Shown in pieces: positions 1 to 64,000 of a stretch of 64,000 bases of DNA. The DNA is taken from contig NZ_CP024201.1 of NCBI RefSeq assembly GCF_002749615.1, positions 1,178,001-1,242,000 on the forward strand. Reading direction: 5' to 3'. A model generated the notes under the pieces. That model saw nothing but the letters and a program-made list of their open reading frames with translations, was not told the DNA's origin and made no database searches. The DNA comes from Caulobacter mirabilis (GTDB lineage Bacteria > Pseudomonadota > Alphaproteobacteria > Caulobacterales > Caulobacteraceae). A program made the translations under genes and the position numbers. Numbering within the stretch: the first letter of the stretch is position 1; every line of letters starts with the position of its first letter.

Positions 1-1
1 C

Positions 2-2047
2 GCCGAGGAACGCCGGCTGCTGGCGATTCGCCAGGCCCAGGCCGACGCGGACGAGCGGCGTGGCCTCGCCCTGACCCTCGGCGTCGGCGGCCTGGCGCTG
101 GTCGGCCTGGTTCTGGCGGTGCTGGCGCTGGCGCGGGCCAACCGGGACATGTCCCGCGCCCTGGGGGAGCGGGACGCCGCGGACGCCGCACGCCGCGAAT
201 CCGACGCGCTGGTGCGGGCGGTGTTCGAAAACATCCCCGACTATCTCTACACCTTCGACATCACCCCCGATCGCCGGTTCCTCGTCGGCGACTTCAATCC
301 GGCCCTGGCCAAGCTGCTGGGCGACGAGGTCGAGTCCTATCGCGGTCGGGAGGTGCTGGAGGTCTTCCCCGTGCTCGGTCCCCGGCTGCTGGCCACCTAT
401 GAGCGGGTGCTGGCCGCGGGCCGGGCGCTGGTCATGCGGGACGCCATGGAGCTGCCGGGCGGCGAGCGGGTGTCCTGGGAATCGATCCTGGCGCCGGTCT
501 ACGACGCGGCGGGCCGTCCGACGCGGATCGTGGGATCGTCGCGCGACATCTCAGAGCGCGAGCGGGCCGAGGAGCAGGCTCGGCGGTCGCAGAGGATGGA
601 GGCGGTCGGCCAGCTGACCGGCGGGGTCGCCCATGACTTCAACAACCTGCTGCAGGTGATCCGCGCCAACCTCGAGATGGTTGAGCGCAGCCTGACCGAC
701 GCCAAGCTGCGCGGCCGTCTCCAGAACGCGCTGCACGCCTCCGATCGGGCGGCCGACCTGACGCGTCAGCTGCTCGCCTTCGCCCGCCGCCAGCCGCTGG
801 AGCCTCAGGTCGTGAACCTGGGCCGGATGGTCGGGGAGATGGCCGAGCTGCTGCGCCGGACGCTGGGTGAATCGATCGAAGTCGAGACGGTCCTGGCCGG
901 AGGACTCTGGAACACGGTGGCCGACCCGACCCAGGTGGAGAGCGCGCTGCTGAACCTGGCGATCAACGCCCGGGACGCGATGGACGGCGGCGGCCGCCTG
1001 ACCGTCGAGCTGGCCAACGCCGCCCTGGACGACGGCTACGCCGCGCGCAACCACGATGTCGCGCCGGGCCAGTATGTGATGCTGGCGGTCTCGGACACCG
1101 GGACCGGGATGTCGCGCGAGGTTCTGGCGCGGGTCTTTGAGCCGTTCTTCACCACCAAGGGGGAGGGCAAGGGCACCGGGCTGGGCCTTTCGATGGTCTA
1201 TGGCTTCGTGAAGCAGTCGAAAGGCCACATCCAAATCTACAGCGAGCCCGGCCAGGGTACGACGGTGAAGATCTATCTGCCGCGCACCCGCAAGGCCGAG
1301 CCGGCCGCGCCGGCGATCGAACGCCTGGACGAGGGGCGGGGCGAGATCGTCCTGGTCGTGGAGGATGAGGAGGCCGTCCGCGAGGCGGCTTGCGCGATGC
1401 TGGTCGAGCTGGGCTACGGCTGTCTCCAGGCCGATGGGCCGGCCTCGGCTCTGGCTTTGCTGAACGGAGAAGCGCGGATCGACCTCCTGTTCACTGACGT
1501 GGTCATGCCGGGCGACATGAAGACTCCCGCCTTCGTCGCCGAGGCGCAGCGGCTGCGGCCGGGCCTGCCGGTCGTCTACACCTCGGGTTACACCGAGAAC
1601 GCCATCGTCCACCACGGCCGGCTCGATGACGGTGTGGCTCTGCTATCGAAGCCCTACGGCAAGGCGGACTTGGCGCGGAAGATCGCCGCGGGGCTGCGGA
1701 CCGGCCGCAGCGTGGTGCTGATCGTCGAGGACGAGGCGCTGGTCCGCACGGCGGCCGTCGAGATGGCGATCGAGCTGGGCTTCGGCGTGATCGAGGCGGC
1801 GGACGCGAGCGAGGCGCTGGCCTTCCTGGAAAGCGACGCCCGCATCGATGTCCTGCTCAGCGACGTCGGCCTGCCGGGCATGAAGGGCGACGAACTGATC
1901 CGGCGCGCCGCGGCGATGCGGCCTGGTCTGCGGCTGGTGGTGGCGAGCGGTTATTCCCCGGATCCGGTCACCGCTCCCAGCGACGGCGTCCTGACCCTGG
2001 ACAAGCCCTACGACGTCGCCGCTCTGGCCCGCGCGCTGGGGGCGTAA
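2..2047 (+). CDS. Hybrid sensor histidine kinase, 5' end outside the window
   Basis: The frame is open from the window edge, so the N-terminus is missing. The first visible residues are a charged helix and one strongly hydrophobic transmembrane segment (about bases 65-130), as expected at the end of a periplasmic CHASE3-like sensor. Next come a PAS domain (about 215-560), a HisKA H-box with AHDFNNLL (His codon 632-634), an HATPase domain with G-box GTGLGLS (to about 1295), and two tandem receiver domains with phospho-acceptor contexts LLFTDVV and LLSDVGLPG. Internal GTG codons such as 119 are not the true start. It probably autophosphorylates and passes phosphate within itself; the signal and downstream partner are unknown. 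Confidence 0.85.
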
Positions 2048-2078
2048 TCAGGATCCAAGCGCCGGCGGCCCCTTCCAT

Positions 2079-2187
2079 CCGGTCGCCCCGGCGAAGGCCG
2101 GCGTCCAGGTCTTAGAGCTCTGTTTCGGCGCAACATTCCCTGCGACAGAGGCTGAACCCGGGTCCTGGCCTTCGCCGGGATGACCGG
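2079..2187. repeat. Inverted pair of a short dispersed intergenic repeat
   Basis: Two 21-nt arms at 2079-2099 and 2167-2187 are inverted copies of each other with two mismatches; the core is GGCCTTCGCCGGGATGACCGG split over the arm. A third copy with one mismatch is at 49685-49705. The element lies between a kinase gene and a GNAT gene that converge, and transcribed it would fold as a long hairpin. It looks like a REP-type or terminator-associated intergenic repeat. Confidence 0.6.
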
Positions 2188-2200
2188 AGTTGAATGGGCC

Positions 2201-2746
2201 TCAGACCCCCCGCAGCTCCAGGCCCGGCGCGTCGGGCGGCGCGTCGGCGCCGGCGTTGAGGGGGCGCTGCATCAGGACAATGTCCATCCAGCGGCCGAAC
2301 TTGTAGCCGACCGCCTCCATGACGCCCTGGCGCCGAAACCCCATGGCCGTGTGCAGACCGATCGAGCCGGCGTTGTCCGAGCCGCCGATGACGGCCATCA
2401 TCTGGCGCAGGCCCAGGGCCTCGCAATCGTCGATCACGCGCGCCAGCACCGCCCGGCCGACGCCCAGGCCCTTGGCGTCCGGCGCGACGTAGACGCTGTC
2501 CTCGACCAGATAGCGATAGGCGGCTCGCAGGCGGAACGGCGCGGCGTAGGCGAGACCGACGACGGCGCCGTCGATCTCCGCCACAACATAGGGCAGGCCA
2601 CGCGCCTGGACGGCGGCCAGGCGCTGGGCCATCTCCGCCGGCCCGGGCGGAACCTCCTCGAAGGTCCCGACTCCGTTCAGGCAGGCGTCGCCATAGATGG
2701 CGGCCAGCGCCGGTGCGTCGTCCTGCGTGGCCGCCCTGATGATCAC
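2201..2746 (-). CDS. GNAT N-acetyltransferase, phosphinothricin-acetyltransferase type
   Basis: The 181-residue product begins VIIRAATQDD and has the GNAT acetyl-CoA loop, here KGLGVGRAVL, followed by GSIGLHTAMGF, typical of PAT/YncA-like acetyltransferases that acylate amino groups of small molecules. The start is GTG at 2746, inferred because the downstream end of the oligopeptidase gene overlaps it as GTGA (stop 2745-2743), a usual translational-coupling arrangement. The frame stays open far upstream inside the oligopeptidase gene, but that part is only an antiphase shadow. The substrate cannot be read from sequence. A detoxification role is typical for the family but unproven here. Confidence 0.85.
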   Translation of the reverse strand: MIIRAATQDDAPALAAIYGDACLNGVGTFEEVPPGPAEMAQRLAAVQARGLPYVVAEIDGAVVGLAYAAPFRLRAAYRYLVEDSVYVAPDAKGLGVGRAVLARVIDDCEALGLRQMMAVIGGSDNAGSIGLHTAMGFRRQGVMEAVGYKFGRWMDIVLMQRPLNAGADAPPDAPGLELRGV

Positions 2747-4914
2747 GCCGTCTTCCAACCCTTCTCCACCGCCCAGACAGCGAAGGCATAGTCGAGGGCG
2801 ATCTCCTTCAGGAAATCGAACCGACCGGAGGCGCCGCCATGGCCTGCTTCCATATTGATCTTCAGCAGGACCGGGTTGCCGCTGGTCGAGGCAGGCCGCA
2901 GCTTGGCCACCCACTTCTCCGGCTCCCAGTAGGTGACGCGCGGATCGCTGAGGCCGCCGGTGGCCAGGATGGCCGGGTAGGGTTTGGCGCCGATCTGGTC
3001 GTAGGGGCTGTAGCTGTACATGTAGTCGTAGGCCTCGGGATCCTCGATCGGATTGCCCCATTCCGGCCATTCCGGCGGCGTCAGCGGCAGGCTCGTGTCG
3101 CTCATGGTGTTGATCACATCGACGAAAGGCACCGCCGCGATGATCCCGGCCCACAGGTCCGGCCGCATGTTGGTGATTGCGCCCATCAGCAGGCCGCCGG
3201 CCGAGCCGCCGTAGGCCACTGTCCGTTCCGGCTTGCCGTAGCCGTTGGCGTGCAGGTGTTCGGCGCAGGCGATGAAATCGGTGAAGGTGTTCTTCTTCTT
3301 GAACTTCTTGCCGTCGAGGAACCAGCTCCAGCCTTTCTCGGACCCGCCGCGCGGACAGGCCGTGGCCCAGATCCAGCCGCGGTCGACGAGGCTCAGATTG
3401 CGGATCGAGAAGTTCGGCTCCTGCGAGATGCCATAGCTGCCGTAGCCGTAGAGGAGCAGCGGAGCCGAGCCGTCCAGCCTGGTCCCCTTCTTCATCAGCA
3501 CGAAGATCGGCACCTCGGCGCCGTCGGCGGCCTTGGCGTTCAGGCGGCGGGTCTCGTACCTGGCCGGGTCGTGGCCCGAGGGGATCTCCTGGGTCTTGCG
3601 CAGGGTCCGCTTGCGGGTGGCCATGTCGTAGTCGAACCACTGCCGCGGCGTGGTCATCGAGGTGTAGGTGAACCGCAGCGACGGGGTGTCGTACTCGTAG
3701 CCGCCGTCCAGGCCGAGCGCATAGGCCTGCTCGTCGAAGGTGATGGCGTGCTCGGCGCCGTCCTTGGCCGTGATGACGATACGGTTCAGCGCATCGACCT
3801 TCTCCAGCCGCACGAAGTGGTTCTTGAAGGCGGTGGTCCCCTGGATCAGGGCGCCCGGCTTGAAGGCGATCCAGTCCTTCCACTGGGCCTTGCCCGGCTT
3901 GTCCTCGGGGGCGGTGACCAGCTTGAAGTCGACCGCGCCGTCGGCGTTGGTGCGGATCACGAAGTGGTCGTTCCAGTGGTCGACGTCATAGCGCATCCCG
4001 ACCTGGCGCTTCTCGACCAGGACCGGCTTGGCGGTCGGGTCGGAGGCGGGGATCAGCCAGGCCTCGCTGCTGTCCTGGTTGCCGCAGCCGATGATGATCC
4101 ACTTGCGGGACTGGGTGACGCCGGCGCCGAGGAAGAAGCCTTCGTCCGGTTCGTCGTAGACCAGCACGTCGTCCTTGGCCGCGCCGCCGATCGGGCGGCG
4201 GAAAATCTTCGCCGGCCGGCCGTTGTCGTCGCGCAGGGTCCAGAAGATCCACTTCGCGTCGGGCGAGAAGATGAAGTCCGCCACGCTCTCGATCGGCTCG
4301 CCGACGGCTTTCCCCGAAGCGACGTCCTTGACGTGCAGGCGGTAGACCTCCGACCCCTGCTCGTCGACCATCCAGCCGTAGCGGGCATGGTCGTCGGTGT
4401 GATGGGCCGAGCCGACCTCGTAGAAGGCCTTGCCCTTGGACTCGGTCTCCTCGTTCAGCAGGATGACCTCGCCGTCGGTCTTGCCCTTCGGCCGGCGGGC
4501 ATGGATCGGGTGCTGCGCGCCCTTCTCGAAGCGAGTGTAGTACTCCCAGGCGCCGTCGGCGTCGGGAACGGAGGCGTCGTCCTCCTTGATGCGCCCCTTC
4601 ATCTCCTCGAACATCTGCGCCTGCAGCGTCTCGGTCGGGCTGAGCATGGCCTTGGTGTAGGCGTTCTCAGCGGTGAGGTGCTCCTTGACCTCGGCCTTGA
4701 TCAGGGTCGGGTCGCGCAGGACCTTCTGCCAGTTGTCGTCCTTCATCCAGGCGTAGTCGTCGGTCCGCACGCGGCCCAGCTGTTCGATGCGCTTGGGGAT
4801 CTTCTTGGCGACGGGCGGGACGGGCTTGGACGTGGCGGACATGGCGTTCTTCGCGACAAGAGTGGTGGAAAGCGCGGCGGAGGCGGAAGCCACCATCATT
4901 TGGCGCCGGTTCAT
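2743..4914 (-). CDS. ptrB: Oligopeptidase B-type prolyl oligopeptidase (S9A)
   Basis: The 723-residue protein has the N-terminal beta-propeller and C-terminal alpha/beta-hydrolase layout of S9 peptidases, which cleave short peptides, here probably after basic residues. The catalytic triad is visible: Ser571 in GGSAGG, Asp657 in SDPRV and His692 in EAGHGG. The first 27 residues start MNRRQMM and continue with a hydrophobic Ala-rich stretch, so export, possibly by Tat, is likely; most enterobacterial oligopeptidase B enzymes are cytoplasmic. Its stop overlaps the GTG start of the GNAT gene, so the two are probably co-translated. Family assignment is firm; cleavage preference is inferred. Confidence 0.9.
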   Translation of the reverse strand: MNRRQMMVASASAALSTTLVAKNAMSATSKPVPPVAKKIPKRIEQLGRVRTDDYAWMKDDNWQKVLRDPTLIKAEVKEHLTAENAYTKAMLSPTETLQAQMFEEMKGRIKEDDASVPDADGAWEYYTRFEKGAQHPIHARRPKGKTDGEVILLNEETESKGKAFYEVGSAHHTDDHARYGWMVDEQGSEVYRLHVKDVASGKAVGEPIESVADFIFSPDAKWIFWTLRDDNGRPAKIFRRPIGGAAKDDVLVYDEPDEGFFLGAGVTQSRKWIIIGCGNQDSSEAWLIPASDPTAKPVLVEKRQVGMRYDVDHWNDHFVIRTNADGAVDFKLVTAPEDKPGKAQWKDWIAFKPGALIQGTTAFKNHFVRLEKVDALNRIVITAKDGAEHAITFDEQAYALGLDGGYEYDTPSLRFTYTSMTTPRQWFDYDMATRKRTLRKTQEIPSGHDPARYETRRLNAKAADGAEVPIFVLMKKGTRLDGSAPLLLYGYGSYGISQEPNFSIRNLSLVDRGWIWATACPRGGSEKGWSWFLDGKKFKKKNTFTDFIACAEHLHANGYGKPERTVAYGGSAGGLLMGAITNMRPDLWAGIIAAVPFVDVINTMSDTSLPLTPPEWPEWGNPIEDPEAYDYMYSYSPYDQIGAKPYPAILATGGLSDPRVTYWEPEKWVAKLRPASTSGNPVLLKINMEAGHGGASGRFDFLKEIALDYAFAVWAVEKGWKTA

Positions 4915-5145
4915 AGCTCAAATCCCCCCGATGGACTTCGGCCGGCGCGTCGTCACGGCGCGCCGATCCGGTCGGTTCATGTCTTAGATGCGAGCCCGAT
5001 TCGCCGCCTGTTCACATTCCGCGGATCGGGCCGGCTGCGGCAGGGCGTCAGCTTGTGCGGGCGCGCGCTTGCGGTCAAATGGGGACGCATCATCGAACGG
5101 GCGGACAACGGCCCGACCTGTAGGCGTAGTCACCAAGGGGCGTCG

Positions 5146-5970
5146 ATGGCCTGGGATCTTTCCGTCGACCTGATCAAGGCGACGGTCCAGCTGGAGCAAC
5201 CGCTGGGCAACGGCACGCGGACGGTCGGCACCGGCTTCCTGATCGATGCGCCGACGCCGGACGGCAAGCCGCGCACGGTGCTGGTCACCGCCGCCCACGT
5301 GTTCGACCGCATGCCCTCGGTCGAGGCCCGTATCGGCTATCGGATCCAGAACAGCGACGGCGCCTGGCGCTACGACCCCAGGCCGCTGACCATCCGCGAC
5401 GAGGCCAAGGCCCCGATCTGGACGCGGCACCCGACGCGCGACGTGGCGGCGATCGTGATCCAGGCGCCGGAGGAGTTCGCCAAGGCGGCGATCCCGCTGT
5501 CCTGGCTGGCTCAGGACGACACCTTCACCCAGTACGCCCTGGGGCCCGGCGACGAGATGATGGCGCTAGGCTTCCCGCGCGGGCTGGCCGCGAACCAGGC
5601 CGGTTTCCCGATCCTGCGGTCGGGTCGGGTGGCGTCCTACCCGCTGGCGCCGTCCAGCGTCTTCCCGACCTTCCTGCTCGACTTCAGCGTCTTCCCGGGC
5701 AACTCCGGCGGGCCGGTGTTCATGGCCGAGGGCGCCCGCCGCCGTCCGGGCGCCACGGAGGCCCAGGAGGTGCAGTTCGTCGCCGGAATGCTGACCCAGC
5801 AGGTGGAGCTGTCCGGAGAGCGGCTGGAAATCGGCATCGTCACCCACGCCCGCTTCATCCGGGAGACGGTGGCCATGATCGACGGCGTGATTCCGCCCGC
5901 CGCGCCGACGCCGGATCTGCCCGCGACCAGCACCACGGCGGCCTCGACCGGAACTCATACGGAACCCTGA
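5146..5970 (+). CDS. Trypsin-like serine protease (S1 fold)
   Basis: The 274-residue protein carries a complete chymotrypsin-fold triad: His51 in TAAHVF, Asp99 in RDVAAI and Ser187 in GNSGGP. There is no PDZ domain and no clear signal peptide; the tail after about residue 245 is a Pro/Thr/Ala-rich linker. The ATG at 5146 is preceded by AAGGGG and starts the part that looks like real protein; the same frame is open for more than 2 kb upstream, but that is antisense to the oligopeptidase gene. An EcfG-like promoter for the next gene overlaps its stop codon. The substrate is unknown; a cytoplasmic or poorly exported HtrA-like quality-control role is possible. Confidence 0.85.
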   Translation: MAWDLSVDLIKATVQLEQPLGNGTRTVGTGFLIDAPTPDGKPRTVLVTAAHVFDRMPSVEARIGYRIQNSDGAWRYDPRPLTIRDEAKAPIWTRHPTRDVAAIVIQAPEEFAKAAIPLSWLAQDDTFTQYALGPGDEMMALGFPRGLAANQAGFPILRSGRVASYPLAPSSVFPTFLLDFSVFPGNSGGPVFMAEGARRRPGATEAQEVQFVAGMLTQQVELSGERLEIGIVTHARFIRETVAMIDGVIPPAAPTPDLPATSTTAASTGTHTEP

Positions 5971-5986
5971 CCCGCCCTGAAGGGTT
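5961..5986 (+). promoter_or_regulatory. EcfG (sigma-T type) general-stress promoter for csbD
   Basis: GGAAC at 5961-5965 and GGTT at 5983-5986 are separated by 17 nt, matching the alphaproteobacterial EcfG consensus GGAAC-N16/17-(C/G)GTT. It ends 36 nt before the csbD start and overlaps the stop of the preceding protease gene. CsbD-family genes are common general-stress targets, so the match makes biological sense. Confidence 0.65.
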
Positions 5987-6022
5987 CTTCTGGCTCCCCA
6001 AACAGCCTGAAGGAGACCCGAC

Positions 6023-6241
6023 ATGTGGGACCGCGTCGAAGGCAACTGGAAGCAGCTTACCGGCAAGGTGAAGGAACAGTGGGGCAAGCTCACTGACGAC
6101 GACCTGACCGTGATCGCCGGCAAGCGCGATCAGCTGATCGGCAAGATCCAGGAACGCTACGGCTACGCCAAGGACAAGGCCGAGCACGAGATCCGGGAGT
6201 TCGAGCGCCGCATGGACGAGCCCCGCTCGTTCGATCGCTAG
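6023..6241 (+). CDS. CsbD family general stress protein
   Basis: The 72-residue, highly charged protein starts MWDRVEGNWKQLTGKVKEQWG, the hallmark of CsbD proteins, small predicted four-helix proteins induced by stress in many bacteria. The molecular function is not known for the family. A GGAG ribosome-binding site sits 7 nt upstream of the ATG. The gene has its own EcfG-like promoter overlapping the end of the protease gene, and two hairpins follow it, so it is probably a monocistronic general-stress transcript. Confidence 0.9.
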   Translation: MWDRVEGNWKQLTGKVKEQWGKLTDDDLTVIAGKRDQLIGKIQERYGYAKDKAEHEIREFERRMDEPRSFDR

Positions 6242-6251
6242 CGCCTAGGCC

Positions 6252-6284
6252 GGGACATGCTCCCGTAGGGGCGTGTCCCCTTTC
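6252..6284 (+). terminator. Stem-loop after csbD
   Basis: GGGACATGC (6252-6260) pairs with GCGTGTCCC (6271-6279) with one G-U pair around a 10-nt loop, and CTTTC follows. It is the first of two hairpins after csbD and the weaker one because the U tract is short. Confidence 0.5.
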
Positions 6285-6297
6285 GGCTCAGAAGCGT

Positions 6298-6327
6298 GGG
6301 GACGGCTCAACCAGCCGTCCCCATTTT
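6298..6327 (+). terminator. Rho-independent terminator downstream of csbD
   Basis: GGGGACGGCT (6298-6307) pairs perfectly with AGCCGTCCCC (6313-6322) around a 5-nt loop, followed by ATTTT (6323-6327). This is a canonical intrinsic terminator. Confidence 0.8.
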
Positions 6328-6402
6328 CACGAATGGGTATCCTTAAGGTTGTGGTTTCCATTTTGCACCCGCACTGGTGGTTCTGTGCGGGAGTGTCCCA
6401 AA

Positions 6403-7605
6403 ATGGACTTCACGATCCGACCTTTCGAACTCGGCGACCACGAGGCGGTCAACCGACTCTGCAATTGGGCCTGGTGGCCGCAACGCAGCGCCGAAGGCTG
6501 GCGCTGGCTGGCCGAAGGACCGCCCGGCGCGTTGGACGATGGCGAGATCGGGCCGTCGGGATGGGTGTGCGAGAGCGAGAAGGGGGTGCTCGCCTTCGTC
6601 GGCAACTGCGTCCAGCGGTTCGCCTTCGAGGACCGGACCTTCGTGGGGGCCACGGGGCACACTCTGCTGGTCGATCCGCGACTGCGGGGCGCGAGCCGCG
6701 ATCTGCTGCGCCGCTTCGTGCGCCAGCCGAACCGCTTCGCCCGCTACACCTTCAACGCCAATGACCGGTCGGCCCCGCTCTACAAGCATTTCGGCATGCA
6801 TCCCTGGCCGGAAGGGCTCAGCGCGGTGAAGTATGTCTGGCGCACCGATTGGACCGGCGTCGCCAGTGAACGGGCGCTGCGCTGGTTCAACGGGCTGTCG
6901 GGACATTCCGGCTCACGCGACGGCGGTGAGCGGTTCCTGTCGGACCGCCCCTGGACCGGGACTATCGGCTGGCGCGCCCCCGGCGTGCGGCAGATGGCGC
7001 TGAACGAGATCGACGATCGCTTCGATCGCCTGTGGGCGGAGTTGCGGGACGACGGGCGGCTGTTGGCCTTCCGCGACGCGGCCAGCCTTCGCTGGCGCTG
7101 TGGCGACCCCGACCTGTCCTGCCCGCCGGTCCTGCTTGGCTACGAGGTTGGCGGCAGACTCGCCGGCTACCTGCTCGCCTTCTTCTCGAAGGGGTCGGAG
7201 ATCGAGCGTCCGGCGATGGAGGTCATCGATCTGGTCGCGCTGCGTTCCGTGGAGATGACCGCCGTTTCGGCGCTGCTGCGGACGCTGCTGCTGTCGGCGC
7301 GTCGCTTCGGCGCCGCCCGGGTCAGGCTCCAGACCGTCAATCCCGAGCTCGACCAGGTGCTCGCGCCGTTCGCTCTGGCCAAGCGCCAGTACCGGCACAA
7401 TCACTGCCACATCCATTGGGGCGAGGAGACCGACGAGCGGATGAAGCAGGCCTGGTTCGCCACTCCCTACGACGGCGACTACAGCTTCTGCCTGCGGCCG
7501 CCGCCCAGGCCGGCGCTGGACGGTGACCTGGCTCAGACTGTCCGCATGCCGACCGCGCGGGAGGTTCCGGCGGCCGGCGATGCGAACTGGATCTACGCGC
7601 CGTAG
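6403..7605 (+). CDS. GNAT-fold acyltransferase-like protein of unknown substrate
   Basis: The product from ATG 6403 is 400 residues and begins MDFTIRPFELGDHEAVNRL, the usual start of a GNAT domain. An acceptor region with NANDRSAPLYKHFGM near residue 130 matches the GNAT C-terminal motif, and the C-terminal half looks like a second, degenerate GNAT or FemAB-like lobe. A TTG at 6349 would add 18 residues but they do not look like protein of this family. The 3' end overlaps the convergent MaoC gene by 13 bp. I cannot name the substrate; polysaccharide or cell-envelope acylation is a common role for such double-lobed proteins. Confidence 0.7.
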   Translation: MDFTIRPFELGDHEAVNRLCNWAWWPQRSAEGWRWLAEGPPGALDDGEIGPSGWVCESEKGVLAFVGNCVQRFAFEDRTFVGATGHTLLVDPRLRGASRDLLRRFVRQPNRFARYTFNANDRSAPLYKHFGMHPWPEGLSAVKYVWRTDWTGVASERALRWFNGLSGHSGSRDGGERFLSDRPWTGTIGWRAPGVRQMALNEIDDRFDRLWAELRDDGRLLAFRDAASLRWRCGDPDLSCPPVLLGYEVGGRLAGYLLAFFSKGSEIERPAMEVIDLVALRSVEMTAVSALLRTLLLSARRFGAARVRLQTVNPELDQVLAPFALAKRQYRHNHCHIHWGEETDERMKQAWFATPYDGDYSFCLRPPPRPALDGDLAQTVRMPTAREVPAAGDANWIYAP

Positions 7606-8042
7606 ACGATGGAGATCGTCTCGGCCACGCAGGCCGGGCGATCTTCGCCCTCGATCTCGATGGTGCACTCGTTCTTCATCTGCAGGCCGCCGGCCTTGGC
7701 CTCGACCGACAGCAGCTTCTGGCGCATGCGCACCTTCTTGCCGACGCGGACCATGTTGGTGAAGCGGACCTTGTCGCTGCCGTAGTTGATGCCGCGCGTC
7801 ACGCCGTTGACCTTCAGCAGCTTGGCGCCGAGGAAGGGGATCAGCGACAGCGTCAGGTAGCCGTGGGCGATCGGCCCGCCGATCTCCCGGGTGGCCCGGT
7901 CGACGTCGACGTGGATCCACTGGTGGTCGCCCGTGGCTTCGGCGAACTGGTTGACCCGCTCCTGCGTGATCTCAAGCCAGTCGGAGACGCCGATCTCCTG
8001 GCCGGCGAGGCTGGGCAGGTCGGCGAAGGCGACTTCCTTCAT
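7593..8042 (-). CDS. MaoC family (R)-specific enoyl-CoA hydratase-like protein
   Basis: The 149-residue single hot-dog-fold protein carries the hydratase 2 motif: Asp and His in GDHQWIHVD near residue 40, followed by GGPIAHGYLTLSL. Enzymes of this kind hydrate trans-2-enoyl-CoA to (R)-3-hydroxyacyl-CoA, linking beta-oxidation with polyhydroxyalkanoate or specialised acyl-CoA routes. It is a single gene, convergent with the GNAT-like gene (13-bp overlap). A role in the nearby catabolic locus is possible but not shown by position. Confidence 0.88.
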   Translation of the reverse strand: MKEVAFADLPSLAGQEIGVSDWLEITQERVNQFAEATGDHQWIHVDVDRATREIGGPIAHGYLTLSLIPFLGAKLLKVNGVTRGINYGSDKVRFTNMVRVGKKVRMRQKLLSVEAKAGGLQMKNECTIEIEGEDRPACVAETISIVYGA

Positions 8043-8127
8043 TGCGTTTCTCCGGATTTGAACAATCGTTTGACACTAGGTCGCGGCGCAGGCCTCGGCA
8101 AGGCGGGCTGGTGAGACGGTCTTGGCG

Positions 8128-8784
8128 TCAGCCCGCCGGCAGGCCCAGCCGCGCGGCATAGGCGCCGAGTTCGGCGGCGCTGTGCAGGTCGAGCTTGCGC
8201 ATCAGGTTCTCCCGGTGCTTGCGCGCCGTGGGCAGGCTGACTCCCAGCCGTTCGGCGGCCTCCCGGGTGGTCGCGCCCTGGGCGATCAGGCCGAGCATCT
8301 GTCGCTCGCGACGGGTCAACGGCACCGCTGATACGGCCTCGGCCGCCGGCTCCGCATGACCTGGCCGGCCTTGGGCGGTCAGGAAGCGGACGGTCTGGCC
8401 GACATAGCCCTGGCCCGCCCGGACGGCCTCGACCGCCGCTGACAGCTCGGCGGGGTCGCCGGTCTTGGTCAGGTATCCGTCCGCGCCAGCCTCCAGCGCG
8501 GCGCGCACGGCGCGGGGTTCGGTGTTGGCGGTCAGCACCAGGATCCGGAGGGCGGGAAAGCCCTCGCGCAGCTCGCGCACGAACTGCATCCCCGCTCGCC
8601 CCGGCATGCCCAGATCGAGGAAGAGAAGGTCCACGGCCTCCGTCTTCAGCATGGAGAGCGTCTCCGCCGCGTCCCCCGCCTCGCCCACGACGACGATGTC
8701 GTCCATGATCGACAGCAACAGTTTGAGCCCCTCACGGACGATCGCGTGGTCGTCAGCGAGGGCGGCTTTGAGGGTACGCTTCAT
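8128..8784 (-). CDS. NarL/LuxR-family response regulator
   Basis: From ATG 8784 the protein has 218 residues: a receiver domain (residues 5-120) with phospho-acceptor Asp57 in LLFLDLGMPG and acidic pair Asp11-Asp12, a linker, and a LuxR-type helix-turn-helix (about 150-212; TRRERQMLGLIAQG, TTREAAERLGVS). GGAG lies five bases before this ATG, which supports it over an 18-codon extension. It is divergent from a hybrid histidine kinase and the two starts share the palindrome TTCATGAA, so they are very probably a cognate pair. Confidence 0.9.
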   Translation of the reverse strand: MKRTLKAALADDHAIVREGLKLLLSIMDDIVVVGEAGDAAETLSMLKTEAVDLLFLDLGMPGRAGMQFVRELREGFPALRILVLTANTEPRAVRAALEAGADGYLTKTGDPAELSAAVEAVRAGQGYVGQTVRFLTAQGRPGHAEPAAEAVSAVPLTRRERQMLGLIAQGATTREAAERLGVSLPTARKHRENLMRKLDLHSAAELGAYAARLGLPAG

Positions 8785-10567
8785 GAACGCTCCGGCGCGA
8801 CCTGCGCGGATGGGGGAACAGCACCAGCCGACAATCATCGGGCAGGACGCTCTCGCCTGGAAGGCCCTGGTCGAGGTTTTCTACCGTCAGTCGTATGCCG
8901 TGCTGTTCGCGAACTTCGTCGTTCCGCTGCCGGTGGCCTGGGTGTTGCGGGAGGAGGTTTCCCTCCCTGTGCTCGTGGTCTGGATCGCGGGGATGTATCT
9001 GCTGACGGCGGCCCGGGTGGTCCTGGCGCAGCTGCACCGCATCCAGGGGGATGGCGGTCGACCGCTGGTCTGGGCCTGGCGGTCGACGGTTCTCTCCTGG
9101 GCGTCCAGCCTGCTGTGGGGCCTGTTGGGTCTGGTCGGCGTGATGCCGGGCGAGCCGCATCTGCTGGCGTTCGTCTGCATCGTCCTGACCGGCCTGACCT
9201 GCGGCGCCGTGCCGTCGCTGTCCGCCTTCCCGCCGGCCTACGTCGGCTCTATGGCGGCGATGCTCGCGCCGACCCTGGTCCGCTGCCTGACGCAGGACGA
9301 GGCCATCTACGGCGTCTATGTGATCTTCATCGTCTGTCTGGCGGTGGTGAACCTCTACTATTGCCGCGTCACCTATCGGACGGTGACCGAGACGGTCCGC
9401 CTGCGGTCGCAGAATCTGGCCCTGATCCGCGACCTGGAAGGCGAGCGTGACCGGGCCCAGACGGCGGATCGGTCGAAGACCCGCTTTCTGGCCGCCGCCA
9501 GTCACGACCTGCGCCAGCCGATCCACGCGCTCGGGCTCTTCGCCGGAGCCCTGGGCGTCTGGGCGGGAAAGGGGGATGTGCCGTCGCACGAGGCGGCCGG
9601 CCTGTCCGACCGACTGAAAACGGTGATCGGCAACCTGAGCGGCGTCCTCGACGGTCTGCTGGATGTCTCCAAGCTCGACGCCGGGGTGGTCCCGGTGACG
9701 CGCGAACCGGTCTCGCTGGGCTGTCTGTTCGCGGATCTGCGCGAGGAGTACGCGGGCCTGGCGCAGGAGCGCGGGCTGTCCTGGCGCGTGATCGACAGCG
9801 CCCTTTGGGTCGACAGCGATCCGGTTCTGCTGCGGCGGATGATCGGCAACCTTGTCTCCAACGCCTTTCGCTACACCCGGCGAGGCGGCGTCCTGCTGGG
9901 CGTTCGGCGGCGCGGCGAGGGGGCGGTGATCCAGGTGGTCGACAGCGGGCCGGGCATTGCCGAGGATCAGCAGGAACTGATCTTCGACGAATTCGTCCAG
10001 CTGCATAACCCGGAGCGTGATCGCGCCCAGGGCCTTGGTCTCGGTCTGGCGATCGTGCGACGCACGGCGCGCCTGCTCGGTCATCCCATCGCCGTGCGGT
10101 CGGTCGAGGGGCGGGGCTCCAGCTTCTCGGTGGCCGTCCCGCTCACGACGCCGGCGGCGCCCGACGCGCCGGTCTGCCGTCCTCCGGAGGCGTGCGGGGG
10201 GCTGCGTATTCTCGTGGTCGATGACCAGGCCGAGGTGTTGACCGCGGTGCGCGGTCTGCTCGAAGCCTGGGGGCACAGCGTGCATGTCGGACGAGACGCC
10301 GACGCCGCCCTGCGGGCGCACGCCAAAGCCGGCGGCGGCGCCGTGCACTTGATCCTGGCGGACTACCGCCTCGGCGACGAGGTCACCGGGCGGGAAGCGG
10401 TCACAAACCTGCGCCTGCGCCTGGGGGCGAACCTGCCGGCCATCGTGATCACGGGCGACACGTCGCCGTCCCGTCTGCGCGAAGCCGCCGATCGCGACTG
10501 GCGCCTACTGCACAAGCCGGTGAAGGCCGAGACGCTGCGCGATGCGATCGCGCTAGCGGTCGGCTGA
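8783..10567 (+). CDS. Membrane hybrid histidine kinase with C-terminal receiver
   Basis: The protein is 594 residues from ATG 8783 or 585 from ATG 8810; the first overlaps the response-regulator start on the other strand, and neither has a strong ribosome-binding site. Numbering from 8810, residues 30-190 form about six transmembrane helices with no periplasmic sensor, then a coiled coil, a HisKA domain with SHDLRQPIHAL (His232), an HATPase with GLGLGLAIVRR, and a receiver (Asp518 in LILADYRLG). The RQPIHAL H-box marks a subgroup of hybrid kinases usually paired with NarL-type regulators, fitting the divergent gene. The frame upstream of 8783 is antisense to that gene. Confidence 0.88.
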   Translation: MNAPARPARMGEQHQPTIIGQDALAWKALVEVFYRQSYAVLFANFVVPLPVAWVLREEVSLPVLVVWIAGMYLLTAARVVLAQLHRIQGDGGRPLVWAWRSTVLSWASSLLWGLLGLVGVMPGEPHLLAFVCIVLTGLTCGAVPSLSAFPPAYVGSMAAMLAPTLVRCLTQDEAIYGVYVIFIVCLAVVNLYYCRVTYRTVTETVRLRSQNLALIRDLEGERDRAQTADRSKTRFLAAASHDLRQPIHALGLFAGALGVWAGKGDVPSHEAAGLSDRLKTVIGNLSGVLDGLLDVSKLDAGVVPVTREPVSLGCLFADLREEYAGLAQERGLSWRVIDSALWVDSDPVLLRRMIGNLVSNAFRYTRRGGVLLGVRRRGEGAVIQVVDSGPGIAEDQQELIFDEFVQLHNPERDRAQGLGLGLAIVRRTARLLGHPIAVRSVEGRGSSFSVAVPLTTPAAPDAPVCRPPEACGGLRILVVDDQAEVLTAVRGLLEAWGHSVHVGRDADAALRAHAKAGGGAVHLILADYRLGDEVTGREAVTNLRLRLGANLPAIVITGDTSPSRLREAADRDWRLLHKPVKAETLRDAIALAVG

Positions 10568-10579
10568 ACCGGCGAACTA

Positions 10580-10598
10580 CGACATACGCCGTATGTCG
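10580..10598. promoter_or_regulatory. 19-bp palindrome, candidate operator
   Basis: CGACATAC (10580-10587) and GTATGTCG (10591-10598) are perfect inverted arms around GCC. It lies just after the hybrid kinase stop and about 190 nt before the XRE gene. There is no U tract, so an operator is likelier than a terminator. Confidence 0.4.
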
Positions 10599-10788
10599 GC
10601 GGCGCCTGGCGCCGCGTAGGGATGCGACCATGGCGAAGTCCGTCGGGGGGCGGTCGTCGCCGGTGGAGGGGGCGCGGACGACGTTTCGCCCAGTCTGGTC
10701 GATCGCCGCTTCCTCCACCGCCCACGCCGCCTGTTTCTTACCTTCGAGGTAGTTGGAAGGCCGCGCGGGCGCCGCTAGCGTCGCGGGC

Positions 10789-11607
10789 ATGAGCACTCAG
10801 ACCCCTATCGGCGAGCTGATCCGCGACTGGCGCCAGCGCCGCCGCTTGACCCAGATGGATCTGGCGTACGACGCCGAGATATCGCCCAAACACCTCAGCT
10901 TCATCGAGACCGGGCGGTCCAAGCCCAGCCGCCAGATGGTCCTTCACTTGGCGGAGCAGATGGACGTGCCGCTGCGCGAACAGAACGCCATGCTGGTCGC
11001 CGCCGGCTTCGCGCCGGTGTTTCCGGAGCGCGGCCTGGATGCGCCGGACCTGGCGGCGGCGCGGCGGGCGATCGACCTGATCCTGAAGGGGCATGAGCCG
11101 TTCCCGGCCCTGGCGGTGGACCGGCATTGGAATCTGGTCACGGCCAACGCAGCGATCACGCCCTTCCTGTTGGCCGACGTCGAACTGCTGACGCCGCCGG
11201 TGAATGTGCTGCGGCTGACCCTGCATCCCAAGGGCTTGGCTCCGCGCATCACCAATCTGACGGAGTGGCGCGGCCATCTGCTGGACCGTTTGCGCCGCCA
11301 GATCGACGCCACGGCCGACGCCGGGCTGCAGGCGCTCTACGACGAGCTGAAGGCCTACCCCGCGCCGCCCGCCGCCGTCGGCGCGCCGCACGGCCAGGAT
11401 CTGGGCGGGGTGGCTGTGCCGATGCGGCTGCAGACCGACCACGGGACGATGGCTTTCATCAGCACCGTGACGGTGTTCGGCACGCCCACCGATGTCACCC
11501 TGTCGGAGCTGGCCATGGAGACCTTCTTTCCGGCGGACGACTTCACGGCCAAGGCGTTGATTTCCCTGGCGGCAGACCGGCAGAAGGAAGCCGAGAAGGC
11601 CGCCTGA
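10789..11607 (+). CDS. XRE-family regulator with MmyB-like ligand-binding domain
   Basis: The 272-residue protein has an N-terminal helix-turn-helix (residues 8-65; RRRLTQMDLAYDAEISPKHL and FIETGRSKPS) and a C-terminal MmyB-type domain (about 90-265), a PAS-like fold thought to bind small molecules such as fatty acids. The ATG at 10789 opens the conserved domain; an upstream in-frame start would add 12 residues with no family support. A thioesterase-like gene follows after 11 nt and is probably co-transcribed, which fits an acyl-CoA or fatty-acid signal, though that is inference. Confidence 0.88.
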   Translation: MSTQTPIGELIRDWRQRRRLTQMDLAYDAEISPKHLSFIETGRSKPSRQMVLHLAEQMDVPLREQNAMLVAAGFAPVFPERGLDAPDLAAARRAIDLILKGHEPFPALAVDRHWNLVTANAAITPFLLADVELLTPPVNVLRLTLHPKGLAPRITNLTEWRGHLLDRLRRQIDATADAGLQALYDELKAYPAPPAAVGAPHGQDLGGVAVPMRLQTDHGTMAFISTVTVFGTPTDVTLSELAMETFFPADDFTAKALISLAADRQKEAEKAA

Positions 11608-11618
11608 GGGGAATACGC

Positions 11619-12401
11619 GTGAGCGATCAGTACGTTTTCGAGGTGGACGGCGCGCGCATCCGGGCGACGCCGTTCGCGGCCGGTCCCTGGGACCCGAGCA
11701 TGCAGCATGGCGGGGCGCCCTCGGCCCTGGTCGCGCGTGCCGCCGAGACCTTCCCCTCCGAGCGCCCGATGCGGGTGGCGCGGATGACGATCGACCTGCT
11801 GCGGCCCGTGCCGGTCGGCGAACTGGACATCGAGACCGAGGTGGTTCGCGAGGGGCGCAAGATTCAGCTCCTGCAGGTGAGGCTGGTCTCCGGCGGCAAG
11901 GAGTGCATGCGGGCCACCGTGCTGAAGCTGCGCGACGAGACGCTGGAGCTGCCGGCGCACGAGGGCTTCCGCCCGCTGGAGCTGACGCCGCCGTCCGAGG
12001 ACGAGCCGTCCAGCGCCGGTTTCGGTCCGTCGCACGGCTTCGGCTCGGGCATGTCGGCCAAGATCGCCCGCGGCGAATGGGGCAAGCCCGGCCCGGCGGC
12101 CGTCTGGTTCCGCGCCGAGCGCCCGATCGTCCGGGGCGAGGCGACCACGCCCCTGATGAGCGCCGCCCTGACCGCCGACTTCTGCAACGGCGTCTCGTCG
12201 GTGCTCGACTTTCAGAAGTTCACCTACATCAACGGCGACCTGACGGTCAGCTTCGCCCGGCGGCCGGTGGGGCGCTGGATCCTGCTCGACGCCGAGACCT
12301 GGGTCGGCGACAGCGGCGGCGCCCTGGCCTTCGCCCGCCTGGCCGATCGCAACGGCTACTTCGGCCGCGCGGTCCAGAGCGTACTGGTCGAGAAGCGCTA
12401 G
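11619..12401 (+). CDS. Thioesterase family protein (TesB-like double hot-dog)
   Basis: The 260-residue product starts at GTG 11619, preceded by GAGGGGAA. It has the two tandem hot-dog lobes of acyl-CoA thioesterase family proteins: PSMQHGGAPSALVARAAE in the first lobe (residues 25-45) and the second lobe containing TTPLMSAALTADFCNGV. Proteins of this kind hydrolyse acyl-CoA esters; this subgroup is largely uncharacterised. It lies directly downstream of the XRE/MmyB regulator, so the pair probably forms an operon. Confidence 0.8.
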   Translation: MSDQYVFEVDGARIRATPFAAGPWDPSMQHGGAPSALVARAAETFPSERPMRVARMTIDLLRPVPVGELDIETEVVREGRKIQLLQVRLVSGGKECMRATVLKLRDETLELPAHEGFRPLELTPPSEDEPSSAGFGPSHGFGSGMSAKIARGEWGKPGPAAVWFRAERPIVRGEATTPLMSAALTADFCNGVSSVLDFQKFTYINGDLTVSFARRPVGRWILLDAETWVGDSGGALAFARLADRNGYFGRAVQSVLVEKR

Positions 12402-12409
12402 GGGCGGGC

Positions 12410-13303
12410 TCATCGGACGTCGGCGCGTTCCAGCCAGCGCGCCAGGGGCTCCGCCGTTCGATCCATTCGTCTGCGATGTACGGCGAACACCTGCAGCCGC
12501 AGGGAGAAGGCCGGCGGCAGCGGATAGAAGCGGATGCCTCTGACGCCGTTTCGCGACGCGGATTCCTGAACGACGGCCGCTCCCGCGCGGCTGCGGACGA
12601 GTTCGAGCACGGTCGCCAGCTCCTCCGCCTCGATGCGGACATCGGGCTCGAAGCCGGCGGAGCGGCAGGCCTCCAGCAGGTCGCGTCGCCAGCGGGCCTT
12701 GGTCTCCGCGGGCGGTGCGATGAAGGGGGTCCGGCCCAGGTCTTCGATGGAGGGGGCATGTTCCGGCGGGAACCAACTCTCCGCGAGCGCAATGACAAAC
12801 GGCTCCTCGACCAGCTTTCGCACGGCGAGTTCTTCGTCGCCCGAGGCTGGCGCCGAATGGGTGAAGGCGAGATCGAGCCCGCCGTCTCTGAGCATCCGGA
12901 TCTGAGCATCGGACTTCAGCGAGCGAAGCTCGACCCGCAGCCGCGGGGCGTCGGCCTGCAGGTCGGCCAACAACGCGCCGATCAGCCCGGTCTGGACCGC
13001 CCCCTCGACATAGCCAACGCGCACAGGCCCCGTCTGGCCGGAGGCCAGCGCCGCCGCCGCCTGTTCGCACCGCGCGGAGGCCTCCAGCAGCGCCTTGGCC
13101 TCGACAAGGAACCGTCGGCCGTCGCCCGTCAGGCGAACCCGCCGTTTTATGCGGTCGAACAGTCTGAGGCCCAGGCGGTCCTCAAGGTCCTGCATCTGAC
13201 GGCTCAAGGGCGACTGGGTGACGTTCAGCGCCTCGGCCGCGCGAGTGACGTTTTCGAACTCGGCCACGGCGACGAAGTACCGAAGCTGTCTTAGATCCAG
13301 CAT
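12410..13303 (-). CDS. LysR-family transcriptional regulator
   Basis: The 297-residue protein starts MLDLRQLRYFVAVAEFEN, with the winged helix-turn-helix in residues 1-60 (TRAAEALNVTQSPLSRQMQDLE) and a periplasmic-binding-protein-like effector domain from about residue 90. ATG 13303 is chosen because the extension to 13342 adds residues before the conserved start. It is divergent from a DUF6506 gene with a 164-bp gap, the standard arrangement for a LysR regulator and its target. The effector is unknown. Confidence 0.9.
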   Translation of the reverse strand: MLDLRQLRYFVAVAEFENVTRAAEALNVTQSPLSRQMQDLEDRLGLRLFDRIKRRVRLTGDGRRFLVEAKALLEASARCEQAAAALASGQTGPVRVGYVEGAVQTGLIGALLADLQADAPRLRVELRSLKSDAQIRMLRDGGLDLAFTHSAPASGDEELAVRKLVEEPFVIALAESWFPPEHAPSIEDLGRTPFIAPPAETKARWRRDLLEACRSAGFEPDVRIEAEELATVLELVRSRAGAAVVQESASRNGVRGIRFYPLPPAFSLRLQVFAVHRRRMDRTAEPLARWLERADVR

Positions 13304-13467
13304 GTCATGCCCCTGGGGACTGAACTCAGGCCAACATAGCATTGGTAGGGTCTGAATGACGGGTGCAGGTTCGGCTCATGCCAAATCACCCGCATCGCAG
13401 AGGCGTCTTCTTCGGCGGCATCGCCGGAACGCTGCTCGCGATGTCGCCAGTAGAGGGACGAACCCAC

Positions 13468-13770
13468 ATGGCTCTGACGAAGTTCGGCTTCATCGTCACC
13501 GGCGCCGGCCTCAGGCCGGAGGAGCATCGCATGACGATGCGATCCGGCGCCTTCGAGATGATCGCGGTCGGCGTCTCAGGCGCCTCGCAAGGTCCTGCTG
13601 TCGCGCGGGGCCTGCTGGACGAAGGCGTCCAGCTGCTTGAGCTGTGCGGCGGCTTCGGACCGATCTGGACGGCCAAGGTGATCGAGGCGATCGAGAACAG
13701 GATCCCCGTGGGATCGGTCGCCTACGGTCCCGAGTCGATCGATGCCATGTACGCGCTGTTCAAAGACTGA
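13468..13770 (+). CDS. DUF6506 family protein
   Basis: The 100-residue protein begins MALTKFGFIVTGAGL and ends with VGSVAYGPESIDAMYALFKD; the segment EGVQLLELCGGFGP is the core of a small family I recognise as DUF6506, function unknown. ATG 13468 matches the family start; an upstream in-frame ATG at 13363 adds 35 residues without support. It is divergent from the LysR gene and is its likely target. Its last bases come within 10 nt of the convergent acyl-CoA dehydrogenase gene. Confidence 0.75.
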   Translation: MALTKFGFIVTGAGLRPEEHRMTMRSGAFEMIAVGVSGASQGPAVARGLLDEGVQLLELCGGFGPIWTAKVIEAIENRIPVGSVAYGPESIDAMYALFKD

Positions 13771-13780
13771 GGCGAGTCCC

Positions 13781-14974
13781 TCACCCCTTCAGCAGCTGCC
13801 CCGCCAGGATGTTCCGCTGCACCTCGCTGGAGCCGGCGTAGATGGTGGCGGCGCGGTTGTTCAGGTAGCGCGAGGTGTTGGTGATCGCGTCGACCGGGCC
13901 GACGCCCAGCTGGACGTTCAGGCCGTGCAGCGCCTGCGACTGGTCCGCGGCGGCGTAGGCGCCGGCCAGGACCAGGCCCAGTTCGTCCAGCTTCTGCAGC
14001 AGTTCGGTGCCCTGCATCTTCAGCATCGAGCTGGCGGGGCCGGGCGAGCCGCCGGCGGAGAGCGTCGACAGGATCTGGTGCTCGTTGGCCTCCTGGGCGT
14101 CGAGCTGGACGGCCAGCTCGGCCAGGCGGCGGCGCAGGGCGGCGATCTCGCCGGGGTCGCCGTCGGGGCGGGCGGCCAACATCCGGGCCAGCCGGCTCCA
14201 CTGTTTCCGCAGGCGGGGCGACCACTGGCCGCCGCGCTCGTGGGTCAGCAGGTGCTTGGCCACCGTCCAGCCGTCGTGCTCCCGCCCCACCAGTCCTTCG
14301 ATAGGGACGCGGACGTTGTCGAAGAAGACGGCGTTGACCTCGTGGTCCCCGGCCAGGGTGATGATCGGCCGGACACTGACCCCGGGCAGGTCCATGTCGA
14401 ACAGCAGGAAGCTTATCCCCTGCTGCGGCTTGCCCTCCGAACTGGTCCGGACCAGGCAGAAGATGCGGTTCGACCACTGGGCGTGGCTGGTCCAGATCTT
14501 CGAGCCGTTGACGACGTAATGGTCCCCGTCCCGTGCAGCCCGGCACTGCAGCGCGGCCAGGTCCGAGCCGGCGCCCGGCTCCGAATAACCCTGGGCCCAC
14601 CAGTCCTCGCCGGTCTTGATGGCGGGCAGGTAGCGAGCCTTCTGAGCGTCTGTCCCGAAGGCGATCAGCACGGGCCCGAGCATGCCGGTGGCGTTGGGCG
14701 TCACAGGCGGCGCATCGGCGGCGATCAGCTCGCTGGCGAAGACATAGCGCTGGACCAGGCTCCAGCCGGTTCCGCCGTACTCCACCGGCCAGTTGGGCGT
14801 CGCCCAGCCGCGGTCGTTGAGGATCGACAGCCAGCGCTGCGCCACCGGCCGGTCGCAGTAGATGCCGGCGCACAGCCGGCCCGCCTCGCGCAGGTCGTCG
14901 GTCAGCTTCTCGTCCAGGAACCGCCGGACCTCGTCGCGGAAGGCGAGATCGGCCGCGCTCAGCGCCAGGGCCAC
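13781..14974 (-). CDS. Acyl-CoA dehydrogenase (FadE-like)
   Basis: The 397-residue FAD enzyme shows the family pattern: GYSEPGAGSDLA and VNGSKIWTSHA in the middle domain and YAGSSEVQRNI near residue 380. The position that is the catalytic Glu in medium-chain enzymes (YEG) is Ala here (YAG), as in many FadE subgroups where the base sits elsewhere in the helix bundle, so the substrate is probably not a plain straight-chain acyl-CoA. It is the last gene of a five-gene minus-strand operon, 3 nt after the enoyl-CoA hydratase gene, and would introduce the 2,3 double bond. Confidence 0.88.
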   Translation of the reverse strand: MALALSAADLAFRDEVRRFLDEKLTDDLREAGRLCAGIYCDRPVAQRWLSILNDRGWATPNWPVEYGGTGWSLVQRYVFASELIAADAPPVTPNATGMLGPVLIAFGTDAQKARYLPAIKTGEDWWAQGYSEPGAGSDLAALQCRAARDGDHYVVNGSKIWTSHAQWSNRIFCLVRTSSEGKPQQGISFLLFDMDLPGVSVRPIITLAGDHEVNAVFFDNVRVPIEGLVGREHDGWTVAKHLLTHERGGQWSPRLRKQWSRLARMLAARPDGDPGEIAALRRRLAELAVQLDAQEANEHQILSTLSAGGSPGPASSMLKMQGTELLQKLDELGLVLAGAYAAADQSQALHGLNVQLGVGPVDAITNTSRYLNNRAATIYAGSSEVQRNILAGQLLKG

Positions 14975-14977
14975 GGC

Positions 14978-15727
14978 TCAGCCCTTCTTGCGGGCGGCGA
15001 AGGCGGCGATGCGGTCGCGCATGTCCGGGCCCACGCCCTCGCCCCGGTAGATCTCGTGCGCCAGCCCGGCCGGCAGGGGCAGGCCGTCGGTGTGGTCCAT
15101 CAGCCGCTTGTTGGCGGCGTGGCTGTAGGGCGAGTTGGCGGCGATCTCGTTCGCCCAGGCGTCGACCGTAGCCTCCCACTCGGCGTCCGGCACGCAGACG
15201 TTGGCCAGGCCCATCGCCTCGGCCTCGCGGCCCGAGTAGGTGCGGCAGGTGAACATCATCTCGCGGGCCTTGGCCGAGCCGACCCGGCGCGGCAGGCGCT
15301 GGCTCAGACCCCAGACCGGGGTCAAGGCCCACTTCGCGTGGGTGTCGGCGAACTTGGCCGCCTCGGCGGCGATGATGATGTCGCCGGCCAGGGCCAGCTC
15401 GAGCGCGCCGGTGTAGCAGTGGCCCTGCACCGCCGTGACCACCGGCAGCGGCAGGCTTGCCAAGCGTTCGATCACCTTGGCCTGGAAGTTGGGGTAGGGC
15501 AGCTTTTCGCCGCTGGCGATGTCGCCCAGGTCGTGGCCGGCCGAGAAGCATTTCCCCGCGCCGCGCAGCACCACCACCGACACGCCGGCATGAGCCTGCT
15601 GCAGGTCGCGGACATGGCGGTCCAGCGCCTCGAACACCGGCACGTTCAGCGAGTTCAGCTTGTCGGGCCGGTTCAGGATCAGATGGACGGCCGCGCCGCG
15701 CGTCTCGCGCAGGACCAGATCGGACAT
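14978..15727 (-). CDS. Enoyl-CoA hydratase/isomerase family protein
   Basis: The 249-residue crotonase-fold protein has the oxyanion-hole segments CFSAGHDLGDI (near residue 62) and the second at GHCYTGALELALAGDI (near 107). Family members hydrate or isomerise enoyl-CoA thioesters, so it would act after the acyl-CoA dehydrogenase encoded next to it. Spacing to its neighbours is 22 nt upstream (AtuA-like gene) and 3 nt downstream, consistent with one transcript. A second, different crotonase lies on the divergent arm at 22398. Confidence 0.88.
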   Translation of the reverse strand: MSDLVLRETRGAAVHLILNRPDKLNSLNVPVFEALDRHVRDLQQAHAGVSVVVLRGAGKCFSAGHDLGDIASGEKLPYPNFQAKVIERLASLPLPVVTAVQGHCYTGALELALAGDIIIAAEAAKFADTHAKWALTPVWGLSQRLPRRVGSAKAREMMFTCRTYSGREAEAMGLANVCVPDAEWEATVDAWANEIAANSPYSHAANKRLMDHTDGLPLPAGLAHEIYRGEGVGPDMRDRIAAFAARKKG

Positions 15728-15749
15728 GGGGAGGCTCCTGTGCGGGCGG

Positions 15750-17555
15750 TCAGGCGACGAGGCGGCGCGGGACCTGGATGTCGATGTCGAGCAACTGCTG
15801 GGCCTTGCCCTTGGCCAGCGGATCGAGGCGCAGGCTGGAGAACTGGCCGCCGCCCAGCGCCTGGATGCAGTGGAAGTTCAGGGCGTCCAGGCCGGGCAGT
15901 TCGTAGCGGAGGACCTTCGGATCGGCAGCGCCCTCGAACTCATGAGCGAACCAGGCCTGGACCACAGCCTCGGTCAGGCCCTTGCGGATCCAGGACAGCA
16001 GCTCCGGCCGGCGGGCGATGACCCCGACGTTGAAGGCGTCGCCCTTGTCCCCCGAGCGAGCCCAGGCGACGTCGATCAGCGGGACGGCGACCAGGTCGCC
16101 CTCGTCGGCCGGATCGGCGGGGACCGGCGGTGCCACGACCTTGGTCCTGTCGAAGGCTTCGGGCGGCGAGGCGGGGACGATGGTCAAGGTCTGGTCGCCG
16201 ATCGAGACCGTCGCGGCGACCTCCTGGCGCGGCAGCAGGATCGAGAACACCCGCGACACCGGGGTGATCGTCGGCGCGCCGCCGAACCAGCCGGTGGCGC
16301 CGACGCTCATCGAGGTGGTGGGCGAGGCGAACTCGCGCATCATCAGGCCCAGGGCGGCGGCGTCCTCGTGCTCGGCCCCGATGCGGCAGACCACCTCGCG
16401 GACGGCCTGGGCCTGCGGCCGGGCGTTGGCGCCGTAGCTGGCTTCCGCGCCCAGGATCTCGATGCGGCTGTCGCGCAGGGGCGGCAGGTTGCGGTCGCGC
16501 AGCATCTCGCCGATCCGCTCCAGCAGCGCCTCCGACTGTCGTCGGCCCTTGGCGGCGGCGTCGCGGCCGACCACCGGACTGGCCCCGATGAAGCGGAAGC
16601 CGTCGCCCCAGGTGACGCAGACCTTGTAGCGGTCGGTCGGCGGATAGCCCTTGGCGCCGCTGACCCTCACCCGATGCTCGCCGACCTGCTCTACCTTCAG
16701 CGCGGTGAAGTCGCAGACCACGTCGGGCAGGGCGTAGCCCTGGGGATCGCCGACCTCGTAGAGGATCTGCTCGGCGACGGCGGCGGGCGAGACCAGGCCG
16801 CCGGTCCCGGCCGGCTTGGTGACGATGAACGAGCCGTCCGCGTGGCACTCGATCACCGGATAGCCGATGTGGGCCCAGTCCGGCACCTGCTCCCAGTCGG
16901 TGAACAGGCCGCCGGTCGCCTGGGCGCCGCATTCGATGACGTGGCCGGCCAGCGATCCGGCCGACAGGCGGTCGTAGTCGTCCAGGCTCCAGCCGAACTC
17001 ATGGATCAGCGGGCCCAGAGTCAGGGCGCTGTCGACCACCCGGCCGGTGATGACCATGTCCACGCCCGCGGCCAGGGCGGCGGCGATCGGCTCGGCGCCG
17101 AAGTAGGCGTTGGCGCTGAACACCTTGGCCGGATCGGGGAAGGGGGCGTCGGTGAACATCTCCGACAGGCCGCGAGCCTTCAGCTCGTCCAGCCGCGGGG
17201 CCAGATCATCGCCTTCGACCACGGCGATCCTGAAGCTGAGACCCGCCTCCGCGGCCAGTTTCTCCATCCGCTCCCGGCAGGCGCGAGGGTTCAGGCCGCC
17301 GGCGTTGGTGACGATCTTCACGCCCTGCGCCTTCAGCTCGCGCAGATTGTCCTTCCAGACCCAGTCGGTGAAGTCGCGGGCGTAGCCCTGGTCCGGCCGC
17401 GCCGCCCGCAGCTGGCCCAGCGACGACATGGTCGCCTCGGCCAGGTAGTCCAGGATCATGTAGTCCAGCTTGCCGCCGCGCAGCAGCTGGGGCGCGGCGA
17501 CCGAGGAGTCCCCCAGGAACCCGCCCGCGCCGCCGATACGCACCACCTTGGCCAT
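15750..17555 (-). CDS. AtuA-like acyclic terpene utilisation protein (DUF1446)
   Basis: The 601-residue protein begins MAKVVRIGGAGGFLGDSS and matches the AtuA/DUF1446 family over about residues 1-450, with a C-terminal small domain (about 480-590; VPLIDVAWARSGDKGDAFNVG) that is the AtuA-like ferredoxin-fold part, fused here. AtuA belongs to the citronellol/geraniol degradation cluster of Pseudomonas, but its reaction is not established. The gene is third in the operon behind a GMC oxidoreductase and an acyl-CoA ligase (11-nt spacing). It points to a terpenoid or branched substrate. Confidence 0.85.
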   Translation of the reverse strand: MAKVVRIGGAGGFLGDSSVAAPQLLRGGKLDYMILDYLAEATMSSLGQLRAARPDQGYARDFTDWVWKDNLRELKAQGVKIVTNAGGLNPRACRERMEKLAAEAGLSFRIAVVEGDDLAPRLDELKARGLSEMFTDAPFPDPAKVFSANAYFGAEPIAAALAAGVDMVITGRVVDSALTLGPLIHEFGWSLDDYDRLSAGSLAGHVIECGAQATGGLFTDWEQVPDWAHIGYPVIECHADGSFIVTKPAGTGGLVSPAAVAEQILYEVGDPQGYALPDVVCDFTALKVEQVGEHRVRVSGAKGYPPTDRYKVCVTWGDGFRFIGASPVVGRDAAAKGRRQSEALLERIGEMLRDRNLPPLRDSRIEILGAEASYGANARPQAQAVREVVCRIGAEHEDAAALGLMMREFASPTTSMSVGATGWFGGAPTITPVSRVFSILLPRQEVAATVSIGDQTLTIVPASPPEAFDRTKVVAPPVPADPADEGDLVAVPLIDVAWARSGDKGDAFNVGVIARRPELLSWIRKGLTEAVVQAWFAHEFEGAADPKVLRYELPGLDALNFHCIQALGGGQFSSLRLDPLAKGKAQQLLDIDIQVPRRLVA

Positions 17556-17565
17556 GATCGCCGCC

Positions 17566-19104
17566 TCAGACGATCTTGGCGTCGGTCTTGCCCCAGTAGG
17601 CGTCGCGGATCAGGCGCTTGTAGAGCTTGCCGGTCGGGTGCCGGGGCAGTTCCTGCATGAAGTCCAGCACGCGCGGGGCCTTCACATGGCTGAGGTTGGC
17701 CTTGGCGTAGGCCAGCAGTTCGTCGCGCAGCGCATCGCCGGCGGCGTTCCAGTCGGCCGGCTGGATGACCGCCACGACCTTCTCGCCGAACTCCTCGTCC
17801 GGCGCGCCGACCACGGCCACGTCGGCGACCTTGGGGTGGGTGACCAGCAGGTTCTCGATCTCCTGCGGATAGATGTTCACCCCGCCCGAGATGATCATGA
17901 AGCTCTTGCGGTCGGTCAGGTAGAGGAAGCCCTCCTCGTCCATCCAGCCCACGTCGCCCAGGCTGGTCCAGCCGTGCTTGTTGTAGCTCTCGGCCGTCTT
18001 GGCCGGGTCGTTGTGGTAGTTGATGGGCGGGCCGTTCTCAAAATAGACCTGCCCCTCCTGGCGCGGGCCGAGGGCGTCGCCCTCCTCGTTGCAGATGCGC
18101 AGCTCGCCCAGCACGGCCTTGCCGACCGAGCCCTTGTGCGTCAGCCAGTCGGCCGAGCCGATGTAGCAGAAGCCGTTGCCCTCGGTGCCGGCGTAGTACT
18201 CGTGGATCACCGGGCCCCACCATTCGATCATCTGCTCCTTCACCGGGACGGGGCAGGGGGCGGCGGCGTGGACCGCCGACTTGATCGACGAGACGTCGTA
18301 CTTGTTGCGGATCTCCGCCGGCAGCTTCAGCAGGCGCACGAAATGGGTTGGCACGAACTGTCCGCAGTCGACCTTGTACTGCTCGATCAGGGCCAGCATC
18401 GTCTCCGGATCGAACTTCTCCATCACGATCACCGTGCCGCCCAGCTTATGGACGCTCATGCACCAGCGGAGCGGCGCGGCGTGATAGAGCGGCGCCGGCG
18501 AGATGTAGACGCTGTCCGGCGTGAAACCGAACAGGCCCTGGGTCATCATGAACAGCGGATTGACCGCGTCGATCTCGGCGCCGGTCAGCGGCGGCTTCAC
18601 GCCCTTCGGACGGCCGGTGGTGCCTGACGAATAGAGCATGTCCGACCCGGCGGTCTCGTCGGCGATCCGCGTCGCCGGCCGGGCGTCGCGGGCGGCCTCG
18701 AAGCTCTCGAACGGCGCGCGGGCGCCGCCGACCATGTAGAGCTTCAGGTCGCCGATCAGGGCCGGCATCTCGTCGGCGACGGAGCCGACGGTGGCCGAGG
18801 TGATGAACACCTTCGCCTCGCAGTCGCGGACGATGTACTCGACTTCGGTCGCGGTCAGCTTCGACGAGATGCAGGTGTAGTACAGGCCCGCCCGCTGCGC
18901 CGCCCAGGCGATCTCGAAGTATCGCGGGCTGTTGTCCATGAAGAGGGCGATCACGTCGCCGACCTTCAGGCCCAGCGAGCGGAACAGCTGCGCCCCCTGG
19001 TTCGAGCGGTCCTCCAGCTGGCGATAGGTCACCGTTTCGCCGGTTCCGGCCATGATGAAGGCGGCGCGGTCGGGGTGGTTCTGGGCGTGATGGAAAGGAT
19101 GCAT
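17566..19104 (-). CDS. Acyl-CoA synthetase / fatty-acid CoA ligase (ANL family)
   Basis: The 512-residue AMP-forming enzyme shows the P-loop-like motif MLYSSGTTGRPKGV (near residue 180), the adenylate-binding YYAGTEGNG, the hinge segment TDRKSFMIISGG and the C-terminal catalytic Lys in HPTGKLYKR. It would activate a carboxylic acid to its CoA thioester with ATP. ATG 19104 is the natural start; the open frame further upstream is antiphase to the GMC gene. Second gene of the operon, 23 nt after the oxidoreductase gene. The acid is probably the oxidation product of the P450/GMC steps (inference). Confidence 0.9.
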   Translation of the reverse strand: MHPFHHAQNHPDRAAFIMAGTGETVTYRQLEDRSNQGAQLFRSLGLKVGDVIALFMDNSPRYFEIAWAAQRAGLYYTCISSKLTATEVEYIVRDCEAKVFITSATVGSVADEMPALIGDLKLYMVGGARAPFESFEAARDARPATRIADETAGSDMLYSSGTTGRPKGVKPPLTGAEIDAVNPLFMMTQGLFGFTPDSVYISPAPLYHAAPLRWCMSVHKLGGTVIVMEKFDPETMLALIEQYKVDCGQFVPTHFVRLLKLPAEIRNKYDVSSIKSAVHAAAPCPVPVKEQMIEWWGPVIHEYYAGTEGNGFCYIGSADWLTHKGSVGKAVLGELRICNEEGDALGPRQEGQVYFENGPPINYHNDPAKTAESYNKHGWTSLGDVGWMDEEGFLYLTDRKSFMIISGGVNIYPQEIENLLVTHPKVADVAVVGAPDEEFGEKVVAVIQPADWNAAGDALRDELLAYAKANLSHVKAPRVLDFMQELPRHPTGKLYKRLIRDAYWGKTDAKIV

Positions 19105-19127
19105 CGTCTGAGCCTGCCTTCGGGAAA

Positions 19128-20798
19128 CTAGGCGGCGAGGGCGGACGGGGCCGCCTTGCCGAGGATCATGTCGGACGCCTTCTCGGCGATCATGATGGTG
19201 GGGGCGTTGGTGTTGCCGCTGACCAGCCGCGGCATCACCGAGGCGTCGACCACGCGCAGACCCTCCAGGCCGTGGACGCGCAGCTGCGGGTCGACCACCG
19301 CCATCGGGCCGTGGCCCATCTGGCAGGTCCCAACCGGGTGGTAGATCGTGCTGCCGCTCATCCGGGCGTACTCCAGCAGCATCTCGTCGCTCTGGACGTC
19401 GGGGCCGGGGTTCATCTCGTGGTCGACATAGGGCGCCAGCGCCGCCTGTTCGGCGATCCTGCGGCTGATGCGCAGGCTGGCGACGGCGACCTGCTGGTCG
19501 ATCGGATCGGCGAGGTAGTTGGCGAAGATGGTCGGGTAGACGCTCGGATCGCTCGACTTGATTCGGATGTGGCCGCGGCTCTCGGGACGCAGCTGGCAGG
19601 GGCCGATGGTCAGGCCGGGCTGAGTCTCCAGCACCATCTTCTGCTCGTTGGCCAGCTTGTCGGCGTCCATCGTCGCCGGAAGGATGTGGTACTGGATGTC
19701 CGGGTGGGCGAGGTCGGGCCGCGACTTGCAGAAGGCCGCGATATGCGCCGCCGACAGGGTCAGCAGGCCCTTGCGCTGGAACAGGAACTTCATCGCCTCC
19801 CCGAGGAAGCGCCCGCCGCGGGTCAGCTCGTTCACCGAGATCACGCCCGGCTTCAGCCGGTAGCGCACGGTCATGACGTAGTGGTCCTGCAGGTTCTCGC
19901 CGACGCCTGCCAGGTCGTGGACCAGGTCGACGCCGTGCGCGCGCAGCAGCTCGCCGGGGCCGACGCCGGACAGCTGGAGCAACTGGGGCGAGTTCACCGC
20001 GCCGCCGGCCAGGATCACCTCGGCCTTGGCTCTGGCGACGCGCTGAACGCCGTCCTGCATGAACGCGACGCCGACGGCCCGCTTGCCCTCGAACAGGACG
20101 CGGGAGGCCAGGGCGCCGGTCTCGACCCGGAGGTTGGGGCGGCCCATCACCGGATGCAGATAGGCGACGGCGGCCGAGCAGCGCTGCCCGTTCTTCACCG
20201 TCAGCTGGTAGTAGGTCGCGCCCTCCTGCTCGCCGGCGTTGACGTCCTTCACCTTCGGAATGCCGGCCTGCTGGCAGGCGTCCATCACCGCGTCGGAGAC
20301 CGGATGGGTCGTGGTGACGTCCGAGACGTTCAGCGGACCGCCGGTGGCGTGCCATTCGCAGTCGCCGCGCTCCTGGTGCTCGGCCCGGCGGAAGTAGGGC
20401 AGGACGTCGTCCCAGGCCCAGCCCTCGCAGCCCAGCTGCCGCCAGTTGTCGTAGTCGGCGTGCTGGCCGCGGATGTAGAGCAGGCCGTTGATCGAGGATG
20501 AACCGCCCAGCACCTTGCCGCGCGGCCAGACGTGGGTGCGGCCGCCGGTGCCCGGATCGGGCTCGGTCGTGTAGAGCCAGTTGACCTTGGGATCCTTCAG
20601 GGTCTGCGAGTAGCCGACCGGGACATGGATCATCAGGTTGGACAGGAACTGGCCGGGGTTCCTCGTCGGGCGGTCGTCGCCGCCGGCCTCCAGCAGCAGG
20701 ACCTTGTGGCGGCCGTCGGCGCTGAGCCGATTGGCCAGCACGCAGCCGGCGCTGCCCGCGCCGACGATGATGTAGTCCGCCTCGATGGCCTGACTCAT
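19128..20798 (-). CDS. GMC family FAD-dependent oxidoreductase (alcohol/choline dehydrogenase-like)
   Basis: The 556-residue protein has the FAD-binding [14 protein letters not shown] at residues 13-26, the GMC signature [16 protein letters not shown] near residue 85, the second GMC signature [16 protein letters not shown], and the catalytic His in [10 protein letters not shown] with Asn in GNTNAPT near the C-terminus. Such enzymes oxidise primary alcohols to aldehydes (AlkJ, choline dehydrogenase). Start [13 protein letters not shown] at 20798 is preferred over an 11-codon extension. First gene of the minus-strand operon, 186 bp from the divergent P450, so hydroxylation then alcohol oxidation is a natural reading. 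Confidence 0.9.
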
Positions 20799-20903
20799 GC
20801 GCCGTTTCCCTGTGTTTCCGGACCGGCGCATCTGTCGCGCGCCTGATCGACGATCACCTTACGCGCGCGGAAGTCAGGAAGAAAAGGGCGCCGTCGCGGA
20901 AGC

Positions 20904-20916
20904 TGACGCGACGTCA
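20904..20916. promoter_or_regulatory. Short palindrome in the divergent P450/GMC promoter region
   Basis: TGACG-CGA-CGTCA is a perfect 13-bp inverted repeat, midway between the GMC and P450 starts. A second one, TGATC-GAC-GATCA, lies about 60 bp nearer the GMC gene. Either could bind a regulator of the divergent catabolic locus, but both are short enough to arise by chance. Confidence 0.25.
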
Positions 20917-20984
20917 TGATTGCCGCCTCGCGGTCGCGGCGTAAGCTCCCTGCAACAACGAAAACACGACGGGAGGAAGCGGCG

Positions 20985-22328
20985 ATGGAGCTCATCAGCC
21001 AGACCGCGGTCGAGGGGCGCCCGGGGCCCAACAACGGCCGCGCCTATCCGGTTCTGGACGGCGTCGACCTGACCGACATCGCCCGCTTCGCCCAGGGCCA
21101 GCCGTACGCCGACTTCGCCCGCATGCGCACCCAGGCGCCGGTGATGTGGCACGAGGAGACCCGGCTGGAGGGGCCGGGCTTCTGGGCCGTCACCCGCCAC
21201 GCCGACGTGATGGCGGTGAACAGCGACGCAGCGACCTTCTCCAGCCAGCGGGGCGGCATCCTTATGGGCGCCGGCAAGCCGGAGGCGCGGCATGCGCTGC
21301 TGTACCGCGCCTCGATGGACGCCATGATCAACATGGACGCGCCGCACCACCTGCAGCTGCGCCGCGAGCACATGCCCTACTTCACGCCCGGCTATCTGCG
21401 CGGCCTGACCGAGCGGGTGAAGGGCGAGGTGACCCGTCTGCTCGACGCCATGGCCGGGAAGGGGGAGGCCGATCTGGTCGAGGACTTTTCCTCGATCCTG
21501 CCGCTGTTCACCCTGTGCGAGATCCTGGGCGTGCCGGAGGTCGATCGGCCGAAGTTCCTGACCTGGATGCACTATCTCGAGGAGGCTCAGAACCTGGCCA
21601 TGCGCCAGGCGACCGAGGGCGTGGCGCCGTCGCTGGAGCTGATGCAGTTCATCGCCGACTTCAACGCCAACGTGGAGGAGATGTTCGACTACGGCCGCGC
21701 CATGCTGCTGAAGCGGCGGGCCGATCCGCAGCCGGACCTGATGAGCGCCATCGCCCGGGCCCAGGTCGACGGCGAATTGCTCAGCGACGAGTACCTGGAC
21801 GGCTCCTGGCTGCTGATCGTCTTCGCCGGCAACGACACCACGCGGAACACCCTGTCGGGCTCGATGAAGCTGCTGACCGAGCACCCCGACCAGCACGCCC
21901 GGCTGGTCGCCGACCCGGGCCTGCTGCCGGGAGCGGTGAACGAGTTCATCCGCATGGTCAGCCCGGTGATCTACATGCGCCGGACAGCCACGCGGGACGC
22001 CGAGATCAACGGCCAGAGGATCGCCGAGGGCGAGAAGGTGATCATGTACTTCGGCGCCGCCAACCGCGACGAGGCGGTGTTCGCCGATCCCGACCGCCTG
22101 GACGTCTCGCGGGCCAACGCCGACAAGCACATCGCCTTCGGCTACGGCCCGCACACCTGTATCGGCAAGCGGGTGGCGCAGATCCAGCTGGAGGAGGCCT
22201 ACCGCCAGATCCTGGCCCGCTTCCCCGACATGCGCTGGACCGGCGAGATCGACGTCGCCCCGAACAACTTTGTCCACGCCATCCGCAAGCTGGGCGTCAG
22301 CTTCACGGCGGAGCGGCGGGCGGCCTAG
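20985..22328 (+). CDS. Cytochrome P450
   Basis: The 447-residue monooxygenase has the I-helix oxygen-activation motif FAGNDTTRN, the ExxR of the K-helix in EFIR, and the heme ligand Cys392 in FGYGPHTCIG. The N-terminal half (FWAVTRHADVMAV, TFSSQRGG, NMDAPHHLQLRR) resembles CYP124/125/142-type enzymes that hydroxylate the terminal carbon of sterol side chains and methyl-branched lipids; that subfamily call is tentative. ATG 20985 follows GGGAGGAAG. No ferredoxin or ferredoxin reductase gene lies beside it, so the redox partner is elsewhere. It is co-directional with the crotonase gene at 22398. Confidence 0.92.
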   Translation: MELISQTAVEGRPGPNNGRAYPVLDGVDLTDIARFAQGQPYADFARMRTQAPVMWHEETRLEGPGFWAVTRHADVMAVNSDAATFSSQRGGILMGAGKPEARHALLYRASMDAMINMDAPHHLQLRREHMPYFTPGYLRGLTERVKGEVTRLLDAMAGKGEADLVEDFSSILPLFTLCEILGVPEVDRPKFLTWMHYLEEAQNLAMRQATEGVAPSLELMQFIADFNANVEEMFDYGRAMLLKRRADPQPDLMSAIARAQVDGELLSDEYLDGSWLLIVFAGNDTTRNTLSGSMKLLTEHPDQHARLVADPGLLPGAVNEFIRMVSPVIYMRRTATRDAEINGQRIAEGEKVIMYFGAANRDEAVFADPDRLDVSRANADKHIAFGYGPHTCIGKRVAQIQLEEAYRQILARFPDMRWTGEIDVAPNNFVHAIRKLGVSFTAERRAA

Positions 22329-22397
22329 GCTCTTGCCTTCCCCCGCGTCCGCCGCTTTTCATACGCTCGTTTAAAGCCGACCGCCGAGGAGCCCCGC

Positions 22398-23282
22398 ATG
22401 TCCGCCCCGACCTTCGAGACCATCCTGCTGGACCGCAAGGACGGGATCGCGACGATCACCCTGAACCGTCCCGACCGGATGAACGCCTTCACCGGTCAGA
22501 TGATGATGGAGATGATCCAGGCCTTCGACATCACCGACGCCGACGACTCGGTGAAGGTGGTGGTGGTCACCGGCGCCGGCCGCGCCTTCTGCGCCGGGGC
22601 GGACCTGGGCAGCGGCGACAAGACCTTCGACTACGCCAAGCAGGACGGCAATCCGCGCGACAAGTTCATGGTCAACGGCGTCTACCGCGACGGCGGCGGC
22701 CTGCTGACCCTGCGCATCTACGAGAGCCTCAAGCCGGTGATCGCAGCGGTGAACGGGGCGGCGGTCGGCATCGGCGTCACCATGCAGCTGGCCATGGACA
22801 TCCGCCTGGCCTCGACCGAGGCCAAGTTCGGCTTCGTCTTCGCGCGCCGCGGCATCACGCCGGAAGCCGCCTCGTCCTGGTTCCTGCCGCGGCTGGTCGG
22901 TCTGCAGCAGGCGCTGGAGTGGTGCTACACCGGCCGGGTCTTCCCGGCGCAGGAGGCCAAGGACGGCGGCCTGGTCCGCTCGCTGCACGCGCCCGAAGAC
23001 CTGTTGCCGGCGGCCTACGCCCTGGCGCGCGAGATCGCCGACAACGCCGCCCCGGTGTCGGTCGCCCTGACCCGCCAGCTGATGTACCGCAACGCCGGTG
23101 CGCCGCATCCGATGGACGCCCACATGTCCGACAGCCGCGCGATCATGGCTCGCGGCGCCCAGGGCGACGCCAAGGAGGGGGTGATGTCCTTCCTGGAGAA
23201 GCGCCCGCCGGCCTATCCCGACAAGGTCTCGAGCGATCTGCCGGACGTCTGGCCCTACTGGGAAAAGCGCGAATTCAAGTAA
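22398..23282 (+). CDS. Enoyl-CoA hydratase/isomerase family protein
   Basis: The 294-residue crotonase-fold protein has oxyanion-hole segments AFCAGADLGSG (near residue 70) and GAAVGIGVTMQLAMDIRLA (near 120), and the Glu-containing RRGITPEAASSWFLP (near 155), which supports a hydratase or isomerase. The C-terminus has a longer loop and tail than the paralogue at 14978. It sits 69 bp after the P450 gene on the same strand, making it a likely operon partner on the plus-strand arm of the catabolic locus. Confidence 0.88.
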   Translation: MSAPTFETILLDRKDGIATITLNRPDRMNAFTGQMMMEMIQAFDITDADDSVKVVVVTGAGRAFCAGADLGSGDKTFDYAKQDGNPRDKFMVNGVYRDGGGLLTLRIYESLKPVIAAVNGAAVGIGVTMQLAMDIRLASTEAKFGFVFARRGITPEAASSWFLPRLVGLQQALEWCYTGRVFPAQEAKDGGLVRSLHAPEDLLPAAYALAREIADNAAPVSVALTRQLMYRNAGAPHPMDAHMSDSRAIMARGAQGDAKEGVMSFLEKRPPAYPDKVSSDLPDVWPYWEKREFK

Positions 23283-23423
23283 TCGTAGAAAGGCTTTCCA
23301 GAATTCGCCCCCATTGAGAACCGGACGCGCTTGCAGAGCGCGAAAAGGTGAGTCGCGTCGTTCAGCGAACGGCGCCATCCTGTGCTCCACGGGGACCGCC
23401 GAGGTCCCGGTGGAGGATTCGCC

Positions 23424-23927
23424 ATGATGGAGCGAGTACTGAGTTGGACGTTCGGACTGATGCTTGCGGTGCTTCTGTTCGGCACCGGCATCTACAAGTT
23501 CGTGGGTCCTGACCCCAATCCCGTTTTCGGCCTGATCGCCGCCCGTTCAGGGATTGGGATTTTCGAGCCTTGGCTGCGCTACGCGACCGGCGTGGTCGAA
23601 CTGATCGCCGTCTTGATGGTCCTGTGGCCGGCGACCCGGATGCGCGGCGCGCAGCTGGGACTGCTGGTGGCCCTGGGCGCTATCGTCTTCCACCTGACCC
23701 CGTGGCTGGGGATCCAGGTGCCGAGGCTGCCGGAACTCTCGGCCGCCCTGGCCGAAGGCCGGACGGCGGCGCAGATCGCGGCCATGAACCTGCCGACCGA
23801 CAAGGGCGCCATGTTCCTGCTCGCCCTGGCCATCGCCGGAGTCGCGATCGCCAGCTACTTCACCGAGAAGGCCAAGCAGCGGGCGTCCGCGCCGAAGGCG
23901 CCGCGTCCGATGGGGGCCTTCGCCTGA
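23424..23927 (+). CDS. Small four-helix membrane protein, DoxX/YkgB-like
   Basis: The 167-residue protein has four hydrophobic segments (about residues 8-28, 47-70, 75-95 and 125-148), a GxYKFV motif after the first helix and a basic tail, which is the general look of DoxX/YkgB-type membrane proteins of unknown function. The start ATG 23424 (or the adjacent 23427) follows GGAGG. A conserved function is not known. It stands alone between the catabolic locus and the DUF2336 gene. Confidence 0.65.
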   Translation: MMERVLSWTFGLMLAVLLFGTGIYKFVGPDPNPVFGLIAARSGIGIFEPWLRYATGVVELIAVLMVLWPATRMRGAQLGLLVALGAIVFHLTPWLGIQVPRLPELSAALAEGRTAAQIAAMNLPTDKGAMFLLALAIAGVAIASYFTEKAKQRASAPKAPRPMGAFA

Positions 23928-24059
23928 TCACGGAGGCTGGCCGCGGCGGAAAACCCGCCGCGGTCATCGCCGGTTAACACGGCTCTGCTCTCATCTCAGG
24001 CTGCGACGCCGCCGTGTCGCGCCACTGTTTCCGTTATCGTCTCCGTTTGATCCCTCGGC

Positions 24060-25304
24060 ATGAGCGAGCCCGCCCTTAGACCTGTCTTGGACGCCCAAGA
24101 CCTCGCCGCGGCGCAGGAGCCTGCCGCGGCGCCTTCGCGTTCGCGCGCCGCCCTGCTGAAGCGGCTGGCCGACGTGGTCTGCTTGCCGGGCAGCCGGGTC
24201 AACGCCTTCGAGCGGGCGATGACCGCCGATCTGTTGATCGAACTGCTCCGCGAGGCGGTGCTCGACGAGCGGGTCCGGATCGCGCGCCGCGTGGCCGCCG
24301 TCAGCGAGATTCCGACCAGCCTGGCCCGCCTGCTGCTCCGGGACGACCTGCCGGTGGCCCGAACCTTGATCGAGAACAGCGCCAGTCTGTCCGACACCGA
24401 CCTGATCGATTGCGCCCGGACGGCGACGCCGGAGCACCGGCGACTGGTCGCGGCCCGCCGGGGCCTGCATGAGGCGGTGGTCGACGCGCTGATCGAGCCT
24501 GGTGAAGCAGCGGTGATCGAGTCCGTGCTGCGCAATGACCTGGCGCGCCTCAGCCACGCCGCCGTCGAGACCATCGTGGCGACGACGCGCGACAACCCAA
24601 GGCTGATCCCGCTGCTGCTGCGCCGATCAGAGCTGCGGCCCAGCCACGCCTATGTGATGTTCTGGTGGTCCGACGCCGACAGCCGGCGAACGATCCTTCA
24701 GCGGTTCGCGGTTTCGCGCGAGATCCTGCAGGAGGCCGTCAGCGACGTGTTCGGCATGGCGGCGGAAGAGAAGTGGCAGGATCCGCTCACCCGCAAGGCG
24801 CTGCAGTTCATCGAGCGGCGCCAGCGCAATCGGGCGGCGCTGGAGCGAAGCCCCTTCGAAAGTCTCGAGGAGGCGATTGTCGTGGCCTCCGAAAGCATGA
24901 CCCGCGAAGTGGCCGAGGAGATCGCCTATCTCTCGGGTCTCAAGCCGATGACGGGGGCGAAGATCTTCACCGACGCGGGCGGGGAGCCGCTGGCGATCCT
25001 ATGCAAGGCGACGGGGTTGCCGCGCACCGCCGTTCGATCGCTGTGGCGCGGCCTGCGCCGACCGGAGACCGACGCCTCGGGGGCCGTCGCGCCGGGGCTT
25101 GAACGGGTGCTGACTCTGTTCGACACCATCGCGGTCGATCGGGCCCAGACCGTGTTGCGGTACTGGAACTGGTCGCTGTCCTCGGCGCTGACGCCGGCGC
25201 TGATCAAAGCCATCCGCGAAGGCGACGAAGACGCCGTCGACGAATTTTCGCAACCTCAGCGCGCAGCGATGCTGGCGCTCGGCTCCGATTTCGGACGTCG
25301 TTGA
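24060..25304 (+). CDS. DUF2336 domain-containing protein
   Basis: The 414-residue protein is all-helical, with HEAT-like repeats in residues 35-290 (for example VRIARRVAAVSEIPTSLARLL and RRGLHEAVVDALIE), matching DUF2336, an alphaproteobacterial family of unknown function often found near signalling or cell-cycle genes. The C-terminal third (SGLKPMTGAKIFTDAGGEPLAILCKATGLPRTAV) is conserved in the family. No catalytic motif is visible. It ends 208 bp before mucR on the same strand. Protein binding is the safest guess. Confidence 0.75.
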   Translation: MSEPALRPVLDAQDLAAAQEPAAAPSRSRAALLKRLADVVCLPGSRVNAFERAMTADLLIELLREAVLDERVRIARRVAAVSEIPTSLARLLLRDDLPVARTLIENSASLSDTDLIDCARTATPEHRRLVAARRGLHEAVVDALIEPGEAAVIESVLRNDLARLSHAAVETIVATTRDNPRLIPLLLRRSELRPSHAYVMFWWSDADSRRTILQRFAVSREILQEAVSDVFGMAAEEKWQDPLTRKALQFIERRQRNRAALERSPFESLEEAIVVASESMTREVAEEIAYLSGLKPMTGAKIFTDAGGEPLAILCKATGLPRTAVRSLWRGLRRPETDASGAVAPGLERVLTLFDTIAVDRAQTVLRYWNWSLSSALTPALIKAIREGDEDAVDEFSQPQRAAMLALGSDFGRR

Positions 25305-25512
25305 CAGTCTGAACGTTCGGAAATCTGACGTAGCAACGGCTTCGGTTCTTGACCGGTCTCGATCATTAGCTGGAGTATTCTGAATTCGTTGCTGGCATCC
25401 AAGCAGGTAGGTGCTTGTGTGCGGCAATATATCCCTATATGCACGCCACAACTGGATCGCGTGGGACCGATTCCAGTTGGGCTCAATCATTCCAGTGGTG
25501 GAACAAGGCCAG

Positions 25513-25932
25513 ATGGAAGACAAATCGGCGATCATTGAAATGACGACGGACATTGTGTCCGCGTATGTCGGCAACAACACGGTTGCTGCGAGCGATATTC
25601 CGGGTTTGATTCAGAACGTGCACAAGGCGCTCAGCGAAGTCGCCACCGGCACGATCACGGTCGAAGTCGCGCCCAAGGAGCCTGCGGTTCCGGTGCGCCG
25701 TTCGATTACGCCGGACTATCTGATCTGCCTTGAGGACGGACGGAAGTTCAAGTCGCTCAAGCGTCACCTTCGCACCAAGTACAACATGAGCCCCGAGGAA
25801 TACCGGGCGAAGTGGGGTTTGCCGAAGGATTATCCGATGGTCGCGCCGAACTACGCCAAGGCGCGCTCGGATCTGGCCAAGCAGATGGGCCTGGGCCAGG
25901 GCGGCCGTCAGGCGGCGCGCAAGAAGCGCTGA
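25513..25932 (+). CDS. mucR: MucR/Ros family transcriptional regulator
   Basis: The 139-residue product starts MEDKSAIIEMTTDIVSAYVG (oligomerisation helix) and has the Ros/MucR DNA-binding core YLICLEDGRKFKSLKRHL (residues about 76-93) followed by SPEEYRAKWGLPKDYPMVAPNYA. The first Cys and one His of the zinc site are present, but the second Cys is Asp and the last His is replaced (RTKYN), as in some MucR proteins. In Caulobacter two MucR paralogues silence genes, including cell-cycle targets. ATG 25513 matches the family start; the frame runs 34 codons further upstream. The leader is unusually AT-rich, the kind of DNA MucR binds, so autoregulation is plausible. Confidence 0.9.
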   Translation: MEDKSAIIEMTTDIVSAYVGNNTVAASDIPGLIQNVHKALSEVATGTITVEVAPKEPAVPVRRSITPDYLICLEDGRKFKSLKRHLRTKYNMSPEEYRAKWGLPKDYPMVAPNYAKARSDLAKQMGLGQGGRQAARKKR

Positions 25933-25951
25933 ACTCCGACGCAGAATTGAA

Positions 25952-25990
25952 AAAGAGGGCGGCTGCTTCGGCGGCCGCCCTTTTTCTTTG
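25952..25990 (+). terminator. Strong Rho-independent terminator of mucR
   Basis: A 10-bp GC stem (25957-25966 with 25971-25980, one G-U pair) closes on a TTCG tetraloop and is flanked by an A-tract (25951-25956) and the T-tract TTTTTC (25981-25986). It is the best intrinsic terminator in the window, and the A/T tracts could let it work in both directions. Confidence 0.9.
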
Positions 25991-26119
25991 GCCGCTCGCT
26001 TCCTTAGCTCTTCCGGTCCGCGGGATCGGTCGCCCGGCCCCAAGGCTTGACTCCGGCTGCGAAAGTTCGCCGCGCCCGGCGACTTTTCGCTTCCCCCGAT
26101 TCGCCGGTTAAGCGATAGT

Positions 26120-26136
26120 GAATCACTGGGTGATTC
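26120..26136. promoter_or_regulatory. Palindrome with two CcrM (GANTC) sites upstream of the PAS gene
   Basis: GAATCAC-TGG-GTGATTC is a perfect 17-bp inverted repeat whose ends are GAATC (26120-26124) and GATTC (26132-26136), both recognition sites for the cell-cycle methyltransferase CcrM. It lies 25 bp before the PAS gene start. In Caulobacter GcrA recognises promoters carrying methylated GANTC sites. Confidence 0.5.
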
Positions 26137-26161
26137 CAATGGGTTGTTAAGGACTCTGTAG

Positions 26162-26653
26162 ATGGCCGCGCAACTGGGCGCTTCCGCGACCGCCGCTCGC
26201 GCCCACGAGGAGTTGTTCGCCTACTGGGCGTCGCTGCGCCGGGCCGGCCGTCTGCCGTCCCGGGCGGACATCGACCCGGCGGGGTTCAAGCGGCTCCTGC
26301 CGACCGTCAGCCTCATCGACATCGTCCCCGGCGAACGCCGTGATTACCGCCTGCGCCTCGCCGGCACCGGCCTCTACACCGTCTATGGCCGCGAGATCAC
26401 CGGCCGTACGCTGGGCGAGGTCTATGGTCAGCGCGTCGCCGAAGACTGGCGGACCGAACTCGACCGGATCGTCGAAGATCGCCGGCCGGGCGTGGGCTGC
26501 CACAGCCTGTCCTGGCGGGGCAGCGCCCACGCGTCCTTGCTCTGGTTGCGGCTGCCGCTGGCCAGCGACGGGCGCAACGTCGACATGATCCTCGGCTACG
26601 ACGCCGTCGTCGGCGTTCAAGGCGATTCCGCCAGCGGCATCCGCGCCGCCTGA
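26162..26653 (+). CDS. PAS domain-containing protein
   Basis: The 163-residue protein is essentially one PAS fold: a helical cap (AHEELFAYWASLRRAGRLPSR), a core containing FKRLLPTVSLIDIV and YRLRLAGTGLYTVYGREITGRTL, and a C-terminal sheet. There is no output domain. It belongs to the alphaproteobacterial stand-alone PAS group (PAS_5-like) whose members include cell-cycle accessory proteins; the ligand is unknown. The promoter region holds a GANTC palindrome, and mucR lies just upstream on the same strand with a terminator between. Confidence 0.75.
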   Translation: MAAQLGASATAARAHEELFAYWASLRRAGRLPSRADIDPAGFKRLLPTVSLIDIVPGERRDYRLRLAGTGLYTVYGREITGRTLGEVYGQRVAEDWRTELDRIVEDRRPGVGCHSLSWRGSAHASLLWLRLPLASDGRNVDMILGYDAVVGVQGDSASGIRAA

Positions 26654-26711
26654 CTGGACCTATCCCCGGCCTATCCCGATCCCGCGCCAGGGCAACCGCC
26701 CGCGCCGTATT

Positions 26712-26752
26712 GATAATTTTCCTATCGAGTCGCCTTGAATAGGAAAATTATC
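26712..26752. promoter_or_regulatory. 14-bp perfect AT-rich inverted repeat upstream of the HdaB-like gene
   Basis: GATAATTTTCCTAT (26712-26725) and ATAGGAAAATTATC (26739-26752) are perfect inverted copies with a 13-nt spacer. The arms are 79% A+T in a very GC-rich region. There is no T-tract after it, so it is more likely an operator or unwinding/structured element than a terminator. Confidence 0.6.
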
Positions 26753-26756
26753 CACC
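26748..26756 (+). promoter_or_regulatory. DnaA-box-like sequence
   Basis: TTATCCACC differs from the DnaA-box consensus TTATCCACA in the last base only. It overlaps the right arm of the palindrome at 26712-26752 and lies 69 bp before a gene for a DnaA-domain-IV protein. Confidence 0.4.
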
Positions 26757-26824
26757 CAATCTTCATCCCGACGACACTGGAGGAGAAGACCGGGCGAAGG
26801 ACGCCCGGCCGGGAGGAGGCGAGT

Positions 26825-27196
26825 ATGGCCGCGGCGCATGAGAGAGAAGACGACCCCTGGGGAGAGCCCCCTGAGTATCGGCGAGATCGGCTGGCGGCCG
26901 CTTTCGTCACCAGTCTGGTGGCCTGGACGCTGGACGTGCCGATGCGGGAGATGGCCGCGCGGCGGCGATCGACGGCGGCGGCCTCGCGCGGCCGGCAGGT
27001 CGCGATCTATCTGGCGCATGTGACGTTGGCCTGGTCGATGTCGCGGGTGGCCACGGCCTTCGGACGGGATCGCACCACCGCCAGCCACGCCATCCATGTG
27101 GTCGAGGATCTGCGGGACGACGCTGCTTTCGACGCCCTGCTGACGGCGCTGGAGGCCAGCATCCGCCATGCCTGCGAAGCGCCGGCGGCGGCATGA
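26825..27196 (+). CDS. hdaB: HdaB-like DnaA domain IV protein
   Basis: The 123-residue protein has no AAA+ domain, but its second half (SRGRQVAIYLAHVTLAWSMS and VATAFGRDRTTASHAI) reads like DnaA domain IV, the DnaA-box-binding helix-turn-helix. In Caulobacter, HdaB is a small DnaA-related protein that interferes with HdaA-dependent inactivation of DnaA and so promotes replication; the position between mucR and divJ agrees with it as I recall. ATG 26825 follows GGGAGGAGG, a strong site; the frame is open to a TTG at 26735 inside the palindrome. It overlaps the DUF6456 gene by ATGA. Confidence 0.7.
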   Translation: MAAAHEREDDPWGEPPEYRRDRLAAAFVTSLVAWTLDVPMREMAARRRSTAAASRGRQVAIYLAHVTLAWSMSRVATAFGRDRTTASHAIHVVEDLRDDAAFDALLTALEASIRHACEAPAAA

Positions 27197-27915
27197 TCGA
27201 GATCGATCGCATGACGGCTCGGGCGGGCGTGATCCTGTCGCAACCCGGGGCCTGGCTCGAGGCCGACGGACAGGGCGGCTACCTCGTGCGCTCGTCGCCC
27301 GATCGGCGGCGACGCGCCGCGCTCAGGCTCTGTGAGGCCGGCTTCGTCGCGCTGTCGCGGGAGCCGGGCCTCAGCGTCCGGCCGGAAGGCGGCTGGCGCC
27401 TCGTCCGCGCGGCGAGGCCGGCGACCTTGCCCGCCGCAAACCGGCCCAGCGTGGTCGAGGGCGTCCGAACCTGCGTGGGGCCGGACGGCGCCGTGACCCA
27501 GCGGGCGGTGAACCTTGGGGAATCGCCGATCGCCTGGTTGGCCCGCCGACGCGATGCGAACGGCCGGCCCTGGTTGAGGCCGGTCGAGATGGTCGCCGCC
27601 GAGAAGCTGCGGGACGACTTCACTCTGGCCGGGACGGTCGGTCGGCTGACCATGGCCTGGGACGCCGGGCCGAAGACCAGGGGCGGACGTGGTCCCGGCG
27701 TCGATCCGGCGGAGCGCGCCAGGGCGGCCAAGGCGCGGATCGCGCGGGCGCTGGACGACGTCGGCCCCGGGCTGCGCGAGGTTCTGGTGAAGGTCTGTTT
27801 CGCTGGGACGGCCCTGGAAGCCGCGGAACGCGACCTGGGGCTGCCGAGACGGGCGGGCAAGACGGTCCTGAAGCTGGCGCTGGCTCGCCTGGCCCGGCAC
27901 TACGGCCTCGGCTGA
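27193..27915 (+). CDS. DUF6456 domain-containing protein, coupled to the HdaB-like gene
   Basis: The 240-residue product starts at the ATG of an ATGA overlap with the preceding gene, so translation is coupled. The N-terminal 70 residues are a small basic domain; residues 100-235 match the alphaproteobacterial DUF6456 region (NLGESPIAWLARR, VEMVAAEKLRDDF, LREVLVKVCFAGTALEAAERDLGLPRRAGKTVLKLAL). The last segment resembles a sigma-factor-like helix-turn-helix, suggesting DNA binding. The function is unknown. The fixed partnership with a DnaA-related protein makes a replication or cell-cycle role plausible. Confidence 0.72.
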   Translation: MIEIDRMTARAGVILSQPGAWLEADGQGGYLVRSSPDRRRRAALRLCEAGFVALSREPGLSVRPEGGWRLVRAARPATLPAANRPSVVEGVRTCVGPDGAVTQRAVNLGESPIAWLARRRDANGRPWLRPVEMVAAEKLRDDFTLAGTVGRLTMAWDAGPKTRGGRGPGVDPAERARAAKARIARALDDVGPGLREVLVKVCFAGTALEAAERDLGLPRRAGKTVLKLALARLARHYGLG

Positions 27916-27919
27916 GCCG

Positions 27920-28345
27920 CTAGGCGGCCAGGGCCTGGGCGTCCCGGGCGATCCGCGCCGCCATCGACGCCAGGCCGTTGGAGCGTTGGGTCGACAGGGC
28001 GCCGCTCAGGCCCAGCGTGTCGAAGGCCGCCTTCGTGTCGAAGCGGGCGATGTCCGCGGCCGGCCGGCCGGAAAACAGCCGCAGCAGAACCGCGATCAGC
28101 CCGCGCACGATATGGGCGTCCGAATCTCCACGGAAGATGATCGCGCCGTCCGCCTGGGGCTCGGTGACCAGCCATACCTGGCTGGCGCAGCCCCGCACCT
28201 TGTTGGCTTCGCTGCGCTCGGCGTCGGTCAGGGGCGCCAGCTCGCGACCCAGCTCGATCACGTAGCGATAGCGCTCCTCCCAGTCCCCGAGCAGCTCGAA
28301 CTCGGCGGCGAGGTCTTCCAGGGCGGTGTCGATCGTTTCAGCCAT
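27920..28345 (-). CDS. sufE: SufE family Fe-S cluster assembly protein
   Basis: The 141-residue protein has the SufE signature: Cys53 in VRGCASQVW, preceded by DWEERYRYVIELGREL, and the later ADSDAHIVRGLIAVLLRLF-like segment. SufE takes persulfide sulfur from the cysteine desulfurase SufS onto this Cys and passes it to the Suf scaffold. ATG 28345 is favoured over an extension of 15 codons. It is convergent with the DUF6456 gene (4 nt apart) and stands apart from any suf operon here. Confidence 0.9.
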   Translation of the reverse strand: MAETIDTALEDLAAEFELLGDWEERYRYVIELGRELAPLTDAERSEANKVRGCASQVWLVTEPQADGAIIFRGDSDAHIVRGLIAVLLRLFSGRPAADIARFDTKAAFDTLGLSGALSTQRSNGLASMAARIARDAQALAA

Positions 28346-28367
28346 ACGCCGGGGACTTAGGGCGGCG

Positions 28368-29147
28368 TCAGGCGGCGGGCAAGACCACACAGGCGCGCAG
28401 GCCGCCGCCGACCGCCGGTTCCAGCCACAGGCGACCGCTCATGGCCTCGGCCAGCAGGACGGCGATGGGCAGGCCCAGGCCCGCGCCCTGTGTCGACCGG
28501 CTGAGTGCGTTGTCGCCCTGTTCGAAGGGGTTCATCATCCGCGGGATCTCGGCCGGGTCGACCCCGTCGCCATGGTCCCGGATCGCGATCTCGACGGTTT
28601 CGCCGCGCGGGGTGGCGGAAATCTCGATCACGCCGCCGACCGGACCGTAGAGCGCCGCGTTCTGAATGAGGTTGGCCAGCAGGGTCCGGAGACCCTTGGG
28701 ATCAGCGAAGACCGAGGGCAGGGCGCCGTCGTCGGCCACGGCGAGCGTCGCCTGGCGTTCCGTCAGATCGCCCTTGAGCTGGTCGCGGACGTCGTCGAGG
28801 GCATGGTCCAGCGCGACCGGGCGCGGGACGATGTCGACGGGCTGGCCCTGGAGTCGCGCGACCTCCAGCACCTGGTTCACCAGCTTGAGCAACCGATAGC
28901 CGCTGTCGCGAACGTGCTCGGCGTACTGGCGATACTGCGGCGCGCCGAGCGGGCCGTAGAGTTCGCCGGCGATGATCTCCGAGAAGCCGATGATGGCGTT
29001 CAGCGGCGTCCGCAGCTCGTGGCTGGCCGTCCGCAGGAAGGCCCGTTTGGCCTCGTCGAGGGTGGCCGCCCGCTCGACGAGCGTCGTCTCGCGCCGGTCT
29101 TCGTCCGCGCGCGGGATGTCTTCTGGCCTGCGCGCCGTCTGCGGCAT
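28368..29147 (-). CDS. Soluble PleC/DivJ-type histidine kinase without sensor domain
   Basis: From ATG 29147 the protein has 259 residues: a short N-terminal helix, a HisKA domain with His43 in SHELRTPLNAIIGFSEI, and an HATPase with NLIQNAALYGP and GAGLGLPIAVLL. No transmembrane helix and no PAS domain are visible, unlike DivJ and PleC, which it resembles in the H-box. The start is preceded by GAGGG; a longer frame to 29243 exists. It is divergent from the divJ-like gene (190 bp between starts). It may act on the same DivK/PleD-type receivers, but this is inference. Confidence 0.78.
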   Translation of the reverse strand: MPQTARRPEDIPRADEDRRETTLVERAATLDEAKRAFLRTASHELRTPLNAIIGFSEIIAGELYGPLGAPQYRQYAEHVRDSGYRLLKLVNQVLEVARLQGQPVDIVPRPVALDHALDDVRDQLKGDLTERQATLAVADDGALPSVFADPKGLRTLLANLIQNAALYGPVGGVIEISATPRGETVEIAIRDHGDGVDPAEIPRMMNPFEQGDNALSRSTQGAGLGLPIAVLLAEAMSGRLWLEPAVGGGLRACVVLPAA

Positions 29148-29336
29148 GGTAAGCGTCGCCCTCTGTGAGCGTGACAGACGGCGACCTTGCGCCAGCGCGC
29201 TTACGATTCTGTTTCCGTCCACAGTTCGAGCGGCGAGTTCCACCCCTTTGCCGTCGCCCCCGGCGCGAGCGGTCTGGAGGCGACTCTCCAGGGCGTCTAG
29301 TCTGGGCGATCAAGGCTCCGTCCGCGGGGCGAAGGG

Positions 29337-31052
<1,716 letters not shown>

Positions 31053-31053
31053 G

Positions 31054-31971
31054 CTAGCGCGGCGAGACCTTCAGGAAGGCGCGGCCGGCGGCGAAGTCCC
31101 CAACCTCGACATAGGCGCGGCGCACCTGATCGCCCCGCGGACCGCTGAACAGGAAGTCGACGGCGACGGCTTCGCGAGGGTCCAAACCAGCCAGCGCGTC
31201 GGCGCTGCGCTGCGGGAAGCGATACAGCCAGCCGGACTTGGCGCCCGTCGGCAGCAGGCGCTCTGAAGCAGGACTGCGCTGCTCGGCGGCGAAGGCCTGG
31301 GTGGCGCTGGACGGCGGTATCCGTGCGGACAGCGGCAGGCGGCCCTTCAGCCCGCCGCGGCGCGCGTCCAGATAGGCCTGAGGGGCCCGGGCCGGGTCGC
31401 GCATGACCAGTCGCGCGGCATAGGGCGTCGCGCCGTCGGCGAAGCTGACCGAGGCCAGGACGGCGCCGACTCCCTCCTTGCCCGCCAGGCCGAAGACCAT
31501 GCGGTCGTGGCCGAAGCCGGCGGTCTGCGACAGCCGCCACAGCGGCGCTTCGCGCGAGATGGTGCGGTCGCCCCGCCAGCCCGCGACATCGCCGGGCCAG
31601 GTCATGCGGATGAGGCGGGCATAGCCTTCGAACGCCGACCGCACCCGGCCCGCCGCCACCTGCAGGTCGCGTGAGCCGCAGTCGGTCTGAGCCGCCCGGC
31701 CGCGGGCGCGCTGTTCAATCGCGTGGAGGGTTTCGGGCGAAGCGCCGCCGCGCAGGACAGCGCCGCGCGCCTGGGCCCGGGCCGAATCGAGCGCCGCGCC
31801 GACGGAGGGGTCGAACAGCCGGCAGCGCGCGTCGGCGGCGGTCATCAAGGTGCGTTCGTAGAGCAGATCGGCGGCCCCGCCGGCGGCCAGGGCCGTCGTC
31901 GCCAGAACCAAGGCCGCGACGCCCGTCGAGAGTCCCGCGAAGGTTCGCACGCGTCTGCGCGGGCTCGTCAT
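31054..31971 (-). CDS. Exported protein of unknown function
   Basis: The 305-residue protein begins MTSPRRRVRTFAGLSTGVAALV with an Arg-rich n-region and a hydrophobic stretch ending TTALAAGGA, a signal peptide with a likely cut near residue 30. The mature part is Ala/Arg-rich with two Cys (residues about 50 and 98) that could form a disulfide, and no motif I can name. It is convergent with divJ and divergent from the DUF1491 gene. I do not recognise the family; it is probably a Caulobacteraceae-restricted periplasmic protein. Confidence 0.6.
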   Translation of the reverse strand: MTSPRRRVRTFAGLSTGVAALVLATTALAAGGAADLLYERTLMTAADARCRLFDPSVGAALDSARAQARGAVLRGGASPETLHAIEQRARGRAAQTDCGSRDLQVAAGRVRSAFEGYARLIRMTWPGDVAGWRGDRTISREAPLWRLSQTAGFGHDRMVFGLAGKEGVGAVLASVSFADGATPYAARLVMRDPARAPQAYLDARRGGLKGRLPLSARIPPSSATQAFAAEQRSPASERLLPTGAKSGWLYRFPQRSADALAGLDPREAVAVDFLFSGPRGDQVRRAYVEVGDFAAGRAFLKVSPR

Positions 31972-32005
31972 GATCCGGTCTTTTCCCGTATGGTCGGCGA
32001 TCTTC

Positions 32006-32037
32006 GACCGAAGCCTTAGCCGGGGCGGGTTTCGGTC
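32006..32037. promoter_or_regulatory. Inverted repeat between divergent genes
   Basis: GACCGAA (32006-32012) and TTCGGTC (32031-32037) are perfect inverted arms 18 nt apart, just upstream of the DUF1491 gene and within the divergent gap. It is a possible operator only. Confidence 0.25.
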
Positions 32038-32056
32038 CGGTTAGCGCGGGGTCGGC

Positions 32057-32389
32057 TTGCTTCTTTCCACGGACATCTGGGTCGGCGCCCTCATCCGCCG
32101 GGCCGAGCAGGGCGGAGCCTTCGCGGCAGTGGCGCGCAAGGGCGATCCGCGCGCCGGGGCGGTGCTGGTCAAGGCGATCAACCGGCGAGCCGGGACGGCG
32201 CGGCTCTACAGCGAAGCCACCCGCGGGGACGGCGAGCGGGTCTGGATGCAGCCGGCCCGATCCGAGAACGAGCCCGACCTGGACGCCTACATCGAGCGCG
32301 CCCTGCGCATTGATCCCGACCTGTGGGTCGTGGAGATCGAGGACGCCGAGGGCCGCCATTTCCTGGTCGAGACCGTCGAGAAGAGTTAG
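32057..32389 (+). CDS. DUF1491 family protein, TTG start
   Basis: The 110-residue protein reads LLSTDIWVGALIRRAEQGG at its start and EDAEGRHFLVETVE at its end, both conserved in DUF1491, an alphaproteobacterial family of unknown function. The start must be TTG 32057: an in-frame TAG lies at 32042-32044 and no ATG or GTG precedes the conserved STDIWVGA. Short, charged, no membrane segment. The rare start codon may keep expression low. Confidence 0.8.
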   Translation: MLLSTDIWVGALIRRAEQGGAFAAVARKGDPRAGAVLVKAINRRAGTARLYSEATRGDGERVWMQPARSENEPDLDAYIERALRIDPDLWVVEIEDAEGRHFLVETVEKS

Positions 32390-32500
32390 CCGGGTGGAAA
32401 AACGCGCGGTCAGATCCCGTTAACCGCGTTCTTACACGGAACCGAAAGCGACCCTGGCCCACTATGGGGACCGTCAGTTTTCAGTTCGCAGCCCCCGCCA

Positions 32501-32881
32501 ATGCTCTTCCTGATGAACGAGGTCGTCCTGAACCTCGCGGCCCTCGACCTGGCGCCGCCCATCGCGGCGCGCCGCTTCGCCAAGCTGGACCTGCAGTTCG
32601 TGAGCCAGCTGGGCGCCGAACTGTACTCGGAGGAGCCGCTGCTGCAGCGCGTGGCCCCCGATCGGGCCATGCGTCTCGCCGCCCTGATCGTCGCCAAGGC
32701 TCCGGAGGTCAACGCCGCCCTCTTCGTCTCGCCGTCGAAGGGCTGTCCGCATGATCAGGTGCAGGTGCGCTATGCCTCCATCGGTCTGGAGGTGATGGGC
32801 GTGCTCTATGACCGCCAGCGCCATGGCGCGCTGACCACGGTAGAGGCCGATCGTCAGGTCTGGCGCCGCCTCGCGGCCTAA
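32501..32881 (+). CDS. Conserved small protein of unknown function
   Basis: The 126-residue protein starts MLFLMNEVVLNLAALDLAPPI (an alternative ATG lies 4 codons in) and includes LDLQFVSQLGAELYSEEPLL and ASIGLEVMGVLYDRQRHG. No ribosome-binding site is obvious for either ATG. Codon usage is typical of real genes in this window, with strong third-position GC and no competing frame of similar quality. No known domain is recognised. It lies between the DUF1491 and metalloprotease genes on the same strand. Confidence 0.55.
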   Translation: MLFLMNEVVLNLAALDLAPPIAARRFAKLDLQFVSQLGAELYSEEPLLQRVAPDRAMRLAALIVAKAPEVNAALFVSPSKGCPHDQVQVRYASIGLEVMGVLYDRQRHGALTTVEADRQVWRRLAA

Positions 32882-32958
32882 CGACCGCTTTCCCGACGCT
32901 GGCGTCTGGCCCTAAGGTGCGTTCAAGTTGAGCGTGCGAGGGCCGGGGGGCTTTGGGG

Positions 32959-34449
32959 ATGTCTGGGTTCAGGTTTTGGGTGGCCGTCGTTGCGGCGGCG
33001 GCGCTCTGTGCGCCGGGCCTGGCGCAGGCCAAATGGCTGAAGGCCGAAAGCCCCAGGTTCATCGTCTACGGCGAGAGTTCGGAGCGTAGCCTGCGGGAAT
33101 ACGCCGAGAAGCTCGAGATCTTCGACTCCGTGCTCCGCTACAAGCATGGCATGGACCTGAGCGGCGCGCCGCCGCGCAAGCTCGAAATCTATCTGGTCGC
33201 CGACAACGAGGGATTGCGGGAGGTCGAGCCGGCCCTCGGCTCCGGCATCGCGGGCTTCTATTCGCCCGGCATGGGCGACATCTTCGCCATGGCCATCCGG
33301 GACCGCGAGCCGGACTTTGTCGTCCTGCACGAGTACGCGCACCATTTCATGCTGCAGTACTTTCCCTACGGCTACCCCGCATGGCTGGTCGAAGGGTACG
33401 CCGAGTACTTCGCCCAGACCGTGATCAACGGCGACAAGGTCGAGGTCGGCAGGCCGAACAACGTGCGCAGCTATTCCCTGCTGAACGCGCACTGGCTGCC
33501 GTTCAAGGATCTGCTGACCAAGCGGACCAGCGACCTGAAAACAGGCGAGATGGACTCGTTCTACGCCCAGTCATGGGCCCTGACGCACTACCTGATGAGC
33601 GATCCCGCCCGGAACAAGCAGCTCGACGCTTACATGAAGGCGGTCGGGGCCGGGGGCGACCCGGCCAAGACGATGGAGGCGGTTACCGGGCAGGATCTCG
33701 ACGCTCTGCAGAAGGCCGTGCGCCGGTATGCCGGAGGACGGCTCGCCTTCGCCAGCTTGACCCGAAAGGGCTTTGCGCCGCCCCAGATCAAGGTCGAGGC
33801 CCTGCCGTCGTCGGCGGACGACCTCCTGCTGGCCTACCTGCGCATGCGGAGCGGCATGAGCAAGGACGAGGGCGAGGTCTTCGTGAAGACCTACGTCCGT
33901 CCCCGCGCGGCCAAGCACCCCGGGGATCGGCTGGCCGAACTGGCCCTGGCCTACGGCGAGGTCTGGTTCGCCGATCGGGCGGCCGGCGAGGCCGTCCTGA
34001 AGCGCATGATCGCGGCCGACCCGAAGGACGCCGACGCGTTGAGGATCCTGGGCGTCAGCCGGGTCATCGAGGCGGGCGAAGACGGAGGCGACGTCCGCGA
34101 CGAGATGCAGGAGGGCGGCAAGCTTCTGGCCAGGGCCCACGCCGCCCGGCCCGGTGACTACCGCACGCTCTACTACTACGCGATCAGCCGTCAGATCGAA
34201 CCGGACTATCCCTCCGACAACACGCTCAATGCGCTCTCGGCCGCCTTCGACCTGGCCCCGCAGGTGCCCGAAGTGCGGATCATGTTTGCTCGAGCGCTGA
34301 TGCTGGAGAAGGAGTGGGAAGAGGCCCGCGTCGTCCTGATGCCCCTGGCCAACAGCCCGCACGGCGGAGGGGCCGCGGAGGCCGCGCGCAAGACTCTGGA
34401 GCAGGTCGACGGCGAGATCGCGCGCGTGAAGGGCAAGGCTGCCCCGTGA
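32959..34449 (+). CDS. Secreted zinc metalloprotease-like protein with TPR-like tail
   Basis: The 496-residue protein has a signal peptide (residues 1-23, ending LAQA) and a zinc motif HEYAHHF with His124, Glu125 and His128, followed about 20 residues later by EGYAEYF, whose Glu fits the third ligand of gluzincin/peptidase-MA-like enzymes. The C-terminal half (about 270-490) is a set of helical repeats of TPR type (ALAYGEVWFADRAAGEAVL, DADALRILGVSR). ATG 32959 is used; TTG 32953 is two codons upstream. A periplasmic protease is the likely product; its target is unknown. Confidence 0.75.
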   Translation: MSGFRFWVAVVAAAALCAPGLAQAKWLKAESPRFIVYGESSERSLREYAEKLEIFDSVLRYKHGMDLSGAPPRKLEIYLVADNEGLREVEPALGSGIAGFYSPGMGDIFAMAIRDREPDFVVLHEYAHHFMLQYFPYGYPAWLVEGYAEYFAQTVINGDKVEVGRPNNVRSYSLLNAHWLPFKDLLTKRTSDLKTGEMDSFYAQSWALTHYLMSDPARNKQLDAYMKAVGAGGDPAKTMEAVTGQDLDALQKAVRRYAGGRLAFASLTRKGFAPPQIKVEALPSSADDLLLAYLRMRSGMSKDEGEVFVKTYVRPRAAKHPGDRLAELALAYGEVWFADRAAGEAVLKRMIAADPKDADALRILGVSRVIEAGEDGGDVRDEMQEGGKLLARAHAARPGDYRTLYYYAISRQIEPDYPSDNTLNALSAAFDLAPQVPEVRIMFARALMLEKEWEEARVVLMPLANSPHGGGAAEAARKTLEQVDGEIARVKGKAAP

Positions 34450-34480
34450 CAAACGGCGGCGGGACGGCTAACCCGCCGCC

Positions 34481-36091
34481 ATGTCCACCTCCGTCGCTCT
34501 CGAAGCCGCCCGCCGGCGCACCTTCGCCATCATCAGCCATCCTGACGCCGGCAAGACCACCCTGACCGAGAACCTGCTGCTGGCCGGCGGGGCGATCCGG
34601 GCGGCCGGCGCCGTGCGCGCTCGCGGCGAGAACCGCCGCACGCGGTCGGACTGGATGAAGATCGAGCGCGAGCGCGGCATCTCGGTCAGCGCCTCGGTGA
34701 TGACGTTCGACCACGAAGGCCTGATGTTCAACCTGCTGGACACGCCGGGCCACGAGGACTTCTCGGAAGACACCTACCGCACCCTGACGGCCGCCGACGC
34801 CGCGGTCATGGTTCTGGACGCCGCGAAGGGCATCGAGCCTCAGACCCTGAAGCTGTTCGAGGTCTGCCGCCTGCGCGACATCCCGATCGTCACCTTCATC
34901 AACAAGATGGACCGCGAGGCGCAGGATCCCATCGCGCTGCTGGACGAGATCAGCAGCAAGCTGGCTCTGGATCCCGCGCCGCTCTACTGGCCGGCCGGCT
35001 CGGGCGGGCGGTTCAAGGGCATGCTGGATCTGCGCGGCCAGAAGTTCATCCCGTTCGGCAAGAACCGGGAAGAGGGCCATCCCGACCCGGTCGCCTTCAA
35101 TTCCAACGCCATCGTCACCCACCTCGATCCCGACGAGCAGGGCGAGCTGGAGGAAGCCTCGATGCTGGTGCAGGAGGCGTCCAAGCCGTTCGACGTCCAG
35201 AGCTTCATCGAGGGGCATATGACCCCGGTGGTGTTCGGATCGGCCCTGCGTCACTTCGGCGTCGACGAGCTGCTGGCGACGATCGCCGCCTATGCCCCCG
35301 CGCCCAAGCCGCGCGCGGCCGAGAAGGGCGGCGCCGAGACCCATGTCGCGCCGGGCGACCCGGAAGTCAGCGGCTTCGTGTTCAAGGTCCAGGCGAACAT
35401 GGACCCCAACCATCGCGACCGGATCGCCTTCTTCAAGCTGACCAGCGGCAAGTTCACCCGCGGCATGAAGCTGAAGACCTTCTCGACCGGCGTGCGCGGC
35501 GAGACGCCCAGCAAGCAGATGAGCGTCAACGCGCCGATCATGTTCTTCGCCTCCGACCGCGAGCTGGCGGAGGAGGCCTACGCCGGCGACGTCATCGGCA
35601 TTCCCAACCACGGCGTGCTGCGGGTCGGCGAAAGCCTGTCGGAGACCGGCACGCTGCGCTTCGCCGGCCTGCCCAACTTCGCCCCGGAAATCCTCCAGCG
35701 CGTCCGCGTGAAAGACCCGCTGAAGGCCAAGCACCTGAAGAAGGCGCTGGAAGGCCTGGCGGAGGAGGGCGTGACCCAGCTGTTCCGCCCGGACATCGGC
35801 TCGGACTTCATCGTCGGCGCCGTCGGTCAGCTGCAGTTCGAGGTCATGGCCGACCGCCTGTCGAACGAGTACCAGCTGGACGTCATCTTCGAAGCCTCGC
35901 CCTACGCCGAGGCGCGCTGGTTGACCGGCGCGACCGCCGACCTGGAGGACTTCCACTCCAAGCACCGCACGGCGATGGCCACCGACATCGACAACGACAC
36001 GGTGTTCCTGGCCAAGTCGGCCTGGGAGATCGGCTACCTCGGTGAACGCTTCCCGAAGGTGGCCTTCCACCGGAGCAAGGAGCGGAGCTGA
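34481..36091 (+). CDS. prfC: Peptide chain release factor 3
   Basis: The 536-residue translational GTPase has the G1 motif HPDAGKTT (residues 20-27), the G3 DTPGHEDFSED, the G4 NKMDRE, and the class-specific IEPQTLKLFEVCRLR and ENLLLAGGAIRAAGAV. RF3 removes RF1/RF2 from the ribosome after peptide release. Length equals that of other RF3 proteins (about 530). The start follows the metalloprotease gene by 31 nt, but there is no functional link. Confidence 0.95.
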   Translation: MSTSVALEAARRRTFAIISHPDAGKTTLTENLLLAGGAIRAAGAVRARGENRRTRSDWMKIERERGISVSASVMTFDHEGLMFNLLDTPGHEDFSEDTYRTLTAADAAVMVLDAAKGIEPQTLKLFEVCRLRDIPIVTFINKMDREAQDPIALLDEISSKLALDPAPLYWPAGSGGRFKGMLDLRGQKFIPFGKNREEGHPDPVAFNSNAIVTHLDPDEQGELEEASMLVQEASKPFDVQSFIEGHMTPVVFGSALRHFGVDELLATIAAYAPAPKPRAAEKGGAETHVAPGDPEVSGFVFKVQANMDPNHRDRIAFFKLTSGKFTRGMKLKTFSTGVRGETPSKQMSVNAPIMFFASDRELAEEAYAGDVIGIPNHGVLRVGESLSETGTLRFAGLPNFAPEILQRVRVKDPLKAKHLKKALEGLAEEGVTQLFRPDIGSDFIVGAVGQLQFEVMADRLSNEYQLDVIFEASPYAEARWLTGATADLEDFHSKHRTAMATDIDNDTVFLAKSAWEIGYLGERFPKVAFHRSKERS

Positions 36092-36169
36092 GGCGTCTGC
36101 GGGCGCTCCTCCCCTGACGGTTGAAACCCGGCGCCGAACTGTGGCGTCGGCGCGCCAGCGCCCCGAAGT

Positions 36170-36184
36170 TTAAGTGGGTATTAA
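36170..36184. promoter_or_regulatory. CtrA box 1, upstream of the 36303 gene
   Basis: TTAA-GTGGGTA-TTAA is a perfect match to the CtrA recognition sequence TTAA-N7-TTAA. Its centre is about 126 bp before the ATG at 36303. Confidence 0.8.
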
Positions 36185-36198
36185 CCACGTCGGCGCCG

Positions 36199-36213
36199 TT
36201 AACCACTTGTTAA
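36199..36213. promoter_or_regulatory. CtrA box 2, upstream of the 36303 gene
   Basis: TTAA-CCACTTG-TTAA is a second perfect TTAA-N7-TTAA, 29 bp centre to centre from the first, close to three helical turns, so both boxes face the same side of the DNA. Confidence 0.8.
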
Positions 36214-36302
36214 GTCTGTCGGACCGGAGTTTGCTCCGCCCCCGAAAGCCGTCGGCCGGGTGTTCCGGCCTGGGACGGGTTTCGCCAAGGGGGTGGCGCG
36301 CC

Positions 36303-37667
36303 ATGTTCGAATTCGGTCGTGAGTTGCGTCGCCTGCTGGCCGGAGAGCCGTTCGCGGGCGCGTTCCAGGAGGGGCTGGCGGGCGGTGACCCGACCCTGCT
36401 CGAGCTGCTCGACATCAACCTGCTGACCCGCGAGGCGCGGTCGGCCGATTTGGCCGCCGGGCGTCCAGGGCTCAAGGACCGTCCGGCGCGGCTGCTGCAG
36501 TCGGCGGTGACCTGGCGCGAGCTGGCCCGCCGGTCGGGCGATCCCGCCGCGCTGCGCAAGGCCGCCGCCGCCGCGGAGGCCGCCGTCAAAGGGTTTCAGG
36601 ATACGCAACGCCAGGGGGGCGTCGCGCGGGCGCGCGCCGAGCAGGGGCTTTGCGCCCTGCTCGGCGCCGACCTGTTCGGAGATGACGGCCTGGTCGCCGC
36701 CGCCGAGCGGGTGCTGTGTCAGGCGGCTGAAGCCAGCGGCGTCGGCGCGGCTCTCGCCGCCGCCGCCCTGGCCGGTCTGAGGGGCCGCATCGCCGTCGCT
36801 CGTGGAGACGCCGCCGAGGTCAACGCCGCCGCCGCCGCCTTCGAGGCGCCGCTGGCGGCCCTGGCGGCCTCGGGACGCGCCAGCGCCGCGGCGCGTCTGG
36901 CGCTGTCGGAACAGCGCGTCGCCCGCGCCGATCTGCTGGCGACCGCGGCGTTGCGCCTGCGCGACCGCGACCTGGCCGAGCATGCCGTGCGCGAGACGCG
37001 CGCGGCCCTGGCCGGGCTGGACCCAGCCTTCGAACCGCTGAGCTACGCCCGCGCGACGGCCGCCTATGGAGCGACCCTGACGACGGCGGCTGAGATCGCC
37101 GGCGAGGTCGAGCTGGCCGCAGACGGCGTCGACGCCCTGACCGCGGCGGTCGCGCATGTCGACCGTGATCACAGCCCGCTGGACTGGGCGGCGATCCAGG
37201 CGCAGCTCGGCCACGCGTTGCTGGTGCTGGGCGAGACCACCGACAGTCCCCAGGCTTTCGAGCAGGCCATCACCGGCTTCGACCGCGCCAACATCGTGCT
37301 GCGCGACCAGACGGCTCTGCCGCTACGCGCGAAGGTCGCCGCCGGGCGCGCCCAGGCCCTGGGACGGCAGGCGGAGCTGACCGGGGATCTGGCCATGCTC
37401 GACATCGCGGTCGCGGCGCTGAAGACCGAACTCTGCGGGCAGCGGCCGTCGGCCGACCCGGCCGCCTGGGCCGTGACCCAGCTGAACCTGGCCCGGCTCT
37501 ACGAGATCCGGGTCGAGATCACCGGCCGCGACGACGGCTCCCTGAGGTCCGCGGCGGCGGCGCTGGCGACGGCCTTCGACGTCTTCGCCGAGGAAGGCAT
37601 GCGCAGCCTCACCGACCTGGCCGCCCAGGCGCTGGAGCGGCTGCGGGCTCGCGCCGCCGCGGCCTAG
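36303..37667 (+). CDS. All-helical repeat protein of unknown function, CtrA-box promoter
   Basis: The 454-residue product is Ala-rich and entirely helical, with TPR/Sel1-like units (YARATAAYGATLTTAAEIAG, IQAQLGHALLVLGETTDSPQAFEQA, NLARLYEIRVEITG) and no catalytic motif, signal peptide or membrane segment. ATG 36303 begins MFEFGRELRRLLAGEPFAGAF; the open frame extends 43 codons upstream through the CtrA boxes, which rules out the longer form as the transcript leader. It stands alone after prfC. Two perfect CtrA boxes upstream imply cell-cycle timing. The role is unknown; a scaffold for polar or flagellar proteins is one possibility. Confidence 0.68.
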   Translation: MFEFGRELRRLLAGEPFAGAFQEGLAGGDPTLLELLDINLLTREARSADLAAGRPGLKDRPARLLQSAVTWRELARRSGDPAALRKAAAAAEAAVKGFQDTQRQGGVARARAEQGLCALLGADLFGDDGLVAAAERVLCQAAEASGVGAALAAAALAGLRGRIAVARGDAAEVNAAAAAFEAPLAALAASGRASAAARLALSEQRVARADLLATAALRLRDRDLAEHAVRETRAALAGLDPAFEPLSYARATAAYGATLTTAAEIAGEVELAADGVDALTAAVAHVDRDHSPLDWAAIQAQLGHALLVLGETTDSPQAFEQAITGFDRANIVLRDQTALPLRAKVAAGRAQALGRQAELTGDLAMLDIAVAALKTELCGQRPSADPAAWAVTQLNLARLYEIRVEITGRDDGSLRSAAAALATAFDVFAEEGMRSLTDLAAQALERLRARAAAA

Positions 37668-37732
37668 GGCGCGGCAGGGCCTCGTCGCGACGACTGCCCA
37701 CCGCGGCTTCCGCGTCACAGGCGCTGCGACAT

Positions 37733-37751
37733 AATGCGACTCATTCGCATT
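37733..37751. promoter_or_regulatory. Fur-box-like palindrome
   Basis: AATGCGA (37733-37739) and TCGCATT (37745-37751) are perfect inverted arms around a 5-nt spacer: 19 bp, the size and A/T-ended shape of a Fur box, 80 bp before a TonB-dependent siderophore receptor gene. Confidence 0.55.
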
Positions 37752-37830
37752 TCAACTTGACCCCCCTCGGGTGCGAGCCCACTCAGCGCACGCTGATAAT
37801 TACTCGCAACTAGAGCCGGGGATAGCTCTC

Positions 37831-39909
37831 ATGTCTGCACGCGCCGCGCTTCTGGCGACCACGCTTCTTACGCTTGCGCCTCTGTCGGCTTTCGCCGCGG
37901 AAGCCGACGACGACCAGCCGACCTCGGTCAGCGCCGTCGAGATCGAAGGCCATCGGCAGAAGGAGACGCCCAGCGCCACCGGCCTGGTCCTGACCCTGCG
38001 CGAGACGCCGCAGTCGGTGACCCAGATCCAGCGCCAGCAGATCGACGACTTCGCGCTGAACACGGTCAACGACCTGCTGACCATGGCGCCGGGCGTCAAT
38101 GTGGAGAAGGTCGAGACCGACCGGACCTATTTCAACGCCCGCGGCTTCGACATCACCAACTTCCAGGTCGACGGCGTCGGCCTGCCGCTGATCTGGGGGC
38201 TGCAGTTCGGCGACGTCGACACGGTGATCTATGATCGGGTCGACATCATCCGCGGCGCCAACGGCATGCTGACCGGCACGGGCAACCCGTCGGCGACGAT
38301 CAACTACATCCGCAAACGCCCGACCCGCGAGGCGCGGGGGTCGCTGTCCGCCTCGTACGGCAGCTGGAACGCTTATCGCCTGACCGCCGACCTGTCCGGC
38401 CCGCTCGACTCCACGGGCAGCGTCACCGGCCGGCTGGTCTACGCCAACGAGGACCGCGACAGCTACCTCGACCACTACCACGTCAACCGGCACGTCTTTT
38501 ACGGCGTGCTGTCCTGGGACGTGTCGTCGGACCTGAACGTGAGCGGCGGCGCCTGGCGGCAGGACAACCAGGCCAATGGCGTGCTCTGGGGGGCGCTGCC
38601 GCTGACCTATGCGAACGGCGCGCGGATTCCGTATGACCGCTCCGCCTCCACGTCCGCCGACTGGACCTATTGGGACACGCTGGACCAGGGCTGGTTCCTG
38701 GAGGGGACATATCAGCTGGGCGGCGGCTGGCAGGTGAAGGGGACCTACACCCACAAGCGCTTCACCGAGGAGGCGAAGCTGCTCTACGCCTACGGCAATC
38801 CCGATCCGGTCACCGGGCTGGGCGTCGCCGGCATGAGCGGGATCTATCCGTCGAAGTACCGCCAGGACCTGGTCGACCTGACCTTGACCGGCGCCGTGAG
38901 CCTGTTCGGCCGCAGCCACGACGTCGTCCTGGGCGTCGCCTCCGCCAAGGGGCGCGGCCTCGAATGGGAGAACTCGGGGGCCGGGGTCATCGTCTACCCG
39001 GCCGTCGGGGACTGGAAGCGGATCCAACCCGCACAGCCGGCCTACGCCGGGGCCTATCTGGCGGCGCAGAGCGAGGATCGGCTGGACCGTCTGTTCGGGG
39101 CGATCCACCTGAACCTCAGCGATCGGCTCAAGGGCGTGGTCGGCTTCAACGCGATGAAGCTGGAGTCCGAGGGCGTGTCCTACGGAACCGGCCAGGCGCG
39201 CGACGAAAGCAAGGTCAGCCCCTACGTCGGCGTGGTCTACGACCTGACCCCGAACCTGTCGCTGTATGCGAGCTATACCGACATCTTCAATCCGCAGTCC
39301 GAGGTCGACATCAACCGCAAGACGCTCGATCCGGCGGCGGGCAAGAGCTGGGAGGCGGGCGTGAAGAGCGAGTGGTTCGCCGGCCGGCTCTATGCGACCG
39401 CGGCCGTATTCAAGTCGGACCAGAAGGGCCTGGCCCTGGCCGCCGGCACGATCCCGGGCAGCAACGACACCTACTACGTCGGCCAGGACACCTTCGTCGA
39501 AGGCTACGAGCTCGAGGTCGCCGGGGCGATCACCGACCGCTGGCGGATCTCCGGCGGCTGGACCCAGCTGTCGGTCGAGGACAAGGACGGCGCCGACGCG
39601 CGCCTGTACCTGCCGCGCAAGACGCTGAAGCTGTCGACCACCTACGACGTCCCCGAGCTGCGGAACCTGAAGCTCGGCGCCTCGGTGCGCTGGCAGAGCG
39701 AGATCTCGACGATGGAACAGGTCCGGGTCGAGCAGGACGCCTACGCGGTGGTCGACGCCATGGCCAGCATCGACGTGACGCCGAGCGTCAAGGCGACGCT
39801 GAATGTCCGCAATCTGTTCGACGAGACCTACATGACCAGCCTGATGTGGAACCAGTCCTACTTCGCCGCGCCGCGCAGCGCCTCGGTGACGCTCGAGTAT
39901 AGGTTCTAG
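37831..39909 (+). CDS. TonB-dependent siderophore receptor
   Basis: The 692-residue outer-membrane protein has a signal peptide (cut near LSAFA/AEAD, residue 23), a plug domain with TLRETPQSVTQIQRQQIDDF, NARGFDITNFQVDG and VEIIRGANG-like text (YDRVDIIRGANGMLTGTGNP), and a beta-barrel ending in the aromatic terminus SVTLEYRF. The plug subtype is that of ferric-siderophore receptors (FpvA/FhuE group). ATG 37831 starts the signal peptide; a frame open 20 codons further upstream does not. The Fur-like palindrome upstream fits induction by iron limitation. The siderophore is not known. Confidence 0.9.
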   Translation: MSARAALLATTLLTLAPLSAFAAEADDDQPTSVSAVEIEGHRQKETPSATGLVLTLRETPQSVTQIQRQQIDDFALNTVNDLLTMAPGVNVEKVETDRTYFNARGFDITNFQVDGVGLPLIWGLQFGDVDTVIYDRVDIIRGANGMLTGTGNPSATINYIRKRPTREARGSLSASYGSWNAYRLTADLSGPLDSTGSVTGRLVYANEDRDSYLDHYHVNRHVFYGVLSWDVSSDLNVSGGAWRQDNQANGVLWGALPLTYANGARIPYDRSASTSADWTYWDTLDQGWFLEGTYQLGGGWQVKGTYTHKRFTEEAKLLYAYGNPDPVTGLGVAGMSGIYPSKYRQDLVDLTLTGAVSLFGRSHDVVLGVASAKGRGLEWENSGAGVIVYPAVGDWKRIQPAQPAYAGAYLAAQSEDRLDRLFGAIHLNLSDRLKGVVGFNAMKLESEGVSYGTGQARDESKVSPYVGVVYDLTPNLSLYASYTDIFNPQSEVDINRKTLDPAAGKSWEAGVKSEWFAGRLYATAAVFKSDQKGLALAAGTIPGSNDTYYVGQDTFVEGYELEVAGAITDRWRISGGWTQLSVEDKDGADARLYLPRKTLKLSTTYDVPELRNLKLGASVRWQSEISTMEQVRVEQDAYAVVDAMASIDVTPSVKATLNVRNLFDETYMTSLMWNQSYFAAPRSASVTLEYRF

Positions 39910-39918
39910 ACGCGACAA

Positions 39919-39948
39919 CGCCCCCGGAGAGGGAGGGCTCCGGGGGCG
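39919..39948. terminator. GC-rich hairpin between convergent genes
   Basis: CGCCCCCGGAG (39919-39929) pairs perfectly with CTCCGGGGGCG (39938-39948) around an 8-nt loop, between the TonB receptor gene and the RcnB-like gene, which converge. It has no T-tract on either strand, but an 11-bp GC stem should still stall polymerase. Confidence 0.6.
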
Positions 39949-39971
39949 AAGTCCGCTGTCGGCTGCGAGCG

Positions 39972-40382
39972 CTAGTTGCTCATGCCGACCAGGACGGAAG
40001 CGATGATGCCGGTGGCGATCGCCGCCAGGACCACGTCGTCGCCGGCGCGGCGGTACTCGTAGCCGCGGGGCGGAGGGGCCAGGCGGTAGTCGCGGTAGTC
40101 GACCGCATAGCCGTAGCGGTAGCGATCCGGCAGGCGGTCGCCGCGACGCCATTGGCCATGATAGCTGCGCGGCTCGTAGTAGCGACGGGCTTCGTAGCGG
40201 TCGCGACGGTCACGGCGCTCGTAGCGGTCATGACGGTCGTAGCGGTCGTAACGGTCGTAGCGCTGTTCGTACCGGCCGTAGTCGCGGTCGCGATCGCGGC
40301 CATAGCCGTAAGGCTGGGCGGACGCGGCGCCGGCCGAGGCCAGGACGCCCAGGGCGACGGCGGCGGTCAGGATCTTCTTCAT
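39972..40382 (-). CDS. RcnB-like periplasmic protein with DRY repeats
   Basis: The 136-residue protein has a signal peptide (MKKILTAAVALGVLASAGAA, cut before QPYG), a low-complexity stretch of DRYDRYDRHDRYERR (about residues 30-65), and an RcnB domain at the C-terminus (WRRGDRLPDRYRYGYAVDYRDY, APPPRGYEYRRAGDDVVLAAIATGII). RcnB in enterobacteria supports nickel/cobalt export; many alphaproteobacterial homologues have no assigned role. ATG 40382 has a GGAG at the right distance, while a TTG two codons upstream does not. It lies downstream of fliOP on the same strand but has a 116-bp gap. Confidence 0.8.
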   Translation of the reverse strand: MKKILTAAVALGVLASAGAASAQPYGYGRDRDRDYGRYEQRYDRYDRYDRHDRYERRDRRDRYEARRYYEPRSYHGQWRRGDRLPDRYRYGYAVDYRDYRLAPPPRGYEYRRAGDDVVLAAIATGIIASVLVGMSN

Positions 40383-40504
40383 GATCAAGCTCTCCTCGGC
40401 GGGCTCCGGGAAGGTCCCGGTTCTCCGCTGTTGGAGACGGTTATGCGCCGGCGCCGTTGAGCCTGACCTGAACGGCCTGCATCACCCGCCGTTCATCTAT
40501 CGCG

Positions 40505-41311
40505 TCAGCCGCTCCCGCCGCGCTGGAAGCTCTCGACCAGGCTGCCGGCGACCAGGCGCCAGCCGTCGACCAGCACGAAGAAGATCAGCTTGAACGGCAG
40601 GCTGACCACCACGGGCGGCAGCATCATCATGCCCATGCTCATCAGCACGCTGGCCACGACCAGGTCGATGACCAGGAAGGGCACGAACAGCAGGAAGCCG
40701 ATCTCGAAGGCGCGCTTCAGCTCGCTGATCATGAACGCCGGGGTGACGATGCGGATCGGCGTGTCCTGGATCGTCGCCGGCCTTTCGATCTTCGACAGCC
40801 GGATGAACAGGGCCAGGTCGTCGCGGTCGACCTGGCTGAGCATGAAGGTCTTCACCGGGTCGCTGGCGGCCTCGAACGCCTGGGGCAGCTCGATCTGCTT
40901 GTCCAGCAGCGGCTTGACGCCTTCGTCGTAGGAGCGCTGGAAGGTCGGGCCCATCACGATCGCGGTCAGGAACAGCGAGAGGCTGATGATCACCGCGTTG
41001 GGCGGGCTCTGCTGCAGGCCCAGCGCGGTCCGCAGCAGGCTGAGCACGACCACGATCCGCACGAAGCTGGTGGTCATGATCACGATCGAAGGGGCCAGCG
41101 ACAGCACCGTCAGCAGGCCGATCAGCTGGACCACCCGCTCGGTCAGGCCGGCGCCGTCGCCGAGGTTGATGTTCACCGCCTGGGCCAGGGCCGCGGCCGG
41201 GACGATCAGGCTGGCGACGAAGGCCATCACCGAGACGCCCAGGGCCTTTTTCAGGTCCTCGCGCCGCACGTCGAACAGCGACTTCCACAGCTTGATGAGG
41301 GCGGCGCGCAT
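40505..41311 (-). CDS. fliP: Flagellar export apparatus protein FliP
   Basis: The 268-residue protein has the FliP core: a cleavable N-terminal segment, the conserved SFVRIVVVLSLLRTALGLQQSPPN near residue 80, and the paired membrane segments with FLLFVPFLVIDLVVASVLMSMGM. FliP forms the export gate with FliQ and FliR. The extra 30 residues before the signal segment (MRAALIKLWKSLF) are a common alphaproteobacterial extension. Its ATG overlaps the fliO stop by one base (TGATG), so it is co-translated with fliO. Confidence 0.95.
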   Translation of the reverse strand: MRAALIKLWKSLFDVRREDLKKALGVSVMAFVASLIVPAAALAQAVNINLGDGAGLTERVVQLIGLLTVLSLAPSIVIMTTSFVRIVVVLSLLRTALGLQQSPPNAVIISLSLFLTAIVMGPTFQRSYDEGVKPLLDKQIELPQAFEAASDPVKTFMLSQVDRDDLALFIRLSKIERPATIQDTPIRIVTPAFMISELKRAFEIGFLLFVPFLVIDLVVASVLMSMGMMMLPPVVVSLPFKLIFFVLVDGWRLVAGSLVESFQRGGSG

Positions 41312-41619
41312 CAGGCGGCGGTCTCCGGGGCGGCCGCCTTGCGGCGCGCGGGGGCGGGGGTCTTCTTCAACGTCTCCAGCGTCCGGCCTTCGCCGAGCAG
41401 GATCAGCCGCTCCTCGTCGTCCAGCCGGATCAGCACCAGCCGGCGGGCGGGGTCCAGGACCAGGGTCTCGACCAGCACCAGCCGGCGCTCGGCCTTGAGG
41501 CGCTGGAAGCGCGCCAGGCCCTCCGGCCCGAAACGGCGCAATGCGACCCCAGCCAGCAGCACCAGGCCGATGGTCACCGCGAGCGCGGCGAAGACCTGGA
41601 CGTAGTAGAGGAAACCCAT
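41311..41619 (-). CDS. fliO: Flagellar biosynthesis protein FliO
   Basis: The 102-residue protein has one N-terminal membrane helix (residues 5-27, VQVFAALAVTIGLVLLAGVAL) and a cytoplasmic domain with RRLVLVETLVLDPARRLVLIRLDDEERLILLG, the FliO signature, ending in a basic Ala/Pro tail. FliO helps assemble the FliPQR export gate. A CtrA box centred about 58 bp upstream of the ATG, shared with flgB, probably drives the fliOP operon. Confidence 0.85.
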   Translation of the reverse strand: MGFLYYVQVFAALAVTIGLVLLAGVALRRFGPEGLARFQRLKAERRLVLVETLVLDPARRLVLIRLDDEERLILLGEGRTLETLKKTPAPARRKAAAPETAA

Positions 41620-41669
41620 GGGGGACGCGGCGCTGGAGGAGTGTTCGCCCGCTTCTCGCCCCGCAACCC

Positions 41670-41684
41670 TTAAGGCGCGATTAA
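41670..41684. promoter_or_regulatory. CtrA box between fliOP and flgBC-fliE
   Basis: TTAA-GGCGCGA-TTAA is a perfect TTAA-N7-TTAA in the 90-bp gap between divergent flagellar operons, 26 bp from flgB and 51 bp from fliO starts. CtrA activates early flagellar operons in Caulobacter. Confidence 0.85.
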
Positions 41685-41709
41685 CCCTGTTTGTTCACCA
41701 TGATCGGTG

Positions 41710-42135
41710 ATGGACACGTCCGCGATTCCCATTCTGGCGATGCTGAAGCAGCGGCTCGGCTATCTGGGCGAGCGCCAGCGGGTGATCGCCCAGAACGTGG
41801 CCAACGCCGACACGCCGGGCTACGCGCCGCGGGACGTGAAGGCGTTCAGCTTCGACGCGGCGATGCAGTCCCAGGCGCGGGTCGCGGCCGGCGGGGTCGA
41901 ACCCGTGCGGACGGCGGCGGGTCACCTCGCGGGCGGGCCAAAGCGGATCAGCAGCTCGACCGTGAAGACGGTGAAGCAGCTCGATTCCGAGACCACCCTC
42001 GACGGCAATTCGGTCGTGCTCGAGGACCAGATGATCAAGATGTCCGAGGCGCGCATGCAGTACGACGCCGCCATCGGCTTCTACCAGAAATCCATGGCGC
42101 TGCTCCGCATGGCGGCGCGGCCGCCCGGCCGATAG
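41710..42135 (+). CDS. flgB: Flagellar proximal rod protein FlgB
   Basis: The 141-residue protein starts MDTSAIPILAMLKQRLGYLGERQRVIAQNVANADTPGYAP-like text, including the rod-protein signature NVANADTPGY, and ends with MKMSEARMQYDAAI-type text, the C-terminal amphipathic helix of axial proteins. FlgB is part of the proximal rod. ATG 41710 is used; GTG 41707 directly before it would add one residue. The CtrA box lies 26 bp upstream. flgC follows after 10 nt. Confidence 0.92.
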   Translation: MDTSAIPILAMLKQRLGYLGERQRVIAQNVANADTPGYAPRDVKAFSFDAAMQSQARVAAGGVEPVRTAAGHLAGGPKRISSSTVKTVKQLDSETTLDGNSVVLEDQMIKMSEARMQYDAAIGFYQKSMALLRMAARPPGR

Positions 42136-42145
42136 GGGGCTCTAG

Positions 42146-42565
42146 ATGCCGCAGGTGAAGTCCCAGGCCGACACGGCGATGGCGGTGGCCGCGTCCGGCA
42201 TCCGCGCCCAGCAGGCCCGGATGCGGATCATCGCCGAGAACCTGGCCAACGCGAGCTCGACGGCCCGCACGCCGGGCGGCGAGCCCTATCGCCGACAGGT
42301 GCCCGTGTTCGAACCGCGCGCGGTGAGCGGCGGCGAGGGCGTGTCCATGAAACGGGTGGCGATGGACGCCAAGCCGTTCCGCACCACCTACGATCCCGGC
42401 CATCCCTCGGCCAACGCCGAGGGCTACGTCCAGCTGCCCAACGTCGATCCCCTGATCGAGGCTCTCGACATGAAGGAGGCGCAGCGCGCCTACGAGGCCA
42501 ACCTCAACGTCATCGAGACGGCGCGCAGCATGGAGATGCGCACCCTCGACCTGCTGAAGCGGTAG
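42146..42565 (+). CDS. flgC: Flagellar proximal rod protein FlgC
   Basis: The 139-residue protein has the axial-protein N-terminus (GIRAQQARMRIIAENLANASS), the FlgC-specific GGEPYRRQVPVFE and PGHPSANAEGYVQLPNVDP, and the C-terminal heptads EAQRAYEANLNVIETARSM. It is the second gene of flgBC-fliE, 10 nt from its neighbours, and builds the rod next to FlgB. Confidence 0.95.
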   Translation: MPQVKSQADTAMAVAASGIRAQQARMRIIAENLANASSTARTPGGEPYRRQVPVFEPRAVSGGEGVSMKRVAMDAKPFRTTYDPGHPSANAEGYVQLPNVDPLIEALDMKEAQRAYEANLNVIETARSMEMRTLDLLKR

Positions 42566-42574
42566 GGCTGAGCG

Positions 42575-42880
42575 ATGATGACCCCGCTCGCCGCCGCCAA
42601 GGCCTATGCGACGACCCAGGGTTCGGCCGCTCCCGGTCTGGGCGGCGCCGCGCCCACCCAGGGCAAGGACTTCGGCGACCTGCTTCAGTCGGTGATGACC
42701 GACGCGGTCCAGACCAGCAAGAACGCCGAGACCCAGATCGCCAAACAGGTCCAGGGCAAGGCCGAGCTGATCGACGTCGTCACCGCCATCTCCTCGGCCG
42801 AGGCCAGCCTGGAGACGGTCATGGCCGTCCGCGACCAGGTGATCGCCGCCTACCAGGAAATCATGCGGATGCCGATCTGA
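42575..42880 (+). CDS. fliE: Flagellar hook-basal body protein FliE
   Basis: The 101-residue protein has the FliE pattern: a disordered N-terminus, then [60 protein letters not shown] at the C-terminus. FliE connects the MS ring to the rod and is the last gene of the CtrA-box operon flgBC-fliE. Nothing unusual is seen. Confidence 0.93.
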
Positions 42881-42913
42881 CGGCGTCGTCGTCGTCGGTT
42901 AGAGTATCTCGGC

Positions 42914-43501
42914 ATGGCTAGACAGGCAGACCGCAGCGCCGCGACGACCCGGCGCCTTCTGGACACCGCGCGCATGCTGTTCGCGCGGGACGGCTACGAC
43001 CGGGTCAGCATCGATCTGATCGTGGCGGAGGCGGGGCTGACCAAGGGCGCCTTCTACCACCACTTCGCCTCCAAGCAGGCCGTGTTCGAGCGCGTTCTCG
43101 ACGAGGCCCAGGCGGGGATCGCCGCGCGACAGGCCGAGGGACCGGGGCCGGCCCCCGGGACGCCCGCGACGCGTTCGTTGGCGCTGGGCGCGGTCGGCTA
43201 CCTTCGCCTGGCCAACGACCCGGCCATCCGTCGGATTCTGCTCGAGGACGGTCCCCGGGTGCTGGGCTGGGAGCGCTGGCGCGAGATCGACGATGTCCAC
43301 TTCGCCGGCCGGGTGAGGGGGGCGCTGGCCCGGATCATGGGCGTCGACGCCCCTCTGGTCGAGGCGGCGACCCGCGTGGTGCTGGGGGCGATCATGGAGG
43401 CCGCCCTGGCCAGCGGCCGCGCCGACGACCCGGAGGCGGTGGTGGCGCGCTACGGCGAGACCATCGAGCGGATGCTGGAGGGGTTCGCGGCGTCACGATA
43501 G
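42914..43501 (+). CDS. TetR-family transcriptional regulator
   Basis: The 195-residue protein has the TetR helix-turn-helix in residues 9-56 (TTRRLLDTARMLFARDGYD, TKGAFYHHFASKQAVFERVL) and a helical ligand domain. It lies between fliE and an NTF2-like gene, all on the same strand. Two tandem palindromes directly after its stop are the likely binding sites, so it probably represses the NTF2-like gene. The inducer is unknown. Confidence 0.9.
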   Translation: MARQADRSAATTRRLLDTARMLFARDGYDRVSIDLIVAEAGLTKGAFYHHFASKQAVFERVLDEAQAGIAARQAEGPGPAPGTPATRSLALGAVGYLRLANDPAIRRILLEDGPRVLGWERWREIDDVHFAGRVRGALARIMGVDAPLVEAATRVVLGAIMEAALASGRADDPEAVVARYGETIERMLEGFAASR

Positions 43502-43505
43502 GCAG

Positions 43506-43528
43506 GTTGCAGACTGCTGGTCTGTAAC
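43506..43528. promoter_or_regulatory. TetR-type operator 1
   Basis: GTTGCAGAC (43506-43514) and GTCTGTAAC (43520-43528) are inverted arms matching at 8 of 9 positions around TGCTG. It begins directly after the tetR stop. Confidence 0.55.
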
Positions 43529-43532
43529 TTGA

Positions 43533-43555
43533 TTTGCGTACTGCAGGTCTGTAAC
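43533..43555. promoter_or_regulatory. TetR-type operator 2, tandem copy
   Basis: This unit repeats operator 1 at 19 of 23 positions, shifted by 27 bp; the right arm GTCTGTAAC (43547-43555) is identical. A weak promoter (TTGATT 43529-43534, 17-nt spacer, TAACAT 43552-43557) overlaps it, so binding would block transcription of the NTF2-like gene. Confidence 0.5.
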
Positions 43556-43583
43556 ATTCGTCTCCTCACAGGAGGAGAAGCCC

Positions 43584-44024
43584 ATGGCCACGTCCAGCCT
43601 CGCCGAAGTCCGGACCGCAATGACGGTCGAGGACGCCTACGCCCGCTATCACGCCGCATGGGAGGCGCAGGATCCGGACCGCATCGCGGACCTGCATTCG
43701 ACGGACTCGATCTTCTGGCTGCAGGACGGCAGGTCGCCGTTCGTGCAGGGGCGCGAGCCGATCCGGCGGCACTGCGCCGGGCTGTTCCAACTCTATGGCG
43801 AGATCGGCTTCGAGCCCTGCCGCGTGCTCTACGGTGAAGATCGCTGGGTCTTCGACTACACCATGGTGCTGAAGCTGACGGACACGTCCGGCAAGCCGTT
43901 CGTCGCCCGTATCGACATGATCGACGTCGTCGACGTGAATCCGGCCGGCGAGGTGACGCGCAAGGACGTGTTCGTGGATCGCGCCGCCACCCAGGAAGCG
44001 CTCGCCCGCGCCGGGCTGGGGTAG
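43584..44024 (+). CDS. NTF2-like/SnoaL family protein
   Basis: The 146-residue protein has the cone-fold pattern of NTF2-like proteins: helix VEDAYARYHAAWEAQDPDRIADLHSTDSIFW, then HCAGLFQLYGEIGFEPCRVLYGEDRWVFDYTMVLKLTDTSGK and a final sheet with VDVNPAGEVTRKDVFVD. Members include polyketide cyclases, ketosteroid isomerases and many of unknown role. It starts 7 nt after AGGAGGAG. It is the only gene behind the tandem TetR sites. The substrate is unknown. Confidence 0.78.
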   Translation: MATSSLAEVRTAMTVEDAYARYHAAWEAQDPDRIADLHSTDSIFWLQDGRSPFVQGREPIRRHCAGLFQLYGEIGFEPCRVLYGEDRWVFDYTMVLKLTDTSGKPFVARIDMIDVVDVNPAGEVTRKDVFVDRAATQEALARAGLG

Positions 44025-44134
44025 GTCATCCCGAAGGCCCAGCCTGAACGCCAGACAACGCGGCGCTCAGGTTGGGCTCAGGGCCGGCCCTCTAGCGTCA
44101 TCCCATCAGCAACCCGTCAGAAGGGATGACGACC

Positions 44135-44524
44135 ATGAAGAAGATCCTCCTCGCCACGCTGGCCGCCGTCGCCATGACGGGCGCCGCCGGCGCCGCCTCG
44201 GCCCAGCCCTACGGCGGCCCTGATCGCGACCGAGGCTACGAGCGCGACTACGGCCGCGGTTACTACGTCGACCGCCACGAACTGCGCCAGCTCAACATGC
44301 GCCAGGCCGAACTGCGTCGGCGCATCGACTGGGCGGTGGAGCGCCGCCGGGTGAGCTATGGCGAAGGCGAGCGCCTCCGCTACGAGATCCGCGACATCAA
44401 CCAGATGGAGCGCCGCTTCCGCGACACCGGCGGCATCGACCGTCGCGAGCTGCGCATCCTGCAGAGCCGCCTCGATCGCGTGGAGGGTCGTCTCCACCGC
44501 TTCGCCTGGAACGACTACCGCTAG
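44135..44524 (+). CDS. Small exported helical protein of unknown function
   Basis: The 129-residue protein has a clear signal peptide (MKKILLATLAAVAMTGAAGAASA, cut before QPYGG) and a charged mature part rich in Arg, Tyr and Glu, predicted to form two helices (QLNMRQAELRRRIDWAVERRRV and RRELRILQSRLDRVEGRLHRF). The signal peptide and the QPYG start resemble the RcnB-like protein at 39972, so the two may be related by origin. ATG 44135 has AAGGGA upstream; ATG 44126 lies too close. Its stop overlaps the stop of the convergent kinase gene. Confidence 0.65.
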   Translation: MKKILLATLAAVAMTGAAGAASAQPYGGPDRDRGYERDYGRGYYVDRHELRQLNMRQAELRRRIDWAVERRRVSYGEGERLRYEIRDINQMERRFRDTGGIDRRELRILQSRLDRVEGRLHRFAWNDYR

Positions 44525-45291
44525 GAGGTCCACTCGCGCGGCGACCGGTCGGCTCCCAGCCACACGGTCGCCGTCGCCCTGGTCCCGCCATCCAGCATGT
44601 GGCGGGTGATCCGCTCGAAATGCTGGATGAACCGTACAAGGGCCTCCCGCCGCGCCGGCGGGAGGTCTTCGCGTTTCAGGCCCAGCAGCCCGGCCTCCTG
44701 CTCGCAGCGCCAGTCGAGCACCGTGTCGAACGACGGCGCGGCCAGGTGCAGGACGGCGTCGAACCGTCCGAAGAAGGTCTGGTAGGCGCCGGCCAGGGCG
44801 TCGTTCACATAGGTCCGCCAGGCGCCGTCCTCATCTTCCTCGCCCTCCAGGATGTTGACCGGCTCGGCCAGGGCGGCGGCGTCCTGCGGCGTCGCGCCCA
44901 GGCACCAGCCCTCCATCAGCACCACCCGGACGGGCGCGTCTACCCGCAGCGGTTCGGCGCGGTCGTCGGCCAGCTTGTCGAAGCGGGGCAGGGCGGTCGG
45001 CGCGCCGGCCATCAGGGCGTCGATCGTCCGTTCGGCCAGGGCCAGGTCGTGCGTGCCCGGCGGGCCGCGGGTCGCCAGCAGCGGATGGACCTCGCGCCCG
45101 AGCGCCGCCCGTTCGGCCTTCGTCAGATAGACGTCGTCCAGCGAGAAGGCGACGCCGCCCAGGCGCTGCGCCGCCGCCCTGGCCAGGGTGGTCTTGCCGC
45201 TGCCCTGGGCGCCGGCGATTCCGATCAGCGGCGGCCGTCCGCGCGCTTCCGCCAGGTCTGCGACGAGGTCCAGGAGCAGGGGGCTGATCAT
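44521..45291 (-). CDS. D-glycerate 3-kinase-like P-loop kinase
   Basis: The 256-residue protein has a Walker A GAQGSGKT (residues 27-34) followed by SLDDVYLTKAERAALGREVHPLLATRGPPGTHDLAL and later VLMEGWCLGA, the pattern of plant-type glycerate 3-kinases and their bacterial relatives in the phosphoribulokinase-like fold. These phosphorylate D-glycerate to 3-phosphoglycerate with ATP. The start MISPLLLDLV at 45291 is preferred over a 20-codon extension. It is divergent from fliQ. Whether glycerate is the real substrate needs a test. Confidence 0.75.
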   Translation of the reverse strand: MISPLLLDLVADLAEARGRPPLIGIAGAQGSGKTTLARAAAQRLGGVAFSLDDVYLTKAERAALGREVHPLLATRGPPGTHDLALAERTIDALMAGAPTALPRFDKLADDRAEPLRVDAPVRVVLMEGWCLGATPQDAAALAEPVNILEGEEDEDGAWRTYVNDALAGAYQTFFGRFDAVLHLAAPSFDTVLDWRCEQEAGLLGLKREDLPPARREALVRFIQHFERITRHMLDGGTRATATVWLGADRSPREWTS

Positions 45292-45321
45292 GCCCTCACC
45301 CTGGGGTGCGCCGGGCGCTCC

Positions 45322-45336
45322 GTAAACCGCCGTTAA
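45322..45336. promoter_or_regulatory. Near-consensus CtrA box at fliQ
   Basis: GTAA-ACCGCCG-TTAA matches TTAA-N7-TTAA at 7 of 8 positions and continues as TTAACCAT, the common CtrA half-site form. It lies 57 bp before the fliQ start, in the divergent gap with the kinase gene. Confidence 0.65.
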
Positions 45337-45392
45337 CCATGTCTCCCCCAATCTGGGCCTCTTCCGATTCCCGCTTGTGAAGGGCTTTTTCG

Positions 45393-45656
45393 ATGAACGG
45401 CGCCGAGGTTCTCGACATCGGTCGCGACGCCATCTGGCTGACGCTGCAGCTCAGCGCGCCGGTGCTGATCGTCGGCCTGATCGTCGGCGTCGGCATCGGC
45501 CTGGTCCAGGCCCTGACCCAGATCCAGGAAGCGACGCTGGTCTACGCTCCCAAGATCGTCGCGATCTTCATCTCGCTGCTGATCTTCCTGCCCCTGATGG
45601 GCGCCTTGATGGCGGGGTTCTTCAACCAGATCGCCGCCCGCATCTCGGCCATGTGA
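45393..45656 (+). CDS. fliQ: Flagellar export apparatus protein FliQ
   Basis: The 87-residue protein has two membrane helices (APVLIVGLIVGVGIGLVQAL and KIVAIFISLLIFLPLMGALM) joined by the conserved TQIQEATLVYAP loop, the FliQ signature. With FliP and FliR it forms the export gate. First gene of fliQ-fliR-flhB; the CtrA-like box upstream fits early flagellar expression. Confidence 0.95.
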   Translation: MNGAEVLDIGRDAIWLTLQLSAPVLIVGLIVGVGIGLVQALTQIQEATLVYAPKIVAIFISLLIFLPLMGALMAGFFNQIAARISAM

Positions 45657-45663
45657 CGGACCG

Positions 45664-46416
45664 GTGGAAAGCTACGCCACCGCAGCCCAGGTCTACGCCG
45701 CCGGCCTCGTGTTCGCGCGGGTCGGGGCGATGGTCATGCTGGTGCCCGGCCTGGGCGACGCCAGCGTGCCGCCGCGCATCCGCCTGTCCTTCGCCCTGAT
45801 CATGGCCCTGGTGCTGACGCCGCTGGTCGCGCCGAACGTGGTGATCCCGCCCCAGGTCAGCGGCGTGGCGGCGGGCGTCATCCGCGAGACCCTGATCGGC
45901 CTGATGCTGGGCTCGATCCTGCGGCTGGTGTTCACCGCCCTGGCCACCGCCGGCGAGGTCGTGGCCATCCAGACCACGCTCGGCTTCGCGCAGACGGCCA
46001 GCCCCAACCAGGCCCAGCCGAGCTCGACTCTGTCGACCTTCCTGACCCTGATGGGCACCGTCCTGGTGATGACCACCGACCTGCACCACCTGTTCTTCGG
46101 GGCGATGGTCAACTCGTTCAAGCTGTTCCCGTTCGACGGCAACCTGCCGGTGACTGACGCCGGGACTCTGGCCGTCCAGACCGTGGCTCAGTCTTTCTCG
46201 CTGGGCATCCAGCTGGCCGCGCCGGTCATCGTCTTCTCGATCGTCTTCAACCTCGCCACCGGCCTGGTCGGTCGGGTGATGCCGCAGTTCCAGATCTTCT
46301 TCGTCGCCTCGCCCCTGGCCGTGATCTTCGGCCTGGCCATCTTCGCCATCAGCCTCGGCGCGGTGGGGATGGTCTGGACCGGCCGCTATCGCGAGCTGCT
46401 GCAGGTGTTCGCCTAG
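45664..46416 (+). CDS. fliR: Flagellar export apparatus protein FliR
   Basis: The 250-residue membrane protein starts at GTG 45664, 7 nt after the fliQ stop, and shows FliR text: FARVGAMVMLVPGLGDASVPPRIRLSFALI near the N-terminus, GEVVAIQTTLGFAQTASPNQ in the middle, and a final helix pair. It is the third part of the FliPQR gate. The gene is immediately followed by flhB, whose ATG comes directly after the fliR stop. Confidence 0.95.
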   Translation: MESYATAAQVYAAGLVFARVGAMVMLVPGLGDASVPPRIRLSFALIMALVLTPLVAPNVVIPPQVSGVAAGVIRETLIGLMLGSILRLVFTALATAGEVVAIQTTLGFAQTASPNQAQPSSTLSTFLTLMGTVLVMTTDLHHLFFGAMVNSFKLFPFDGNLPVTDAGTLAVQTVAQSFSLGIQLAAPVIVFSIVFNLATGLVGRVMPQFQIFFVASPLAVIFGLAIFAISLGAVGMVWTGRYRELLQVFA

Positions 46417-47517
46417 ATGGCCGAAGACGCCGCATCAAAGACAGAAGAACCGACACCCAAGAAGCTTGAGGACAGTCGGAAGAAGGGCGACGTCGCCAAG
46501 TCGCAGGACGTCGCCCAGCTGGCGTCGCTGCTCGGCGCCTTCGGAGTCCTGGCGATCGGCGGCGGCTGGTTCATGCAGGACATGGCCATGCGCATGCTGC
46601 CGTTCGTGCAGCATCCCGAGGATATCGACCTGTCCCCGGGCGGGGCGATGCTGGTCACCCAGGAAGCGGCCTACGCCGCGGCGCCGATCCTGATGGCGGT
46701 GCTGTTCGCCGCTGCCGTGGCGGGCTTCGCCGGCAACGTCTTCCAGAGCGGCCTGATCTGGACCGGCGAGAAGATGAAGCCGGAATTCAAGAAGGTTTCG
46801 CCGCTGGAGGGCTTCAAGCGGATCTTCGGCGTCGACGGCCTGGTCCAGTTCCTGAAGTCGGTGATCAAGATCGTCGTCACCGGCTGGGTCGCCTGGCTGG
46901 TCCTCAAGTCGCACGCCCACGAGATGGGGCAGCTGGCCGCCCTGGACGTCGCCGCGATCCTGCCGCTGACCGGCGAGATCACCCGGGCGCTGTTCTACGC
47001 GGTGCTGACCTTCCTCGCCGCGACCGCCATCCTCGACTTCATCTGGCAGCGCATCCGCTTCATGCAGAAGATGCGGATGAGCCGCGAGGAGCTGAAGGAG
47101 GAGTTCAAGCAGTCCGACGGCGACCCGCACGTCAAGGCCAAGCAGAAGCAGATCCGCGCCGAGCGCTCGCGCCGGCGGATGATGCAGAACGTGCCCAAGG
47201 CCACCGTCGTGGTGATGAACCCGACCCACTACGCCGTGGCGCTACGCTACGAGGCGGGGCAGACCGCTGCGCCCGAGTGCGTGGCCAAGGGCCTGGACGA
47301 CCTCGCCCTGCGCATCCGCGCCCTGGCCGAGGAGCACGGCGTGCCGGTGGTCGAGGACCCGCCCCTGGCCCGCGCGCTCTACGCCGCCGTCGAGGTCGAC
47401 CAGCAGATTCCGGAGTCCCACTTCGAAGCGGTGGCCAAGATCATCGGCTTCATCATGGGGGCCGCTCAGCGTCGCCGGGGCGCCCAGGCGGGCGCCGCGC
47501 GCGCCAGACCGCTTTAG
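46417..47517 (+). CDS. flhB: Flagellar export switch protein FlhB
   Basis: The 366-residue protein has the N-terminal DAASKTEEPTPKKLEDSRKKGD segment, four membrane helices (about 30-210) and a cytoplasmic domain with the autocleavage site NPTH (Asn268-His271), where self-cleavage switches export from rod/hook to filament. The C-terminal Ala/Arg tail is longer than usual. It directly follows fliR without spacing, and cckA starts 12 nt after its stop, so transcription can run on into cckA. Confidence 0.95.
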   Translation: MAEDAASKTEEPTPKKLEDSRKKGDVAKSQDVAQLASLLGAFGVLAIGGGWFMQDMAMRMLPFVQHPEDIDLSPGGAMLVTQEAAYAAAPILMAVLFAAAVAGFAGNVFQSGLIWTGEKMKPEFKKVSPLEGFKRIFGVDGLVQFLKSVIKIVVTGWVAWLVLKSHAHEMGQLAALDVAAILPLTGEITRALFYAVLTFLAATAILDFIWQRIRFMQKMRMSREELKEEFKQSDGDPHVKAKQKQIRAERSRRRMMQNVPKATVVVMNPTHYAVALRYEAGQTAAPECVAKGLDDLALRIRALAEEHGVPVVEDPPLARALYAAVEVDQQIPESHFEAVAKIIGFIMGAAQRRRGAQAGAARARPL

Positions 47518-47529
47518 CGAGTAATATCA

Positions 47530-49668
47530 ATGCGTGATTCGCCGAAAGCGGCTGACCTGATGGCCGAACCGACGCCTGCCGAGCCGCGCGAGCGGCGCTT
47601 CGACCCCTGGATCTGGGGCGCCGGCGCATGCTTCGTGCTGGCTCTCGGCCTGGCTTCCGTGCCGGCCTGGAAGCACGGTCCCTCGACCCTGGCCGGGATG
47701 CTGCTGCTGGTCGGCTTGGCCGGCGTGGCCCTGCTCGGCATCCTGGGCCTGCGCGGCTCCGCCAGCACGGTGGAGCTTGACGAGGACGGCGCCGAGACCT
47801 TCGTCGAAGCCTTGCCTGAAGCCGCCGCCGTCACCGGCGCCGACGGCCGCCTGCACGCTTCCAACACGCCGTGGCGCGAGGCCCTCGGCGGCCAGCGCCG
47901 CCTGCCGCGGAACGGCCCGGCCGCGCCCGGCCTGTTCGCCGCCCTGACCAAGGCCCGCAAGGGCCAGATCGCCCGCGCCGCCGTCCGGCTGGGCGGCGAG
48001 GACCGGCCGCTGATCGTCTCGTCCCTCGGCGCGGGGCGGTTCCTGGTGCGGCTCGAGCCCGCCGTGACCGAGCCGCTGCGGCTGACGGCCGAGCTGCCCG
48101 CCGCCGTCGCCGCGGCCGGGGCGGCGCCGCCCGTTCTGAACGCTGCGCCAAAAGGCCCCGCCACCCTGGACGCCCTGGCCGCCGCCTCGCCGTTCGGCGC
48201 GGCCATGCTGGAAGGCGAGGAGGTGTTCTCGGCCGCCATCGTGGAAGCCAACGCCGCCCTTTCGGCCATGACCGCGGGCAAGGCGGTGGCGGGGCGTACG
48301 TTCGGCGACCTGATCGACCCCCATTCGCGCATCGACGCCGGTCTGGGCTCCGCCGAGGGGCGGGCCGGCCCGATCGAGGTCAGGCTGGCGCACGATCCCT
48401 CGCGGATCGCCCACCTGTACCTGGCCCGCACCGGCGGCCGCCTGACCGCCTATCTGGTCGACGTCACCGAGCAGAAGCAGATCGAGCTGCAGCTGGCCCA
48501 AAGCCAGAAGATGCAGGCCATCGGCCAGCTGGCCGCCGGCATCGCCCACGACTTCAACAACCTGCTGACCGCCATCCAGCTGCGCCTGGACGAACTGCTC
48601 GAGCGGCACCCGCTGGGCGATCCCAGCTATGAGGGCCTGACCTCGATCAAGGGCACCGCCGCCCGCGCCGCCGACCTGGTCCGCAAACTGAAGACCTACA
48701 GCCGCCAGGAGACCCTCCAGCGCGAGGTGCTCGACCTGGGGGAGACGATCAGCGACTTCGAGGTGCTGCTGCGCCGCCTGCTGCGCGAGCCGGTGAAGCT
48801 GGACACCGACTACGGCCGCGACCTGCCGCTGGTGAAGGTCGACAAGGGCCAGCTCGAGATCGCCGTGATGAACCTGGTGCTGAACGCCCAGGACGCTCTG
48901 ATCAGCGCCAAGGGCGGCGGCCGCATCGCGCTGCGCACGGGACGGGTCGGTCAGACGGAGGCCGTCAGCCTGGGCTACGCCGGCGCGCCGGTCGGCGATC
49001 TGGCGATGATCGAGGTGCGCGACGACGGCCCGGGCATCCCCAACGACGTGCTGGGCAAGATCTTCGACCCCTTCTTCACCACCAAGGCGGTGGGCGAGGG
49101 CACCGGCCTGGGCCTGGCGCAGGTCTACGGCATCGTGAAGCAGTCGGAAGGCTGGATCCACGTCGAGAGCCCGGCGGGCGAAGGGGCGACCTTCCGCATC
49201 TTCCTGCCGGTCCATACGCCCAGCGCCGCCGCGCCGCGCCCGGCCCCGCAGCCGGCGGCCACCCTGGCGCGCCCCCGCGCCGCCCGCGATCTGTCCGGCG
49301 TCGGCCGCATCCTGTTCGTCGAGGACGAGGAAGCGGTGCGCGGCATCGCCGCCAGCCTGCTGCGCAAGCGCGGCTACGAGGTCATCGAAGCGGGCGACGG
49401 CGAGCAGGCCCTGGTCCTGGCCGAGGAGCACGCCGGCACGATCGACCTGCTGATCAGCGACGTAATGATGCCGGGCATGGACGGCCCGACCCTGCTCAAG
49501 AAGGCCCGCCACCACCTGGGCGACGCGCCGGTGATGTTCATCAGCGGCTACGCCGAGGCGGAGTTCTCCGACCTGCTGGAAGGCGAGACCGGCGTGTCCT
49601 TCCTACCCAAGCCGCTGGACATCAAGACCCTGGCCGAACGCGTGAAGCAGCAGCTGCAGGCGGCCTAG
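47530..49668 (+). CDS. cckA: Cell-cycle hybrid histidine kinase CckA
   Basis: The 712-residue protein has two membrane helices (about residues 25-45 and 54-75), PAS-like sensing regions (90-310), a HisKA domain with His340 in [22 protein letters not shown], an HATPase ([26 protein letters not shown]) and a C-terminal receiver with Asp644 in [10 protein letters not shown]. CckA phosphorylates ChpT, which passes phosphate to CtrA and CpdR, controlling division and flagellar timing. It follows flhB by 12 nt; this neighbour order is known in Caulobacter. An internal ATG 10 codons in is possible. Confidence 0.93.
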
Positions 49669-49684
49669 GGTCTGTACCCGAACC

Positions 49685-49705
49685 GGCCTTCGCCGGGACG
49701 ACCGG
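49685..49705 (+). repeat. Third copy of the dispersed intergenic repeat
   Basis: GGCCTTCGCCGGGACGACC and its next two bases match the arm at 2167-2187 with one mismatch. Like the first copy, it lies between two converging genes (cckA and a GNAT gene). Confidence 0.55.
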
Positions 49706-49726
49706 AGGCGGATTGAAGCGGCGACG

Positions 49727-50224
49727 CTAGCCGCCCCTCTTGCGGTAATCCTCGAGCGACAGGGTCATGTCGACCCGATCCATCCCCGGCGCGAAGCCGT
49801 CCAGCGTACGGGCCGTCTCGACGAAGCCGTAGCGGGCGAAGAAGCCGCAGCTGTGCTGGGTGGTCTCGATCTCGACGCTCCGGAAGATCGGATCGGCCGC
49901 GATCCGCGCCAGCCGCTCGGTCAGCAGCCGGTCGCCCAGACCCTGGCGATGCAGGTCGCCCCGCACCATGCCCCAGCATAGCGCCGCGATGCTCGAATCC
50001 TGTCCGCCGCCGGCATAGCCGCCGCAGCCCAGCGCCTCGCCGTCGGCGGACTCCAGCACGAAGTAGGGCCCTGGCAGGTCATCGACGAAGCCCAGGAAGT
50101 CGGCCTTCTCGACTTCGGCGAAGTAGCGCGGCGTGTTGCTGTCGAACAGCGCCAGGCCGAGCGCGCGGTCGCGGGGCTCCCAGGGGCGCAGGCGGATGTC
50201 GGTGATCGGAGCGGGAGATGACAT
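49727..50224 (-). CDS. GNAT N-acetyltransferase
   Basis: The 165-residue protein has the GNAT fold: LRPWEPRDRALGLALFDSN at the start, acetyl-CoA loop HRQGLGDRLLTERL near residue 100, and CGFFARYGFVETARTLDGF near the C-terminus. It could modify a protein or small molecule. It is convergent with cckA and has no operon partner. The substrate is unknown. Confidence 0.85.
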   Translation of the reverse strand: MSSPAPITDIRLRPWEPRDRALGLALFDSNTPRYFAEVEKADFLGFVDDLPGPYFVLESADGEALGCGGYAGGGQDSSIAALCWGMVRGDLHRQGLGDRLLTERLARIAADPIFRSVEIETTQHSCGFFARYGFVETARTLDGFAPGMDRVDMTLSLEDYRKRGG

Positions 50225-50376
50225 GGCGGCGGAGATGGGGGTCTTCAGCGCCGGTCGCCAGGGCGGAACGGCGGCATGCTCCGCATTACGAGGATTTAAC
50301 CTGGGGCGCGTTGCCGGGATGGCGCGGCGGGCCTACGCCTTTGCCCAAGAGGAACCGCACCCTGAGGGGGACACCC

Positions 50377-52218
50377 GTGCAAAACCGCCGTGAACTTCTG
50401 TTTTCCGCCGCCGCCGCGACCGCCGTCGCCGTAGCGGTTTCGCCCAAGGACGTGTTCGCCGCGCCGGCCAAGGCGAGCGACCCGGCCGAGGTGAAGAAGA
50501 TGAATGCGCTGTTCGACAGCTTCGTCGACAAGCAGATGCGCCGCCAGCCGGAAGCGCCGACCAGCCTGGGCCTGGACAAGGACGCCCTGGCCTGGACCAA
50601 GTCGGCCCTGTCCGACCAGTCGCTGACCGCCATCAAGGAGAACGCCCAGATCGGCGAGGCGCAGCTGAAGCAGCTCCGCACCGTCGACCGCAGCAAGCTG
50701 GCCGGCCTGGACGCAACCAACTACGACACCGTCGACTTCGTGATGAACGTCAGCGCCGAGTTCAATCGCAAGTACGACTACATCGGCGCCTACGGCGGCG
50801 CGCCCTATGTGATCTCGCAGCTGACCGGCAGCTACCAGTCGATGCCGGACTTCCTGGACAGCCAGCACACCATCGAGACCAAGGCCGACGCCGACGCCTA
50901 CATGGCCCGGGTCGAGGCCTTCGGCCGGATGCTGGACCAGGAGGTCGAGGTCGCCCGCCACGACGCCGCCCTGGGCGTGATCCCGGCCGACTTCACCATC
51001 GACAAGGCCCTGACCCAGTTCAAGGCCATGCTGGGCGTCGAGGCCGACGCCGCGCCGCTGGTCACCTCGGTCGCCCGTCGCGCCAAGGAAAAGAACATCG
51101 CCGGCGACTACGGCGGCCAGGCCGCCAAGCTCTATGTCGAGAAGGTGCGCCCGGCGCTCGAGCGTCAGCAGGCTCTGCTGCAGGAATGGCGCGGCAAGGC
51201 CGTCCATGACGCCGGCGTGTGGCGTCTGCCCAAGGGCGAGGAGTACTACCGCACGTCGCTGGAGAGCTACACGACCTCCAAGATCACCCCGGCGGAGATC
51301 CATAAGATCGGCCTGGACATGGTCGCCAGCCTGGGCGCCGAGGCCGACAAGCTGATGCGCAAGGCCGGCTACGCCAGCGGCACCGTCGGCGAGCGCTTCC
51401 GCCAGATGTACGCCGATCCCAAGCAGCACTACCCGAACACCGACGAGGGCAAGGTCGAGCTGATCAAGGACCTGAACAAGAAGGTCGCCGAGATCATGCC
51501 GAAGCTGCCGAAGTACTTCGGCCAGCTGCCCAAGGCGCCGCTGGAGATCCGCCGCGTGCCCAAGGCCATCGAGGCCGGCGCCCCGGGCGGCTACTACAAC
51601 TCGCCGACGCTGGATGGGTCGCGCCCGGGCATCTACTGGATCAACCTGCGGGACAGCGCCGAGCAGCCGCGGTTCACCCTGCCGACCCTGACCTTCCACG
51701 AGGCGATCCCGGGCCACCACCTGCAGCTGGCGCTGAACAACGAGGCCGGCGACCTGCCGCTGATCCGCAAGATGATCGGCTTCTCGGGCTACAGCGAAGG
51801 CTGGGCGCTCTACGCCGAGGAGCTGGCCGTCGAAATGGGCATGTACGAGAACGACGTGGAAGGCCACATCGGCATGATCCACGACGCGATGTTCCGCGCC
51901 GTCCGTCTGGTGGTCGACAGCGGCATGCACGACAAGCGCTGGAGCCGCGAGCAGGCGGTGAAATACTACGTCGACACCATCGGCGACCAGGAAGCCTCGG
52001 CGATCACCGAGATCGAGCGTTATGTCGTGTGGCCGGGCCAGGCCTGCAGCTACATGGTCGGCAAGATCGAGTGGCTGCGGCTGCGCGCGAAGGCCCGCAA
52101 GGTCCTGGGCAAGAAGTTCGACATCCGCAAGTTCCACGACGTGGGCCTGCTGTCGGGCGGCGTGCCGCTGACGGTGCTGGAGACGGTCATCGACGGCTAC
52201 ATCGCCGGCGCGAAGTAG
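50377..52218 (+). CDS. DUF885 family exported protein (putative metallopeptidase-like)
   Basis: The 613-residue protein has a Tat-like N-terminus (VQNRRELLFSAAAATAVAVAV) and matches DUF885, whose members carry HEAIPGHH (His441-Glu442-His447) that looks like a zinc motif of gluzincin type. The later segment EGWALYAEELAVEMGMYEND is the second family landmark. The start is GTG 50377 with a GAGGGGGA 8 nt upstream; the frame runs 53 codons further but lacks protein character. The activity is unproven; a periplasmic peptidase is likely. Confidence 0.85.
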   Translation: MQNRRELLFSAAAATAVAVAVSPKDVFAAPAKASDPAEVKKMNALFDSFVDKQMRRQPEAPTSLGLDKDALAWTKSALSDQSLTAIKENAQIGEAQLKQLRTVDRSKLAGLDATNYDTVDFVMNVSAEFNRKYDYIGAYGGAPYVISQLTGSYQSMPDFLDSQHTIETKADADAYMARVEAFGRMLDQEVEVARHDAALGVIPADFTIDKALTQFKAMLGVEADAAPLVTSVARRAKEKNIAGDYGGQAAKLYVEKVRPALERQQALLQEWRGKAVHDAGVWRLPKGEEYYRTSLESYTTSKITPAEIHKIGLDMVASLGAEADKLMRKAGYASGTVGERFRQMYADPKQHYPNTDEGKVELIKDLNKKVAEIMPKLPKYFGQLPKAPLEIRRVPKAIEAGAPGGYYNSPTLDGSRPGIYWINLRDSAEQPRFTLPTLTFHEAIPGHHLQLALNNEAGDLPLIRKMIGFSGYSEGWALYAEELAVEMGMYENDVEGHIGMIHDAMFRAVRLVVDSGMHDKRWSREQAVKYYVDTIGDQEASAITEIERYVVWPGQACSYMVGKIEWLRLRAKARKVLGKKFDIRKFHDVGLLSGGVPLTVLETVIDGYIAGAK

Positions 52219-52228
52219 CTCGGAGGGC

Positions 52229-52264
52229 GAAGCCGCGCGCTTCTTGGGCGTGCGGCTTCATTCT
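52229..52264 (+). terminator. Stem-loop after the DUF885 gene
   Basis: GAAGCCGCGCGC (52229-52240) pairs with GCGTGCGGCTTC (52248-52259) with one G-U pair around a 7-nt loop, followed by ATTCT. The stem is strong and the U tract short. Confidence 0.65.
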
Positions 52265-52322
52265 GCCGGTCGTTGTAGAAGTCGCCATCGCTAACTAATG
52301 CTGCCCCAGAAAGAGGGGGAGC

Positions 52323-53504
52323 ATGAGATCAGGACTCGCGATGGCGGCGTTCGCCGCGGCTCTGACCGGCGCATCGCCGGTTGCGACATCCGTTCCGCAA
52401 GCCTCTCGGCCCGGGGACGTTGCGGAGATGACTCTAGGCTACACCTATTACAATCGACCCGGCGCCACGCCTGCTTCGCATGACGCCGATGTCGCGCTCT
52501 GCTGGGGCGAAGCGGCGAAGACCGTGTCGAACGATGAGCTCTTCACCGCCGGGGCGGGCGACCGTCCCACCGAGGGCGTCATGGTTCGGGCGCTGGTGAC
52601 GAACTACCAGCGTAGCGTGACCGGCGCCGCTCTTGAGAACTGCATGGTGGTTCGCGGGTGGCGGGTCGTACTGATCGGCGAGGCTGAGGGCCGGAACCTC
52701 GCCGCACTATCGCAGGAGGAGGTCGCAGATTGGCTGGAAGGCCGGGTCGGGGCCGAAACCCCGGACGGCGACATCGTCCGCGTCTGGGAAAACGACATCG
52801 CGAGACGGTCTTCCCGCCGCGCCGAGTTTCGGCCGGGGCACAAGAACGATGGGCAGTTGAGCCTCCTGGCGGCGACGGGCAAGGTGCTCGCCGACGTGAC
52901 GCCCGTGCGATCGCCTATGCAACCCATGTCGGCGCGGGGAAGGAAGTCGCTCAAGCCTGAACAGATCGCATCCGTTCCCGAGGGAGCCGCGATTCTCGTC
53001 GTCCGCGTCGCTAACAGCCTGAAGGACGGGGGCTGGCTTCTGTTCACACGCCGGGACGGTTCCGGCTCCGGCCCGCCGCCCGTCGATCGCCCGCTAGATG
53101 CGGCCCTAGTGGGGGTCGGCAAGACCTACTCCAAATCAAGCGGCTGGACGATCGTGGCGGTGCCGCCGGGACGGTGGGAGATCACCCAGCTGGCGGGGAT
53201 CAATCTTTGCCTAGGCGCGCCCGCGTTCGAAGTGAAGCCGGGGGAGGTTGTCTACGCCGGAGCCTTCGATTTCACCGCGGACCGTCTGGGGCCGGACCTT
53301 TCCCTGGAGCCGGTCGGCGAAATGCTCGGCGGTCGATTCCCCGCTTCCTTGGTTCGTCCAGCCGTCTATTCGAACGGCTGGAGGGGGCATTGCGGTGACG
53401 CCTCGATATATGCCTTCGAGGTTCCGGACGCGCCGTTTGCACCAGGGTACGTCTGGGGCGGCAATCATCCTTCAAGTTCGGCAGACCCCGCCGGAACGCG
53501 TTAG
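52323..53504 (+). CDS. Exported protein of unknown function
   Basis: The 393-residue protein begins with a signal-like stretch (MRSGLAMAAFAAALTGASPVA) and has several Cys that could pair. The C-terminal region (about 260-370) includes GWTIVAVPPGRWEITQLAGINLC and GEVVYAGAFDF, a beta-rich stretch resembling small all-beta domains of exported proteins. Codons such as ATA and TTC/CTA occur more than in neighbours, and GC at third positions is lower, so it may have come in recently. I do not recognise the family. It is convergent with the M50 protease gene (18 nt apart). Confidence 0.6.
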   Translation: MRSGLAMAAFAAALTGASPVATSVPQASRPGDVAEMTLGYTYYNRPGATPASHDADVALCWGEAAKTVSNDELFTAGAGDRPTEGVMVRALVTNYQRSVTGAALENCMVVRGWRVVLIGEAEGRNLAALSQEEVADWLEGRVGAETPDGDIVRVWENDIARRSSRRAEFRPGHKNDGQLSLLAATGKVLADVTPVRSPMQPMSARGRKSLKPEQIASVPEGAAILVVRVANSLKDGGWLLFTRRDGSGSGPPPVDRPLDAALVGVGKTYSKSSGWTIVAVPPGRWEITQLAGINLCLGAPAFEVKPGEVVYAGAFDFTADRLGPDLSLEPVGEMLGGRFPASLVRPAVYSNGWRGHCGDASIYAFEVPDAPFAPGYVWGGNHPSSSADPAGTR

Positions 53505-53522
53505 GCGCCTGGCGCGTCCGCC

Positions 53523-54257
53523 CTACCGCCAGAACTGGAAGGCGTCGAAGCCCTTCAGGATCAGCTCGTGGTTCACGCCCAGGGCGTCGGTCAGGATGAA
53601 GGCCGCGCCGAACAGGACGCTCGAAAGACCCGGAACGAAGAACAGCGCCGCGAGCAGGATCCAGATCGCGAACCGCTCGGCCGGCGCCATGATCTTGCGG
53701 AACGACGCGGGCAGGAACGGCCGCAGCACGCCGTAGCCGTCCAGCCCCGGCACCGGCAGCAGGTTCAGCGCCAAGGCGACGGCCTGGAACAACGCCAGCA
53801 GCGCGACCGCCGGCCACAGCGCGCTCTCGGAGCCTCCGCCCGCGCCGACCAGCAGCGCCAGCGACAGCAGGATCAGCGCCAGCAGCGTTCCCGCCGGCCC
53901 GGCCAGCGATGCGGCCGACCGCCACGCGGGGCTGCGCATCAGGTCCTCGCGCAGGTAGACCGCGCCGCCGGGCAGGGCCAGGCCGCCGATCGCCAGAACG
54001 ATCACCGGCAGCACCAGGCTGGTCACCGGGTCGGCGTAGCGCAGCGGATCCATCGACAGGTAGCCGTTGGTCTCGACGGTGTGGTCGCCGGCCCGCCAGG
54101 CCACATAGGCGTGGCCGAACTCGTGCAGCACCAGGGCCACGAGCCAGCCCAGGACCACGAACAGGAAGGTCAGGATTCCTCCGCCGTCGCCGAACAGCGC
54201 CAGGGCGGATCCGCTGAGCAGCCAAAGGCTCAGCAGCAGGGTGAAGTTGCGACTCAT
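53523..54257 (-). CDS. Site-2 protease family protein (M50 zinc metalloprotease)
   Basis: The 244-residue membrane protein has HEFGHA (His45, Glu46, His49) in a membrane helix and the second zinc site in LNLLPVPGLDGYGVL (about residues 160-176), with five to six helices. This is the short SpoIVFB-like form without PDZ domain. Such proteins cut within membranes, often of anti-sigma factors or lipoprotein tails. No sigma factor gene is adjacent, so the substrate is unknown. Confidence 0.88.
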   Translation of the reverse strand: MSRNFTLLLSLWLLSGSALALFGDGGGILTFLFVVLGWLVALVLHEFGHAYVAWRAGDHTVETNGYLSMDPLRYADPVTSLVLPVIVLAIGGLALPGGAVYLREDLMRSPAWRSAASLAGPAGTLLALILLSLALLVGAGGGSESALWPAVALLALFQAVALALNLLPVPGLDGYGVLRPFLPASFRKIMAPAERFAIWILLAALFFVPGLSSVLFGAAFILTDALGVNHELILKGFDAFQFWR

Positions 54258-54289
54258 ACTGGCGCTATAGCGTGGCCAGGCCCCAGTCC

Positions 54290-54324
54290 AAAACGATAGA
54301 CGGGCGACCCCCGGATCGCCCGTC
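54290..54324 (-). terminator. Terminator of the ArsR-SRPBCC transcript
   Basis: On the minus strand GACGGGCGA (54324-54316) and TCGCCCGTC (54307-54299) form a perfect 9-bp stem around an 8-nt loop, then TATCGTTTT follows (54298-54290). It lies 23 nt after the SRPBCC stop. Confidence 0.7.
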
Positions 54325-54346
54325 CTGCGGTCCTCGCGGGCCGTGG

Positions 54347-54838
54347 TCAGAGTTTCACATGGCCGGCCTGGATGTACTCGACCATCTGGCTGACCACCGT
54401 GCCCCAGCCGTCCTGGAATCCCATCTCCTCGTGGGTCTTGCGCGAGGCCTCCTCGCCATGGATGGCGGTCGCGACATAGCGCGTGCCGGCGCCCTTGGGC
54501 TCCAGTTCGAGGACCGCTGTGAAGAAGGGCTTCGACGACGGTCGCCAGCCGGGCAGCAGGGTGTCGGTGAAGACCATCCGGCGCAGCGGGACGATCTCCA
54601 GATAGCAGCCGACGTTGGCGAACTCCTGGCCGTCGGGCGAGCGCATGGTGCTGGCGAAGATCCCGCCCGGGCGCAGGTCGATCTCGCAGGAGGTGATGGT
54701 CCAGGGCTTGGGCACGAACCAGTGGCGGATGTGCTCGGGCGTGGTCCAGGCCTTCCAGACGAGCTCGACGGGCACGTCGATCTCGCGTTCGAGCACCAGG
54801 TCCAGCTGCGGATCGAACTTCGCGATCGGCGCGGTCAT
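54347..54838 (-). CDS. SRPBCC (AHSA1/START-like) domain protein
   Basis: The 163-residue protein has the START-like fold of AHSA1-type proteins: [34 protein letters not shown], then [17 protein letters not shown] and the last helix [13 protein letters not shown]. Members bind lipophilic ligands or act as cyclase-like enzymes. The ATG is in an ATGA overlap with the ArsR gene, the common ArsR-AHSA1 pair arrangement, so both are co-translated and share one signal. The ligand is unknown. Confidence 0.88.
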
Positions 54839-55215
54839 TTCGGGGTCTCCTCTTGTTGTTTCATGTTCAGCAGATGGGCGTCGAGTTGGTCGAGGCGGCG
54901 CGTCCACAGCGAGCGCTGACGGGAGAGCCAGTCTTCGACGAGGGTGAGGCGGTCGGGTTCGAGCCGGTAGGTGCGCACGCGTCCGACCTTGCTGGAGGCG
55001 ACCAGGCCGCAGCCTTCCAGAACCTTCAGATGCTCAATGAACGAGGGCAGGGCCATGTCGTAGGACGCCGCCAGTTCGCTGACCGACGCCTGCTGCGAGC
55101 CGAGCCGCTGCACCACGTCGCGCCGCGTCGGGTCGGCGAGGGCGCGGAAGACGCCGTCGATGACCGAGGGGGGCGGCGGCGGCGGCGGGGCCGGAACGGC
55201 GGGGCGGGCGAACAT
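54835..55215 (-). CDS. ArsR-family transcriptional regulator
   Basis: The 126-residue winged-helix protein has [54 protein letters not shown] and a coiled-coil tail. There is no metal-binding CxC in the recognition helix, so it belongs to the ArsR group paired with SRPBCC genes rather than to metal sensors. The N-terminal Pro run PPPPPPP (residues 10-16) is unusual. It probably represses its own operon via the palindrome at 55240-55259. Confidence 0.88.
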
Positions 55216-55239
55216 GGTTCACCGCTACCGCCGAACAAT

Positions 55240-55259
55240 ACTTAGGTCAATTCCTTAGT
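55240..55259. promoter_or_regulatory. Imperfect palindrome at the ArsR promoter
   Basis: ACTTAGG-TCAATT-CCTTAGT has arms matching at 6 of 7 positions, 25 bp before the ArsR start. The minus strand also reads TTGACC here, a possible -35 element, so the site may be the operator for autorepression. Confidence 0.4.
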
Positions 55260-55320
55260 TTTATCACGGGGCCGGTTGGCGGAACTGCGGCGCAGTTCCG
55301 CCCTTGGCCAACGGGCCGGT

Positions 55321-55998
55321 TCACCAGGCGAACTGGAAGCCGGCGCGCGCGCCGACCTCGCCGCTGTCGAAGCCGAAACCGATGCCGGCGGAGACCGAGG
55401 CCTTGTCGCTGACGCGGGCGGTGAAGGCGGCGGCGCCGGCGGTCTTGCTCTGGAAGTGGCCGATCCCGCCGGAGACGGCGAACCGGGCGCCGGGGGGCAC
55501 GGCGGGGGATTCCATGGCCAGGGCCATGGCGATCCCTTCGTTGGCCTTGTCGATGTCGCGTCGGTTCAGCTGGGCCAGGTCGAAGAGGGCCGTCTGCTGG
55601 GCCTGCAGGGCCGTGATCTGGCTGGTCTGCTGGGCGTTGACCGCCTCGATCGAGGTCAGCCGGGTCGTGTGACTGGCCTGGGTGGTCTCCAGGCCGGTCA
55701 GCCTGGTGTTCTGGGTCGTGTTGACCGTCTGGACGTCGGCGATGGCGGAATTGATCCCGGCCAGGATCGTGGTGTCGCGACCGACCGTGCCGCTGGCGTC
55801 GACGGTCATCAGGCTGAGGGCGCCGGTCTGGGCGGAGGTGCTGGCGTCGATGTCGCCGATGGTCACCGACGAACCGGCCCCGCCGAGCTTCACCTGGCCG
55901 TCGCGATCGGTCTGGGCCCCGGCGCCCAGGGCGACCGAGGCGACGTGCGAGGCCGTCGCCTGCCGGCCGAGCGCCAGCGAATCCGCGCCGACGGCGCG
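55321..55998 (-). repeat. Duplicated 678-bp segment, copy A
   Basis: This 3' part of copy A is nearly identical to 56599-57276; I see only two base differences, both within the first 75 bases. The segment covers the last head repeats, the stalk and the anchor. The identity ends abruptly within the head. Confidence 0.85.
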
Positions 55999-56493
55999 CG
56001 CCCGGGCGCCGACCGCCGTGGCGCCGTCGGCCAGGGACCGGGACTCCCACCCAAGCGACGTCCCAAGGTCGCCAGACGTGTAGGCCCGGACGCCGAGCGC
56101 GGTGGAGCCGTTCACGGGCACGTTGAAGTTGGTCATGGCGCCGTACCCGACGACGGTGTTCTCCTCACCCTCGGTCCTGGCGCCGGCGCCGACGGCCGTC
56201 GAGCGCGGGCCTCTGACCACGGTAAGGCTCAGGATTGTTTCGCCCTCGATCACGCTCGACCCGAGGGCGCCGACCGCGGTGGAGCCGGTCCCGTCCGCAT
56301 TGGCTCCGACACCGACGGCCGTCGCGTCGGCGCCCGTCGTCGTCGAGCCAATGCCGCATTCGGTGCTTCTCGGCAGGGCGCCGCTGTTGCATTCGGGCGT
56401 GAAGTCGGCCCGGACGCCGGTGGCCGTCGCCAGGGCGGCCAGCCCGGCGGCGGCGATCAGGGCGTTGCGCGACATGAAATGGCGGCGGGTCAT
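55321..56493 (-). CDS. YadA-like trimeric autotransporter adhesin, copy A
   Basis: The 390-residue protein has a signal peptide (cut near GVRA/DFTP, residue 29), a head of YadA-type repeats (ATAVGVGANADGTGSTAVGA, STAVGAGARTEGEENTVVG, ADSLALGRQA), a short coiled-coil stalk (TRLTGLETTQASHTTRLTSIE) and a C-terminal YadA anchor ending GARAGFQFAW with a terminal Trp for outer-membrane insertion. Trimeric autotransporters mediate attachment to surfaces or cells. The C-terminal 230 residues are identical to those of copy B at 56599, but the heads differ. The GC-rich head codes for variable text. Confidence 0.88.
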   Translation of the reverse strand: MTRRHFMSRNALIAAAGLAALATATGVRADFTPECNSGALPRSTECGIGSTTTGADATAVGVGANADGTGSTAVGALGSSVIEGETILSLTVVRGPRSTAVGAGARTEGEENTVVGYGAMTNFNVPVNGSTALGVRAYTSGDLGTSLGWESRSLADGATAVGARARAVGADSLALGRQATASHVASVALGAGAQTDRDGQVKLGGAGSSVTIGDIDASTSAQTGALSLMTVDASGTVGRDTTILAGINSAIADVQTVNTTQNTRLTGLETTQASHTTRLTSIEAVNAQQTSQITALQAQQTALFDLAQLNRRDIDKANEGIAMALAMESPAVPPGARFAVSGGIGHFQSKTAGAAAFTARVSDKASVSAGIGFGFDSGEVGARAGFQFAW

Positions 56494-56598
56494 CAGAACT
56501 CTCCCTCTCGAACCGCGCGGCGGCGCGGTGATCGCGAGGGAGGTTGTCGAGCGCGGACCTATGGATAGCTTACGCCTGTCTCGGCGGCTTCCGCCCGC

Positions 56599-57276
56599 TC
56601 ACCAGGCGAACTGGAAGCCGGCGCGTGCGCCGACCTCGCCGCTGTCGAAGCCGAAACCGATGCCGGCGGAGACTGAGGCCTTGTCGCTGACGCGGGCGGT
56701 GAAGGCGGCGGCGCCGGCGGTCTTGCTCTGGAAGTGGCCGATCCCGCCGGAGACGGCGAACCGGGCGCCGGGGGGCACGGCGGGGGATTCCATGGCCAGG
56801 GCCATGGCGATCCCTTCGTTGGCCTTGTCGATGTCGCGTCGGTTCAGCTGGGCCAGGTCGAAGAGGGCCGTCTGCTGGGCCTGCAGGGCCGTGATCTGGC
56901 TGGTCTGCTGGGCGTTGACCGCCTCGATCGAGGTCAGCCGGGTCGTGTGACTGGCCTGGGTGGTCTCCAGGCCGGTCAGCCTGGTGTTCTGGGTCGTGTT
57001 GACCGTCTGGACGTCGGCGATGGCGGAATTGATCCCGGCCAGGATCGTGGTGTCGCGACCGACCGTGCCGCTGGCGTCGACGGTCATCAGGCTGAGGGCG
57101 CCGGTCTGGGCGGAGGTGCTGGCGTCGATGTCGCCGATGGTCACCGACGAACCGGCCCCGCCGAGCTTCACCTGGCCGTCGCGATCGGTCTGGGCCCCGG
57201 CGCCCAGGGCGACCGAGGCGACGTGCGAGGCCGTCGCCTGCCGGCCGAGCGCCAGCGAATCCGCGCCGACGGCGCG
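56599..57276 (-). repeat. Duplicated 678-bp segment, copy B
   Basis: This segment matches 55321-55998 at a fixed offset of 1278 bp. The two proteins coded are identical over the segment, while the heads beyond it have diverged. Confidence 0.85.
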
Positions 57277-57771
57277 GGCGCTGTCGCCGACCGCCGTCGC
57301 CCCTACGCCGCCAGCAAGGGATTCCCATCCGAGCGCTGTGCCGCGGGCGTGGGACACGTAGGCTCTGACGCCGACCGCGGTGCCGCCGTCAACGGCCCTG
57401 AAAGCGCTGACGGACGCTCCGGACCCTACCGCCGTGCTTTCGGCGCCGAATGCGAGCGAGCCCGCGCCCAAGGCGGTCGAGCGCGCTCCCCGAGCGGCGG
57501 CCGGCCCGAGGCGAACGAAGCCGTTTCCGTCGTTCAGGGCGGTTCCCCCAAGCGCGGTCGCGCCGTATCCGCTGGCGTCCGCGTCCTGCCCGACGGCGGT
57601 GGCGTTCTCGCCCACGGCTTCGCTGGCCGCGCCGCATTCGGTGCTGCCGGGATCCGGGCCGTTGTTGCACGGAGGCGTCGGATCCGCCCAGGCGGCGGAC
57701 GTCAGCAGAAGAGCGCTCAGGCCGGAGGCGGCGAGCGCGGCGGCGCGCGTCGAAGGCAGGGGGCGCGTCAT
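56599..57771 (-). CDS. YadA-like trimeric autotransporter adhesin, copy B
   Basis: The 390-residue protein has the same plan as copy A: signal peptide (MTRPLPSTRAAALAASGLSALLLTSAAWA, cut before DPTPP), a head with YadA repeats (ENATAVGQDADASGYGATALGG, ESTAVGSGASVSAFRAVDGG), and an identical stalk and YadA anchor. It lies 105 bp upstream of copy A on the same strand, so they may be one transcript. The N-terminal 160 residues share only about half of their residues with copy A. Function as adhesin is by family. Confidence 0.88.
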   Translation of the reverse strand: MTRPLPSTRAAALAASGLSALLLTSAAWADPTPPCNNGPDPGSTECGAASEAVGENATAVGQDADASGYGATALGGTALNDGNGFVRLGPAAARGARSTALGAGSLAFGAESTAVGSGASVSAFRAVDGGTAVGVRAYVSHARGTALGWESLAGGVGATAVGDSARAVGADSLALGRQATASHVASVALGAGAQTDRDGQVKLGGAGSSVTIGDIDASTSAQTGALSLMTVDASGTVGRDTTILAGINSAIADVQTVNTTQNTRLTGLETTQASHTTRLTSIEAVNAQQTSQITALQAQQTALFDLAQLNRRDIDKANEGIAMALAMESPAVPPGARFAVSGGIGHFQSKTAGAAAFTARVSDKASVSAGIGFGFDSGEVGARAGFQFAW

Positions 57772-57858
57772 GATGTTTCTCCCACTCGGGCCGCGCGACG
57801 GCGCGGCGTTGGAGAGGGAGGCTGGCGATCCCCGACCTATGGATGGCTTACGCGAACC

Positions 57859-58272
57859 TCAGCGGCGCGCGGCCTCCAGCCGGGCGACCAGCTTCCGCGG
57901 GGCCTGGACCCGGTAGCTGCCCTCCAGCAGGCCGGCGACGTCGTCCCAGTCGACAGTCTCGTCCAGGAAGATCGCCGCCATGTCGGCCGGCCACAGCGGC
58001 CGGAAGAACGGCGGCTCGGTGAAATGCGTCCGGTCCAGTTCGGCGATCCGCGACCGGAAGGTCATGGCGACGGCGGGACCGTCCGTTCCCGCGGCGGTCG
58101 CGTAGACCTGGGGCTTGCCGCCGGCGATCGCGAAGACATGGGCGAAGGTGTGGGTCCGAACCCGCCAGCGCAGACCGACCCAGGCGCTCTCCTCATAGGT
58201 CTCCGGCAGGGCTCGGGCGATGGCGCGAAGCCGGGCCAGGATCTCCGGCGGGGGCAGGGGGTGTCCGGGCAT
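57859..58272 (-). CDS. YjbR/MmcQ family DNA-binding-like protein
   Basis: The 137-residue protein has the YjbR pattern: ILARLRAIARALPETYEESAWVGLRWRV, TFAHVFAIAGGKPQVYA, and HFTEPPFFRPLWPADMAAIFLDETVDWDDVAGLLEGSYRVQAP. The fold resembles the double-stranded-DNA-binding CyaY-like domain; function is unknown. It is divergent from recA with about 177 bp between starts and may use the same control region. Confidence 0.8.
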   Translation of the reverse strand: MPGHPLPPPEILARLRAIARALPETYEESAWVGLRWRVRTHTFAHVFAIAGGKPQVYATAAGTDGPAVAMTFRSRIAELDRTHFTEPPFFRPLWPADMAAIFLDETVDWDDVAGLLEGSYRVQAPRKLVARLEAARR

Positions 58273-58335
58273 GCGGCGCGGTCTCCTCGGGGTGATCGAA
58301 GCCTAGAGCGCGTCGTTCCCGAGCGGAACGAAAAA

Positions 58336-58350
58336 GAACATATTGCGAAC
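58336..58350. promoter_or_regulatory. LexA (SOS) box of recA
   Basis: GAAC-ATATTGC-GAAC is a perfect match to the alphaproteobacterial LexA box GTTC-N7-GTTC read on the other strand; a further GAAC follows at 58353. It lies about 100 bp before the recA ATG. Confidence 0.85.
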
Positions 58351-58449
58351 GAGAACAAACCGTGCACATGATGGGTTCAAGACGGCGAGGGCGTCCTTCC
58401 GCAATCCGGCGGGGGCGGGACCAGAATCGGCATAAGGATGGGGCTTCCC

Positions 58450-59517
58450 ATGAACCAGGCGGCTTTGAGACTCGTGACACGCGACGAAGGTGACAAGCAA
58501 CGCGCGCTCGAAGCGGCGCTGGCGCAGATCGACCGGGCTTTCGGCAAGGGCTCGGTGATGAAGCTGGGCTCCAAGAGCAAGATCGAGGTCGAAGCGGTTT
58601 CGACCGGTTCGCTGGGCCTGGACATCGCGCTCGGCATCGGCGGCCTGCCCAAGGGGCGGATCGTGGAGGTCTACGGGCCGGAAAGCTCGGGCAAGACCAC
58701 CCTGGCGCTGCACGTCGTGGCCGAGGTGCAGAAGGCCGGCGGCACCGCCGCCTTCGTCGACGCCGAACATGCGCTGGATCCGCAGTATGCCCGCAAGCTG
58801 GGCGTGAACCTGGATGAGCTGCTGGTGTCCCAGCCGGATACCGGCGAACAGGCGCTGGAGATCACCGACACGCTGGTGCGCTCGAACGCGGTGGACGTGA
58901 TTGTCATCGACTCGGTCGCCGCCCTGACGCCGCGCGCCGAAATCGAAGGCGAGATGGGCGACAGCCTGCCGGGCCTGCAGGCGCGTCTGATGAGCCAGGC
59001 GCTGCGCAAGCTGACCGCCTCGATCTCCAAGGCCGGGACTCTGGTGATCTTCATCAACCAGATCCGCATGAAGATCGGCGTGATGTACGGCAGCCCGGAG
59101 ACCACCACGGGCGGCAACGCGCTGAAGTTCTACGCCTCGGTCCGGCTGGATATCCGTCGTACCGGCTCGGTGAAGGTCCGCGACGAGATCATCGGCAACA
59201 ACGTTCGGGTGAAGGTGGTCAAGAACAAGGTCGCCCCGCCGTTCCGCGAGGTCGAGTTCGACATCATGTACGGCGAGGGGATCTCCAAGCTGGGCGAGAT
59301 CATCGACCTGGGCGTCAAGGCCGGGGTGATCGACAAGTCGGGCTCCTGGTTCTCCTACGGCGACCAACGTATCGGCCAGGGCCGTGACAACGTCCGGGAA
59401 TTCCTGCGCAACAACCCGGACATCGCCGCCAACATCGAAAAGGCGGTGCGTGGCAACGCGGTGAAGATCGAGGAAGAGCTGCTGGTCGGCGGTCCTGAGG
59501 GCGGCGAAGACGAGTAG
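58450..59517 (+). CDS. recA: Recombinase RecA
   Basis: The 355-residue protein has Walker A GPESSGKT (residues 76-83), the Walker [12 protein letters not shown]2-loop text [25 protein letters not shown] and the C-terminal [17 protein letters not shown]. RecA drives strand exchange and LexA self-cleavage. ATG 58450 has a GGGG about 6 nt upstream; ATG 58438 would add MGLP and lacks a well-placed site. The LexA box upstream supports DNA-damage induction. Confidence 0.97.
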
Positions 59518-59634
59518 AGCGCCTCGGCGTGGGAAGCCAATCCAGCCCGCGCCAGAATCGCCGTCGGGCCGCCTCGCGACGGTCTAGCCCGCCAGCCCAG
59601 CCGACGCGGATCCCGTGCGGCCCATTGACGGCGA

Positions 59635-59675
59635 GGACGCTCGGCTCTGCCCAAGAGCCGGGCGTCCTTCTTTTG
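59635..59675 (+). terminator. Rho-independent terminator downstream of recA
   Basis: GGACGCTCGGCTCT (59635-59648) pairs with AGAGCCGGGCGTCC (59654-59667) with one wobble around a 5-nt loop, followed by TTCTTTTG. It is a canonical strong terminator about 120 nt after the recA stop. Confidence 0.85.
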
Positions 59676-59813
59676 TCAGACGACGGCCATCGAATGGGCT
59701 TGAGCTGGGCCTGACCCTGATGCGATTTCGACGCTAGGCTGCCCACCCGGCGGCGGACAGAGCCTTCGCTCATCGAAGGCGACGGACCGACAGATCACAC
59801 ACGAAGGAACCCC

Positions 59814-60230
59814 ATGAGCGCCTATCGGCTCACCCTGAAGACGCCCGAGGTGGCCGACTACCTTCGGCTGCGTGAGACGGCCGGGCTCTCGCCGCGCAGC
59901 CGTGAGGCCGCGGAGGCGGGGCTGCCCCATACCTTCATCGGCGTGGTCGTCGAGTTCGAGGGGCGGGCGGTGGCCATGGGGAGGATCGTCGGCGATCGCG
60001 GTCTGGTCTTCCAGGTCGTCGACATCGCGGTCGCGCCCGAGCACCAGGGGCGCGGGCTGGGGCGGATGGTCATGACCGCCCTGATGGACGAGCTAAAGGC
60101 GCGCGTCCCGGCGGAGGCCCATGTGAGCCTGAGCGCCGACGGAACCGCCTCGGCCCTCTACGGTCAGTTCGGCTTCACCGTCACCGCTCCGGCCTCGATC
60201 GGCATGGCGCAGTGGGTTCGCCGAGGCTAG
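59814..60230 (+). CDS. GNAT N-acetyltransferase
   Basis: The 138-residue protein has the GNAT core: VVDIAVAPEHQGRGLGRMVMTALMDEL (acetyl-CoA loop QGRGLG) and ASALYGQFGFTVTAP. It begins MSAYRLTLKTPEVADYLRLRE, typical of the small single-domain family with unknown substrates. It follows the recA terminator and has its own ribosome-binding site (GAAGGA 9 nt upstream). No operon partner. Confidence 0.85.
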   Translation: MSAYRLTLKTPEVADYLRLRETAGLSPRSREAAEAGLPHTFIGVVVEFEGRAVAMGRIVGDRGLVFQVVDIAVAPEHQGRGLGRMVMTALMDELKARVPAEAHVSLSADGTASALYGQFGFTVTAPASIGMAQWVRRG

Positions 60231-60549
60231 GACGGCGCCCCGTTCGGTTCGGATCGGCCGTGTCCTTCTCTTCCCAGCCGCCCTCCGACAGCAGGGGTCG
60301 GTGATCGGGGCGTCCATGCCCGCCGCGAATGTCGGCTGGCCCCGGAGCCGGGGTCCCGGAAGCTCGAGACGGCGGCGAGCGCCGCTGTCCAGCCGCGCGA
60401 AGGGGGCCGGCGCCGAGGCAGCGTGATCCCGGCCCAGCCCCGGGGCCCATGCCCGCCGGGGAGCCGTCCCAACTGAGCCCGGACGGCGGGACGGCGGCGA
60501 TGTCCGGAGCAGGTAAGCCCGGACCCGACATGTCCCCGGCGCGGTTCCG
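60231..60549. other. 319-bp intergenic stretch without a recognisable gene
   Basis: The region has several GC hairpins, the best being CCCCGG-AG-CCGGGG (60340-60353). Short open frames here on both strands have no protein character (Pro/Arg/Gly-rich text). I see no RNA gene, T-tract terminator or promoter I can support. Confidence 0.6.
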
Positions 60550-62010
60550 CTAACCCAGACGGAACGTTGGCGGCGGAAGCTGGAGCCGGCGGTCCAGCGA
60601 CTCCTCGCCGCGGAAGAACCGCACGAGCAGATCCTGGACCTCCGGATGGGCCTCGAAGACGTTGTGGCCGGCGTTCTCGACGACCACGCGCGAGGCGCGG
60701 CGGAACTGCTGCTCGACCTCGGCCTGCTCCTCCAGCGGCGTGCGGCCATCGAGCGTGCCGGCGACGAGCAGCGCCGGCTGGTCGATGCGGATCGGCGCCC
60801 GGAAGTCGTCGCCGAGATCGACGTCGGGGACCGCGCCCAGCAGGTGCGGCATCGGATAGTTGAGGGCGTCGCCGAGCACGGCCGTCCGCGCCTCCTGCTC
60901 GACCATGGCGAGCCGGGCCGCCGAGATTCCCGACGCCAGGTCCGTCGCCTCGGGCATGCCGCTGACGCCGAGCAGGCCGGTCAGACGCTGAAGTACGGGG
61001 GTGACCGGCGCCAGGTTTCCGGCCTCGAGCGCCAGGTAGAGGCCCGGGATCATCGCCAGGACCCAGGGATTGGCGACCATGGTGCTCGCCAGCTGCTGGA
61101 CGCCGAAGCCGCCGATGCGGACCTCCGTGGGCGCGCCGTCGACCGACAGGTTCAGCCGGAGCGGCTCGGCCTCGTAGCGGGCATGGACGCGACGCATCAG
61201 GGCGGGGAGGTCGGGAACCGCCGCGCGGACCTCGGGAGCGGCGTCGATGAGGCGGTCGACCCGGTCGAAATAGGCGTCCAGATGCGCCGGCCGCTTCACG
61301 GTCTGGTCCTGTCCTTCCAGGCTGGCCAGAGCCACGCGACGGACCCGCCCGCCGTGACGTTTCAGCACGGACAACGCCAGGTGCGTGCCGTAGCTGATCC
61401 CCCAGAGATCGATCTGCTCCACGCCGAGGTGGCGTCGCAGCGCATCGATGTCGTCGGCGTTCTCGACCGTGTTGTAGCCGCGCATGGCCACGCCGGCCGC
61501 GGTCCAGTCGGCCCAGGCGTCCTGGAACGCCTTCCGGAAATAGGTTGTCAGGCCGTCGCGCGTGAAGACGGGCGCGGGCGGCGGAACGGGCGGCGTGGGG
61601 AGATCCGGAAGGGCCGTCGACTCGCCGGTGCCGCGCTGGTCGAAGGCGATGACGTCCGCGACCTCGCGCAGGGCCATGAAGATCGGGAAGCGCGGGCCAC
61701 TCGCCGTACGGCTGCCCGAGCCGCCTGGTCCGCCGGCCAGATAGACGATGGGCGGACCAGGGCGGGCCGCGGTCGATCGGAAGCGCACATAGCTGAGCTT
61801 GATCCGCCGCGACGCCGGATCGCGACGGTCCTCCGGAACCTCGAAGCTCCCGCGCTCGGCGTCGACGGTCTGGTCGTTTGGACCCTTGAAGCGGATCGGT
61901 TCGGTCCCGGCGCCCGTTCGCGCCCTGGCGAGCGACGGAAGGGCGAGCGACGGAAGGGCCAGGCCGGCGGCGGCGAGGAGGGCGCGGCGATGAAGAAGGG
62001 GCTGTGTCAT
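60550..62010 (-). CDS. Exported alpha/beta hydrolase (S33/TAP-like)
   Basis: The 486-residue protein has a signal-like N-terminus (LLHRRALLAAAGLALPSLAL), the oxyanion text YLAGGPGGSG, the nucleophile Ser206 in GISYGTH, the Asp in GTLDGRTP and the His in NAGHNVFE. This is the pattern of S33 prolyl-aminopeptidase-type and TAP-like hydrolases, which cleave N-terminal residues or small esters. MTQPLLHRRALL at 62010 is the likely start; an upstream in-frame ATG adds 24 residues. The double-Arg start suggests Tat or Sec export. It is divergent from the LytTR gene (110 bp). Confidence 0.85.
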   Translation of the reverse strand: MTQPLLHRRALLAAAGLALPSLALPSLARARTGAGTEPIRFKGPNDQTVDAERGSFEVPEDRRDPASRRIKLSYVRFRSTAARPGPPIVYLAGGPGGSGSRTASGPRFPIFMALREVADVIAFDQRGTGESTALPDLPTPPVPPPAPVFTRDGLTTYFRKAFQDAWADWTAAGVAMRGYNTVENADDIDALRRHLGVEQIDLWGISYGTHLALSVLKRHGGRVRRVALASLEGQDQTVKRPAHLDAYFDRVDRLIDAAPEVRAAVPDLPALMRRVHARYEAEPLRLNLSVDGAPTEVRIGGFGVQQLASTMVANPWVLAMIPGLYLALEAGNLAPVTPVLQRLTGLLGVSGMPEATDLASGISAARLAMVEQEARTAVLGDALNYPMPHLLGAVPDVDLGDDFRAPIRIDQPALLVAGTLDGRTPLEEQAEVEQQFRRASRVVVENAGHNVFEAHPEVQDLLVRFFRGEESLDRRLQLPPPTFRLG

Positions 62011-62120
62011 GGCGTCCAATGAGCCGACGCCGCCCCGGTTCGTCGCGTCCGGATCGGCGAAAGGCGCCTGCCGATCGGTCAATGGCGCCGTCGCCCGGCG
62101 AACGGCGCTATAGAGGCGCC

Positions 62121-63614
62121 ATGTGGCGCATCCTCATCCTCGCCGGCCTCCTGGCCGCCCTCTCGTCCGCCGCCTCGACGGCCTGGGCGCGCGAGGCGGC
62201 GTGGGCGGTCTGCACCGGTCGGCGGGCGGCGGAGGGGCCGGTGCTGCGCGACTGCCGTCCGCTCGAGGGCGTCATCGATCCCCAGGGGCGCGAACTCTGG
62301 ATTCGCGCGATGGTTCAGGCGCCGTCCGGCGACGGACCCCACGCCCTCTACCTGGCCGGCGCCGCCTCTTCGGAGGCTTGGCTGAACGGACGCCGCCTCG
62401 GCGCCAACGGACGGCCCGGGGCCGACGCGGGGCAGGAGCAGCCGGGCCGCTACCAGAGCGCGCTCCCGGTCCCGGCCGCCGCCTGGAAGCCCGGCGCCAA
62501 CGAGCTGGTCGTGCATCTGTCGTCGTTCCATGGCGGCCTGCCGCTGGCCCGTCCGATGGGGATGGCGGCGATCGGGCCCTATCCCCTCCCGTCGCGCCTG
62601 CCCGTGCTGGCGGTCACCCTGGCGACGGCGGGCGCCCTGGCGGCGGCGGCGTTCGGCTTCGGCGCGATCCACGGCGTCCGTCGTACGCGGTCCAGCCTGA
62701 TCCTGGCGGCCCTCGCGGCGGTCGCGGCGCTGCAGGCGGCCGCGGAAACCCTGCGTCCGCTCTACAACTATCCCTATCCCCTGCACGTCTGGCGGCTCGG
62801 CCTGATCTGGCTGCTGGCGGCGGCCTTCGCGATCCTGCTGGCGACCTATGCCGCCGGGCGGTTTTCACCGCGCTGGCGACGGGGGATCGTCGGGGCGGCG
62901 CTGGTCCTGGTCGGCGGGACCGCCTTCCTGCCCGGTTTCGACAGCAAGACCGGCTGGGCGCTGCTCGCCGGCATCGTCCTGGCTCTCGCCGCCGCGTTGA
63001 TCGGCGTCCGGAGCCGGGTCCCGGGCGCGCGCCCGACGGCGGCCTATCTGGCGCTCTTCATCGTCCTGGCCTTCGCTCTCCCGGAACTGTTCGTCGATCT
63101 GTCGCACTTTCTCTTCGCCGCGGGCCTGGTCCTGCCGCTGCTGATGGTCGAGGTGGTGCGGCTGGGCCGGGCCGACCTGGGCCGCGAAACCGCGCTCACC
63201 CAAGCCGTCCACCGGCCAGATCGCCTGACCGTGGCCTCCGCCAAGGGCGTGGAGTTCGTTCGCATGGCGGAGATCATCGCCATCACCGGCGCCGACGACT
63301 ACGCTGAGCTTCGGTTGGCCGGCGGTCGGCGGCTGCTCCACGCCGCCCGTCTCGATCAGCTGGAGAGCGAGCTGCCGGCCGACTTCCTGCGCGTTCACCG
63401 CTCGGCGATCGCCAACCTGGCCTTTGTCCAGCGGCTGGAGCGCGCCGGCGACGGCCGTTGGCGGTTGCACCTGGCCGGGGGGGAGGTCCTGAATGTCAGC
63501 CGGTCGCGTCTGCCGGCCCTGCGAGACCAGCTCGACGATCGGGCCCCGCCCGTCGTCGCGACCGCCCTGACGACCACCGGCGCGCCACGAGAACGTCAAG
63601 ACGCTCCTGTCTAG
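62121..63614 (+). CDS. Membrane-anchored LytTR-domain regulator
   Basis: The 497-residue protein has a signal peptide, a periplasmic beta-rich domain (residues 25-155, with WLNGRRLGANG and AWKPGANELVVHL like 7TMR-DISMED or galactose-binding folds), about seven membrane helices (158-370), and a C-terminal LytTR DNA-binding domain (about 390-490; EFVRMAEIIAITGADDYAELRL, DFLRVHRSAIANLAFVQRLE). It would sense at the membrane and bind DNA directly. ATG 62121 follows GAGG; the frame opens 39 codons earlier. The ligand and targets are unknown. Confidence 0.85.
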   Translation: MWRILILAGLLAALSSAASTAWAREAAWAVCTGRRAAEGPVLRDCRPLEGVIDPQGRELWIRAMVQAPSGDGPHALYLAGAASSEAWLNGRRLGANGRPGADAGQEQPGRYQSALPVPAAAWKPGANELVVHLSSFHGGLPLARPMGMAAIGPYPLPSRLPVLAVTLATAGALAAAAFGFGAIHGVRRTRSSLILAALAAVAALQAAAETLRPLYNYPYPLHVWRLGLIWLLAAAFAILLATYAAGRFSPRWRRGIVGAALVLVGGTAFLPGFDSKTGWALLAGIVLALAAALIGVRSRVPGARPTAAYLALFIVLAFALPELFVDLSHFLFAAGLVLPLLMVEVVRLGRADLGRETALTQAVHRPDRLTVASAKGVEFVRMAEIIAITGADDYAELRLAGGRRLLHAARLDQLESELPADFLRVHRSAIANLAFVQRLERAGDGRWRLHLAGGEVLNVSRSRLPALRDQLDDRAPPVVATALTTTGAPRERQDAPV

Positions 63615-63797
63615 CGGCCGCCTGGATCGAAGACGCCGCCGCGGCTGGGCTATGGGCTCTCCCGGGCCGATGGGGACGTGCGCGTCCGCCCTTGCATCGC
63701 CCCCGCCGCACCCCGATCTCCCCTGACCGGGCCGCGACGGCGAATTCCTTTGTGGCCGGAGCGGGGCTTGGCTATGGAACCCCCTCACAATTCTTAA

Positions 63798-64000
<203 letters not shown>

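Follow-up and report, generated by a model that had tools for sequence, protein, structure and literature searches.

The coupled DnaA-like and DUF6456 genes of Caulobacter mirabilis as gafYZ, the activator operon of a gene transfer agent

The gene pair, its neighbours and its upstream operators

Within the 64,000-nucleotide stretch of Caulobacter mirabilis DNA analysed here (the window), a small gene for a DnaA domain IV-like protein runs into a DUF6456 gene with an ATGA overlap, and the domain searches and coordinates confirmed this arrangement, which had been proposed by a sequence-only reading. The two genes are named gafY and gafZ below, and the features of the locus are as follows:

25,411 to 25,932, forward strand: mucR-type regulator, upstream context (PF05443, E 3.2e-52)
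26,162 to 26,653, forward strand: mopJ, the 5' neighbour of gafY (NF051868 CellCycRegMopJ, E 3.7e-83)
26,711 to 26,753, no strand: perfect 14-nt inverted repeat with two RogA-type operators, found in the sequence and related to GGAA-N4-TTCC
26,825 to 27,196, forward strand: gafY (formerly hdaB), DnaA domain IV-like DNA-binding protein, 123 aa from the ATG (Bac_DnaA_C, PF08299, E 2e-10)
27,193 to 27,196, forward strand: ATGA overlap of the gafY stop and the gafZ start, seen in the sequence
27,193 to 27,915, forward strand: gafZ, DUF6456 protein of 240 aa with a predicted sigma region 4-like C-terminus (PF20057, E 1.9e-46)
27,920 to 28,390, reverse strand: sufE, the convergent downstream neighbour (PF02657, E 1.4e-43)

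In the list of open reading frames, the gafY frame starts from a TTG at 26,735 and not from the ATG at 26,825. Published work is cited throughout from excerpts of the papers concerned, and according to one of these, split gafA has mucR upstream and sufE downstream (PMC9638019); the order mucR, mopJ, gafY, gafZ, sufE in the window equals this synteny plus mopJ between mucR and gafY. A profile search of the host genome, which is a single contig, found DUF6456 in a single copy. The GafY profile matched only two places there, gafY itself (119.6 bits, 159-codon frame) and DnaA (48.3 bits, 507-codon frame), and the idea of a separate hdaB paralogue beside gafY was therefore ruled out.

The inverted repeat upstream of gafY has arms at 26,712-26,725 and 26,739-26,752, separated by a 13-nt spacer, and ends 72 nt 5' of the gene. 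Its pattern, which was derived from the site itself, occurs once in the window and in 0 of 100 shuffles. The two predicted operators (26,711-26,722, two mismatches; 26,742-26,753, one mismatch) are of the GGAA-N4-TTCC type reported for RogA (PMC9632790). In 27 of 30 loci of the family Caulobacteraceae, a set that includes many close relatives, a RogA-type site with at most one mismatch lies within 420 nt 5' of the GafY domain, compared with 4.9 expected from shuffles. Among 22 less similar loci, the word ATAGGAA stands upstream of gafY in 17 (0.75 expected). A DnaA-box-like candidate for a GafY motif (TATCCC/GGGATA), picked by eye at the gafYZ promoter of the window and at some promoters of gene transfer agent (GTA) clusters, was dropped; it lies 5' of gafY in 5 of the 22 less similar loci and falls outside the 25 most enriched words, and no GafY-box motif could be defined from these 22 promoters. 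The exact IHF consensus was detected in 2 of the 22 gafYZ promoters and in neither the gafYZ nor the GTA promoter of the window genome.

Identity, protein structure and conservation of the pair

The papers found with the word DUF6456, as far as their excerpts go, concern gene transfer agents. GafA matches are reported to be annotated as DUF6456, the N-terminus of GafA is DnaA-like, and in Hyphomicrobiales a small DnaA-like gene precedes the DUF6456 gene in most cases (PMC9638019). In C. crescentus, CCNA_01111 (earlier hdaB) is gafY and CCNA_01112 is gafZ; each of them is required for GTA production and the two are jointly sufficient, and among 1,331 alphaproteobacteria an adjacent GafY was reported for 494 of 759 GafZ homologues (PMC9632790). 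GafY and GafZ are the split form of GafA, the activator of the alphaproteobacterial GTA, which is a domesticated phage. The pair is thus an already known system, gafYZ, and its description in terms of DUF6456 and HdaB is superseded. The earlier label "HdaB-like" was apt in that the gene is of the kind once called HdaB (CCNA_01111, PMC9632790), whereas the statement that DUF6456 has no known function does not stand, given that the excerpts describe it as GafZ/GafA, a published anti-terminator and GTA activator. We are highly confident that the pair in the window is gafYZ, the direct activator operon of the host GTA.

Rhodobacter capsulatus GafA likewise combines a DnaA-like N-terminal part with a DUF6456/sigma-like C-terminal part and is described as a GTA activator, but it is one fused protein with reported binding to RNA polymerase omega, whereas the window holds two genes with a 4-nt overlap. 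For the C. crescentus proteins, activation by GafY together with IHF and anti-termination by GafZ have been reported (PMC11150451), as has repression by RogA, CdxB and related XRE proteins (PMC13236601, PMC10688885). By analogy with C. crescentus, GafY would bind upstream of GTA promoters, contact the housekeeping sigma factor with the help of IHF and recruit RNA polymerase. GafZ would load on the main GTA promoter, at an element lying between its -35 and -10, and yield a terminator-resistant polymerase, allowing transcription of the whole GTA cluster, while RogA and related repressors would hold the gafYZ operon off.

Among solved structures, the GafY family profile matches DnaA chains, with 1j1v as the best match (E 8e-16), and the GafZ profile found no relative at E below 0.7 among sequences of known structure. 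An AlphaFold model of GafZ built with 10 sequences is weak overall (pLDDT 60), with block means of 70-86 in the C-terminal helices. These helices resemble sigma -35-binding domains, which account for many of the top Foldseek matches (3vfz_A, TMt 0.83, 1.3 A over 59 columns), none of which has an E below 0.36. This weak fold match suggests a sigma region 4-like helix-turn-helix at the GafZ C-terminus, in line with the prediction in PMC11150451, and to this extent it bears out the earlier impression that the C-terminus of the DUF6456 protein is helix-turn-helix-like. In the GafY of both aligned genomes of genus g2 (L023, L067), the putative recognition helix reads NRAT in place of the DRTT or DRTS of most others; this residue difference suggests that g2 GafY may have a different target sequence.

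To describe the coupling across Caulobacteraceae, we fetched 30 of the 32 DUF6456 loci over the cut-off, many of them from close relatives. A GafY match lies directly 5' of DUF6456 in all 30, with an open frame of only 67 codons in one (L111). The ATG or GTG start of gafZ overlaps the gafY stop by 4 nt in 26 of the 30 (raw count), and the four loci lacking this overlap all come from a single genus, g293, in which GafZ is short. In a class-wide set of 385 genomes, DUF6456 matches at E 0.001 were present in 71, and 40 of these were strong (> 100 bits, a cut of our own). Among the 40 strong genomes, 25 have a separate adjacent GafY (10 with the 4-nt overlap), three have a fused gene and one a gene split by a stop codon; an adjacent GafY was not found in 11, of which two have the match at a contig end. 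L002 has a GafA-like gene in which a stop codon separates the DnaA-like from the DUF6456 part of a single frame. Conservation of the overlap, raised in the sequence-only reading, holds within Caulobacteraceae (26/30) and is looser across the class (10/25 separate pairs). The equal or linked synthesis that had been read from the overlap is weakened, as a general rule, by eight GTA-positive relatives that have GafY and no convincing GafZ.

Association with the GTA and the case for replication control

The window genome carries a GTA cluster in which portal, capsid, DUF2460 and GTA_TIM genes form one ordered run (1,375,807-1,386,389 of the contig), with a TerL match directly 5' of it. The published C. 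crescentus GafZ element (letters taken from the excerpt of PMC11150451) recurs before this cluster with 2 mismatches of 14. We fetched nine GTA promoters, from 9 of the 10 marker-positive genomes of the host's own genus, and in all nine the element, with 0 to 3 mismatches, sits 407-479 nt 5' of the TerL match and precedes a -10-like heptamer by 16 nt, these being raw counts. The heptamer is exact in five of the nine, has one mismatch in the window genome and is further off in three, and two own-genus genomes have both the element and the -10 in the exact published form. Additional sites within 3 mismatches of the element occur in L189 and L187. The same comparison of GTA promoters found no element in the family members L138 and L140 and, in L141, which belongs to a different family of the order, a site with 3 mismatches that lacks the -10; L139 was left out as it has no TerL match. 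The exact IHF consensus is present in 5 of the 9 own-genus GTA promoters. The window pair thus shares with C. crescentus GafY-GafZ (CCNA_01111-01112) a single operon for DnaA domain IV-like and sigma-like helix-turn-helix proteins, RogA-type operators upstream and a GTA cluster promoter with a GafZ element. It differs in the two mismatches of the element, the one in the -10 and the exact IHF consensus, which was not found.

We further compared the distribution of the pair with that of the GTA, for which PF13547 (GTA_TIM) served as the only marker within the family. Among 99 Caulobacteraceae genomes, 32 exceeded the cut-off for DUF6456 and 43 that for GTA_TIM; 31 genomes had both, one had DUF6456 only, 12 had GTA_TIM only and 55 had neither (Fisher test, P = 9e-15, kinship ignored). 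The sole genome with DUF6456 only (G425) has a weak match of 28 bits. Within the host's own genus, the same two of 12 genomes (G428 and G452, both 100% complete) lack the GTA marker, GafY and GafZ. GafY was then sought by profile in 38 chosen genomes, where its matches are separated from those of DnaA by a score gap (GafY at least 95 bits in short frames, DnaA at most 54.1 bits); G444 has an additional match, of 28.5 bits in a 272-codon frame, which we did not score as GafY. All 13 marker-positive members of the order (12 family members and G183) have GafY, and none of the 11 marker-negative Caulobacteraceae does, the negatives being defined by the one marker GTA_TIM. With the loci read included, 40 of the 43 marker-positive family genomes were inspected for GafY, and all 40 have it (G418, G462 and G474 lie outside this count).

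The presence or absence of GafY thus follows the GTA marker in 24 of 24 order members, a pattern that a GTA regulator predicts and a general replication regulator would not. This bears directly on the proposal of HdaB as a genuine regulator of replication, one that interferes with the inactivation of DnaA (RIDA) and has DUF6456 as its partner. GafY is indeed homologous to DnaA domain IV (PF08299, and the solved DnaA chains), and PMC9632790 equates HdaB of Caulobacter (Frandi and Collier 2020) with GafY of C. crescentus and relates from the original HdaB study that overexpression raised the copy number of some loci, blocked division and led to cell death. The same paper, in its excerpted text, attributes these effects to GTA production, and its authors propose that GafY does not act on chromosome replication. 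HdaB as described acts on DnaA inactivation, whereas the gene content observed here tracks the GTA marker instead, and none of the 11 marker-negative Caulobacteraceae, the two complete genomes of the same genus among them, carries GafY. We therefore regard a role in replication control as highly improbable. The suggestion that DUF6456 is a partner in such control finds no support, HdaB having been renamed GafY and assigned to GTA activation in the excerpts, and the linkage of GafY to the GTA marker provides an independent genomic argument for the GafY reading.

Lineages that depart from the pairing

Across the class the association is less strict. GTA_TIM was found in 27 of the 40 strong DUF6456 genomes, and 10 of 37 GTA_TIM genomes lack a strong DUF6456. 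PF13547 alone was rejected as a class-wide marker, as it gave false orphans (4 of 13 had a DUF2460 GTA gene), and portal and capsid were therefore added. Nine strong DUF6456 genomes have neither GTA_TIM nor DUF2460; portal was detected in two of the eight searched (all except G372), and capsid was absent in the remaining six, as well as in G311, which has GTA_TIM. In 11 GTA-positive genomes outside the order, the GafY profile matches DnaA only, which counts against strict pairing. DUF6456 is present in six of them (G126, G283, G070, G244, G012 and G325) and absent from G042, G169, G266 (family f44), G110 and G214, in which a GTA_TIM gene was observed with neither GafY nor DUF6456 detected; the GTA of these five genomes, if active, must be differently controlled. 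One genome (G121) has GafY and GafZ and none of the GTA genes sought.

GafY occurs without a convincing GafZ in eight GTA-positive Caulobacteraceae (G356, G421, G434, G485, G409, G429, G450 and G467). In these, GafZ is unrecognisable both beside GafY and elsewhere in the genome, with the exception of an 18-bit hit in G429. At two loci (L145, L150) sufE lies directly 3' of gafY, and gafZ is thus missing from its usual slot. Strongly diverged GafZ of about 27 bits occurs in G447 and G494, and G183 has an 8.9-bit DUF6456 match beside GafY and none genome-wide at E 0.01.

The reverse situation was found in the marine family f20, which consists of Rhodobiaceae MAGs and the isolate IMCC14465. Its 28 genomes include 19 with DUF6456 (18 over the cut-off) and 4 with a portal gene (3 over the cut-off), and of the 18 in which a capsid gene was looked for, 2 have one. 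No DUF6456 match was obtained in the other nine f20 genomes, including G392 (99% complete, 5 contigs), which is also without portal and capsid. The former GTA site adjoins an ABC transporter operon at a distance of 8-9 kb from gafYZ. G385 has open frames all the way from terS to capsid, and in G403 TerL and portal run to the contig end. Seven loci (L100, L101, L102, L103, L104, L106 and L184) have only GTA leftovers, with differing breakpoints and gafYZ kept; a terS-like frame remains in five (29% identity in L106) and a TerL start fragment in four (31-98 residues aligned), and all seven keep the end of a tail protein. L182 was not counted, its contig ending inside a tail-like gene. Less damaged GTA clusters were observed in L174 and L185. 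In the GafZ tree, the root of which is unsure, G403, which still has TerL and portal, groups as the sister of the deleted G408, and the GTA losses therefore look repeated.

These leftovers could be taken to mean that GafYZ has a second, GTA-independent role besides its GTA role, and that this role keeps the pair in GTA-less lineages. The excess of DUF6456 over portal and capsid in f20 is consistent with such a role, as is the dN/dS of gafY, which is 0.01-0.13 in 9 of 13 f20 pairs. However, three distant pairs give 0.26-0.28 and one is saturated, and the leftover GTA fragments have likewise low values (three close pairs lie at 0.07-0.12, and two further pairs at 0.16 and 0.25), so that the deletions may be recent. 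The absence of DUF6456 from nine f20 genomes, among them the near-complete G392, and the apparently repeated losses also speak against a second role, which we judge to be quite unlikely. Low dN/dS in GTA-less genomes is not claimed here as proof of a second function because the GTA leftovers are constrained too. A broader scheme can be drawn from both kinds of exception, in which GafY would be the constant core of the switch and GafZ replaceable, the GTA of several Caulobacteraceae running with GafY alone or with an unrecognised anti-terminator, and in which GafYZ of the marine family would have outlived a GTA cluster repeatedly cut down to terS and a tail fragment, and would now have another job. 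This combined scheme is speculative, and we give it little credence. A limited literature search found no published description of the lineages with GafY and no GafZ or of the f20 leftovers, and none linking IMCC14465 with a gene transfer agent.

Together, these findings close a false lead, as a DnaA-like gene coupled to a DUF gene resembles replication control and belongs to GTA activation, and the labels HdaB and DUF6456 are misleading in this respect. The exceptions, namely GafY without GafZ and GafYZ without a GTA, mark lineages in which the two published functions could be separated.
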